Source: Acidobacteriota bacterium (lineage in GTDB: Bacteria > Acidobacteriota > Terriglobia > Terriglobales > Acidobacteriaceae). From it: a stretch of DNA of 49,229 nucleotides. The first letter of the stretch is position 1. The number at the start of each line of letters is the position of its first letter. The stretch is taken from the NCBI GenBank assembly GCA_021813745.1, contig JAKAJO010000054.1, forward strand, positions 1-49,229, read 5' to 3'. The position numbers were made by a program, and so were the translations under genes. This document shows, in pieces, positions 1 through 49,229 of the stretch. Under the pieces are notes generated by a model. It searched no databases. It saw only the letters and a program-made list of their open reading frames with translations, and was not told the DNA's origin.

Positions 1-798
1 CATCGGCATCGTCAGGTAGTCCTTCTTTTCCAGCGAATCCAGAATCGCGTTCAGCGCCGAGGAGCCGGCGGACTTGTCTACCTGCACCCAGTTTGCGGCG
101 GTGAAGGCCTGGAGCACCTCATCCTGCGTGCCCACCAGAAGAACGTTCACCATGTCGCCGGGGTTGCCGTCAGGGTCTGTCACGCGGCGCGGAATCTCGG
201 CCAGAAGCTGTGGTGTGATCCCCGCAATGGGCGTGTCTGGCGGACCGCCCACTGTGGTTGCCGCAGCAGTGGCTGCACCCTCGGCCAGCAGGTCGATCTG
301 TACCTTGAAACTTCCCGTTGCGTTCGCCGCCTCGCTTTGGCTCTGATTGACGCCGAGGTAGAGCCGCCCCGCAACAGGTACGTCGTACTCCAGGCTTCCG
401 CCCACGACAAATGGCTGCGCATACATTGCATCGCCGATGCGCGCAATCAGCGCGCCGTGCCCGGCATCGCGCACCGGATACTGATGCAGCAGATCGGCAA
501 AACCCCGCGGTAGTCCGACAGGGCCAAATGATCCTTCCGTGCTGAAGCGGTCCATCGGTGACTGGCCGGTGGGATACGCCATCGTGCCGCTCGCCGTGAA
601 GCGCACCTTCGCACCTGCGCGCAGATCAATCCTGGTGTCCACCCAGAGTTGTGTCGCCGGAACTTCGACCTTGTAGGTATGCAGGCTTCGCATGTTCGTG
701 GTGGATTGCGCAACGACAGGCGGTAGTCCGATGAGGCCGCAGGATAAGAGCCAGAGAAACGCGCAACGACGCAGGATAGAAATGGCCGGATTCTTCAT
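1..798 (-). CDS. Secreted LssY C-terminal-domain protein with lectin-like N-terminal domain (3' end beyond window)
   Basis: The frame is open from the ATG at 798 to the window edge, giving 266 codons with the C-terminus missing. A GAGG five bases upstream supports the start. Residues 1-30 form a signal peptide (basic start, hydrophobic core, cleavage near VVAQ). Residues about 40-175 (TYKVEVPATQLWVDT, LRAGAKVRFTASGTM) resemble the PA-IL (LecA)-like sugar-binding fold. From about residue 200 the segment IPRRVTDPDGNPGDMVNVLL followed by VGTQDEVLQAF resembles the start of the LssY_C domain, whose function is unknown. Protein is probably periplasmic or secreted. The divergent neighbour is lrgA. 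Domain names come from family resemblance by eye; the truncation is only the window boundary. Confidence 0.72.
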   Translation of the reverse strand, partial: MKNPAISILRRCAFLWLLSCGLIGLPPVVAQSTTNMRSLHTYKVEVPATQLWVDTRIDLRAGAKVRFTASGTMAYPTGQSPMDRFSTEGSFGPVGLPRGFADLLHQYPVRDAGHGALIARIGDAMYAQPFVVGGSLEYDVPVAGRLYLGVNQSQSEAANATGSFKVQIDLLAEGAATAAATTVGGPPDTPIAGITPQLLAEIPRRVTDPDGNPGDMVNVLLVGTQDEVLQAFTAANWVQVDKSAGSSALNAILDSLEKKDYLTMPM

Positions 799-969
799 AT
801 CTGCCTCGCCCGGCACGCAGGCCACATCAAAAATGGCTCATGGACCGGTGCTTACGCCGACAGCATAAGCCCGGCGCAGAGTTTGCCGCAACACGCGCTA
901 CCCAATCGACGGATTGAGCGCATTCGCGAGCCTCTGGCAGGTTGCCGCGCGAGGCCTCACAATGAGGAG

Positions 970-1338
970 ATGATTGATCTGGCTCGCGGTCTCGCACTGC
1001 TCGTCGGCTTTTTCCTTTTTGGTGGCTTTCTGCATCGCGTGGGTGTGCCCATTCCCGGCGGCGTGCTGGGCCTTCTGCTTCTCTACGTTGCGCTCACCAC
1101 AGGGCTGGTTCCCCTGGCCTGGCTGCAGCGCGCAGCGGATCTGCTGCTGCGCCATATGGTCCTCCTCTTTGTGCCGCTCACCGTCGGCTTGATGGATCTG
1201 GGTCACGTGCTTTCGCGCCAGGCAGTGGCCCTCACAGCCAGTCTCGTCGTCAGCTTTCTCGCCGTGCTTCTCACGACGGGACTGCTGGCGCGCTGGCTCG
1301 TTGCTGGTTTGCCCGCAGATGCCGAGGCGGGCGAATGA
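970..1338 (+). CDS. lrgA: CidA/LrgA family membrane protein
   Basis: This is a 122-residue inner-membrane protein of about four hydrophobic helices: LARGLALLVGFFLFGGFL, then IPGGVLGLLLLYVALTTG, LLLRHMVLLFVPLTVGLMDL and a C-terminal helix around SLVVSFLAVLLTTGLLARWL. The PIPGGVLGLLLL and LFVPLTVGLM segments are typical of the family. Holin-like LrgA/CidA proteins act with LrgB/CidB in murein hydrolase control, carbon overflow or pyruvate-related transport; which applies here is unknown. I chose the ATG at 970 because it matches the family N-terminus (MIDLARGLALLVGFFLF). The frame extends upstream to 883, but those 29 codons look non-coding. The stop overlaps the lrgB start (ATGA), so the two are translationally coupled. 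Confidence 0.85.
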   Translation: MIDLARGLALLVGFFLFGGFLHRVGVPIPGGVLGLLLLYVALTTGLVPLAWLQRAADLLLRHMVLLFVPLTVGLMDLGHVLSRQAVALTASLVVSFLAVLLTTGLLARWLVAGLPADAEAGE

Positions 1339-2039
1339 GTGTCCTCGACGCGATGCGTCATCCGGCGTTCAGCATCGCCTTTACCGTGCTTTGCTATGCC
1401 ACGGCTCTGGCGTTGCATCGGCGATGGCGCTGGATCTCACCCATCGTGGCAGCCTGCGTGCCCATCGTCGCGCTTCTGCTGGCTGCGGGCATTCCATACG
1501 CCGACTACAACCGCGGCGGCGATCTGCTGACATGGTGGCTCGGACCGGCTACCGTCGCGTTGGCGGTGCCCATGTATCGCAACGGCCGCCGACTCAGGCG
1601 CTCGTTGCCGCGTCTGCTGCTGGTTGTGTGTGCCGGGGCCGTGGTCGGCATGACTACGGCCGGAGTTACGGCGGGGCTGCTGGGCGCGCCCATTTCCGTC
1701 GTCATGTCAGCCGTGCCCAAATCTGTCACCACGCCCATCGCCGTTGAAGTCGCCCGCGAGCTGGGCGGCATTCCACAAATCACCGTCGCGCTGGTAATTC
1801 TCGCCGGAGTGCTCGGTGCCACCTTTGGCACCGCCATTCTGACCCTCTTTCGCGTTCGCGAAGATCGCGCTGTCGGCGTTGCGATTGGCTCAGCCTCGCA
1901 CGGCATCGGCACCGCCAGCCTGGTTCGCCGCTCTGAGTTGCAGGCAGCCGTCTCTTCATGGGCCATGGCGGCATCCGGAGTAGTCACATCGCTGCTCGCC
2001 GCCCTGCTTGCCCTGCTGCTGCGTCACGCGAGACTTTAA
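1335..2039 (+). CDS. lrgB: CidB/LrgB family membrane protein
   Basis: A 234-residue polytopic membrane protein that starts in a four-base ATGA overlap with lrgA. Family signatures are visible: PISVVMSAVPKSVTTPIA around residues 117-134 and VGVAIGSASHGIGTASLV near residue 185, with a hydrophobic C-terminal helix. LrgB/CidB proteins form the conserved membrane component of the holin-like Cid/Lrg pairs; in plants and some bacteria the homologue is a glycolate or pyruvate-linked transporter. The length matches the usual 230 or so residues. No LytTR or LysR regulator, often adjacent in Firmicutes, is next to it. It converges on the aminotransferase gene. Confidence 0.9.
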   Translation: MSVLDAMRHPAFSIAFTVLCYATALALHRRWRWISPIVAACVPIVALLLAAGIPYADYNRGGDLLTWWLGPATVALAVPMYRNGRRLRRSLPRLLLVVCAGAVVGMTTAGVTAGLLGAPISVVMSAVPKSVTTPIAVEVARELGGIPQITVALVILAGVLGATFGTAILTLFRVREDRAVGVAIGSASHGIGTASLVRRSELQAAVSSWAMAASGVVTSLLAALLALLLRHARL

Positions 2040-2057
2040 GCCGCGCTGTTTTTTTGG

Positions 2058-3248
2058 CTACAGCCGGCGCAATCGCGTGCAGGCCTCGTCGAGGTCCGCA
2101 TCTTTCTTGGCAAAGCAGAAGCGCAGCAGATCTTCGCCACGCCCCTGCCGGAAGAACGCCGAGCCCGCTACGGCCGCCACGCCGGTGGCCGCCAGCAGAT
2201 ACCGCGCCTTTTCCGCAGCGGTCCTGCCCTTCAGCCCCGTCGTCTTGGCCAGCACGTAATAGGCGCCGGCCGGCACGCCCGGCTCCATGCCCGCGTCCCG
2301 CAGCGCCGCCACCAGCTTTTCGCGTTTGACGCGGTGGGCAGCGGCCAGTTGCGTGTAGAACGACGGCGGCAGTTGCTCCAGACCCGCCGCAGCGCCATGC
2401 TGCAACGCCGACGGCGCGCACACATAGGTCAGGTCGTGGAAGTACGCCATCGCCGCCATCCACTTCGCGTCCGCCGTGGCGTAGCCCAGACGCCAGCCCG
2501 TCACCGAAAACGTCTTCGAGAAGCCCGACAGCACAATGGTCCGCTCGCGCATTCCATCCAGCGTCGCCGGGCAGATATGCTCCGCGCCGTCGTACACGAA
2601 ATACTCGTAGATCTCGTCGGTGAAGAGGAACAGATCGTGTTCGCGGCAGGCATCGGCAATGGCTTCAATCTCCCGGCGCGAAAACACCTTGCCGCTCGGG
2701 TTGGCCGGCGTATTCAACAGTATGGCTTTGGTGCGCGGCGTGATGGCTGCATGCAGCGCGTCCACGTCCAGTGCCCAATTCGGCTCGGCCAGCGGCACCA
2801 GCACCGGCTTCACGCGCATCGATTTCAGCGTGGCCATGTGGTAGCCGTAGAACGGCTCGAACAGCAGCACCTCATCGTGCGGATTCAGGAGCGCCATGGC
2901 TGCCGCGTGCAAACCCCCCGTGGCGCCGGAGGCAACCAGCACCTCGGTCTCCGGGTCATACTGCAGGCCGTAGTCGCGCTGCTGCTTCTGCGCAATCGCC
3001 TCGCGCAGGCGCGCAATGCCGTCCAGTCGCGTGTAGATGTTGTATCCGGCGTGAATCGCTGCAAGGGCCTCTGCCTCCACCGGCGTGGGCACCGGCGTGT
3101 CACATACACCCTGCGCCAGGTTGATGCCGCCGATGCGGTCGCACTCCGTGGTCATGGCGCGAATCTCGGACTGCATGGCGCCGGGAGCTAGTTCGCTCAG
3201 GGCCAGGCGGGAGGTCGTATGCGGGTGGGGCGCAGCAGTGTGAGTCAC
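2058..3248 (-). CDS. PLP-dependent aminotransferase, class I/II (fold type I)
   Basis: A 396-residue cytosolic aminotransferase of normal length. Landmarks in order are GGINLAQGVCDTPVP near the N-terminus, the cofactor-binding SGATGGLHAA, NTPANPSGKVF (the Asn that contacts PLP), FTDEIYEYFVYDG (Asp/Tyr of the cofactor site), the Schiff-base lysine in SGFSKTFSVTGWRLGY, and the substrate carboxylate Arg in LLRFCFAKK near the C-terminus. The NLAQG and GYNIYTRLDG motifs fit the kynurenine/methionine/glutamine aminotransferase-like branch (YbdL, KAT), but substrate cannot be fixed from sequence. It is a single gene, convergent with lrgB and divergent from hypA. Confidence 0.9.
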   Translation of the reverse strand: MTHTAAPHPHTTSRLALSELAPGAMQSEIRAMTTECDRIGGINLAQGVCDTPVPTPVEAEALAAIHAGYNIYTRLDGIARLREAIAQKQQRDYGLQYDPETEVLVASGATGGLHAAAMALLNPHDEVLLFEPFYGYHMATLKSMRVKPVLVPLAEPNWALDVDALHAAITPRTKAILLNTPANPSGKVFSRREIEAIADACREHDLFLFTDEIYEYFVYDGAEHICPATLDGMRERTIVLSGFSKTFSVTGWRLGYATADAKWMAAMAYFHDLTYVCAPSALQHGAAAGLEQLPPSFYTQLAAAHRVKREKLVAALRDAGMEPGVPAGAYYVLAKTTGLKGRTAAEKARYLLAATGVAAVAGSAFFRQGRGEDLLRFCFAKKDADLDEACTRLRRL

Positions 3249-3325
3249 GGGGAAGTCCCTTTCAGAGCCATCTTACAACTGCGGCGCCGTGCGCTGCGGC
3301 ACAGGTTGCCAACCTCGCCACGGCG

Positions 3326-3331
3326 TACAAT
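3326..3331 (+). promoter_or_regulatory. Candidate -10 element of the hyp operon
   Basis: TACAAT lies 9 bases before the hypA ATG. A TTGCCA at 3306-3311 resembles a -35 but is only 14 bases away, so the -35 is uncertain. No Shine-Dalgarno lies between this element and the ATG, and the expected transcription start would be 2-3 bases before the start codon, which suggests a leaderless or near-leaderless transcript. Confidence 0.35.
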
Positions 3332-3340
3332 CATGCTTTC

Positions 3341-3703
3341 ATGCACGAGCTTTCCATTGCCTCCAGCATCGTCGATTCCGTCACGGAGTCCCTCGCCGCT
3401 TATCCCGGCGCGCGTGTCGTGGAGGTGCGCCTGCGCGTGGGCTCGATGGCAGCCGTCGTCGAGGACTCGCTCCAGTTCTGCTTCGGCCTTGCGACAGAAG
3501 GAACGCCTCTTGCCGGTGCAAGGCTCGCTGTGCGGACGCTCCCGGTTGTGGTGTACTGCGCCGCCTGTGCGCGCCACGGCGAAGTCGCCGGGGTGCAGAG
3601 CCTCCGATGTCCCACCTGCGGCGAGCTGACCATGGATGTGCGCCAGGGGCGCGAGCTGGAGATTGAAGCCATCGAGATTGAAGAGGTCGAGGTGCAGACG
3701 TGA
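3341..3703 (+). CDS. hypA: [NiFe]-hydrogenase nickel insertion protein HypA
   Basis: A 120-residue HypA of standard length. The start MHELSIASSIVDSV keeps the nickel-ligand His2 and Glu3. Two zinc pairs, C73-x2-C76 (CAAC) and C90-x2-C93 (CPTC), form the structural zinc site. HypA works with HypB to load Ni into the large subunit of [NiFe]-hydrogenases after the Fe(CN)2CO group has been placed by HypCDEF. It is the first gene of the hyp cluster and its stop overlaps the hypB GTG start. No Shine-Dalgarno is visible upstream. The C-terminal tail is acidic (EIEAIEIEEVEV). Confidence 0.95.
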   Translation: MHELSIASSIVDSVTESLAAYPGARVVEVRLRVGSMAAVVEDSLQFCFGLATEGTPLAGARLAVRTLPVVVYCAACARHGEVAGVQSLRCPTCGELTMDVRQGRELEIEAIEIEEVEVQT

Positions 3704-4368
3704 CGACGAGAATTGTTGAACTGCGGCAGGGAATCCTGAAGAAGAACGACGAGCTGGCGCGCGCCCTGCGCGGGCGCTTCAGTGCAGCCGGCGTGCTGGT
3801 GCTCAACCTCGTCTCCAGCCCGGGTACGGGCAAGACCGCGTTTCTGGAGCGCACGCTGCGCTCTCTGCGCGAGGGCGGCGCCCGCGTGGCTGCGCTGGTC
3901 GGCGATCTGGAAACGGACAACGACGCTCGCCGTCTCGCTGCCAGCGGCGCACCTGTCCGCCAGATCAACACGCATGGCATCTGCCACCTTGAGGCCGAGA
4001 TGGTCGGCAAGCACCTCGACGGCTGGGACCTTGGCGCGCTCGACTATCTGTTTATTGAGAACGTCGGCAACCTCGTTTGCCCATCCAGCTACGACCTCGG
4101 CGAGCGCATTCGCGTGGCGTTGCTCTCGGTCACCGAAGGCGAAGATAAGCCGCTCAAGTACCCCACTCTCTTCAACTCCGCCGATGCCGCCGTGATTACG
4201 AAAGTGGATCTGGCAGAGCCCTGTGGCTTCGATCGCGAGGCCGCTCTCCGCAATCTGAACGAGATTCGCCCCGGCATCCGTGTCTTTGAAACGTCTGCAA
4301 AGACCAGTGCAGGAATGGCCGAGTGGCTCGACTATCTGGCCGCCGAACGCCTCGCATCCACGCGATAG
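3700..4368 (+). CDS. hypB: Hydrogenase nickel incorporation GTPase HypB
   Basis: A 222-residue SIMIBI-class GTPase starting at a GTG that overlaps the hypA stop (GTGA). The P-loop is SSPGTGKT at residues 39-46 (the family usually has PGSGKT). The metal-site Cys-His is at C95-H96 (GICHLEAEM), and ENVGNLVCP at 120-128 supplies the second conserved Cys, C127. The guanine-recognition motif is in ITKVDLAE. It lacks the His-rich nickel-storage stretch and the N-terminal CxxCGC site present in some HypB, so it is the short form. GTP hydrolysis drives nickel transfer with HypA. Confidence 0.95.
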   Translation: MTTRIVELRQGILKKNDELARALRGRFSAAGVLVLNLVSSPGTGKTAFLERTLRSLREGGARVAALVGDLETDNDARRLAASGAPVRQINTHGICHLEAEMVGKHLDGWDLGALDYLFIENVGNLVCPSSYDLGERIRVALLSVTEGEDKPLKYPTLFNSADAAVITKVDLAEPCGFDREAALRNLNEIRPGIRVFETSAKTSAGMAEWLDYLAAERLASTR

Positions 4369-4402
4369 CATTCTTTCCACACCCCAGATGTTGGAGGCCC
4401 GC

Positions 4403-4813
4403 ATGAAGGCAGCGAAAAAAGGAAGTGCTGGATCCAAAGACGGTGCGACCGCCGTCGAAGCCTATCTCGCCCGCATGCCGGAGCCTGCGCAGACCACTCT
4501 GCGCACCCTGCGCGACCGAATCCGCGCTGCCGCGCCCAGGGCAGCCACCGAGTGCATCAGCTACGGCATGCCCGCCTTTCGCTACAAGGGTGCATTGGTC
4601 GCCTACGCAGCTTTCAAGAACCATTGCAGCTTCTTTCCCATGCAGGCTTCGCTGATCGACGCCATGCAGGACGAGCTCGCCGGTTATCGCACCTCCAAGG
4701 GAACGCTGCAGTTCTCAGTCGATCAGCCGCTCCCTGCGGCGCTGGTAAGGAAGATGGTTAAGGCGCGCGTGGCCGAAAATGAGCGAAAAGAACGCGCAAA
4801 GGGTTCCCGATGA
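4403..4813 (+). CDS. DUF1801/YdhG-like small protein
   Basis: A 136-residue soluble protein from the ATG at 4403, chosen because GGAGG lies five bases upstream; an in-frame ATG at 4388 sits before that ribosome site. The core AVEAYLARMPEPAQTTLRTL, TECISYGMPAFRY, HCSFFPM and YRTSKGTLQF matches the YdhG/DUF1801 family (frataxin-like fold; one Bacillus member is described as an iron chaperone). The tail is Lys/Arg-rich. It lies between hypB and hypC, on the same strand, about 30 bases after hypB. It is not a known maturation factor. A role in iron supply for Fe-S or Fe(CN)2CO assembly is only a guess. Confidence 0.8.
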   Translation: MKAAKKGSAGSKDGATAVEAYLARMPEPAQTTLRTLRDRIRAAAPRAATECISYGMPAFRYKGALVAYAAFKNHCSFFPMQASLIDAMQDELAGYRTSKGTLQFSVDQPLPAALVRKMVKARVAENERKERAKGSR

Positions 4814-4866
4814 AGTGACCCAAATCACATCTTGCCTTTTTCTGCCCAAGGTATAAGGTGATTGCC

Positions 4867-5184
4867 ATGTGCCTAGCAATACCCGGAAAAGTAGAGGAAA
4901 TTGCCACCGAAGGCGGCCTGCGTGTGGGGCGGGTCAACTTCGGCGGCGTGGTCAAGCGCGTCTGTATGGACTACGTACCTGAGGTCGAGGTGGGCGACTA
5001 CACCCTTGTCCATGTGGGCTTTGCCATCTCCAAGATTGACCAGCAGACGGCCGAGGAGACGCTCGATGCCTTCCGCCAGATGGGCGTCCTCGACGAAGAA
5101 CTGGCCGGCGAAGAGGAGCAGCTTGCCCGTGCCTCCGCGCGGCCGCAATCGCCCTGCCCGGACGGGAGCTGTGATCCCCAATGA
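4867..5184 (+). CDS. hypC: Hydrogenase maturation chaperone HypC
   Basis: A 105-residue HypC/HupF-type protein. The N-terminal [12 protein letters not shown] contains the essential Cys2 that carries the Fe(CN)2CO unit together with HypD, so the start must be the ATG at 4867; AAGGTG at 4855-4860 is the ribosome site. The OB-like body shows [36 protein letters not shown] split across residues 20-57. It is somewhat longer than the usual 75-90 residues because of a C-terminal acidic then Pro/Cys-containing tail (CPDGSCDPQ). The stop overlaps the hypD start. Confidence 0.95.
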
Positions 5185-6338
5185 AGTACCTCACCGAGTT
5201 TCGCAACGGCGAGATTGCCCAGCGCATGGCGCGGGAGATTCACTCCGTCACCACGCGCCCGTGGAAGATCATGGAGGTCTGCGGCGGCCAGACGCACTCC
5301 ATCATCAAGAACGGCATCGACCAGATGCTGCCCGCCGGCGTCGAGATGGTGCACGGCCCCGGCTGCCCGGTCTGCGTCACGCCGCTCGAGCTGATTGACA
5401 AGGCGCTGGCCATTGCCGCCCAGCCCAGCGTCATTTTCTGCAGCTTTGGCGATATGCTGCGCGTGCCCGGCACTGAGGGAGATTTATTTCAGGTGAAAGG
5501 CCGTGGCGGCGATGTCCGCATCGTCTACTCGCCGCTTGACGCCGTAGATCTCGCGGCGAAGAACCCTGATAAGCAGGTTGTCTTTTTCGGCGTCGGCTTT
5601 GAAACCACGGCCCCGGCCAACGCCATGAGCGTGCACGCAGCCAAACGCCGCGGACTGCGCAACTACTCATTGCTCGTCTCCCATGTGCTGGTGCCGCCCG
5701 CGATTGAAGCGATCATGAGCGCTCCCGGCAATCAGGTGCAGGCCTTTCTCGCAGCGGGCCACGTTTGCAGCGTCATGGGCTACTGGGAGTATCCGCCGCT
5801 GGCCGAGAAGTTTCGCATTCCCATCGTCGTCACTGGCTTTGAGCCGCTCGATCTGCTCGATGGCATCCGTCGCGCCGTGTTGCAGCTTGAGGCTGGCCGC
5901 CACGAGGTTGAGAACGCCTACGAGCGCGTCGTCCGCTATGAAGGCAATCAGGCTGCACAGGCTCTGCTGCGTGAGGTCTTTGAAGTGACGGATCGCAGTT
6001 GGCGCGGCATCGGCGTCATTCCGCGCAGTGGCTGGCGGCTCAGCGCGGCGTATCGCGACTTCGACGCCGAAGAGCGATTTCATCTCGCCGGCATCCGCAC
6101 GGTCGAGTCGCCCCTGTGCCGCTCGGGCGACGTGCTGCGCGGGGCCATCAAACCCGCTGAGTGCCCAGCCTTCGGCAAGGAGTGCACGCCGCGCCATCCG
6201 CTCGGCGCCACCATGGTTTCCAGCGAAGGCGCCTGCGCGGCGTATTACAACTACGGCCGCTTCCTCAGTGCCGAGCAGTTGGCCGCTGCAGGGTCTGGGC
6301 TAGGCGCCAGCCACGTCGCAGGTGCAGCGCATGACTGA
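5181..6338 (+). CDS. hypD: Hydrogenase Fe(CN)2CO assembly protein HypD
   Basis: A 385-residue HypD of normal length, coupled to hypC by an ATGA overlap. Conserved motifs are VCGGQTHS with C34, [10 protein letters not shown] with C62 and C65, and the C-terminal [13 protein letters not shown]. HypD carries a [4Fe-4S] cluster and, with HypC, is the scaffold where the iron receives CN ligands from HypE/HypF and CO. Further family segments include [11 protein letters not shown] and [13 protein letters not shown]. It overlaps the hypE start by eight bases. Confidence 0.96.
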
Positions 6339-7413
6339 GCCGAACGGCCTGCCCGATTTTGCCAACTGGACCTGTCCTCTGCCACTGAAGGACTATCCCA
6401 CCATCGTGATGGGCCACGGCGGCGGCGGCAAGCTGGGCAGTGAGCTGGTCGAGCACTTGTTTCTGCCCGCTTTTCGCAATCCGGAGCTTGAAAACCTTGG
6501 CGATGCCGCGGTCTTCGATCTCAAACCGGGATTTGGCCCGGCGCGTATCGCCATGAGCACGGACTCGTTTGTCGTGCAGCCTCTGTTTTTTCCCGGCGGC
6601 TCCATCGGGACGCTGGCTGTGAACGGCACGGTCAACGATCTCGCCGTCTCCGGCGCAGAGCCGAAGTTTCTCAGCGCCAGCTTCATCCTTGAGGAAGGCT
6701 TTCCGCTCGCGCAGCTTGCCGCAATTGTCGACGCCATGGCCGAAGCTGCGCGCACCGCGCGCGTCCGCATTGTCACCGGTGACACCAAGGTCGTCGAGCG
6801 TGGCCACGGCGACGGCTGCTACATCAGCACCGCAGGCGTGGGTGTCATGCGGCCCGGCATCCTGGTTGGCCCCGATCGCGCCCGGCCCGGCGATGTGCTG
6901 CTTGTCTCAGGGACTCTTGGAGACCACGGCATGGCCATCATGAGCGTGCGCGAGGGGCTGGAGTTCGAGAGCCCCATCCGTTCTGACTGCGCAGCGCTCA
7001 ATGGCCTGATTGCCGACGCGCTCACCGCCGGCGGCCGCGGAGTCCACGTCATGCGCGACCCGACGCGTGGCGGCCTCGCCTCTGCGCTCAATGAGATTGC
7101 CGCAGCCTCGCGCGTCGGCGTCGCAATCGACGAGGCGGCATTGCCCGTGCGTCCAGAGGTGCAGGCGGCTTGTGAACTGCTTGGGCTTGATCCGGTCTAC
7201 GTCGCCAATGAGGGCAAGGCAGTCTTCTTTGTCGCGGCTGAGGCCGCCGAGCGCGTGCTGACCGCGCTGCGCGCTCATCCGCTGGGCAAAGACGCCGCGC
7301 GCATCGGTCAAGTCACGGCAGAACATCCCGGCATGCTGGTGGCACGCACCACCATGGGAGCCAATCGCGTCATCGCCACGCAAATCGGCGAGCAACTGCC
7401 GCGTATCTGCTAA
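6331..7413 (+). CDS. hypE: Hydrogenase maturation factor HypE (carbamoyl dehydratase)
   Basis: A 360-residue HypE of the AIRS/PurM superfamily. The N-terminal [18 protein letters not shown] and DAAVF form the ATP-binding region, followed by [16 protein letters not shown] and [13 protein letters not shown]. The protein ends in PRIC: the C-terminal cysteine is the residue that is carbamoylated by HypF and dehydrated to thiocyanate. I used the ATG at 6331; a GTG at 6322 in the same frame is possible. HypF, its obligate partner, is not in this window, so it must lie elsewhere. It is the last gene of the operon and is followed by a minus-strand gene. Confidence 0.95.
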
Positions 7414-7443
7414 GCCTTTCGAGTACCGTACCCGCGCGCTTTC

Positions 7444-8265
7444 TTAAGCGAGCTTGTCGAATGCCTGCCGGATGCGCTCATCCAGCCCATGGTGGGGCTC
7501 GCCGAACTTGCTATCCAGTTCCAGCACCAGTGCAGGAGGATTCTTGAGCGCTTTTAGTCCGCTCATGGTCGCAGCCCAGTCAATGGTGCCCTCGCCGGGC
7601 CAGAGATGCTCGTCCTTCAGGCCGTGGTTGTCATGCACGTGCACAGAAGCAACGCGCGACCCCATCGTCGACAACGCGTGCGTCACGCCTTCCGTCATGT
7701 GCGCATGGCCCAAGTCCAGGCACAAGCCCGCCTGATGCAGATGGCCCATTTCCAGAATCAGCATGAGATGTTCGGGCGTGGTCGGCTCATTCAGGAGGTT
7801 CTCCACCAGAATCCGCACGCCCAGCGGCCGCGCAAATGCGCCCAGATGTTCCAGCGCCGTCTCGGCGTACTCCAGCGCGCGCGGTGACCAGGTGTCGGTC
7901 TTTTCGCCCAGATGCACAACAAGATTCTTGAAGTGGATGTGCTCGGCCGTTTCCAGTGCGCGCTTAATCTCGTCCATCGCATCAATGCGCCGGGACTTCT
8001 CCGGGTGCAGCACGTTCACGGCAGGCGCTCCGGCGCGTCCCATCTCGCGGTCGGGGAAGAGCGGCGCGTGCATCGAGAAGGGCTCGAGCGAATTTTCGCC
8101 GAACCACTCGGCCAGCTCGTTCACGTGCTCGCGGCTGGTGTAGTCAAAGTGCTGGCGTGCGGCAAAGATCTCCACCGCCTGCGCCCCGGCCCGGCTGGCC
8201 AACTCCAGCAGCCCCGGATGCAGCCGCTGATTCAGGAACAGGTGAGTTGAAAGCACGCGCAGCAT
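7444..8265 (-). CDS. Sugar phosphate isomerase/epimerase-like TIM-barrel protein
   Basis: A 273-residue xylose-isomerase-like TIM barrel (AP endonuclease 2 family). Metal-site motifs run in the usual order: VEIFAARQHFDY, NLVVHLGEK, ILVENL (Glu), CLDLGHAHMTEG (Asp, His), VHVHDNHGLKDEHLWPGEG (His-Asp-His) and VLELDSK (Glu). These acidic and His residues bind one or two divalent ions in family members that isomerise or epimerise keto sugars, or act on inositol derivatives. I chose the ATG at 8265 because AGGGGG lies eight bases upstream; ATGs at 8271 and 8283 are alternatives. Substrate unknown; single-gene unit. Confidence 0.82.
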   Translation of the reverse strand: MLRVLSTHLFLNQRLHPGLLELASRAGAQAVEIFAARQHFDYTSREHVNELAEWFGENSLEPFSMHAPLFPDREMGRAGAPAVNVLHPEKSRRIDAMDEIKRALETAEHIHFKNLVVHLGEKTDTWSPRALEYAETALEHLGAFARPLGVRILVENLLNEPTTPEHLMLILEMGHLHQAGLCLDLGHAHMTEGVTHALSTMGSRVASVHVHDNHGLKDEHLWPGEGTIDWAATMSGLKALKNPPALVLELDSKFGEPHHGLDERIRQAFDKLA

Positions 8266-8318
8266 CGCCATGGCCCCCTGCACCGGATCGCTGATCCAAA
8301 CTATCCGATGCTGTCTCT

Positions 8319-8340
8319 ATTGTCGCATTTTTGCAACAAT
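8319..8340. promoter_or_regulatory. Inverted repeat upstream of the TIM-barrel gene (possible operator)
   Basis: ATTGTCGCA and TGCAACAAT form a 9-base inverted repeat with one mismatch around a TTTT loop, 54-75 bases upstream of the minus-strand gene starting at 8265. Its position in the promoter region and low GC suit an operator, but it also follows the end of no plus-strand gene that would need a terminator. Function is inferred only. Confidence 0.3.
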
Positions 8341-8386
8341 TTGACGCCCTTCGCGTATTGTGCAGATTGATGCAGCGTACCGGGCT

Positions 8387-10147
8387 TCAGTAGCCGGCCG
8401 CCTTTCCAAAAAGACTGCGATGATCCTGTCCGCCTTCCAGTACCCCGGTCTTTGGATCGACTGCGATGCACTCGCCGTTCGACCAGTGCCGCCCGGCTAT
8501 TGCAAGGTCATAGCCCATCGAGCGCAAGCCGGCCATTGCTTCATCGCTGAAGCCCGGCTCCAGGTACAGCTTGTCCGGCAGGTACTGGTGATGGAAGCGC
8601 GGCGCATCCACGGCCTCTTGAATGTTCAGGCCTCCATCGGTCGCAGAGAGAAAAATGTTGGCCACGGTGGTGATGATCCGCGCCCCGCCCGGCGAACCCA
8701 GCACATAGCGCAACTTGTTGTTTTCCAGAATGATCGTCGGCGTCATCGAACTCAGTGGACGCTTGCCCGGTGCGATGGCATTGGCCGGGCCCTGAATGAG
8801 TCCGAACATATTCGGAACGCCCATCTTCGAAGCAAAATCGTCCATTTCGTCGTTCAGCAGGAATCCCAGGGTTCCTGAGCTCACATCTGATCCAAAGGCA
8901 TTATTCAGTGTCGTGGTGACAGAGACCGCATTTCCTTCGTGGTCGACGACCGAGTAGTGGGTCGTATCCTGGAACTCGGCGCGATGCCCGGCCGTCTTTG
9001 GCGCTGGCGGCAAAAAGCCCGCAGGCCGTTCCAGTGTCGAACTGGGCGAGGCCGCATCGGCCAGGATGCTGCGTCGCCATGCCGCTGCATACTTTTTACT
9101 GGTGAGCTCCGCCACAGGGATCCTGTTGTAGTCCGGATCGCCCAGATAATCGCTTCGGTCCATGTATGCGCGTCGATATGCCTCCGCAATCAAATGGATC
9201 CAGGCCGCCGAACGATCCCGCAGCCGGCTCAGGTCATACGCCTCCAGGATGTTCAGCGCACTTACCAGCACCACGCCCCCCGACGACGGAGGCGGCGAAC
9301 TGATGATTGTGTAGTTGTGAAAGGTGCCGACCACGGGCCGGCGCTCCACCACGGTGTATTCGGCCAGGTCTCTGGTTGTGAGCAGCGCGCCGCCCTTCTG
9401 GAGGTCACGGATCAACTCCTCTGCCAGCTTGCCGTGATAAAAATCATCCGGATTCGCTGCGATTCGTTGCAGCGTGCTTGCCAACAGGGGCTGCCGAAAG
9501 ACTTCGCCGTCATGATACGGGTGCCCATCACGCTGAAACAGATGCTTGGAGTCGGGAAAGCGCGCCAGGTCCGGATCGCTCAGGTCTTTGGCCTCTTCTG
9601 CGGTCAGCACAAAGCCTTCGCTGGCCAGCCGGATGGCAGGAGCCATCACTTTGCGCAGCCCCAGCTTGCCGTACTTGCGCTCGGCGTAGGCTAGCCCAGC
9701 CACTGAGCCCGGCGTGGCAATTGATTTGTAACCCACGATGCTTGCGCCTGGAATCACATTGCCTTTCGCATCCTGATACATCGCCTCGGATGCAGCCAGC
9801 GGCGCTTTCTCTCGGAAGTCGATGAACGTGGCTTGTCCCGCGCGGGTTCGCAGCAGCATGAACCCGCCGCCGCCCAGATTCCCGGCGACCGGGTACACCA
9901 CGGCCAGGGCAAAGCCCGTTGCAACTGCGGCGTCCACTGCATTGCCGCCTTCGCGCAGCACTTCCACCCCTGCATCTGAGGCCAGGTGATGGACGCTGAC
10001 GACCAAGCCATGTTCGGCGCGGACAGGGATTTCTCCCTTGTAGGCCAAAGCACTCGATGGGCCATCCTGCCCCTTCAAAGGGCTCAACGCGAGACCCAAC
10101 ACAAAAATTCCACAAACTGGGAAACGAGAAAATTGCGGTTGCATCAT
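8387..10147 (-). CDS. ggt: Periplasmic gamma-glutamyltransferase
   Basis: A 586-residue N-terminal nucleophile hydrolase from the ATG at 10147. That start gives a signal peptide (FPVCGIFVLGLALSPLKGQ); the longer frame to 10378 would run into the divergent gene's ribosome site. The enzyme cleaves the gamma-glutamyl bond of glutathione and transfers or hydrolyses it. The large-subunit motif AVDAAVATGFALAVVYP and GNLGGGGFML are present. Autoprocessing is expected before Thr395 in DTTHYSVVD, the catalytic nucleophile. PPPSSGGVVL, PLSSMTPTII and SPGGARI complete the active site. The length matches the family (about 580). It is a single gene, divergent from the outer-membrane protein array. Confidence 0.93.
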   Translation of the reverse strand: MMQPQFSRFPVCGIFVLGLALSPLKGQDGPSSALAYKGEIPVRAEHGLVVSVHHLASDAGVEVLREGGNAVDAAVATGFALAVVYPVAGNLGGGGFMLLRTRAGQATFIDFREKAPLAASEAMYQDAKGNVIPGASIVGYKSIATPGSVAGLAYAERKYGKLGLRKVMAPAIRLASEGFVLTAEEAKDLSDPDLARFPDSKHLFQRDGHPYHDGEVFRQPLLASTLQRIAANPDDFYHGKLAEELIRDLQKGGALLTTRDLAEYTVVERRPVVGTFHNYTIISSPPPSSGGVVLVSALNILEAYDLSRLRDRSAAWIHLIAEAYRRAYMDRSDYLGDPDYNRIPVAELTSKKYAAAWRRSILADAASPSSTLERPAGFLPPAPKTAGHRAEFQDTTHYSVVDHEGNAVSVTTTLNNAFGSDVSSGTLGFLLNDEMDDFASKMGVPNMFGLIQGPANAIAPGKRPLSSMTPTIILENNKLRYVLGSPGGARIITTVANIFLSATDGGLNIQEAVDAPRFHHQYLPDKLYLEPGFSDEAMAGLRSMGYDLAIAGRHWSNGECIAVDPKTGVLEGGQDHRSLFGKAAGY

Positions 10148-10388
10148 AACGGGTCCACTCAGCATAACCCGGAACGTATAAAGACGGCCTGTTGGCAGGA
10201 TGGGGTCGCCATGTATCCTTATCTTTCCATGGTCTGTGTTCGTCTGGGTCGTGGAGTCAACAAAGAATGACCCATACGCCTTGCTTGCGTCCAATGCATG
10301 ACGGCGGTTTGGGCTGGAACGACGGTGTGCGGGAGCGGCCAGGTGTGCGCCGGCAGCGGACCGGTTGAATTTGATCACGGAGAGCAGA

Positions 10389-11015
10389 ATGCAAATGAAG
10401 TCGATGCGGGTTGCCGCATTCTTTCTTGGAGCGGCCCTGTTTCTGAGCGGCGCTTCGGCACACGCACAGTTTGATGTCGCCGGCAGCTTCTTTGAGGCCT
10501 ACAACACTTCCTCCACCGGTTATGGCACCCAGCAAAAGCCGAAGAACTCTCCCGGCGGAATGGTCGAGTTTCGTTATCATCGGACGCCGCTCATGGGCTT
10601 TGAGATCAGCTACTCCTACAATCCGGCGGATCAGTCTTACACGGTCTCGCCGACCAATTGCGGGCTGCGCTGCGGCAATCAACCTGTGACCGTGACTGCC
10701 AATAATCACATGATTGGCATGAACTGGGTGCCGGCCACCAAGAAGACCTACGGTGGCTTCCGTCCATTTGGGCTGGCTGGCCTCGGCTTCGTCATCTCCG
10801 AGCCCAACACCAACGACTACGCACTTAACTCCAAGGTCCGCATCTCATTCGATTACGGCGGCGGCGTCGATTACGCCCTCGGATCGCGCTTCGGCGTGCG
10901 CGCTCAGGTGCGCGGTGCAGCGTATAAAGCCCCCGATCTGTCCATTCTCTACTCGCCGACCGGCGCGTATATGCAGACCATTCAACCTTCGGTCGGCATT
11001 TACTTCCGCCCGTAA
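10389..11015 (+). CDS. Small outer-membrane beta-barrel protein, paralogue 1 of 4
   Basis: A 208-residue exported protein with signal peptide (MRVAAFFLGAALFLSGASAHAQ region). The ATG at 10389 follows GGAG by six bases. After the signal, alternating polar and aromatic strands (FDVAGSFFEAYNTSS, GGMVEFRYHRTPLMGFEISY, VRISFDYGGGVDYALG, FGVRAQVRGAAYKAPDLS) suggest an eight-stranded OmpA/OmpW-like barrel. It is the most divergent of the four tandem copies and ends GIYFRP, not with the terminal Phe used by the BAM recognition signal in the others. A terminator follows at 11040-11080. Function unknown; a surface adhesin, pore or lipid-handling protein are all possible. Confidence 0.8.
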   Translation: MQMKSMRVAAFFLGAALFLSGASAHAQFDVAGSFFEAYNTSSTGYGTQQKPKNSPGGMVEFRYHRTPLMGFEISYSYNPADQSYTVSPTNCGLRCGNQPVTVTANNHMIGMNWVPATKKTYGGFRPFGLAGLGFVISEPNTNDYALNSKVRISFDYGGGVDYALGSRFGVRAQVRGAAYKAPDLSILYSPTGAYMQTIQPSVGIYFRP

Positions 11016-11039
11016 CGTCAGGCAGCGACTCTTTGCATC

Positions 11040-11080
11040 AAAGCCCTTTGGCGCGTGCGATCAGCGCGCCAAGGGGCTTT
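11040..11080 (+). terminator. Rho-independent terminator-like hairpin after outer-membrane paralogue 1
   Basis: AAAGCCCTTTGGCGCG and CGCGCCAAGGGGCTTT pair over 16 bases with one G-T wobble around a nine-base loop, 24 bases after the stop codon. The right arm ends in TTT followed by CTGTT. It separates paralogue 1 from paralogue 2. Confidence 0.7.
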
Positions 11081-11226
11081 CTGTTACCTGCGTCATCTGC
11101 GGCGCGGGCCACCCGTCGCACCCCCCGCGCGTCTAACCAGAGACGCGGCGCGCAGTGGTCCGCGTTGCAGGCAGCTTCCCACATTCATCCACAACCGAAC
11201 TTTGGCAACGAGCCGCGGAGGAAATG

Positions 11227-11856
11227 ATGCGAGTGAAGTCTACGTATACGGCGATTGCTTTCTTTCTTTTGGTAATTCTGAGCAGCGGCGCAGCTCAGGC
11301 GGAGAATGACGTGGCGGCCAGCCTGTACGGCGCCTTCAGCGGCAAGACCACGGGCAATAATACGTACCAAAGCCCCGCCAACCAGGCCGGCGTGCTCTTC
11401 GAGCTGCGCCACATCTCCAACCCGCTGATTGGGTATGAGGTGACGTATGCCTATAACCGAGCCAATCAGACCTATACTTCGCTCCTTGGTCCGAACCCCG
11501 GCCTCTGCCCCGGTTCCGGCTGCCCCCCTACGGTTTCCGTTCCGGCCAATGCGCATGAGGTCACGGCAGACTGGATCGTCTCTTTCGGTGTTGCTAATCT
11601 CAAGCCGTTCCTGCTCGGCGGCGGCGGCCTGCTGCTCAGTGTGCCCGCCTCAGGCGGCACCGCCACCAATACCAGCACGCAGGGCGTCTTCGTCTACGGC
11701 GGCGGCCTGGACTGGGGTCTTCTGCCGCACCTGGGCCTGCGCCTGCAATACCGCGGCAACCTCTACAAGGCGCCCGACCTGACGAAGCTCTACACCTCGA
11801 CGAACCGTTTCACGCAGACCGCCGAGCCGATGATTGGAGCCTACTTCCGCTTCTGA
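11227..11856 (+). CDS. Small outer-membrane beta-barrel protein, paralogue 2 of 4
   Basis: A 209-residue exported protein. I chose the ATG at 11227, which has GGAGG five bases upstream; the adjacent ATG at 11224 would leave only two. The signal peptide spans about residues 1-25 (TAIAFFLLVILSSGAAQAEN). The mature part begins DVAASLYGAFSGKTTG and shares with paralogues 3 and 4 the patterns SPANQAG, ELRHISNPLIGYEVTYAYNRANQ, AHEVTADWIVS, YGGGLDWGLLPHLGLRLQYRG, LYKAPDL and the end AEPMIGAYFRF. The terminal Phe is a typical outer-membrane insertion signal. Probably an eight-stranded barrel of unknown function. Confidence 0.82.
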   Translation: MRVKSTYTAIAFFLLVILSSGAAQAENDVAASLYGAFSGKTTGNNTYQSPANQAGVLFELRHISNPLIGYEVTYAYNRANQTYTSLLGPNPGLCPGSGCPPTVSVPANAHEVTADWIVSFGVANLKPFLLGGGGLLLSVPASGGTATNTSTQGVFVYGGGLDWGLLPHLGLRLQYRGNLYKAPDLTKLYTSTNRFTQTAEPMIGAYFRF

Positions 11857-12013
11857 GCGCGCTCCACTCGTCACAGCGATCTGTGTGCGTCATCACGCGC
11901 CCAAACCCTCCTTGTGCGTAAAATCTGCATCCTACAGTGACAGGGTGTTCGCGGAGTCGCGCAGCCATCGAGGCTCCGTGCGATGCACTCATCCCCCTGT
12001 GAGGTGATGGAAT

Positions 12014-12688
12014 ATGCGCTCCCGGAAGATGCATCGTGTCCTGTTGTTCGCATTTTTTGCCGCCATTGCTGCTGCAGCTCAAGCCCAGACCGACGTGGCC
12101 CTGAGCCTCTACGGAGCCTTTACCGGAACGACAAGCGGCAACGGCATCCAGCAGAGCCCTGCGAACCAGGCCGGCGGCATGGTCGAGCTGCGCCACATTG
12201 TCAACCCGCTCATTGGTTATGAGGCGACTTACTCGTTCAACCGCGCCAACCAGAGCTATGTATATACAGTGCTTCCGCCCTGCCCGACGGGTCAGATTAA
12301 CTGCCTCATCACTCAATCGGGCACGGCATCTAGCGACGCGCACGAGATCACCGGCGACTGGGTCGTTTCGATCAAGCTCGCCAACCTGCGACCCTTCGCG
12401 CTCGCCGGCGGTGGCCTGCTAGTAAATGTGCCCAGTAGCGGCAGCTTCGCTGGCTGCTATCTGATGAATCCACTCTGCGGCACCTTTGCCACGCCCACCC
12501 GGACCTCCGCCACGGGCGTTTTCGTCTACGGAGCCGGACTTGATTGGGGCCTGCTGCCCCACATCGGCTTGCGTCTGCAATACCGCGGCAATCTCTACAA
12601 GGCGCCTGACCTGATCAACGCATTCCAATCCACAAACGCCTTTACGCACACCGCCGAACCCATGATCGGCGCGTACTTCCGCTTCTGA
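12014..12688 (+). CDS. Small outer-membrane beta-barrel protein, paralogue 3 of 4
   Basis: A 224-residue exported protein with GAGGTG seven bases before the ATG. The signal peptide is HRVLLFAFFAAIAAAAQAQ. The mature chain starts TDVALSLYGAFTGTTSGNG and follows the same strand plan as paralogue 2. It carries longer loops, one with two Cys (residues around CPTGQINCL) and another with Cys around AGCYLMNPLCG, which may form disulfide-closed surface loops. It ends AEPMIGAYFRF. The strong match in the strand regions and divergence in loops point to a surface-exposed variable part. Confidence 0.82.
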   Translation: MRSRKMHRVLLFAFFAAIAAAAQAQTDVALSLYGAFTGTTSGNGIQQSPANQAGGMVELRHIVNPLIGYEATYSFNRANQSYVYTVLPPCPTGQINCLITQSGTASSDAHEITGDWVVSIKLANLRPFALAGGGLLVNVPSSGSFAGCYLMNPLCGTFATPTRTSATGVFVYGAGLDWGLLPHIGLRLQYRGNLYKAPDLINAFQSTNAFTHTAEPMIGAYFRF

Positions 12689-12789
12689 GGCCTGCGGCGC
12701 GTTGAATCGTCGCTCACACTCCGTCCGCCAGTGGTCACAAGTGCAACGCTTCTGGCGGTCGCTTTAGCTTCAGCGGGGAGGAAATCCGA

Positions 12790-13437
12790 ATGTGCATCCG
12801 CAATTTGCATCGCGTTGTTGCTTCGGCACTTTTCTTCGCAGCCATCGCCACCACAGTCCATGCCCAGACTGACGTTGCCCTGAGCTTCTTTGGGACCTTC
12901 TCCGGGTCGGCGCAACTCAATAGTTTGCTGCAGCAGAGCCCCGCGAGCCAGGCGGGAGGAATGATCGAATTGCGCCATATCGCAAATCCGCTCATGGGCT
13001 TTGAGGCAACGTACTCGTTCAACCGTGCCAATCAAAAATACTCGCCGTCTGTTATCTGCTTCTTACTTCCGCCGATGCCAGGGGGATGCGCGTTCCCACC
13101 TGTATCCGCAAATGCGCACGAGGTCACAGCAGACTGGATTCCATCGATGAGGCTGGCGAAATTGCGCGTGTTTGGGGTGGTCGGCGGCGGTGTGTTGGTG
13201 ACGGTGCCCGAGGGGACCCCGCCTTTTCCCCAACCTTCTGCCCAACCCTCCACCTCCACACGCGCGGTCTATGTCTACGGCGCGGGCGTGGATTGGCCTT
13301 TGCTTGTACGATTCGGTTTGCGTGCGCAGTATCGGGGCAATGTTTATCGCGCTCCGAACCTGATGAGTGACTACGGTACTTCAAACAGCTTTCTCCACAC
13401 CGCAGAGCCCATGATCGGCGCTTACTTCCGCTTCTGA
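12790..13437 (+). CDS. Small outer-membrane beta-barrel protein, paralogue 4 of 4
   Basis: A 215-residue exported protein; GGAGG lies eight bases before the ATG at 12790. The signal peptide is about residues 1-25 (VVASALFFAAIATTVHAQ). Mature sequence TDVALSFFGTFSGSAQ, ELRHIANPLMGFEATYSFNRANQ, AHEVTADWIPS, YVYGAGVDWPLLVRFGLRAQYRGN and AEPMIGAYFRF parallels paralogues 2 and 3. The variable loops contain a Cys pair (VICFLLPPMPGGCAF) and a Pro/Thr-rich stretch (TPPFPQPSAQPSTST). It closes the array and is followed within 100 bases by a LolA-like secreted protein. Confidence 0.82.
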   Translation: MCIRNLHRVVASALFFAAIATTVHAQTDVALSFFGTFSGSAQLNSLLQQSPASQAGGMIELRHIANPLMGFEATYSFNRANQKYSPSVICFLLPPMPGGCAFPPVSANAHEVTADWIPSMRLAKLRVFGVVGGGVLVTVPEGTPPFPQPSAQPSTSTRAVYVYGAGVDWPLLVRFGLRAQYRGNVYRAPNLMSDYGTSNSFLHTAEPMIGAYFRF

Positions 13438-13531
13438 GTCCGATCTCAGTTGCGTGACCAACGTGCCTCCACTCGGTGCCTTGTGCAGGTAAATCGTTGG
13501 AGCGATGCGTCTCGGGTCGTTATCATGCACC

Positions 13532-14260
13532 ATGCGCCATTTCGTGGCCGGAGGGCTGTCGCTCCTGGTCATTCCCCTCACACTCGCCCCAGCCGCCCGG
13601 CCTGAGTCCGCCGGCCATGTCTCGTCCTCCACCCTCACCGCCACGCAGATCGTGGCCGAGATTGCGCGCCACAACACCGCTCGCAATGAGGATCTGAAGC
13701 ACTACCAGTCGCTCCGCCACTACGAGGTTCGCTACCGCGGCTTTGCGGCCAACATCGACGCGAAGATGGATGTCGCGGTGGACTACGATGCCACGACCGG
13801 CAAGACTTTCCACATCATTTCCAAGAGCGGTTCGCGCTTGCTCTGCGACAAGGTGCTGGAGCGCGCAGTGGACAGCGAAGAGGAGGCACAGAAAGACCCC
13901 GCCGCCACCGCGCTCACTCCGGCCAACTACCGCTTCACGCTCGATGGCCACGACACGGTCAAAGGCCGTCCAGCGTATGTCCTCGACGTGGAGCCCATCG
14001 CGCCCAGCAAGTTCCTCTACAAAGGCAAGATCTGGGTGGACGCAGGCGATTTTGCCGTCGAGAAGATTGAGGCCACGCCCGCAAAGAATCCCTCGTTCTG
14101 GATCGCGCAGACGCTCATCCACTACACCAGTGCCCGCAACGGCGAGTTCTGGCTGCCGCAGCAGAATCGCAGTGAAACCAAAGTGCGCATCGGCGGCAAG
14201 GCCGTGCTCACCATCGACTACGGCGCCTACCAGATCATTCCGCAGATTGCCAGCCGCTAA
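13532..14260 (+). CDS. Secreted LolA-like (outer-membrane lipoprotein-sorting-type) protein
   Basis: A 242-residue exported protein. From the ATG at 13532 the start is a plausible signal peptide (MRHFVAGGLSLLVIPLTLA); an in-frame ATG at 13505 would add nine residues. After it comes a helical segment (TATQIVAEIARHNTARNEDL), then repeated strands: SLRHYEVRYRGF, KMDVAVDYDATTGKTFHII, YRFTLDGHDTVKGRPAYVLDV, KGKIWVDAGDFAVEKIEATP and VRIGGKAVLTIDYGAYQII. This resembles the LolA/LolB/RseB half-barrel fold, whose members bind lipids or lipoproteins in the periplasm. Its place directly after the outer-membrane array suggests envelope work. The match is by fold pattern only. Confidence 0.65.
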   Translation: MRHFVAGGLSLLVIPLTLAPAARPESAGHVSSSTLTATQIVAEIARHNTARNEDLKHYQSLRHYEVRYRGFAANIDAKMDVAVDYDATTGKTFHIISKSGSRLLCDKVLERAVDSEEEAQKDPAATALTPANYRFTLDGHDTVKGRPAYVLDVEPIAPSKFLYKGKIWVDAGDFAVEKIEATPAKNPSFWIAQTLIHYTSARNGEFWLPQQNRSETKVRIGGKAVLTIDYGAYQIIPQIASR

Positions 14261-14378
14261 AGTCGAATCTCACTCAGGCAGCATCTTCCGAATCGCAAAC
14301 AGCGTTGTCCGGCGCAGGCCCGCTCAAACCCGAGCGATCACGCGCAGCAGTCTTGTCAAGTCAACGCGCTGGCGCACT

Positions 14379-14993
14379 CTACCGGTCTGCGATCAGCATC
14401 AAGGGGTCCGGAGTCACGCTGCAAGAAGTCTGAAGGAGCGCACTCCAGATCGACCCGTCGTCAAAACGGAGCGCCAACAGCTCAATGGTCTGCACCGTCG
14501 TGAAACCCGGCAGCACAAGATCGCCCGCCGCTGCCCCTTTCTCCGTTGCGTGCATTCGCACATCCAGCGTGAGGCTTGCGATCCTCGGCTCCTTGGAGCG
14601 GGTCAGCGTGTGTTCCATGCGCGCCCTGCCGCCCAATCCGCGCGCCCTTACGCGCGCCTGGACGATGTGTCTGCCGTTCCCATCCGCAAGGATCAAATGA
14701 ATCCGTTGAGTTGGCTGATCGGGCGGGGTCTTCTCTGCACTTTTGCTGTCCCGCGCCACAACGAGCCCTCGTCCCGTCCCCTGCAGAGCCTGCATGTTGA
14801 CCGGGCAGGAGTTGATCCACGTCCTGGGGGGTAGTGCAGGGTTTGCCGGATGGGCAACGACGTTTGAGCTCATGCCATCCATGCCGGCCACGCCCACGGA
14901 TTGATTCTGCTGAGAAGGGGCTGCAGTCTGAGCTGCGAGCCCAAAAGTACCCGACAAGAGCAGACATGTGAGAGTTACGCTTGCGCGCCGCAT
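14379..14993 (-). CDS. Secreted hypothetical protein
   Basis: A 204-residue protein with a clear signal peptide (MRRASVTLTCLLLSGTFGLA, cleavage after AAQ). The mature part has a Gln/Ala-rich linker, then TWINSCPVNMQALQGTGRG with one Cys and a second Cys near the C-terminus (LLQTSCSV), which could form a disulfide. A strand-rich core reads RIHLILADGNGRHIVQARVR and ASLTLDVRMHA. I do not recognise the family. It is convergent with the LolA-like gene and divergent from the following membrane protein. Confidence 0.6.
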   Translation of the reverse strand: MRRASVTLTCLLLSGTFGLAAQTAAPSQQNQSVGVAGMDGMSSNVVAHPANPALPPRTWINSCPVNMQALQGTGRGLVVARDSKSAEKTPPDQPTQRIHLILADGNGRHIVQARVRARGLGGRARMEHTLTRSKEPRIASLTLDVRMHATEKGAAAGDLVLPGFTTVQTIELLALRFDDGSIWSALLQTSCSVTPDPLMLIADR

Positions 14994-15210
14994 CGTTCAA
15001 CTCCTTTGCCCGCTTCGGGCCGGCCGGCATTCGCGTACACCATCAACATACGCCCGTTTACATGCCAGTTCCACCCTCCGCGGGCCGCATTTGCTGCCGC
15101 CGGGTTCCCACGCGGCGCAACCCCCTGCTGTGGTACCGTTTGAGTACGGCTTCCTGCCGCGTCAGCCCCGGCTGACCAGCAGGCGGGCCTCAGAGCGAAC
15201 CGATAGCGTG

Positions 15211-15582
15211 ATGTCCCAGCAGCCGGATATGATTGCGTCTTCCACTCCCGCGAACCCGGCGTCCAATCCTGGGGTTGCTACCGGAGACGCGCCTGTTCCC
15301 GTTGCTCCGCCAGCGGCAGTGATGCCCCATCCACAGCGCATCCCCCAGTGGCTCATCCGCGCTGAGCTGTTTCTCCGTGTTCTGCTCCGCATGTACATCG
15401 GGCTCGCTGTCTGCTATGCACCTTGGTCGAGCCTCTTCTGGGATCAGAATCCTCTCTTCCTGCAGTTCCCAACTTTGGGCATCTATGCAGCCAATGGAGC
15501 GGTTCGCGGCATCGTATCAGGGTTGGGGCTCTTGAATCTCTGGATCGCGTTCCAGGATGCCATCCGCTCCAGAGGTAAATAG
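15211..15582 (+). CDS. Small membrane protein coupled to LOG-family gene
   Basis: The ATG at 15211 gives 123 residues. The first 45 are low-complexity (Pro, Ala, Thr, Val; for example TGDAPVPVAPPAAVMPHPQ), followed by two hydrophobic helices: FLRVLLRMYIGLAVCYAPW and AVRGIVSGLGLLNLWIAF. The open frame extends further upstream to 14968, but that part runs through the divergent promoter region and looks non-coding. The ribosome site is weak. The stop is three bases before the LOG-family ATG, so the two are probably one operon. Function unknown. Confidence 0.6.
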   Translation: MSQQPDMIASSTPANPASNPGVATGDAPVPVAPPAAVMPHPQRIPQWLIRAELFLRVLLRMYIGLAVCYAPWSSLFWDQNPLFLQFPTLGIYAANGAVRGIVSGLGLLNLWIAFQDAIRSRGK

Positions 15583-15585
15583 GCA

Positions 15586-16683
15586 ATGAGCTCAAAAGAT
15601 AGCGATCAGCAGGCCGGTCATGAGACCGCCCCATTCCTCGCCCAGGCAGCGCATGGCGTGTCAGCTGCCAACGCAACCGATGGCATTGCCCGTGCCGTCA
15701 TCCCTGGCAACGGCCGCCCGCCGCAACTGGATCGCGCACCACTAGCCTATGAAAACAAGAACTTTCTCGACAGCGCCGATGGCCGCCTGATCCGCATTGT
15801 CGCGGAGTTCATGGAGCCGCTGGCGCGTTTTCGCCATGAACGCATCCAGGATACGGTGGTCTTTTTTGGTTCGGCGCGCTTCCGCGGACGCGAGGAAGCA
15901 GATCATGCCTTGGAGCTTCTGGACAACACCGGCTCGATACAGCCCGCTCCGAGTGAAGAGCAACCTGCTCGCGCGCCCGAGATCGCCTCAGGCCAGGCGT
16001 CTGAACTCCAGCGCAAGCGCGCTGTCGCTGCGGTTGAGATGGCCCGCTATTACGAAGATGCGCGACGTCTCGCCCACATGCTCACCACCTGGGCCGCCAG
16101 CATTCCCTCGCAGCGCCATCGCTTCGTTGTCACCTCAGGAGGCGGCCCCGGCATCATGGAAGCCGCCAACCGCGGCGCTTATGAGGCGGGCGGCAAGACC
16201 ATCGGCATGAATATCCGCCTGCCCTTTGAACAACATCCCAATCCCTACATCACGCCTGCGCTCAACTTCGAGTTCCACTACTTCTTTATGCGCAAGCTTT
16301 GGTTCGCGTATCTCGCCAAGGCGCTCGTCGTCTTCCCGGGCGGCTTCGGTACACTCGACGAAATGTTCGAACTGCTGACCCTCGCCCAGACCCACAAGAT
16401 GGCAAAAAAAATCACGGTTGTCATCTACGGGCCGGAGTATTGGAAACGAGTCTTCAATCTGGAGACACTCGTTGACACCGGAGCCATCTCGCCCAAGGAC
16501 ATTGAACTCTTCCAGTTTGCGGAAACGCCCGAGCAGGCATTTGAGATTCTCCGCGATGGACTCACGTCAAACTACCTTGTCCCAGAAGCAACAGCAGCCG
16601 CAGAACACGCTTTTCAAGAGATCATGCCTGGAGGTACACTCGAGGATTTTCTTGGTCCTGAGCTGATGCGCAATGGCAAGTAA
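15586..16683 (+). CDS. LOG-family (TIGR00730-type) Rossmann protein
   Basis: A 365-residue protein with the two nucleotide-binding signatures of the LOG/lysine-decarboxylase-like family: SGGGPGIMEA at residues 184-193 and PGGFGTLDE at 251-259. Members are cytokinin-type nucleoside 5'-monophosphate phosphoribohydrolases or nucleotide pyrophosphatases. It is longer than the usual 180-250 residues because of an N-terminal extension of about 85 residues before FFGSARFRGREEAD and an inserted Pro/Glu-rich stretch at about 117-145. GAGGT precedes the ATG by nine bases, inside the previous gene. Real substrate cannot be told. Confidence 0.85.
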   Translation: MSSKDSDQQAGHETAPFLAQAAHGVSAANATDGIARAVIPGNGRPPQLDRAPLAYENKNFLDSADGRLIRIVAEFMEPLARFRHERIQDTVVFFGSARFRGREEADHALELLDNTGSIQPAPSEEQPARAPEIASGQASELQRKRAVAAVEMARYYEDARRLAHMLTTWAASIPSQRHRFVVTSGGGPGIMEAANRGAYEAGGKTIGMNIRLPFEQHPNPYITPALNFEFHYFFMRKLWFAYLAKALVVFPGGFGTLDEMFELLTLAQTHKMAKKITVVIYGPEYWKRVFNLETLVDTGAISPKDIELFQFAETPEQAFEILRDGLTSNYLVPEATAAAEHAFQEIMPGGTLEDFLGPELMRNGK

Positions 16684-17014
16684 GAACGGCGAGAGCGGTT
16701 GAAAGGCCGCTTCTCTCAAGGGAGGCGCATTCTCGCAAGTGAGGAGATTGACTCGTCGTCGCGCATGGATTGATGTCGTGGTTTGAATCGTCTTCCCCAG
16801 TCTCGCCCGCGGCAAATGCATTGCGATCTGGGTCGGAAGTCATCCGGAGTCAGGGCATTTTGATCGTGCTGGGATCATTGGCTGCAGTTCAGGGTGTCTT
16901 CCTCGATTCCTAATTGAATTGAAGCGGCATTTGCAGCTTATTCACACGCGATTCACAGGTTGCATCGGATACTGAGCGCGTAAGTCCGGTTTGATCATGA
17001 AATGAGGAGCAGGC
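16684..17014. other. Intergenic region, LOG gene to PHP gene
   Basis: 331 bases without a credible gene. Just after the LOG stop, GAGAGCGG and CCGCTTCTC (16691-16719) could form a weak hairpin with a one-base bulge and no T-tract. The remainder presumably holds the PHP gene promoter; no convincing -35/-10 pair was found. The long minus-strand frame covering 16910-18148 is the shadow of the PHP gene. Confidence 0.5.
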
Positions 17015-18175
17015 ATGGCGACTTCGACCATCTCGTATCTGTGGCGTGATTCCAGGGCAGCACGGGGATTCCGCTCGGGAGTCTCGCTGCACAGCCATAC
17101 CAACCAATCCAGGGAAACGCTCGATTTTCTGGCCAATTTTGGGAACCAGTTTCCTGTGCTCCGTCCCATTCTCTTCCGTGTGGAACGCCGCTCTCAGGAC
17201 CATCACGGCGTCCGCGTGAACTATGCAGCCAGCTACTGGACACCACCCATGACGCCCAAGCTCGCCTTTGATCTTGAGAGCAGCCAGATTCAGAGCCTTG
17301 ATATTTCCTCGATGGTCTCGCTCTCCGATCACGACACAATGAATGCGCCCATGCTGCTGCGCACGGTTCCCAGCGCCCGCCAGATTCCGATCTCCGTCGA
17401 ATGGAGCGCTCCTTACGGAGGCGTGCAGTCTTTCCACCTCGGCATCCATAATCTGCCAAGCGCCCGCGCGCAGGAGTGGATGAAGACGTTGGCCAATTTC
17501 ACTGAAAACCCCAGCGATCATCAACTGACGGAGATTCTTGCGGCGCTCCATCAGGAACCAAATGTCCTTGTCATCTTTAACCACCCGCTCTGGGACCTTT
17601 ACATCATTGGCCGCGAGCGGCATGCGGCTCTGGTGGACCATTTCCTCCAGCGCAACGCGCGGTATCTGCATGCCCTCGAACTCAACGGCCTGCGCGACTG
17701 GCATGAGAACCGCGCGGTTCGCCGACTCGCTGAGAAGTGGAACATGCTGCTCATCTCCGGCGGCGATCGCCACGGTGTGGAGCCCAACGCCAACATCAAC
17801 CTCACCAACGCCACCTGCTTTACGGAGTTCGTTCACGAGATCCGCAATGAAAAGCGGAGCCACGTTCTCTTCATGCCTCAATACGCCGAGCCATGGAAAC
17901 ACCGCATCCTTCAGTCCACGCTTGATGCGATCCGCAACTACCCCGAGTTTCCGCAGGGATCTCGCACCTGGGATGAGCGCGTCTACCACCCCGACGCCAA
18001 CGGTGTGGTACGGCCGCTCACTGAACTCTGGGCGGATGGAAGCGCGCCCGGGGCGATGCGCTGGCTCATCGCCCTCGTGCAGTTGCTTGGCAAGACTCCC
18101 GTCTCGGGTGGTCTGCGCCTGGCCTGGAACAATCCCCATCAGCTCCAACTCGCTCTCGGCGAGCAGGAGGGCTGA
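17015..18175 (+). CDS. PHP-domain metallophosphoesterase-like protein
   Basis: A 386-residue protein with GAGGAG five bases before the ATG. PHP metal-ligand motifs are in the family order: LHSHT at residues 25-29, SLSDHD at 102-107, FNHPLWD at 188-194, ELNG at 222-225 and SGGDRHG at 248-254. These fit a trinuclear metal site of a phosphoesterase. The C-terminal 130 residues are not recognised. A glycosyltransferase remnant begins about 43 bases downstream on the same strand, so the two were probably an operon, with the PHP protein acting in glycan or phosphosugar metabolism. Substrate is unknown. Confidence 0.75.
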   Translation: MATSTISYLWRDSRAARGFRSGVSLHSHTNQSRETLDFLANFGNQFPVLRPILFRVERRSQDHHGVRVNYAASYWTPPMTPKLAFDLESSQIQSLDISSMVSLSDHDTMNAPMLLRTVPSARQIPISVEWSAPYGGVQSFHLGIHNLPSARAQEWMKTLANFTENPSDHQLTEILAALHQEPNVLVIFNHPLWDLYIIGRERHAALVDHFLQRNARYLHALELNGLRDWHENRAVRRLAEKWNMLLISGGDRHGVEPNANINLTNATCFTEFVHEIRNEKRSHVLFMPQYAEPWKHRILQSTLDAIRNYPEFPQGSRTWDERVYHPDANGVVRPLTELWADGSAPGAMRWLIALVQLLGKTPVSGGLRLAWNNPHQLQLALGEQEG

Positions 18176-18218
18176 GTCGGCCCAACGCCCGTTTCAAAGG
18201 CTTCTCGAATTCACGTCT

Positions 18219-18463
18219 ATGGCTCACACACCGCCGCGCGTGGCCTACTTTCCTGATTCGTTCCACGAGGTCAACGGAGTTGCCCACACCAGTCGTCACT
18301 TTGAGGCATTTGCACGCCGCCGTAATCTGCCGCTTTTTCTGTGTCCGCGCGGGCGATCGCATCCCTCACTTTGAGTTGGGACTCCGTCTTTGAAGGTGTC
18401 TACGCGGGCTATACGCAGCTTCAGGATCGGCATCGACCACTGGCCGGTCAGCGCCCACTCTGA
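18219..18463 (+). pseudogene. Glycosyltransferase (GT4-like) remnant with large internal deletion
   Basis: The ATG at 18219 opens a typical GT4 N-terminus, VAYFPDSFHEVNGVAHTSRH then FEAFARRRNLPLFL, which goes out of frame after about 45 codons. The natural continuation CVRAGDR is readable in the next frame. From about 18371, in the third frame, SWDSVFEGVYAGYTQLQ resembles the C-terminal helix of the same family and runs to the stop at 18461. The catalytic middle, normally around 300 residues, is absent. Both ends of one gene therefore seem to survive around an internal deletion. The last 16 bases overlap the end of the opposite gene. Confidence 0.65.
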
Positions 18464-19032
18464 GTCGTTCGCATCACTTGTCCCGTCCGCAGGTTCAGTG
18501 CAAACGGTACATCCCGGTCTGTGTTCATCTCCCAGCCAAGCCCGTGCAGCATGTCGTCGGCGAAGCCGTGAATTGTGATCCCTTCATCGGACAGCTTGCC
18601 GGAATCCCACACCCGTCCCTGCGCTCCCCAGGCCAAAATGGAGTGATGACCGACAAAGAGCGTCAGCCCCTGTGCCACCGCGCAAAGGACCTGTAGCACC
18701 GGCCGGTAGGGAATCATGGTGAAGCGCTCCGGCGCAGATGTGTCAATCACATACGCGTACCCTCCGGAGATGGCGCACAACTCGTTGGGGTTCGGTGTGG
18801 ACCATAATCCCGTCGGGGCCGCTGGATCGCGAAATCCCAGGGCGCACGTCGCCAAAAATGGCTGCCTGCCGTCGCCGCCCGGCCGTACCATCACCTCGAG
18901 TGCGCCACGCTCCACCTCTTCAGCTTCCCGCGGATACACAAAGTGGCGCGCCGGCAGAATCGCGGGTCGCGTGGCAAGCACCTCAGCTTGCCAATTGTGT
19001 GGAAAAGGAAAGTGAAGAACTGGCGTTGCCAT
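18448..19032 (-). CDS. Hypothetical protein
   Basis: A 194-residue protein from the ATG at 19032, which has GGGAGG eight bases upstream; an ATG six codons earlier lacks a ribosome site. No signal peptide or membrane segment. Visible segments are TPVLHFPFPHNWQAEVLATR, AISGGYAYVIDTSAPERFTM, VLCAVAQGLTLFVGHHSILA and WDSGKLSDEGITIHGF. The alternation of short strands with Gly and Trp (LFVGHHSILAWGAQGRVWDS) suggests a beta-propeller or beta-sandwich fragment. Similar proteins sit alone in acidobacterial genomes, as far as I can tell. Its 3' end overlaps the glycosyltransferase remnant. Function unknown. Confidence 0.6.
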   Translation of the reverse strand: MATPVLHFPFPHNWQAEVLATRPAILPARHFVYPREAEEVERGALEVMVRPGGDGRQPFLATCALGFRDPAAPTGLWSTPNPNELCAISGGYAYVIDTSAPERFTMIPYRPVLQVLCAVAQGLTLFVGHHSILAWGAQGRVWDSGKLSDEGITIHGFADDMLHGLGWEMNTDRDVPFALNLRTGQVMRTTQSGR

Positions 19033-19381
19033 GCGCTTAGCCTCCCACAAAACGCGCTACGCACGCCCGTTCGAATGGCTTGCCGGGCCCGACTGTGCCT
19101 TGCCCCTCAGTCCAATTGAGTATCGGCCAAATCAGAACCCTGATCAGTGGCATCTCCAGACGCGCCTCGAAGCGCTCGATATCCGTAACTTCCTTGCGAA
19201 TCGGAAAAAACTACGCATTCGCTGTGCAAACAGCCAGTTCAAGAGCGTCGTGGGCACGTTCCCAGCGTGGAGCAACTCCGACAGCGAAGGGAGCAAAGCA
19301 AACTCGGGCCTTTTCTCCCGTTATCTCTATCCCGATGATAGTCGAACTGCGTTTGCACCCGTCTGGTGACTCTGTTTCGCG
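19033..19381. other. Intergenic region between two minus-strand genes
   Basis: 349 bases with no supported gene. The plus-strand frame 19031-19369 has no ribosome site and no recognisable protein pattern. The part nearest 19033 should hold the promoter of the hypothetical gene. I see no strong hairpin or repeat. Confidence 0.4.
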
Positions 19382-19765
19382 TTATGCACCCTTGCGCGCG
19401 TCAAAAGAGCCCTGCGCTGCCACGATCTGTCCGATATGCTTCTCGGCCCAGACGCGCAGATCGTTGACGCGCTCGGCCAGGCGCGATCCCAGCGGTGTCA
19501 GTGAGTACTCCACCGTCACCGGCACGGTGGCAAAGACCCGGCGCGCCACCAGCCCGTTCCGTTCCAGATTGCGCAAAGTCTGGCCCAGCATCTTCTGGGA
19601 GATTCCGGCAAGGCGTCGCTTCAGTGCATTGAAGCGCACAGGACCCTCATCCAATGCGCCCAGCACAAGCACCGTCCACTTGTCCGCGATCTGGTCCAGC
19701 ACGATGCGTGTGGGGCAGGCCGGGTCATACGCATCACCGCGCTTTTCATGCCTCTTGGCGCACAC
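19382..19765 (-). CDS. HxlR-family winged-helix transcriptional regulator
   Basis: A 127-residue protein of the usual HxlR length. Family pattern: the conserved N-terminal Cys in DPACPTRIVLDQI, IADKWTVLVLGAL, RFNALKRRLAGISQKMLGQT (recognition helix), LRNLERNGLVARRV, TVEYSLTPLG in the wing, then a C-terminal dimerisation helix. HxlR/YodB/HypR regulators often sense electrophiles or oxidants through that N-terminal Cys and repress adjacent oxidoreductases. The divergent neighbour is an NAD(P)-binding oxidoreductase, which is probably its target; the shared 150-base gap would hold both promoters. Confidence 0.92.
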   Translation of the reverse strand: MCAKRHEKRGDAYDPACPTRIVLDQIADKWTVLVLGALDEGPVRFNALKRRLAGISQKMLGQTLRNLERNGLVARRVFATVPVTVEYSLTPLGSRLAERVNDLRVWAEKHIGQIVAAQGSFDARKGA

Positions 19766-19914
19766 GGTTACCTCCGGGTGACTAGATTGCCTTCTGGTAT
19801 CTTCTTGAAACCTGCTTCATTTTAGCGCCTAATAGCCTATGGGTGAAGGCGAAGAGCGCAGGATTCTCCACAGCAGACATCCAAAAAGATCAGCTGAATC
19901 CAGGGAGATTCAAA

Positions 19915-20541
19915 ATGAAGGTCGTACTCTACGGTGCATCCGGAATGATTGGCAGCCGCATTCTCAACGAACTCATGACTCGTGGTCACCAGGTGACCGC
20001 TGTGGTCCGCAACCCAGAAAAGGTGCAAGCCTCCGGCGCCACCGTCCTCAAGGGGGACATCACCGACGCGGCCAGCGTTGCCGCCACCGCCCAGGAGCAC
20101 GACGCCGCCATCAGCGCCTACGCCCCGCCTCCATCCCAGGCAACGATGGTGCTCGCCGCGATGCGCGCCCTGCTCGCCGGCCTCGAGCAGGCTGGAGTGA
20201 AGCGGCTGCTCGTTGTCGGCGGTGCAGGCAGCCTGGAGGTTGCTCCCGGCCTTCAACTCGTCGATTCGCCCAATTTTCCCGAGGCATGGAAGCCGATCGC
20301 TCTTGCCCATCGAGATGTATTGCCCATTCTGCAGGCTTCCTCGCTTGACTGGACCTACCAGAGTCCCGCTGCCTTCATCCAGCCCGGCGAGCGCACCGGC
20401 AAATTCCGTCTCGGTGCCCAGCAACTGATCGCGGACGCAAAGGGGGAAAGCCGTATCTCGGCGGAGGACTTTGCCGTCGCCATGGTGGATGAACTGGAGC
20501 ATCCCCGGCATCTGCGCCAGCAGTTCACCGCAGCCTACTGA
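19915..20541 (+). CDS. NAD(P)-binding Rossmann oxidoreductase (NmrA/YwnB-like)
   Basis: A 208-residue short atypical SDR. The ATG at 19915 has GGGAG seven bases upstream and gives the expected start MKVVLYGASGMIGSRIL with the GxxGxxG dinucleotide site. Other family segments are TAVVRNPEKV, LKGDITD, KRLLVVGGAGSLEV and RDVLPILQASSLDWTYQSPA. It lacks the YxxxK catalytic pair of classical SDRs. Related proteins (YwnB, flavin-reductase-like, quinone-related) are often controlled by HxlR repressors, as the divergent neighbour suggests. Substrate unknown. Confidence 0.88.
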   Translation: MKVVLYGASGMIGSRILNELMTRGHQVTAVVRNPEKVQASGATVLKGDITDAASVAATAQEHDAAISAYAPPPSQATMVLAAMRALLAGLEQAGVKRLLVVGGAGSLEVAPGLQLVDSPNFPEAWKPIALAHRDVLPILQASSLDWTYQSPAAFIQPGERTGKFRLGAQQLIADAKGESRISAEDFAVAMVDELEHPRHLRQQFTAAY

Positions 20542-20562
20542 CCTTCACGCGGGCCAGGTCGG

Positions 20563-21600
20563 TTAGCGGAAGTGCTCCCAGCCATGTGGCATCAATGGCT
20601 GAGAGCTCACGCCCGTCCGGAGAGAAATCTGTGCCTGCCCGCGCCGCGCCGCGATCATCCGTCCGATCCGGGTCACTGAAACTCCGGTAATCGCTGCCGG
20701 AACCCGAACCTCCGGCGGAGCCGTAAACAGCAACTCGTAATCCTCACCACCATCTAAAGCCTGGGCCAGCGTCGCCCCGTCATGGACCGGCAACGCCTCT
20801 GCATCGACTTCTGCCGAAAGTTGCGACTCCTCGCACAGGTGGGTCAGGTCCGTCGAAAGCCCGTCACTCAAATCGATGGCCGCCGTTGCCATGCCGCGCC
20901 GCAGGAGCCACTGCCCTTGCGCGAGGCGGGGCTGTGGAAAGAGATGTGGCTGCAAGTCCTTGCGTAGTCTCGCAGGAATCCTGCCCGCCGCAATCGCTTT
21001 GCGTCCGCTTTCCGGCTGACGCCCAAGCAGTTCCAGTCCTGCTGCCGCACCGCCCAGTTTGCCGGTTACGTAAATCAGGTCGCCTGCCTGTGCGCCACTC
21101 CGCAGCAGTGCCTTGCCTCGCGGGACCGCCCCCAAAAGAACAATATCCGCCAGCGCCACGGGCGACTCGGCCAGGTCTCCGCCAGCCAGTGGCGTCTGGT
21201 GGAGTTGCGCCAGTTCCAGCAGGCCATCGAAAAAGCGATCCGCCCACGCCTTCTGCCGACCCTTCGCAATCGTCACTTCCGCCGGCAATCCCAGGGACAG
21301 GAACGCTGCCAGAGGCCGTCCACCCATTGCAGCCACGTCGCTCAGCCCCCGCGCCAGCACGCGGTGCCCAATTGCCTCCGCTGGATGCCACTCCATGCGG
21401 AAGTGCCGCCCGGTAAGCGACAGGTCCGTCGTGACGCACAGTTCCTCACCCGGGCCGAGCCGCAGCAACGCGCAGTCATCGCCAATGCCCAGCCGCAGTC
21501 CGCGGTGTCTCATGCCGGATGCCCGCGCGCGAATCCGCTCCACCAGCGCCAGTTCGCCAGGCCCGGTCCTCACAGATCTCGTGCTTCGCAGCTTTCGCAT
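20563..21600 (-). CDS. thiL: Thiamine-monophosphate kinase
   Basis: A 345-residue ThiL of the PurM/AIRS superfamily. It phosphorylates thiamine monophosphate to thiamine pyrophosphate with ATP. Motifs are LGIGDDCALLR (metal-binding Asp pair), TTDLSLTGRHF, RGLSDVAAMGGRPLA, AGGDLAESPV, VTGKLGGAAAGLELL, AIDLSDGLSTDL and GGEDYELLF, all in family order. No other thi genes are adjacent. No clear Shine-Dalgarno precedes the ATG at 21600; no closer in-frame start was judged better. It is convergent with the oxidoreductase and divergent from the M23 peptidase. Confidence 0.92.
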   Translation of the reverse strand: MRKLRSTRSVRTGPGELALVERIRARASGMRHRGLRLGIGDDCALLRLGPGEELCVTTDLSLTGRHFRMEWHPAEAIGHRVLARGLSDVAAMGGRPLAAFLSLGLPAEVTIAKGRQKAWADRFFDGLLELAQLHQTPLAGGDLAESPVALADIVLLGAVPRGKALLRSGAQAGDLIYVTGKLGGAAAGLELLGRQPESGRKAIAAGRIPARLRKDLQPHLFPQPRLAQGQWLLRRGMATAAIDLSDGLSTDLTHLCEESQLSAEVDAEALPVHDGATLAQALDGGEDYELLFTAPPEVRVPAAITGVSVTRIGRMIAARRGQAQISLRTGVSSQPLMPHGWEHFR

Positions 21601-21718
21601 CTGATAGAGAATAGAACAAGTTGCAGTGCTCTCGCGTAAGTAGAAGAAAATTCAGGCGATGATCTCATCCCGATACGGAGATCGCCGCGAATGGAGCCTT
21701 TTTTCGACAAATGCGATG

Positions 21719-21747
21719 TTGACCGCGAAGATACCCTTTGTTAGCCT
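21719..21747 (+). promoter_or_regulatory. Candidate promoter of the M23 peptidase gene
   Basis: TTGACC (21719-21724), a 17-base spacer and TAGCCT (21742-21747) form a fair -35 and a weak -10, about 140 bases upstream of the start codon. Support is by pattern only. Confidence 0.35.
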
Positions 21748-21890
21748 ATTGAAACGTTCCATGAAGGGTGCCTGGCAGAGGCCCTGCAGTGGCTTCAGGG
21801 CTCATCAGGGAGCTCTTGTACTGATTTCAATCGAAAGTTGTGGCGAGTTGCAGCCTTCCCCGGTTGCGGTTGCTGGGATGGATGAGGTTC

Positions 21891-22871
21891 ATGCTGCGGA
21901 AACGCTATTACATTCTCTTTGTCGCCAGAGATGAAGACGGGCGTGTGCGTAAGATTCCCCTCCCTCTGCACTACGTCTATGGCTTCGTCTGCGCTGCCGT
22001 CATCGGCACCTTCACAATCGTGGGCCTGGCCGGCTCCTACACCCGGATGTTACTCAAGACAGAGAGTTTCAATCAGGTGCGCCGTGACCGCGAGACGCTG
22101 CGGAAAAGCTACCAGCAGATGGCGCAGATTGCGCATGATCGTGATGTGCAGGTTGCCTCGCTGGGCGCCCTTGCCAATGAAGTGACGACTCTCTATGGCT
22201 TGCGCCAGCACAAACTGCTCACAGGCAGCAAACAGCATGCTGCATCGGCACCGACTCCGGCCAGTCTCTCCACCAAAGATGATCTGAACCAGCAGGACGT
22301 TACGCTAACTCTCGACCAGTTTTATGCGCTTCGCGCACAAGCCATGTCGGGCCGTGTGACGCGTGCTCTGGAGGGTGGCCTGTCCTCCAACTTTACGGGT
22401 GACTGGACCCAGCTTGCTGATGCGCCGACCCTCTGGCCGATTGAGGGCCGTGTCACTTCAAGCTTCGGAGAGCGTGAAGACCCGCTGAATGGCGAAGGCG
22501 CCTTCCACCCCGGAATTGATATATCGGCACCCTGGGGTACACCCGTGCGCGCCGCCGCCGATGGTGTGGTCACTGGACAGTCGATGGGCTCGGGCTACGG
22601 CCGGCAAGTGGTCTTGGATCACACCCATGGTCTGCTCACGGTCTATGCGCACATGTCGTCGGTGATTGTGCTGCCCGGCCAGCACGTAACGCGCGGCCAG
22701 GTGATCGGCTATGTCGGCCAAACCGGCCGCTCCACTGGACCACACCTCCATTACGAAGTCCGTGTCCACAATGTCCCGGTGAATCCCCACAAATATCTGC
22801 GCTTAACCTACGAGCAGGCTGAGTTGGAGAGCGGAACTCTTCCTTCTCCGTCAGCAGTCGCGAGCAGGTAG
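21891..22871 (+). CDS. Membrane-anchored M23 (LytM-type) peptidase
   Basis: A 326-residue protein. The N-terminal cytoplasmic tail is followed by one membrane helix at residues about 29-49 (VYGFVCAAVIGTFTIVGLAG), a helical, probably coiled-coil segment (about 58-110) and a C-terminal LytM domain. Zinc and catalytic residues are all present: H206 and D210 in FHPGIDISAP, H254 in VYAHMS, and H285 and H287 in GPHLHYEV. It should therefore be an active endopeptidase on cross-linked peptidoglycan, facing the periplasm, not a degenerate EnvC/NlpD activator. An in-frame ATG at 21882 is an alternative start. A terminator follows at 22898-22924. Confidence 0.9.
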   Translation: MLRKRYYILFVARDEDGRVRKIPLPLHYVYGFVCAAVIGTFTIVGLAGSYTRMLLKTESFNQVRRDRETLRKSYQQMAQIAHDRDVQVASLGALANEVTTLYGLRQHKLLTGSKQHAASAPTPASLSTKDDLNQQDVTLTLDQFYALRAQAMSGRVTRALEGGLSSNFTGDWTQLADAPTLWPIEGRVTSSFGEREDPLNGEGAFHPGIDISAPWGTPVRAAADGVVTGQSMGSGYGRQVVLDHTHGLLTVYAHMSSVIVLPGQHVTRGQVIGYVGQTGRSTGPHLHYEVRVHNVPVNPHKYLRLTYEQAELESGTLPSPSAVASR

Positions 22872-22897
22872 CACAGCGCAGGTGACGATAAAAGCAG

Positions 22898-22924
22898 AAC
22901 GGCTCCCAGCGGGAGCCGTTTCTT
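22898..22924 (+). terminator. Terminator hairpin between convergent genes
   Basis: AACGGCTCCC and GGGAGCCGTT form a perfect 10-base stem with an AGC loop, followed by TCTTATT. It ends the M23 peptidase transcript and, being symmetric, may also serve the convergent gene ending at 22963. Confidence 0.8.
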
Positions 22925-22962
22925 ATTGCAGCAGTGACTCGAAGATCGGGAAGCGCGTTAGC

Positions 22963-23979
22963 TTATTTCGATGCCGACCCGGATTCGGGTGTTGCCTCGA
23001 CCTGACTGTTTTCTCCCATCATCTCGGCCAGTTCCGCCGAGTGCAATTGCGCCGTCACCAGTACGCGATCATGCCTTTGGATCACCACCGTGGTTGCGAG
23101 CAGTTGTTTCAGTGCGTCATTTGCCGGATTTGGCCCGAGCGGTGCCGTGTAGCCGCGCGCAAGGTTGGCCAGCACACTTAAGGAAGCTGCCTGACTGGCC
23201 GCCGTTTGTTCATTCGGGGCAATCTCTTCCACGCGCAACCGCAACTGGCCCCCGAGCCGCAACATCGGCGTGATGCTGGCGATCAAGGTTGTGCCGTCCT
23301 CGAGCGGCAGTCGAAATCCGAAGATCTGGATGGCCCCGCTTTCCGAAAAGGGCAAGCCAATCTGGCCCACTCCCCAGGCCAATGATAGAAGCGGCACATC
23401 ATGGTAGTGACGCGCCAGCAGCGTAGAGCCGGCGAAGGGCAATGCCGCAGTGCGCCTCCGGTCGATGATCGAGTGAATCTGCTCCGGCGTCGGCGTGTTC
23501 GATACCGCCACCATGTCGTAGCCGATCTGTGCCACTCGCACTGTCCGTCCGTCTGAAGGAATGCTAAAGATCACCCTTCCCGCGTAAGTCTCTTCGCTTG
23601 TGGCATGGGTCCCCAGCCATTGTTTCAATCGGGCGCCATTGATTTTGCCCGCCAGCACCATTGAGTACGCAACCGGACCGTTGGGGCCATCTGGATTTGA
23701 CATCCGATGAAGGGCAATCGCAGCCTCATCCAGATCGTGCTCCCAATCGATCCCAGTCGCATCCACAAACTGCTGGTAGTCTGGCACGCGCTTGGGCGGC
23801 CTCATGTCCTTGTGCAGAAAGGCGCGCACCGGCCTGAAGTTGATATAGATGATTCCGTCCGACTCCGGCAGCACTCGCGCCACTTCCGGCGGAGCCTTCG
23901 ACCGCAAAAAGACCGCCACCCCCAGCACAACCAGGATCGCGGCGACCACCATCAACGTTCTGCGCGTGCGTCGGTGCAT
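22963..23979 (-). CDS. Membrane-anchored hypothetical protein
   Basis: A 338-residue protein from the ATG at 23979, with an upstream GTG at 24012 as alternative. Arg-rich start (MHRRTRR) then one hydrophobic segment (TLMVVAAILVVLGVAVFL) make an uncleaved signal anchor with the rest in the periplasm. The body contains LPESDGIIYINFRPVRAFL, VDATGIDWEHDLDEAAIAL, YSMVLAGKINGARLKQWL and a long C-terminal helix. The pattern of a protein that scores residual substrate accumulation (DUF3352-like) is only vaguely suggested. I do not recognise the family. It lies about 110 bases downstream of another exported protein on the same strand. Confidence 0.6.
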   Translation of the reverse strand: MHRRTRRTLMVVAAILVVLGVAVFLRSKAPPEVARVLPESDGIIYINFRPVRAFLHKDMRPPKRVPDYQQFVDATGIDWEHDLDEAAIALHRMSNPDGPNGPVAYSMVLAGKINGARLKQWLGTHATSEETYAGRVIFSIPSDGRTVRVAQIGYDMVAVSNTPTPEQIHSIIDRRRTAALPFAGSTLLARHYHDVPLLSLAWGVGQIGLPFSESGAIQIFGFRLPLEDGTTLIASITPMLRLGGQLRLRVEEIAPNEQTAASQAASLSVLANLARGYTAPLGPNPANDALKQLLATTVVIQRHDRVLVTAQLHSAELAEMMGENSQVEATPESGSASK

Positions 23980-24089
23980 AGAGTCCGTCAGAATTACCCT
24001 ACCATCCGCCACCCGTCTCCAGCCGACGATGAATGCGAAGCGGGTAGACTACGCGTTTGCCTCGCGTTCAAGCTCATTCTCGGGCATGT

Positions 24090-24866
24090 CTACTCAATGA
24101 TGCTTAGCGCGTAAATCTTGCCGCCGCTGGCCATGTTGGAAGAGGTATAGGATCCCGGCGGCAGGAGGCCGTACTCTCCTTTGCCCATGTCGGAATCCAT
24201 CGTGATCTGGTAGAGCCGCGGTGCAAGTTTCTTCGGCTGGAACTTGATCGTGTCCCGCTTCGCCCCGCCGGACGAGTGGAAGACACCGCCCGTCATGGAG
24301 CGGAACTCACGCGAGGTGTCGTTGGCGCGCAATCGCAGCAGCTGGTACTCGGTGATCTCCGTTCCCTCCGGCAGGTACACCGCGATCTGCACCGGAAAAG
24401 TTGTCGAAACTTTGGCATGAGCACCGTCCACATGTCCGTTGATATCGCCCTTTACAATGCCTTCACTGAAAACGCTCTTCAAGACGCCGCCCGTCTTGAA
24501 ATTCACGATCTCGGGCATGAGCTCCGTCCATTGGCCGCTCTTACTCAAGTAGTAAACGCCCACTTCGTCGATGCCCGGTGGCAGGCCATTATTCGTCGCA
24601 CCCGTCGCAACCGCCGGCGTCACCCCGGTAGACTTCATCACGATGGCGGAAATGACCTTGTCGCTGGCCCCAGCCTCTTTCAGGGCGATCAGGCCATCGG
24701 CCGAAGTATCGTATTTTCCCGGCGAAGCCTGAATGGTCGATACGATCAGGTCAGGAGAAAGCCCGGCCTTGATGAGCTTGATGACAGCGGCATTATCAAG
24801 CGCCTGCTGAGCAAACAACAGCGGAGAGCCAACGACCAACAAAAAGGCAAGCAAGAGTCTACGCAC
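24090..24866 (-). CDS. Secreted hypothetical protein with N-terminal helical repeat
   Basis: A 258-residue protein with a signal peptide (MRRLLLAFLLVVGSPLLFAQ). Residues about 25-78 form a compact helical module: NAAVIKLIKAGLSPDLIVST, then SADGLIALKEAGASDKVISA. Each half carries a KAGLS/KEAGAS turn, so it looks like an internal duplication; I have seen such modules in acidobacterial exported proteins but know no function. The C-terminal part is strand-rich (VGVYYLSKSGQWTELMPEIV, FPVQIAVYLPEGTEITEYQL, KGEYGLLPPGSYT). It may be periplasmic or surface-exposed. Confidence 0.65.
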   Translation of the reverse strand: MRRLLLAFLLVVGSPLLFAQQALDNAAVIKLIKAGLSPDLIVSTIQASPGKYDTSADGLIALKEAGASDKVISAIVMKSTGVTPAVATGATNNGLPPGIDEVGVYYLSKSGQWTELMPEIVNFKTGGVLKSVFSEGIVKGDINGHVDGAHAKVSTTFPVQIAVYLPEGTEITEYQLLRLRANDTSREFRSMTGGVFHSSGGAKRDTIKFQPKKLAPRLYQITMDSDMGKGEYGLLPPGSYTSSNMASGGKIYALSIIE

Positions 24867-25203
24867 ACAATCTCCAATCAGCCCTTTAAGGCAACAAAGT
24901 TTGTCAGATTAACTGCATCAGAATCATCGACGGAATCCGCCCGGCGAGCAAGGATCGTCTGAGGAAAAGCTGAAAAAATCCCTGCATGGCAACGTGGTGC
25001 GCCGGTGCTGTTTTGAGGTGCAAAACTGGCGACTTTCGACCGAATCATCAAGGCGCATCCGTCCGGCCCTCCCGACCCCGTCTGCTGGTTTGCTCCGCCG
25101 CCCCCGGTATGCTAATCTTGGGTTCTGTGCCGCAGTCTGCGCGGAGCACTCGTGTGTCCGCGCTGTCTTCGGGACTCCGGGGTTTATTTCCGGGGTGGCA
25201 AGG
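24867..25203 (+). promoter_or_regulatory. Promoter region of the tRNA-tuf operon (337 bases, weak signals)
   Basis: No gene is supported here. A TTTGCT-like -35 (25089-25094) and GCTAAT (25111-25116) are the best promoter-like pair, 88 bases before tRNA-Thr, but the match is weak. The divergent minus-strand gene must also be transcribed from this gap. Confidence 0.3.
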
Positions 25204-25279
25204 GCTGGCGTAGCTCAGCTGGTAGAGCATCTGATTTGTAATCAGAGGGTCGGGGGTTCAAATCCCTTCGCCAGCTCCA
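25204..25279 (+). tRNA. tRNA-Thr (anticodon TGT)
   Basis: A 76-base cloverleaf. The acceptor arms GCTGGCG and CGCCAGC pair fully; the D arm GCTCAGCTGGTAGAGC, anticodon stem CTGAT/ATCAG and T arm GGGGGTTCAAATCCC are all standard. The anticodon TGT is at 25237-25239. The 3' CCA is encoded. It is first in a tRNA run leading into tuf, equivalent to thrU in the enterobacterial tufB operon. Confidence 0.97.
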
Positions 25280-25491
25280 CTCTCAGGATTCCGGGGGCGG
25301 AAGCGGCAGCAAGTTTGGACCGGTGAAGCAGTTTATTTGCCGGGCCTGTCCTCTGCGGTGATTCCACTGAGGTGCAGTTGCTCCGAACAGCCGGAGGTTC
25401 TCCGGACGGGGCTTGATGCGCTGACAGGGCCACCCGGGCGCAGGCAAAAGAGTTGAACTCCGGCGGCTGAGGTTGGCCTCCGGATGGGTGA

Positions 25492-25580
25492 GCACAGGTG
25501 GCCGAGCGGTTAATGGCAGCAGACTGTAAATCTGCCGCTCCTTGCGAGCTACGGAGGTTCGAATCCTCCCCTGTGCACCA
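25492..25580 (+). tRNA. tRNA-Tyr (anticodon GTA)
   Basis: An 89-base class II tRNA with a long variable arm. Acceptor arms are GCACAGG and CCTGTGC; the anticodon GTA is at 25526-25528; the T arm GGAGGTTCGAATCCTCC is intact; the 3' CCA is encoded. It corresponds to tyrU in the tufB-type operon. Confidence 0.97.
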
Positions 25581-25630
25581 TGATTTAGGGCTGGAATGCG
25601 CGGAGTACCGCGGGTGAGGATGAGATCGGC

Positions 25631-25901
25631 GTGGATCGCGAAGCAGCAAAGCGCTCCGGTTCTGACCTGGCAAAGCGGTACCCTTGGGCTCTGGCATTGT
25701 ACGGTGTGTTGGGATTGCTGGTCTGGTTCACCATGGACGCGGGCAAGGTGGTCGTCATGGGCAGACCGGTTGAGTTAAGGCTGGTGCCATTGATCATCCT
25801 GGGCGGATTTGCCCTGCGAACCATGGTGGCCATGCAGGCGGATCGCATCCGCAGCGGTGGTTTGACGGGCGGCAATGCGGCGCCTGAAGAATTTGAGAAG
25901 G

Positions 25902-25906
<5 letters not shown>
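25631..25906 (+). CDS. Small two-helix membrane protein between tRNA genes
   Basis: A 91-residue ORF starting at a GTG, with GAGGATGAGA a short distance upstream. Two hydrophobic segments are visible: YPWALALYGVLGLLVWF and LRLVPLIILGGFALRTMVAM, joined by a short loop, with basic and acidic tails. The stop TGA lies inside the acceptor stem of the next tRNA, overlapping it by five bases. The frame is open, in phase with good codon use, and lies in a tRNA-tuf operon where spacing is otherwise short. I do not recognise the family. Confidence 0.55.
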
Positions 25907-25977
<71 letters not shown>

Positions 25978-25985
25978 GAGATGCG

Positions 25986-26070
25986 AGTGGTCATTTATCA
26001 GTAAGTCAGTGCTCAGAAGCTGCGGCTGAGGCTTGAAGGACTGATCCCTGAGAACGGACCACTGAAAACT
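25986..26070. repeat. Degenerate TCAGTGATCAGTGGTC-type repeat, inverted copies
   Basis: The left part carries AGTGGTCATTTATCAGTAAG and TCAGTGCTCAG; the right part CTGATCCCTGAGAACGGACCACTGAAAACT is split over 26041-26070 and is an inverted, imperfect copy. The same motif family recurs at 27796-27841 and 28011-28107. Confidence 0.5.
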
Positions 26071-26080
26071 AGCTTTACGG

Positions 26081-26155
26081 GCGGGAGTAACTCAGTGGTA
26101 GAGTCACAGCCTTCCAAGCTGTTGGTCGCGGGTTCGATCCCCGTCTCCCGCTCCA
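26081..26155 (+). tRNA. tRNA-Gly (anticodon TCC)
   Basis: A 75-base tRNA. Acceptor arms GCGGGAG and CTCCCGC pair fully; the anticodon TCC is at 26113-26115; the T arm GCGGGTTCGATCCCCGT is standard; the 3' CCA is encoded. It corresponds to glyT of the tufB-type operon, with its order relative to tRNA-Thr(GGT) swapped. Confidence 0.97.
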
Positions 26156-26206
26156 GAGTTTGGCCGCAGGTCCGGCAGGGCCTGAGGGAAAGGTGAGAGA
26201 AGCAGC

Positions 26207-26515
26207 ATGTTTGAGCAGGCAGCCATCGCCGTTCAGGATGAACAGGGCTACAGGAATTTTCACGCCCTTCTGGACGCAGCCTTTGACCTGCGCCAGGTCG
26301 AGGTTTTTCTGAGTCGCGTGGTGCGTTCGGGCCTCAGCGTCCGGAATTTCGAGACGATCCTCGGCCGCGGCTTTTTCGGCAAAGAGGCAGCCGCGCTTTA
26401 CAGTGCTCTTCCCATCTCCGATCAAGCCCTGACGCGCGAGCGTTATCTGCGCCTGGTCGAAGCAGTTCCCGCGGAGTTGCGGCAGCGGTATTTCAAGGCC
26501 TACGCATACTATTGA
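26207..26515 (+). CDS. Hypothetical protein between tRNA-Gly and tuf
   Basis: A 102-residue soluble, mostly helical protein. An AGGTGAGAGAAG stretch precedes the ATG. Segments are NFHALLDAAFDLRQVEVFLS, RVVRSGLSVRNFETILGRGF and LTRERYLRLVEAVPAELRQR, ending KAYAYY. The position 50 bases after tRNA-Gly and 85 bases before tuf implies cotranscription. I do not recognise the family. Confidence 0.65.
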   Translation: MFEQAAIAVQDEQGYRNFHALLDAAFDLRQVEVFLSRVVRSGLSVRNFETILGRGFFGKEAAALYSALPISDQALTRERYLRLVEAVPAELRQRYFKAYAYY

Positions 26516-26600
26516 GGCCTGGCAGTTTTTTGGTGCAGGGGCTTTCGGGGCAATCCTGGAGCCGCAATGAGTCAAGTCCAGCGAAAGGGATTGAGGTTTC

Positions 26601-27788
<1,188 letters not shown>

Positions 27789-27795
27789 CGAAGCA

Positions 27796-27841
27796 AGTGA
27801 TCAGTGGTCAGCGGCAACTTGCTGATGGCTGAAGGCTGAAG
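27796..27841. repeat. Degenerate TCAGTGATCAGTGGTC-type repeat
   Basis: AGTGATCAGTGGTCAGCGGC followed by CTGATGGCTGAAGGCTGAAG lies between tuf and rpmG. The first half matches the family at 26041-26070 and 28011-28107. Confidence 0.45.
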
Positions 27842-27852
27842 GGATTGGAAAC

Positions 27853-28002
27853 ATGCGTGAAATTGTGACGTTGCAGTGCACTGAGTGCAAGGAGCGCAAC
27901 TACTCGACGACGAAGAACAAGAAGACGACCACGGGCCGTCTTGAGTTCAAGAAGTTCTGTAAGCGCTGCCGCAAGCATCAGCCGCACAAGGAATCGAAGT
28001 AA
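27853..28002 (+). CDS. rpmG: 50S ribosomal protein L33
   Basis: A 49-residue basic protein, too short for most gene finders. The sequence begins [20 protein letters not shown] and continues with Lys/Thr-rich [15 protein letters not shown], then [15 protein letters not shown]9-x2-C12 and C36-x2-C39 form the zinc ribbon of the Cys-containing (C+) L33 type. It sits in the standard place between tuf and secE. GGATTGGAA precedes the ATG. Like tuf it uses mainly ACG for Thr. Confidence 0.95.
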
Positions 28003-28010
28003 GGCAGTTG

Positions 28011-28107
28011 TCAGTGGACAGTGATCAGTGATCATCTTGAGCATGGGACCGGCAGCAGAAACGGCTTCCATTTGCGCAGTGGAACTGATCACTGAAAACT
28101 GACCACT
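28011..28107. repeat. Degenerate TCAGTGATCAGTGGTC-type repeat, inverted pair
   Basis: TCAGTGGACAGTGATCAGTG (from 28011) and, about 50 bases on, ACTGATCACTGAAAACTGAC (from 28084) followed by CACT are inverted relatives, able to fold a long imperfect hairpin between rpmG and tRNA-Trp. The right arm matches 26061-26070 (ACTGAAAACT) in the earlier copy. Confidence 0.55.
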
Positions 28108-28119
28108 AATCCTGCTTTT

Positions 28120-28195
28120 AGGGGCGTAAGCTCAACGGTTAAACTGTCGGTCTCCAAAACCGAACTTGGGGGTTCGAATCCCTCCGCCCCTGCCA
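28120..28195 (+). tRNA. tRNA-Trp (anticodon CCA)
   Basis: A 76-base tRNA. Acceptor arms AGGGGCG and CGCCCCT pair fully; anticodon stem TCGGT/ACCGA carries CCA at 28154-28156; the T arm GGGGGTTCGAATCCCTC is standard; the discriminator is G, as expected for tRNA-Trp; the 3' CCA is encoded. It lies between rpmG and secE, as in several other phyla. Confidence 0.97.
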
Positions 28196-28246
28196 GAGTT
28201 TACAGAGTGCGTTCATCGGCATCACAGGACGCAAAGGATTGGAAGT

Positions 28247-28546
28247 ATGGCCAGCAAGGCAGCAATCGAAAAAGGCGAACAGCGGTCCGCCAAGCTGCAG
28301 GAACCCGGCGCCCTCGCCAACGTCTCAGAGGGAGCGAGGGGCTTGTGGAGCAACCTGACGAGCTTTCTAACGGATGTTCGTGCGGAGATGCGCAAAGTCG
28401 TTGCGCCCACGCGCAAGGAAGTCCAGTCCACCACCTCTGTGGTGATCGTTACTGTCTTCGTCTTCGGGTTCTTCTTCTTTGTGGTGGACTTCATCTTTAA
28501 CCGGGCCTTGCATGAGGTGCTGACGCGCCTGGGCGGCGCGCAATAA
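28247..28546 (+). CDS. secE: Preprotein translocase subunit SecE
   Basis: A 99-residue protein with a single C-terminal membrane helix (VVIVTVFVFGFFFFVVDFIF), preceded by the amphipathic SecE segment FLTDVRAEMRKVVAPTRKEV (W-P-T/K pattern at VAPTRKEVQSTT). SecE stabilises SecY in the translocon. The ATG at 28247 gives a normal bacterial length (GGAAG closely upstream); the frame extends upstream into tRNA-Trp, which cannot be coding. It is followed by nusG. Confidence 0.93.
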   Translation: MASKAAIEKGEQRSAKLQEPGALANVSEGARGLWSNLTSFLTDVRAEMRKVVAPTRKEVQSTTSVVIVTVFVFGFFFFVVDFIFNRALHEVLTRLGGAQ

Positions 28547-28573
28547 GTCGGCTCTGATCGAATCGAGAACAAA

Positions 28574-29158
28574 ATGGCAGAAGAACTGGAACAACCCGCC
28601 GAGCAGCCACAACCGGAGCGCAACGAGCGTTTCAAGTGGTACATCCTGCACGCTTATTCAGGCTTTGAGCGCAAGGTGCGCGAGTCCATTGAAAGCCGCG
28701 TGACGGCCTTCGGACTCAAGGATCGTGTCGGCCGGGTCATGATTCCCACCGAACCGGTGACAGAGATCATCAACGGCAAAAAACGCACCGTCGAGCGCGT
28801 CTTTCTTCCAGGCTACGTATTGGTTGAAATGGATCTCGATAATGACCTCTGGCACGTTCTGAAAGAGACGCCCAAGGTGACGGGCTTTCTGGGCACCGGT
28901 GACAAGCCGGTTGCTCTCTCCGAAGAAGAGGTCAGCTCCATTCTCTTCCGTTCTGAGACCACCAAGGACAAGCCCCGACTCAAGATCAAGTTTGAAAAGA
29001 ACGAGTCCGTCCGCATTACGGACGGGCCCTTTGCCAACTTCAACGGCGTAGTGGATGAAATCAACGAAGATCGCGAGACGCTCAAGGTCATGGTGACCAT
29101 CTTTGGCCGCTCCACTCCGGTCGAGCTTGAATTTGGCAAAGTCGAAAAGATTGTCTAG
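28574..29158 (+). CDS. nusG: Transcription termination/antitermination factor NusG
   Basis: A 194-residue NusG. The N-terminal NGN domain shows [20 protein letters not shown] and [16 protein letters not shown] with VTGFLG; the C-terminal KOW domain begins [19 protein letters not shown]. NusG binds the RNA polymerase clamp, prevents pausing and couples transcription to Rho or the ribosome. The N-terminal 20 residues are Glu/Pro-rich ([17 protein letters not shown]), as in related proteins. It starts 28 bases after the secE stop. Confidence 0.96.
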
Positions 29159-29160
29159 CA

Positions 29161-29300
29161 GCCTCTCGTTTCCAGCCTCTAGCTTCTAGCCGGTGAGTTC
29201 TTCTAGCGAGCGCCGGTTAGAGGCGAAGCGGATGCGCTGTGAAGTCAAAATTTGTTGAAGGAATGAGAGAAGCGAGCAGCTGGCGGCTAGAAGCCAGATG
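29161..29300. repeat. Degenerate CTAGCTTCTAGCC-type inverted repeat
   Basis: TAGCTTCTAGCC (29180-29191) and GGCTAGAAGCCA (29285-29296) are inverted copies with 11 of 12 bases matching, about 93 bases apart. CTCTAG and TTCTAG variants lie between them. The repeat occupies nearly the whole nusG-rplK gap. Confidence 0.55.
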
Positions 29301-29322
29301 CTGCTTCTGAAGGAACCAAGAC

Positions 29323-29760
29323 ATGGCACCTCCGAAGAAAGTATCCACGTACGTCAAGCTTCAGATTGAAGCCGGCAAGGCCACACCCGCACCGCCGGTC
29401 GGCCCCGCGCTCGGCCAGGCGCAGGTCAACATCATGGAGTTCTGCAAGCAGTTCAACGCCCGCACGCAGAACAAGGAGATGGCTGGCCTCATCATTCCGG
29501 TTGTCATCACTGTCTATGCTGACCGCAGCTTCACCTTTGTCACCAAGACGCCGCCCGCGTCGGTCCTGCTTAAGAAGGCCGCAGGTCTCCAAAAGGGCTC
29601 CGGTGCGCCCAACAAGGACAAGGTTGGCAAGGTGACTGAGAAGCAGGTGCGCGAGATCGCGACCCAGAAGATGCCCGACCTGAACGCCGCTTCCGTCGAC
29701 GCGGCCGTCAAGAGCATCAAGGGCACAGCCCGCTCTATGGGCATTGAAGTCGTCGGCTAA
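29323..29760 (+). CDS. rplK: 50S ribosomal protein L11
   Basis: A 145-residue L11. N-terminal [40 protein letters not shown] and the C-terminal rRNA-binding part [17 protein letters not shown] and [14 protein letters not shown] are classical. It forms the GTPase-associated centre with L10 and L12. It is followed by a strong terminator rather than by rplA. Confidence 0.97.
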
Positions 29761-29792
29761 CAGTGGCTCCCTGCACTCTGGGGACAAAGCGC

Positions 29793-29822
29793 GGCCCTCC
29801 TGCATCGGGAGGGCCTTTTTGT
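29793..29822 (+). terminator. Rho-independent terminator after rplK
   Basis: GGCCCTCC and GGAGGGCC form a perfect 8-base GC-rich stem with a 7-base loop, followed at once by TTTTTG. It lies 33 bases after the rplK stop and would end the tuf-secE-nusG-rplK transcript. Confidence 0.88.
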
Positions 29823-29952
29823 TGTGCATGGGCTCTTCGCCCCTGTCCTCGAAGATAGCCCGCGGCCCACGCTGAAAAGTCATCTTCCAAATCCCGGATG
29901 TCTCTCTGTGTTGATCCGGCACGAGGCTCCCCTCCTGGCGCCAGAGGTAGTG

Positions 29953-30300
29953 ATGGCTGCCGCTCTGCAGATCGCCGGCCAGGCGGTTGGCACCCAGGTC
30001 GCTGCGTCCTCTTGTCCCGACACGGCTCCAAGACGCGCATGGATTGAGGTTTCCTTGCAGCGCGGCGTGGATGTGCACTACCGCATCGACTCGCCGCAAC
30101 TTCTGTTCACCGGCTGCAGTGAGGGCCTGATGTACGTAATCGCGCGCTATGGAGCCACGAACGCCGGGCAAGAGGCCATCTGCGTGAATCTCGTTGTGGT
30201 GAAAAGAACCGCACAGGGCTGGCGCATTGTGACGCACGAGGCTGCAGTGCCTGACCCGGCTACCGCGGTCCAGCGCCTCGACCTGCCAGATGCCCACTGA
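29953..30300 (+). CDS. Small protein with SnoaL/DUF4440-like C-terminal pattern
   Basis: A 115-residue ORF from the ATG at 29953, which has AGAGG five bases upstream. The frame extends back to 29824, but that start lies in the terminator tail of rplK. The C-terminal part LVVVKRTAQGWRIVTHEAAV resembles the closing strands of SnoaL-like/DUF4440 half-barrels (substrate-binding or isomerase fold), preceded by SPQLLFTGCSEGLMYVIARY. Family assignment is tentative. It lies between rplK and rplA on the ribosomal strand. A long minus-strand frame (29287-30342) covers the same place but has no recognisable protein. Confidence 0.45.
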   Translation: MAAALQIAGQAVGTQVAASSCPDTAPRRAWIEVSLQRGVDVHYRIDSPQLLFTGCSEGLMYVIARYGATNAGQEAICVNLVVVKRTAQGWRIVTHEAAVPDPATAVQRLDLPDAH

Positions 30301-30307
30301 AACCGCA

Positions 30308-30338
30308 AACCGCCCGTTCCTCTGCGGAGCGGGCGGTT
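30308..30338. terminator. Hairpin between convergent genes
   Basis: AACCGCCCG and CGGGCGGTT form a perfect 9-base stem (inner TTCC/GGA could extend it) without a strong T-tract on either side. It lies eight bases after the 29953-30300 stop and 11 bases before the end of the convergent small gene, so it may act in both directions. Confidence 0.5.
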
Positions 30339-30348
30339 CCAAGGGTGT

Positions 30349-30459
30349 CTACTTCGGCGGGGCTGGCGTAAAGACTTCTCGCCGGTTCCCCGGTTCAGGT
30401 TTCGGTTTCGGCTTGGGTGCCTTCTTCGTTTCTTTTCGACCCTTATCTTTCGTTCCCAT
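30349..30459 (-). CDS. Tiny Lys/Pro-rich basic protein (36 residues)
   Basis: ATG at 30459 to TAG at 30349 gives 36 residues: MGTKDKGRKETKKAPKPKPK, then PEPGNRREVFTPAPPK. Ten Lys and eight Pro make it strongly basic and disordered. Short proteins with a Lys-rich head and Pro tail occur in acidobacterial genomes, as I recall, but no function is known. No good Shine-Dalgarno is visible. It could share a transcript with the VWA gene that ends 67 bases upstream on the same strand. A nucleic-acid or ribosome-binding role would be a guess. Confidence 0.45.
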   Translation of the reverse strand: MGTKDKGRKETKKAPKPKPKPEPGNRREVFTPAPPK

Positions 30460-30525
30460 GCACGACAGAATGACACATCTGCGGAGATGGTGAAAGGGCC
30501 ACGTTGACGAAATCCTCCATGGGGT

Positions 30526-31458
30526 CTATTCCCCAGACGTTGGGATCAGGTTCACCTGTTTGGGAAAGTACACCTTAATCGCTGCTCCGCCCACTTTCAG
30601 ATTCATCGTCTGAATCTCGGCCTTGTTCTTCAACTCGCCGACGAAGTTTAACCGGTACTGATTCTTCAGCATCCAGCTCAGTTGCTGGAAGAATGGCTGG
30701 AACGAAACTGGTTCTCCGTTGCCCAGCCAGAAGCTATACCCGCCCGTGGCCTGAGTGACTTCCGACAGCAGGTTCTGTCCGGAGTTCTGGAAGTATCCGG
30801 TATTGTCAAAGCGCCCCATATCATGCCAGTAGATGCTGTACACCACCAGCCGCGCTCGGATGGAGTCAGTGATGGCCGCCAGAACGTAGGGATCCTCAGG
30901 ATCGTAGGTCGGATTGAACACGTCAACGCCATCGGTAATCATAACCACGATGCGTCGCGCCAAGGGATCATTCGATGGCCACTTGTGTGCGAGGTCAGAC
31001 AGTGCAAAATAAACTTGCCCTTCGCCCGGAAGCCCGCCAGGCAGATGCAGCTTTTGCAAGGCTAGCCCGTGGTCTGTCGAAAGCGGGCCCGACAGCACCG
31101 CCACTCCATTCTCCATGTATCCCAGCGCCAGTTTGGCTTGGGGGGGTGCATTCTTGATGAAATTCCCAATGTCTTCGATCTGCTGTCCCAGGCTGTTCCG
31201 AGCGGAACTGTCGATTAGAACAATCATCTCCAGGTCGTCGTTCGCGCCCCGCATCGGAACCCAGCTCCCAACCTTGGTCTCCTTTCCATTCAACTTCAAT
31301 TGCAGTTGCTGCGCCGTGATGTCGGTGACGCGCTCCTCACCCTTCTTGGGAATCACGGTGACGATCGCCGAGCCCTGCCCGGCAACTTGACTATATGCGC
31401 TCGGCATCGCCGCAAAAATTGCAGCGGTCAAAAGGGCCGCAGCACTCAATGTCTTCAT
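30526..31458 (-). CDS. Secreted von Willebrand factor A-domain protein
   Basis: A 310-residue exported protein from the ATG at 31458 (AAGGAG nine bases upstream); upstream extension to 31683 looks non-coding. The signal peptide is LSAAALLTAAIFAAMPSAYSQ. An N-terminal strand module (ERVTDITAQQLQLKLNGKET) precedes a VWA fold whose metal site starts LIDSSARNSLG at residues 81-91, with the downstream VVMITDGVDVFNP. The third DxSxS position is occupied by Arg, so the site may be imperfect. The pattern matches the VWFA-related family common in acidobacteria (TIGR03436-like). Probably periplasmic or surface protein-protein contact. It lies on the strand opposite to the ribosomal genes. Confidence 0.8.
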   Translation of the reverse strand: MKTLSAAALLTAAIFAAMPSAYSQVAGQGSAIVTVIPKKGEERVTDITAQQLQLKLNGKETKVGSWVPMRGANDDLEMIVLIDSSARNSLGQQIEDIGNFIKNAPPQAKLALGYMENGVAVLSGPLSTDHGLALQKLHLPGGLPGEGQVYFALSDLAHKWPSNDPLARRIVVMITDGVDVFNPTYDPEDPYVLAAITDSIRARLVVYSIYWHDMGRFDNTGYFQNSGQNLLSEVTQATGGYSFWLGNGEPVSFQPFFQQLSWMLKNQYRLNFVGELKNKAEIQTMNLKVGGAAIKVYFPKQVNLIPTSGE

Positions 31459-31718
31459 GAATGAATCTCCTTTGCTTTCACTCAACCGTTCGTTCATCAC
31501 TGAACCCTCATTCGCAAGTTTGGATGCGGCAGGGGTATCAGGAAGATGTGCCAGACCAAAAATACTTTTCGCGATACGAAGGGGAGACCTCTGCCCCTCG
31601 TCCGTGTGTTGCCCCCAATCCTTTCCCGCCGATTCTCGAAGCTCGGCCCACGAATGCCTGCCACAATTGCACTTCCAAGCCACGGCTGCTTTTGAAAGAT
31701 GGTCTCGTGCCGGTAGGC

Positions 31719-31747
31719 TTGCAATTCAAACGCCAATCGCCTATGAT
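31719..31747 (+). promoter_or_regulatory. Promoter of rplA-rplJ-rplL
   Basis: TTGCAA (31719-31724), a 17-base spacer and TATGAT (31742-31747) make the clearest sigma-70-type promoter in the window. It lies about 160 bases before rplA in the 451-base gap between the VWA gene and rplA. The leader is long enough for L1-type autoregulation, but I did not identify a defined L1-binding structure. Confidence 0.6.
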
Positions 31748-31909
31748 TTGGAGATGCGTCCGGAGTTTCCTCCGGGCAGTCAATAGCACCACGGCTGTTG
31801 GATCTGTTCGAGTGACAGACACCGTCTAGGCCGGTTCACTGGCACTGGAAGACGGCACTCCAGATTCCCCTCACGGGGCTGGCAGCAAGCGGTGGGAGAC
31901 GAGGTAGGA

Positions 31910-32617
31910 ATGGCAAAAGTCAGCAAAAATATTGCGAAGGCGCGCGCCGCTGTCACTAAGGCCGCGTATGAGTTGCCCGAGGCGGTAAGCCTGCTCAAAC
32001 AGGTCAAGTTCGCCAAATTTGACGAGACCGTCGATCTGACCATGCGTCTCGGTGTCGATACCCGGCACGCCGATCAGATGGTGCGCGGTACAGTTGTGCT
32101 CCCGCATGGGCTTGGAAAAACCAAGACCGTCGCAGTCATTGCAACCGGCGACCGCCAGAAGGAAGCGCAGGAAGCAGGAGCCGACTTTGTGGGCGGCGAA
32201 GAGATGGTCGAGAAGATTCAAAAGGAAAACTGGACCGCTTTTGATGCCCTGATTGCCACGCCGGACATGATGAAGGTCGTCGGCCGACTGGGTAAAGTGC
32301 TTGGCCCCAAGGGTTTGATGCCCAACCCGAAAACGGGCACCGTGACCATGGATGTGGCGGCCGCCGTGAAGGAAATCAAGGCTGGTAAGGTAGAGTTCCG
32401 TGCCGACAAGACGAGTCTTGTCCATGTGCCGGTCGGCAAGCTGAGTTTCCCTCCGGAGAAGCTTGTAGAGAATGCCAACACCGTGATCGCGTCGGTTGTG
32501 CGCGCCAAGCCTTCTGCGGCCAAGGGCAAGTACATCAAGAGTGTGACGCTCAGTTCCACCATGGGTCCTGGCGTGCCGCTCGATGCGGCGATGGCTGAAG
32601 CTGCCGGTAAGCATTAA
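31910..32617 (+). CDS. rplA: 50S ribosomal protein L1
   Basis: A 235-residue L1. Conserved [80 protein letters not shown] and [11 protein letters not shown] are all present. The start at 31910 follows GAGG by five bases and matches the family N-terminus (MAKVSKN); an ATG six codons earlier is less likely. L1 forms the ribosomal stalk near the E site and often represses its own operon. Confidence 0.97.
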
Positions 32618-32708
32618 GGAGTGGCGCTCGTTGGAGCGCTGCGAAGAGCAGAAAAATTCGAAAGACTGAGCGCCCTATGAAGGCGCGGCCCGACGAAAGG
32701 GGCATGGA

Positions 32709-33245
32709 ATGGCGATTTCGAAAGCAAAGAAGGCGGAAAAGGTTCAGCAGCTGGCCAAGGAGCTGGAGACCTCGACAACGGCAATTATTGGCACTTTTGC
32801 CAAGCTGACTGTTGCGCAGGATTTTGAGCTCCGTAAGGTGATTCGCGAAGCTGGCGGCAAGTATCGCGTGGTGAAGAACAAGCTGGCTGGTATTTCGAGC
32901 CAGGGAACTCAGGTTGAGTCTGCGCTGAAGGGACTCAAGGGCGTCAGCGCAGTGGCGTTCACCTCGGGCGACCCGGTGGCTCTGGCCAAAGGTTTCTCGA
33001 AGTGGGTTGGCGAAAATGCTGAGTTTCAGTTCAAGCTGGGCATCGTCGACGGCAAGTTGCTCACTGTTGAAGATATCAAGGCGCTGGCTACCATGCCGGG
33101 CAAGGAAGAGATTTACTCCAAGCTGCTCTTCCTCATCAATGCCCCGGCGCAGCGGCTGGCCACAGTGCTCAATGCCACCGGTCGCGACCTCGCGGTCGTC
33201 CTCGGACAAGGCGTTGAGAAGGAGAAGTTTGCTGGCGCAGCGTAG
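32709..33245 (+). CDS. rplJ: 50S ribosomal protein L10
   Basis: A 178-residue L10. N-terminal KAEKVQQLAKELETSTTAII, then FELRKVIREAGGKYRVVKNK and VVLGQGVEKEKFAGAA fit the family; the C-terminal helix binds L7/L12 dimers. GAAAGGGG precedes the ATG. The 91-base gap to rplA could hold the L10 binding leader, with no structure assigned by eye. Confidence 0.96.
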   Translation: MAISKAKKAEKVQQLAKELETSTTAIIGTFAKLTVAQDFELRKVIREAGGKYRVVKNKLAGISSQGTQVESALKGLKGVSAVAFTSGDPVALAKGFSKWVGENAEFQFKLGIVDGKLLTVEDIKALATMPGKEEIYSKLLFLINAPAQRLATVLNATGRDLAVVLGQGVEKEKFAGAA

Positions 33246-33408
33246 TCTGCTTCGGCGGCGCGTTGCGGCGCGCACTTTGCAAGCGAGTTTTGGCTGTTCA
33301 GTGGACTGGAAGGGCGCAAGTCTGGCGCATCGGAAACTTCAAGTCTGCCTCGGCGGCCGGGTAGTCAGGCAATAAAGATTTCAACGGACTTTGGATTGGA
33401 GAAGAAAC

Positions 33409-33789
33409 ATGGCGGATCTCGCACAGTTGGAAGAACAGATTGTTAGCCTCAGCCTGCTGGAAGCGGCGGCTCTGGTGAAGAAGCTCGAAGAGCGCCTTGG
33501 CGTTTCGGCTGCGGCTGCGGCCCCGGTCGTTGTGGCGGGTGCAGCGGGCGCGGGCGCGGCCGCTCCGGCAGCCGAAGAGAAGACTGAGTTCCAGGTCATT
33601 CTCAAGGATGCTGGCGCAAACAAAATCAACACCATCAAAGCGGTGCGCGAAGTGACCTCGCTCGGTCTGAAGGAAGCCAAGGACCTGGTCGATGGCGCTC
33701 CCAAGCCGCTCAAGGAGAGCGCGACGAAGGAAGAGGCCGAGGCCATCAAGAAGAAGTTCGAAGGCATCGCAACCATCGAAGTCAAGTAG
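33409..33789 (+). CDS. rplL: 50S ribosomal protein L7/L12
   Basis: A 126-residue L7/L12 with the start at 33409 ([16 protein letters not shown]). The dimerisation N-terminus is followed by an Ala/Gly-rich hinge ([20 protein letters not shown]) and the C-terminal factor-binding domain ([40 protein letters not shown]). It recruits translational GTPases. The upstream start six codons earlier in frame has no family support. Confidence 0.97.
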
Positions 33790-34529
33790 TACAGAAGTTG
33801 CAAGCCGGGCCGGGACGCGTTACGATACTCGTTGCGCGTCTTTTCGGCCCCTTCCGGTTTTAGCCTGTCGGGGTGCGAGTTGGGTAACGCGCTTTGAGAT
33901 GAGCGGCAGGGTACGATTTCGTTCGCCAGGCTGAAGCGGTTCAAGTAGCTCCGTAGGCGGGTAGCGGGCGAGGTGTAGGTTCCCTAGAGTCAACAGGATA
34001 CGCAGGGTTTCTGTTGATGGGTTGGTAAGGGTTAAGCGGGCAGCGCAGAAGCGAGCTTTGGGATCGGCGAGAGAAGTGCAAAAGAATTCGGTTGGGAGCA
34101 GGGGCTTTAGGCCGCGCTCGTGAGGCATCGCGTCCTCGCGGGCTTTTCGTGTCTCCCGGCCACAGCAGTCGCATCTTTTTGAAGATGAGGTCTGCGCAGG
34201 GTCTTGCAGGGCGATCGTTGTATGTTCGCTTTCTGTACCTCATTTCTGAGGATTGTGCGCAGTCTAGCGCAATGGCCCGGCAAGCGGCAACGCCTCTTTT
34301 CCGCCACCGAAGGAAGCTCTCATCGCTTGAACCCGCTGTGCAGGGTTTTCCGGCGCGCCGGCGGCCTCACCTTGGGTCTGCTGGTACGCACGGGGCGAGG
34401 CAGGTGCGGCTGCACCGGCTCGCGTGGGTTTTGCAGTAGTTGACCGAAATCTGCTGGCGCCTCAGACTCGGGCGCTGGCCCGGCCCGCCCGGTCAGGCGC
34501 GGCTGGTTAGAAGAGCTCAGGAGTGAAGC
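33790..34529 (+). other. Unusually long gap between rplL and rpoB
   Basis: 740 bases with no supported gene on either strand. CATCTT and AAGATG (34172-34187) form a small perfect hairpin with a TTTG loop. The region is GC-rich with several Pro/Arg-like shadow frames. A promoter for rpoB or an attenuator (usual in the rplL-rpoB gap) may be here, but I could not fix a convincing one. Confidence 0.5.
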
Positions 34530-39011
<4,482 letters not shown>

Positions 39012-39195
39012 CGAAGTGGGTGCCCCGGAGCCCGATGGTGGGTTCCGGGCACATCCATAAACTGGCCGGTTGCAAAGTTTGTTTGAGGGTCCTTTCTGAA
39101 AGCGGCACATGCCGCCACCCGGGAAGGAAGGACTCCTGAATCATCCCGGGAAAACGCCGCGGCGAGTGCCAAGAGGCCCGCCAAGGAGGGTCGCC

Positions 39196-43386
<4,191 letters not shown>

Positions 43387-43408
43387 CTCTGCGGACCACC
43401 TTCAACTC

Positions 43409-43437
43409 AAAAGGCTCGGCAACCTGCCGGGCCTTTT
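43409..43437 (+). terminator. Rho-independent terminator after rpoC
   Basis: AAAAGGCTCGGCA and TGCCGGGCCTTTT form a 13-base stem with one T-G wobble and an ACC loop, followed by CTCTTTT. It lies 22 bases after the rpoC stop and also faces the end of the convergent GGDEF gene. Confidence 0.88.
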
Positions 43438-43471
43438 CTCTTTTCCATGTGGCCAGGGGTTCGCGCGCGGG

Positions 43472-45877
43472 CTAATCCCGGAAGGGCAGTCCCGGCGTCG
43501 CGTTCTGAGAAGGCATGGTTCCCGTGTGACGTTTGTTCTCCTTCGCAATGTACATGGCTGTATCCGCAGCCTTCAGCAGCATCTCCGGCGTAGTACCGTC
43601 AATCGGATACAGCGCGATACCCATGCTAGCTGAGCCCCGCAGCAGGTAGGCGTCCACCTCAAACGGCGCGTCAAAGCAGTGCTCCAGCCGCTGGCAGATC
43701 TCTTCCACGTCTGCCTGGCTGCGTACCACGGGCACCAGGGCCGCGAACTCGTCGCCACCCAGTCGCGCCAGCATGTCTCCGGTCCGCAATTGCCGCCGCA
43801 TCCGCGCCGCGACCTCCTGCAGATACAGATCGCCCACATGGTGGCCGTACATGTCGTTCACCTGCTTGAACTCGTCCAGGTCCAGATAGATCAGGCCCAA
43901 CACCGAGGACCGCTCGCGCGCCTTTTCAATCTGCTCTTCCAGGTATTTCTCCAGCGAGAAGCGGTTATACACATCCGTCAGCAGGTCGAACTCGGAGCGA
44001 TACACCAGGTCGGAGTACAGCTTACGCGTTTCCATGGCCAGCGAGGCCAGCCGCACACCCTGCGCCAGCGCGGCCGACTCTTCCTGCGCATTGGCTGGCT
44101 GGCTTTTAAGGGCAGCGTGCAGAACGCCCTGCACTCCTCCGGTCGGCGAGGCAATCTCCCTGCCGATTACGCGCACGCCGCTGCGATGAACCGGCGTTTT
44201 ACCATACCGCGTTCCGTCCGCCAGTTCGCACCAGCAGGACGCACCCCGCAGCATGAACGACACCATCTCCATGATGTGTTCCAGAATCTCACCCAGGGGA
44301 CGCGAGCTGTTGATATCTTCCAGAATCCGGCTGCGCCATTGTTCCAGCTGCACAAGGCGCCGTTCCTGGGTTGCCTCTGCTTCAATGCGCGCACGAATTG
44401 CCTCAGTCTGCTGCCGCACCTTGCGGCGCAGAGTCCATCCCCACATCGCCACAATCAGCACAATCGCAGCCAGCAGTTCCACCAGACGAAAGAGATTATG
44501 TGCTGTCGACCACGGTGGGCCCGCCACCACGGTCAGATCATTCGACGAGCGCAACAGCACATTGAATGGCGCGTGTTCGCCCAGGGACGTCGAGTTCGAC
44601 ATGAAGCAAACACCCGTCACGCGCACCCGCGAGCCCGGCTGCAGGCGCCGCATCGGCGCCAGCGAACTCAGCACTCCTGTCCCTCCGGGAGGATGCCGGT
44701 AGATGGCTGAAAACAGGTTGCCGTCCGCTTTCAGAATGTACTCATCCTGGCTTGCTCCCCGCACCTGCGCCAAAAGCTCGCCTTCAATCGAAACCAAATC
44801 AAAAATATTCCGGCTGCTCGACAATGCTTCCCAGGTGCTCGGCTTGGGTGAAATTGGTTCCTGCTTGCCCAGGTCGCGAACCTGAGCTCCGGTCAGGGCA
44901 AGAAATCCGTCGTGCACATCCGGAAATCCAGTGGCATCTGCCGCGTCTCCCACCTGCAAGGGCGCCATTGTCGAGGTCATGACCCACAGGCTTTTCAGTC
45001 CATCCTGCAGCACCACCATGGATCCCGGCTCGTAGTAGGTGATCGTTCCGTGAACTCGAATCCGCTGGCTCAGATTGCTGACGTGATAAGAGGTCAGAAT
45101 CCGGTCCATCGGCGTCACCGGCAGTGACCACGGATTTGAGCCCGCATACCGTAGCACCTGCACATTGGCCATCGATGCCGCATGCAACAGGATCCCTGTC
45201 TGTTGCATCTTTCCGTCAAAACGTCCCGAAACCGCGCCCGTGATCGCAACCTGCGCATCCAGCAGGCTGCCCAGCAAATCAGGATTATCCACGTCCACCG
45301 TGACGCCGATCTCTCCGCCTTCCACATGCAGGTCCAGCAGTGTGCTCCGCACACCGGAGCTCTCGATCGTTTCGGCATCGCGCACCACACCAAAGACTTC
45401 AACCAGCCGCGCGTCCAGATCCGCGCGAATCAGTTCGTCAAACGAAGCCTCCACCGGCGAAGGGAGCGGGGCATGACCCACCACCGTGATGCTGTCGGCC
45501 AACACGCTCGGACGAAATCCAGCCTGGGTCCTGCCCGTCACCTGCACCACATCGCCGGGCTGCAACGGAATCCCCGCCGGCGATTGCACAAAGACCGCCT
45601 GATCTCCGTTCTGGACATACAACATCTGTTCATAGCCGCGGAAATAGGTCACGGTTCCCTCAAAGGAAACCGGAAGGCCCTTGCCCGCTTCTGCATTGCT
45701 TAGGCCTTGTATCGCGCGAATTGTGTTCAGGGGTTTTACCGCAGCTCCTTGGGCGGGCGCTGCAACCGGGGACGTCAGAAGCGCACTGAGCAGCGCACCC
45801 ACGAGAAACCTCTCCCGTGCGGCCAGGCGTCTCGCCGGTCCTGCACCTTGCAGTCCGGTTCCCCCTGCCTTGCGCAT
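43472..45877 (-). CDS. Membrane diguanylate cyclase with extracytoplasmic OB-like repeats
   Basis: An 801-residue protein. A signal sequence (about residues 22-42) leads to a large extracytoplasmic part of about 415 residues that contains at least three strand-rich repeats resembling OB-folds (LPVSFEGTVTYFRGYEQMLY with VVQVTGR; QRIRVHGTITYYEPGSMVVL with ATGF; LVSIEGELLAQVRG with VRVTGVCF). A membrane helix at about 464-482 is followed by a short coiled-coil, a GAF-like segment and a GGDEF domain. The active motif GGDEF is intact at 707-711, and the product-inhibition site RTGD lies five residues before it. Likely an active diguanylate cyclase responding to an external ligand. GGAAGGA precedes the ATG. 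Confidence 0.88.
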   Translation of the reverse strand: MRKAGGTGLQGAGPARRLAARERFLVGALLSALLTSPVAAPAQGAAVKPLNTIRAIQGLSNAEAGKGLPVSFEGTVTYFRGYEQMLYVQNGDQAVFVQSPAGIPLQPGDVVQVTGRTQAGFRPSVLADSITVVGHAPLPSPVEASFDELIRADLDARLVEVFGVVRDAETIESSGVRSTLLDLHVEGGEIGVTVDVDNPDLLGSLLDAQVAITGAVSGRFDGKMQQTGILLHAASMANVQVLRYAGSNPWSLPVTPMDRILTSYHVSNLSQRIRVHGTITYYEPGSMVVLQDGLKSLWVMTSTMAPLQVGDAADATGFPDVHDGFLALTGAQVRDLGKQEPISPKPSTWEALSSSRNIFDLVSIEGELLAQVRGASQDEYILKADGNLFSAIYRHPPGGTGVLSSLAPMRRLQPGSRVRVTGVCFMSNSTSLGEHAPFNVLLRSSNDLTVVAGPPWSTAHNLFRLVELLAAIVLIVAMWGWTLRRKVRQQTEAIRARIEAEATQERRLVQLEQWRSRILEDINSSRPLGEILEHIMEMVSFMLRGASCWCELADGTRYGKTPVHRSGVRVIGREIASPTGGVQGVLHAALKSQPANAQEESAALAQGVRLASLAMETRKLYSDLVYRSEFDLLTDVYNRFSLEKYLEEQIEKARERSSVLGLIYLDLDEFKQVNDMYGHHVGDLYLQEVAARMRRQLRTGDMLARLGGDEFAALVPVVRSQADVEEICQRLEHCFDAPFEVDAYLLRGSASMGIALYPIDGTTPEMLLKAADTAMYIAKENKRHTGTMPSQNATPGLPFRD

Positions 45878-46039
45878 CGCCCCTGTCCTTCCCTTGCAGC
45901 ACGCTGCAAACGCTCTGTAAGCCGACCCCCATCAGCTACATACAGCAGTTCTTACGCAGCGTTGAACTCGGCTTATCTTACTATTAACAACATCTCATCA
46001 ATTACATCTTTCCGGTCAGATCCCCGTTCTTGGAATCCT

Positions 46040-46059
46040 CCAAAAGTTTTGACTTTTGG
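46040..46059. promoter_or_regulatory. Perfect inverted repeat upstream of arginase gene
   Basis: CCAAAAGT and ACTTTTGG are separated by TTTG, about 80 bases before the arginase ATG and within the 264-base gap shared with the divergent cyclase. Low GC and flanking GGAAT/ATTCC (46031-46079) make it a candidate operator or leader hairpin. Confidence 0.35.
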
Positions 46060-46141
46060 TTACCAAAGCCGTATTCCTTCCCTTGCATGCCAGACCCTCC
46101 CACACTGGGATACACTCAATCGGCGGGGAGGGTACAGTTCC

Positions 46142-47122
46142 ATGTCGAAAGGCGGTGCAGGATTGGTCGCACAGGCTTCGTTCTCCATCGGTGGCAATCA
46201 GGTCCAGCCCACGCGGCAGATTCGCGTCCTCGGCGTACCGCTCGACATGGGTGCCAGCCGCCGCGGCGTCGACATGGGCCCGTCGGCCATGCGCGTTGCC
46301 GGACTCGAGGCGCGGCTTGAAGCGCTCGGCCACCACGTCGCCGATGGCGGCAACATCCGTGTCGAGATCGCTGAGACGCAGGGCTTTGGTGACCGCAAGG
46401 CCCGTTACCTGAAAGAGATTGCCGAAACCTGCACGCGCACTGCCGAAGCCGTTGTCGAGACGCTCGAAGAGGGCCTCACGCCGCTCATCCTCGGCGGCGA
46501 CCACTCCATCGCCGTGGGTTCCATCTCTGGAGTGTCTGAGTTCTATCGCCGCAGAAATCAGAAGATCGGCGTCATCTGGATGGACGCCCACTCCGACATC
46601 AATACGCCGGAAACCTCGCCCTCCGGCAACGTCCACGGCATGCCGCTGGCTGCGCTGCTCGGCCTCGGCCCCGAGCCGCTCACCCACATCTTTGGTTACG
46701 CTCCTAAAATCGCCCCGGAAAACACCATCCTCATCGGCGTGCGCGACATCGACGCGACAGAGCGCGAAAACATCCGCCGCGCCGGCCTCACTGAGGTCTA
46801 CACCATGCGCGACATCGACGAGCGCGGCATGCGCGCCGTCATGGAGGATGCTCTCCGCGCCGCCTCACGCGACACCGCAGGCTTCCACGTCTCGCTGGAC
46901 ATGGACTGGATCGACCCCGAAGACGCCCCCGGCGTCGGCACGCCCGTCCGCGGCGGCGCCACCTACCGCGAGGCCCACCTCGCCATGGAGATCATCGCCG
47001 ACCACGGCGGCATGGTCAGCTTAGAGATGGTCGAGGTCAACCCCGTCATCGACGAGCACAACCGCACCGCCGACCTCGCCGTCGAACTCGCCTGCTCCGC
47101 CTTCGGCAAAAAGATCCTGTAA
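46142..47122 (+). CDS. rocF: Arginase
   Basis: A 326-residue member of the ureohydrolase family. All six manganese ligands are present: H121 in [11 protein letters not shown]148, H150 and D152 in MDAHSDINT, and D253 and D255 in [22 protein letters not shown] and the C-terminal [19 protein letters not shown] fit the RocF/arginase branch (arginine to ornithine and urea) rather than agmatinase. The start at 46142 gives the usual length; GGGAGGG lies about 11 bases upstream. The frame is open upstream to 45707 but that part covers the divergent cyclase start. No urease is in the window. Confidence 0.9.
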
Positions 47123-47125
47123 CCG

Positions 47126-47953
47126 CTACGCGAGGACTGGAAGCAGTTCATTCTGCTGAGAGCCATATTGAGCTTGAATCTCGCGTGCCCAGTTCAAAGC
47201 GGTGCCTAATGGAGAGACAGGATAGCGGCTGCGAGCAGGGAATCCATCGTAAGTCTTCCCATCGAGTAATCTGCCCGCCTGCTTCTTGCGGACACCGCCC
47301 CATTGCTTGAAGAAGAAAGGAATACCTGCATCCACGCATTGATTGCGAACGGAGACGACCCATTCTTTCTCAAGAGGCCGCGCACCATTTCCGCTTTCAC
47401 CGCCGACAATCACCCAATGAATGCCATTCAGATTAATGCGGCCAAGTCCTTCCAGCAAGGGTTCCACAGACAGGAAGCGAACCGATGCAGATGCTTGTTG
47501 CAGGTCGCGAAGTCGAGGTAGACCATGTTTTCTGTTTTCAACGCTGACGCCCCACCAGATGTGCGGATACTCAGCGGCAAAGCGCAGCTTGCCACGTAAG
47601 AGGCTCGCCATCCTCGCAGAACGCTTGGTGAGAACTTGGTATGTATGCCACTTGGCCTTGACCATCACGGCTGCAACCGCCTCGATGTATTCGTCTGGCA
47701 CGCCATCATGAAACAGGTCGCTCATCGAGTTGACGAAAATCATCTTTGGTTCCCGCCAGCGCAGCGGCTCCGCCAGTTTTTCCGGAACGAGCCGAAGATC
47801 GAATCCCTGCTCATACGGATGCCCCGGAACGCCACGGAACCTCTCTGCGAATGTCTCCGCGTAGCAGTGCTTGCAGCCTGGGCTGACCTTTGCGCAACCG
47901 CGCACAGGATTCCACGTTGAGTCTGTCCATTCGATATTGCTATTCGCGCTCAT
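47126..47953 (-). CDS. Gp37/Gp68 (DUF5131) three-cysteine family protein
   Basis: A 275-residue protein. The N-terminus NIEWTDSTWNPVRGCAKVSP followed by GCKHCYAETFAERFRG has C20, C27 and C30 (C-x6-C-x2-C), which gives the three-Cys motif its name. The family is related to radical-SAM proteins such as spore photoproduct lyase, so these cysteines may hold a [4Fe-4S] cluster, though the spacing is not the canonical C-x3-C-x2-C. Later motifs are IFVNSMSDLFHDGVP, WHTYQVLTKR, WWGVSVENRK, FLSVEPLLEGLG, VIVGGESGNGARPL and PFFFKQWGG. It begins six bases after the tcmP stop. Base composition is lower in GC than its neighbours. Confidence 0.85.
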   Translation of the reverse strand: MSANSNIEWTDSTWNPVRGCAKVSPGCKHCYAETFAERFRGVPGHPYEQGFDLRLVPEKLAEPLRWREPKMIFVNSMSDLFHDGVPDEYIEAVAAVMVKAKWHTYQVLTKRSARMASLLRGKLRFAAEYPHIWWGVSVENRKHGLPRLRDLQQASASVRFLSVEPLLEGLGRINLNGIHWVIVGGESGNGARPLEKEWVVSVRNQCVDAGIPFFFKQWGGVRKKQAGRLLDGKTYDGFPARSRYPVSPLGTALNWAREIQAQYGSQQNELLPVLA

Positions 47954-47959
47954 TTGCTT

Positions 47960-49084
47960 TCAGACCTCCTTCTGAACGGAAGGGAAAGTGATCAACGTCG
48001 CATCCGCAAGAGTATTTTTTCGCCGACGGTCTTGCGAGGGATTTGCCTGAATGAGCCCTTTCGCTTCCATTGCACGAAGCACCTCTTTGTAATTCTTCCG
48101 CAGATAAGGTCGTCCGACATTGTGCAACTGATAAATCTGATCGACGGACATTGTTTTTCGCTGAAACGAATCTAAGAGCATCTCCTCCAAATCGTCCAAC
48201 GGTCGATTGAGCTCGAACAGCATCGGATGGATTGCTGAAGCAGGGCAATAGCCGAAGGATGGAACCCCTTGATGGCGTTCAGAGCTCCGACTCGCCATGA
48301 TCTCCTTCATCATCTCGTAGCCTTTGGGATGCTTTGTCGCAAAAATCAGATGATGACTGGTCCTATTACCTAACTCGTTTTTGAAGCAGAAGGGAAGCAC
48401 ATAATCGGCTCCAAGCTCCTTCAGCGCCTGCGAAAGCTCCTCGACGATTGTGGCCTCGCGATCGCCAGGCTGAAGCAATTCTAATTTTTTGCGAAGCATT
48501 GCGGCTCGTGCGGTGCCGAAAAGGACATCCATGTGTTGCTTGACCGCTGGATTACTCAAACCGGCGTTGATCCGGTTGTAGTTAAAGAAAAAGATGCAGT
48601 CGCATCCCCAGTTCCTCAGGACAGAATTAATCAGACCAAGAGACAGTCCTTTGTATCCCCACGGATCGACAAAGAATAGAGTTGGGATGCCGCGCCATCT
48701 TTCAAACATCGCGACAATTCGCTCCCCGACTTCTTCCGGAGTCACCTGAGGCCTATACTTGAGCAATTCGACCCCAGGAAAGGAATCGACTTCGGCCCGC
48801 AATACAGCAGCATGATCAGAATTTGCATCGTTGAACAGAATTTCAAGATGCTGACGCATGTCCGGATCATCTATCGTTTTTTGAAGCACCAAAAGCGGTG
48901 TTGACGCGGTGCTGTCCTTATACCTTCCCGGGCCAGCAAATAAGTCGATATAGGCCAACTTCCCTTGCCTAGCCTTGACCGTTGGAAGGACCACCTTTGC
49001 CCAAGCCCAAAAATAATCGCTCACGATTGCAGCCTTCACCCGCGATTGCTCGGAAGACTCGTCGAAGAAATGTTCGTTTTTCAT
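47960..49084 (-). CDS. tcmP: Three-Cys-motif partner protein TcmP
   Basis: A 374-residue protein starting at the ATG at 49084, which matches the family start (HFFDESSEQSRVKAAIVSDY). Residues 46-53 (IDLFAGPG), 85-88 (NDAN) and 139-143 (VDPWG) look like motifs I, II and IV of a Rossmann methyltransferase, but catalysis is unproven. TcmP is known as the neighbour of the three-Cys-motif Gp37/Gp68 protein, here directly downstream. A C-terminal part (MSVDQIYQLHNVGRPYLRKN) resembles a winged helix. No Shine-Dalgarno is seen; an IS end sits about 20 bases upstream, so native promoter elements may have been replaced. Confidence 0.85.
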   Translation of the reverse strand: MKNEHFFDESSEQSRVKAAIVSDYFWAWAKVVLPTVKARQGKLAYIDLFAGPGRYKDSTASTPLLVLQKTIDDPDMRQHLEILFNDANSDHAAVLRAEVDSFPGVELLKYRPQVTPEEVGERIVAMFERWRGIPTLFFVDPWGYKGLSLGLINSVLRNWGCDCIFFFNYNRINAGLSNPAVKQHMDVLFGTARAAMLRKKLELLQPGDREATIVEELSQALKELGADYVLPFCFKNELGNRTSHHLIFATKHPKGYEMMKEIMASRSSERHQGVPSFGYCPASAIHPMLFELNRPLDDLEEMLLDSFQRKTMSVDQIYQLHNVGRPYLRKNYKEVLRAMEAKGLIQANPSQDRRRKNTLADATLITFPSVQKEV

Positions 49085-49104
49085 AGGCGAATATAAAGCG
49101 AAAT

Positions 49105-49229
49105 TAGGGCGTGTTAACACTATTGCCATCTAACTGGTGTAAGTTAGCGATAGATGGAAATCACCGAAGAGCAGTACGCACGCATCAAGGATAGCCTGCC
49201 GGTACAGCGCGGCAACGTGAGCTTGTCCA
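49105..49229 (+). mobile_element. IS5-family insertion sequence, left end (runs off the window)
   Basis: Starting near 49105, AGGGCGTGTTAACACTATTG precedes an IS5-type transposase gene and looks like a terminal inverted repeat; GTGTTAACAC (49111-49120) is palindromic. CTAACT/AGTTAG (49130-49147) forms another small inverted repeat just before the transposase start. A TTA or TA before the end may be target duplication. The right end is beyond the window, so the exact border is estimated. Confidence 0.65.
49154..49229 (+). CDS. IS5-family transposase (5' end only)
   Basis: The first 25 codons read MEITEEQYARIKDSLPVQRG then NVSLS, the characteristic start of the IS5-family (IS427/IS1031-like) orfA, a helical DNA-binding part before the DDE catalytic domain. 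The rest lies outside the window. It is divergent from tcmP. Confidence 0.8.
   Translation, partial: MEITEEQYARIKDSLPVQRGNVSLS

Follow-up and report, generated by a model that had tools for sequence, protein, structure and literature searches.

The last genes of an acidobacterial contig form a linked cassette of DUF5131, likely a radical-SAM enzyme, and TcmP, for which an RlmJ-like methyltransferase fold is predicted, and we put the chances at about even that both proteins act on the same DNA or RNA base in order to modify or repair it. This reading is favoured because DUF5131 is replaced in some relatives by a protein of a recognised radical-SAM family. The pair is a known co-occurrence, to which the present one belongs by both protein families, their adjacency and a matching motif. 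The preliminary description had stated that it lacks an established function, and PADLOC lists it as candidate PDC-M30/M41; in the open-access literature searched, we found no experiment on the pair and no established function, nor the partner replacement, the fold assignment or the arrangement survey reported here.

The cassette and its site

The window, the whole stretch of 49,229 nucleotides that was analysed, is one entire contig of a 4.6 Mb genome, and the view ends at position 49229. It carries the pair as two open minus-strand genes, tcmP being the 5′-most, whose tight linkage had been recognised beforehand and amounts to a spacing of 6 bases (Table 1). Towards the other side the stop codon of the DUF5131 gene is separated by 3 bases from that of the convergent arginase-family gene. 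The scanned neighbours of the pair are the arginase and GGDEF proteins, and the other flank is the contig end. Further away (34530-43386) lie two long plus-strand ORFs, the second labelled by eye as RNA polymerase beta′ and the first probably beta. The lower GC content already remarked upon is 0.520 across the pair compared to 0.604 across the window, and an equally low value occurs in 1 of 473 sliding windows of the same size. The genome contains one DUF5131 match and one TcmP match.

Table 1. Features of the cassette and its surroundings in the window
Feature	Position	Strand	Basis
DUF5131 ('phage Gp37/Gp68 family'), 275 aa, C20-x6-C27-x2-C30	47126..47953	-	PF07505, motif positions
TcmP, 374 aa, predicted RlmJ-like methyltransferase fold and C-terminal wHTH domain	47960..49084	-	TIGR04474, predicted fold
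Insertion-sequence-like repeat, its start	49105..49229	.	genome recurrence; cut by contig end
Arginase/agmatinase family, convergent neighbour, marks cassette site	46178..47122	+	PF00491, 252.8 bits
GGDEF diguanylate cyclase protein, 801 aa	43472-45877	-	

An insertion element beside the pair had been named at the outset, and in support of it 118 bases of the contig end occur at five places in the genome, its own copy counted. Comparison of two of these (L409 and L410) with the window sets the left edge of the repeat at about 49105, ca. 20 bases upstream of tcmP. A longer tcmP ORF (389 aa) starts at 49129, but as this position falls within the repeat and the proteins of relatives start where MKNEHFF stands, 49084 is the better start. 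The repeat may have cut off tcmP from its native upstream region, and because of this separation the expression of tcmP in this strain is uncertain.

Among 30 same-family arginase loci the pair adjoins arginase only at the window's own locus; it is absent within 1.5 kb flanks of all 29 others, although in one of these (L347) the contig stops short on the side concerned. Both same-genus genomes sampled are devoid of a TcmP match. The nearest public match for the pair (L061), from a record titled Acidobacteriaceae, shares the site and has TcmP (72%), DUF5131 (79%) and arginase in the window's order. The cassette beside arginase is a site-specific gain or loss.

Linkage across genomes

The two genes are adjacent in bacteria of many phyla as well as in phages and plasmids, and the families are large, with at least 5811 relatives of TcmP and at least 8000 of DUF5131 in two protein searches. 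TcmP scores over cut-off in 30 of 199 Acidobacteriota genomes and in 25 of 146, 24 of 398 and 33 of 201 genomes of the cyanobacterial, Pseudomonadota and Chloroflexota sets, which are named after the record of their centre genome. In the Acidobacteriota, DUF5131 lies within 365 bases of 30 of the 33 TcmP matches over cut-off, the other three being near contig ends. Among the best 80 of 201 loci of a public-genome scan DUF5131 is present in 78, in L129 across a second TcmP; the exceptions are L074, which ends 125 bases past TcmP, and L099 with another partner.

The arrangement itself is variable. In 173 classified loci TcmP is first in 75 and DUF5131 in 39, while 56 are convergent and 3 divergent, and at least 24 to 26 changes of gene order are required on two trees. 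Tail-to-tail pairs make up 36 of 73 called pairs among the same best 80 public-genome loci, mostly in cyanobacterial records and in 18 cases with an overlap of exactly 11 bases, and 11 of 21 pairs in the cyanobacterial survey; the genes therefore stay close even in arrangements that rule out a common transcript. Strict coevolution of TcmP and DUF5131 was also considered and rejected, their correlation being only moderate.

Replacement of the partner

TcmP searches fetched 211 loci, some of them twice (e.g. L064/L238, L110/L242, L129/L270 and L115/L298), of which 17, including L286-L291 (L286 scanned as RlmJ), were removed by a filter (>60 bits, >230 aa), leaving 194 for the partner count. The partner was labelled as DUF5131 with the Cx6Cx2C motif in 171 loci and with Cx3Cx2C in two (L251, L252), as SPL-like radical-SAM proteins in groups of four and two, and as a larger radical-SAM candidate in four, three of them seen; the labels of L099, L304, L299, L301, L302 and L305 were assigned manually. 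The partners seen number 182 and not 183, because the radical-SAM gene of L299 would fall past the contig end. In the other 12 loci a second TcmP match lies between or beside the partner (five: L129, L270, L224, L232, L266), the contig end is reached (five: L074, L019, L314, L025, L299) or no partner is in view (L319 and the weak match L320); the genome of L319 has a piece of DUF5131 at a contig end.

Four of the scanned replacing proteins (L245, L254, L304, L099) pass the Pfam cut-off for Radical_SAM (PF04055), and in NCBIfam L099, L245 and L304 come near PA0069, Rv2578c and mobile pair B, below the cut-offs of those models. The larger candidate, as scanned, matches spore photoproduct lyase with E 3.3e-5 and 23 bits at a cut-off of 400. 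A protein of this kind is the 500-aa radical-SAM candidate of L362 (4319-5821), which carries VCPVECGFCY, shows a weak spore photoproduct lyase match and adjoins TcmP; similar ones are found in L302 and L305.

DUF5131 over cut-off is missing from eight of nine genomes with a seen replacement pair and, as far as these genomes are complete, the exchange looks like a replacement rather than an addition; the ninth genome (G252) has one DUF5131, situated beside a second TcmP. At least six partner changes are needed on the tree. The TcmP of L099 falls within the window's own TcmP subfamily (56% identity). The replacement offers a natural control, since one kind of TcmP can be compared beside two kinds of partner, DUF5131 and a recognised radical-SAM protein.

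Several loci (L304/L367, L364, L365, L366, L354 on a Rhodococcus plasmid, and L129) contain two different TcmP genes beside one DUF5131 or radical-SAM gene, which possibly encode paired TcmP subunits. In the viral contigs L224 and L232 two TcmP matches ca. 1.1 kb apart are located upstream of DUF5131 and may be separate copies or the halves of a single gene split by an insert.

The relationship of the scanned replacement partners to SPL-type radical-SAM families also brings up a host repair cassette, in which DUF5131 would reverse a lesion like spore photoproduct lyase and TcmP would recognise the damaged site. The gene order of one locus (L003 in G010), lexA - DUF5131 - TcmP - nitroreductase - SPL-like (lexA and nitroreductase assigned by eye), gives a hint at DNA-damage regulation, and the same chromosomal neighbours recur in cyanobacterial loci (10, 7 and 5 loci). 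However, the Pfam families listed for 120 near genes (25 of 118) do not include LexA and the occurrence of TcmP is patchy (6-17% of genomes), so that we regard host repair as doubtful.

DUF5131 is related to radical-SAM proteins

The DUF5131 protein of the window scores 327.3 bits against PF07505 (gathering cut-off 28.9). Its cysteines C20, C27 and C30 confirm the unusual C-x6-C-x2-C spacing pointed out earlier, which differs from the canonical radical-SAM motif Cx3Cx2C and is found in 225 of 226 regular-expression matches among the loci compared. Pfam Radical_SAM does not match the window protein at E ≤ 1. Its homology to accepted radical-SAM proteins is instead seen with TIGR04471 (rSAM_mob_pairA), matched with 71.7 bits and E 5.9e-20 below the equivalog cut-off of 355, and in an hhalign comparison of the DUF5131 profile, L251 and L252 included, with that of the SPL-like partners (94.8% probability, E 4.9e-8, 145 columns). 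The pair A protein contains Cx3Cx2C. When aligned with DUF5131, L251 and L252 lack exactly three residues between the first and second cysteine, and the same three-residue gap appears in the hhalign alignment. The suggestion of a radical-SAM-related protein in the preliminary description is upheld by these comparisons. Judged by its sequence, DUF5131 is likely to be a radical-SAM enzyme of the same type as spore photoproduct lyase, in which C20, C27 and C30 would hold a [4Fe-4S] cluster for the cleavage of SAM.

Structure prediction of DUF5131 from a shallow alignment yielded a poor model, for which no clear fold match was obtained. A search of the solved structures with a profile built from the replacing radical-SAM proteins retrieved weak rows (E 0.059 to 0.24), radical-SAM proteins and spore photoproduct lyase among them.

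TcmP has a predicted RlmJ-like fold

TcmP matches TIGR04474 with 208.7 bits (curated cut-off 53) and is encoded beside a three-Cys protein, and a GMT-like wHTH domain (PF22560) spans residues 296-364 of the 389-aa ORF. The methyltransferase-like motifs noticed at the outset are located as DLFAGPG from residue 47, NDAN from 85 and DPWG from 140, and the predicted fold agrees with them: the model is RlmJ-like and aligned across residues 1-288. At the sequence level PF04378 (RlmJ) does not match the window TcmP at E ≤ 1, and sequence searches of solved structures turned up no convincing relative of TcmP or of the window DUF5131. DPPY/F is described as catalytic motif IV in PMC3814359; TcmP has DP[WFY]G in place of DPPY. 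By analogy to K18 and D164 of RlmJ, K17 and D140 might form the catalytic pair of TcmP, and the wHTH domain would bind nucleic acid.

The deviating motif IV might alternatively mark TcmP as a non-catalytic adaptor with a methyltransferase fold, which delivers the substrate to the radical-SAM enzyme. A single TcmP family pairing with several radical-SAM families and two diverged TcmP copies adjoining one partner would fit such a role, but none of 75 sequences departs from D47 and G53 of motif I or from D140, and we judge it rather unlikely.

Mobile contexts and the question of defence

The mobility proposed for the pair finds support in viral and plasmid loci. TcmP adjoins 38 of the best 80 of 280 viral DUF5131 loci, and DUF5131 is present at all 14 viral TcmP loci; an alignment-based scan detected viral TcmP, a viral scan with a single TcmP protein having given no match. 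Of the 80 viral contigs listed, the 51 with a length of ca. 30 kb or more were entered into a test of placement at prophage ends: 8 of 20 paired and 6 of 31 solo cases lie within 4 kb of an end (expected 3.7 and 5.3), which is only suggestive, as several look like one lineage. On one plasmid the pair is found beside an integrase. At L365 the TcmP-DUF5131-TcmP set adjoins genes that we take to be TniA/TniB/TniQ, the first of which gives only below-cut-off transposase matches in NCBIfam. In the mycobacteriophages L360 and L361 DUF5131, which bears the annotation 'RNA methyltransferase' in L360, occurs without an annotated TcmP; nearby are genes for a phage DNA methyltransferase and for replication or HNH proteins.

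The pair might also be an anti-phage system (PADLOC candidate PDC-M30) that senses infection or else marks or damages the nucleic acid of phages. Such a role overlaps with the base-modification or repair reading, the target of which may be foreign or may belong to the host. The PDC-M30A and M30B models match the pair with E 2.2e-23 and 2.4e-101, M41B fitting DUF5131 equally well as M30B. Individual loci adjoin defence genes, namely a type ISP restriction enzyme on one plasmid and DUF3375/DUF4194/ATPase genes, presumably Wadjet, on another, and Gordonia phage ThankyouJordi carries the pair between its immunity repressor and integrase genes. Of 100 P. aeruginosa strains 32 had a predicted PDC-M30 and 68.8% of these were phage-resistant, a pure correlation (PMC10855318); an expression table of S. 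meliloti has tcmP (SMa2243) after hna (SMa2245), an adjacency deduced from locus tags (PMC12445080).

The preliminary description had called for a survey of TcmP neighbourhoods for defence genes. Two comparisons of near with far genes, taken from 20 regions each with a simple longest-ORF caller, revealed no clear excess, and enrichment in defence islands is not supported, notwithstanding the single loci named above. With 120 nearest and 120 distant genes of public-genome loci (E ≤ 1e-15), 177 PADLOC families were hit from near and 111 from far genes, but none of the 25 families listed exceeded 3 of 120 members, and type I specificity models with 2 members took up many of the rows; as the tally counts families and not proteins, with 25 listed, numbers of hit proteins are approximate. 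In Pseudomonadota (130 of 147 near and 130 of 182 control genes, E ≤ 1e-20) the ratio was reversed, with 7 families from near and 62 from control genes, Gabija among the latter. Against defence also stand the commonest Pfam families of the near genes, which are housekeeping (25 of 118 families listed; neighbours of the window's subfamily), and profile scans of both proteins, which gave no match to a domain of a nuclease or toxin. Defence is a possible role, but hardly a probable one.

Proposed function and relation to known systems

Defence, repair and the adaptor role of TcmP are overlapping rivals of joint base modification or repair. A joint action on a nucleobase is the simplest reading of a linked pair in which one protein joins a wHTH domain to a predicted methyltransferase fold, closest to that of an RNA base methyltransferase, and the other is exchangeable with radical-SAM proteins. 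TcmP might present the base or methylate its amino group and DUF5131 might perform the radical step. Base editing by the pair, if real, would turn a widespread gap in function into a question of chemistry: which base, in DNA or RNA, and for the protection of the host or of its mobile elements. More speculatively, and with the odds clearly against it, TcmP could be the constant half of general two-enzyme base-editing cassettes, an RlmJ-fold wHTH platform docking exchangeable SPL-type radical-SAM enzymes, with DUF5131 as the commonest, that make or erase a hypermodified DNA or RNA base.

Three known systems are comparable. RlmJ, the 23S rRNA m6A2030 methyltransferase, shares the predicted fold with TcmP, but has DPPY/F instead of the DPWG of the window protein as motif IV and lacks the additional wHTH domain. 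Spore photoproduct lyase, the best-known relative of the replacing radical-SAM proteins, repairs DNA; its relatives and those of PA0069/Rv2578c-type proteins replace DUF5131 beside TcmP, and the profile similarity extends over the 145 columns, yet they carry Cx3Cx2C (Cx3Cx3C in L099/L304) instead of Cx6Cx2C. On the Bacteroides plasmid L356 (2965-4505) the gene of the DUF5131-like radical SAM mobile pair A shares 4 bases with that of pair B, with no TcmP annotated within 3 kb, as a TcmP-free version of the arrangement. Pair A (TIGR04471) resembles DUF5131 and adjoins pair B (TIGR04470) on a plasmid, but differs in its Cx3Cx2C motif, and the window DUF5131 stays below the cut-off of its model.
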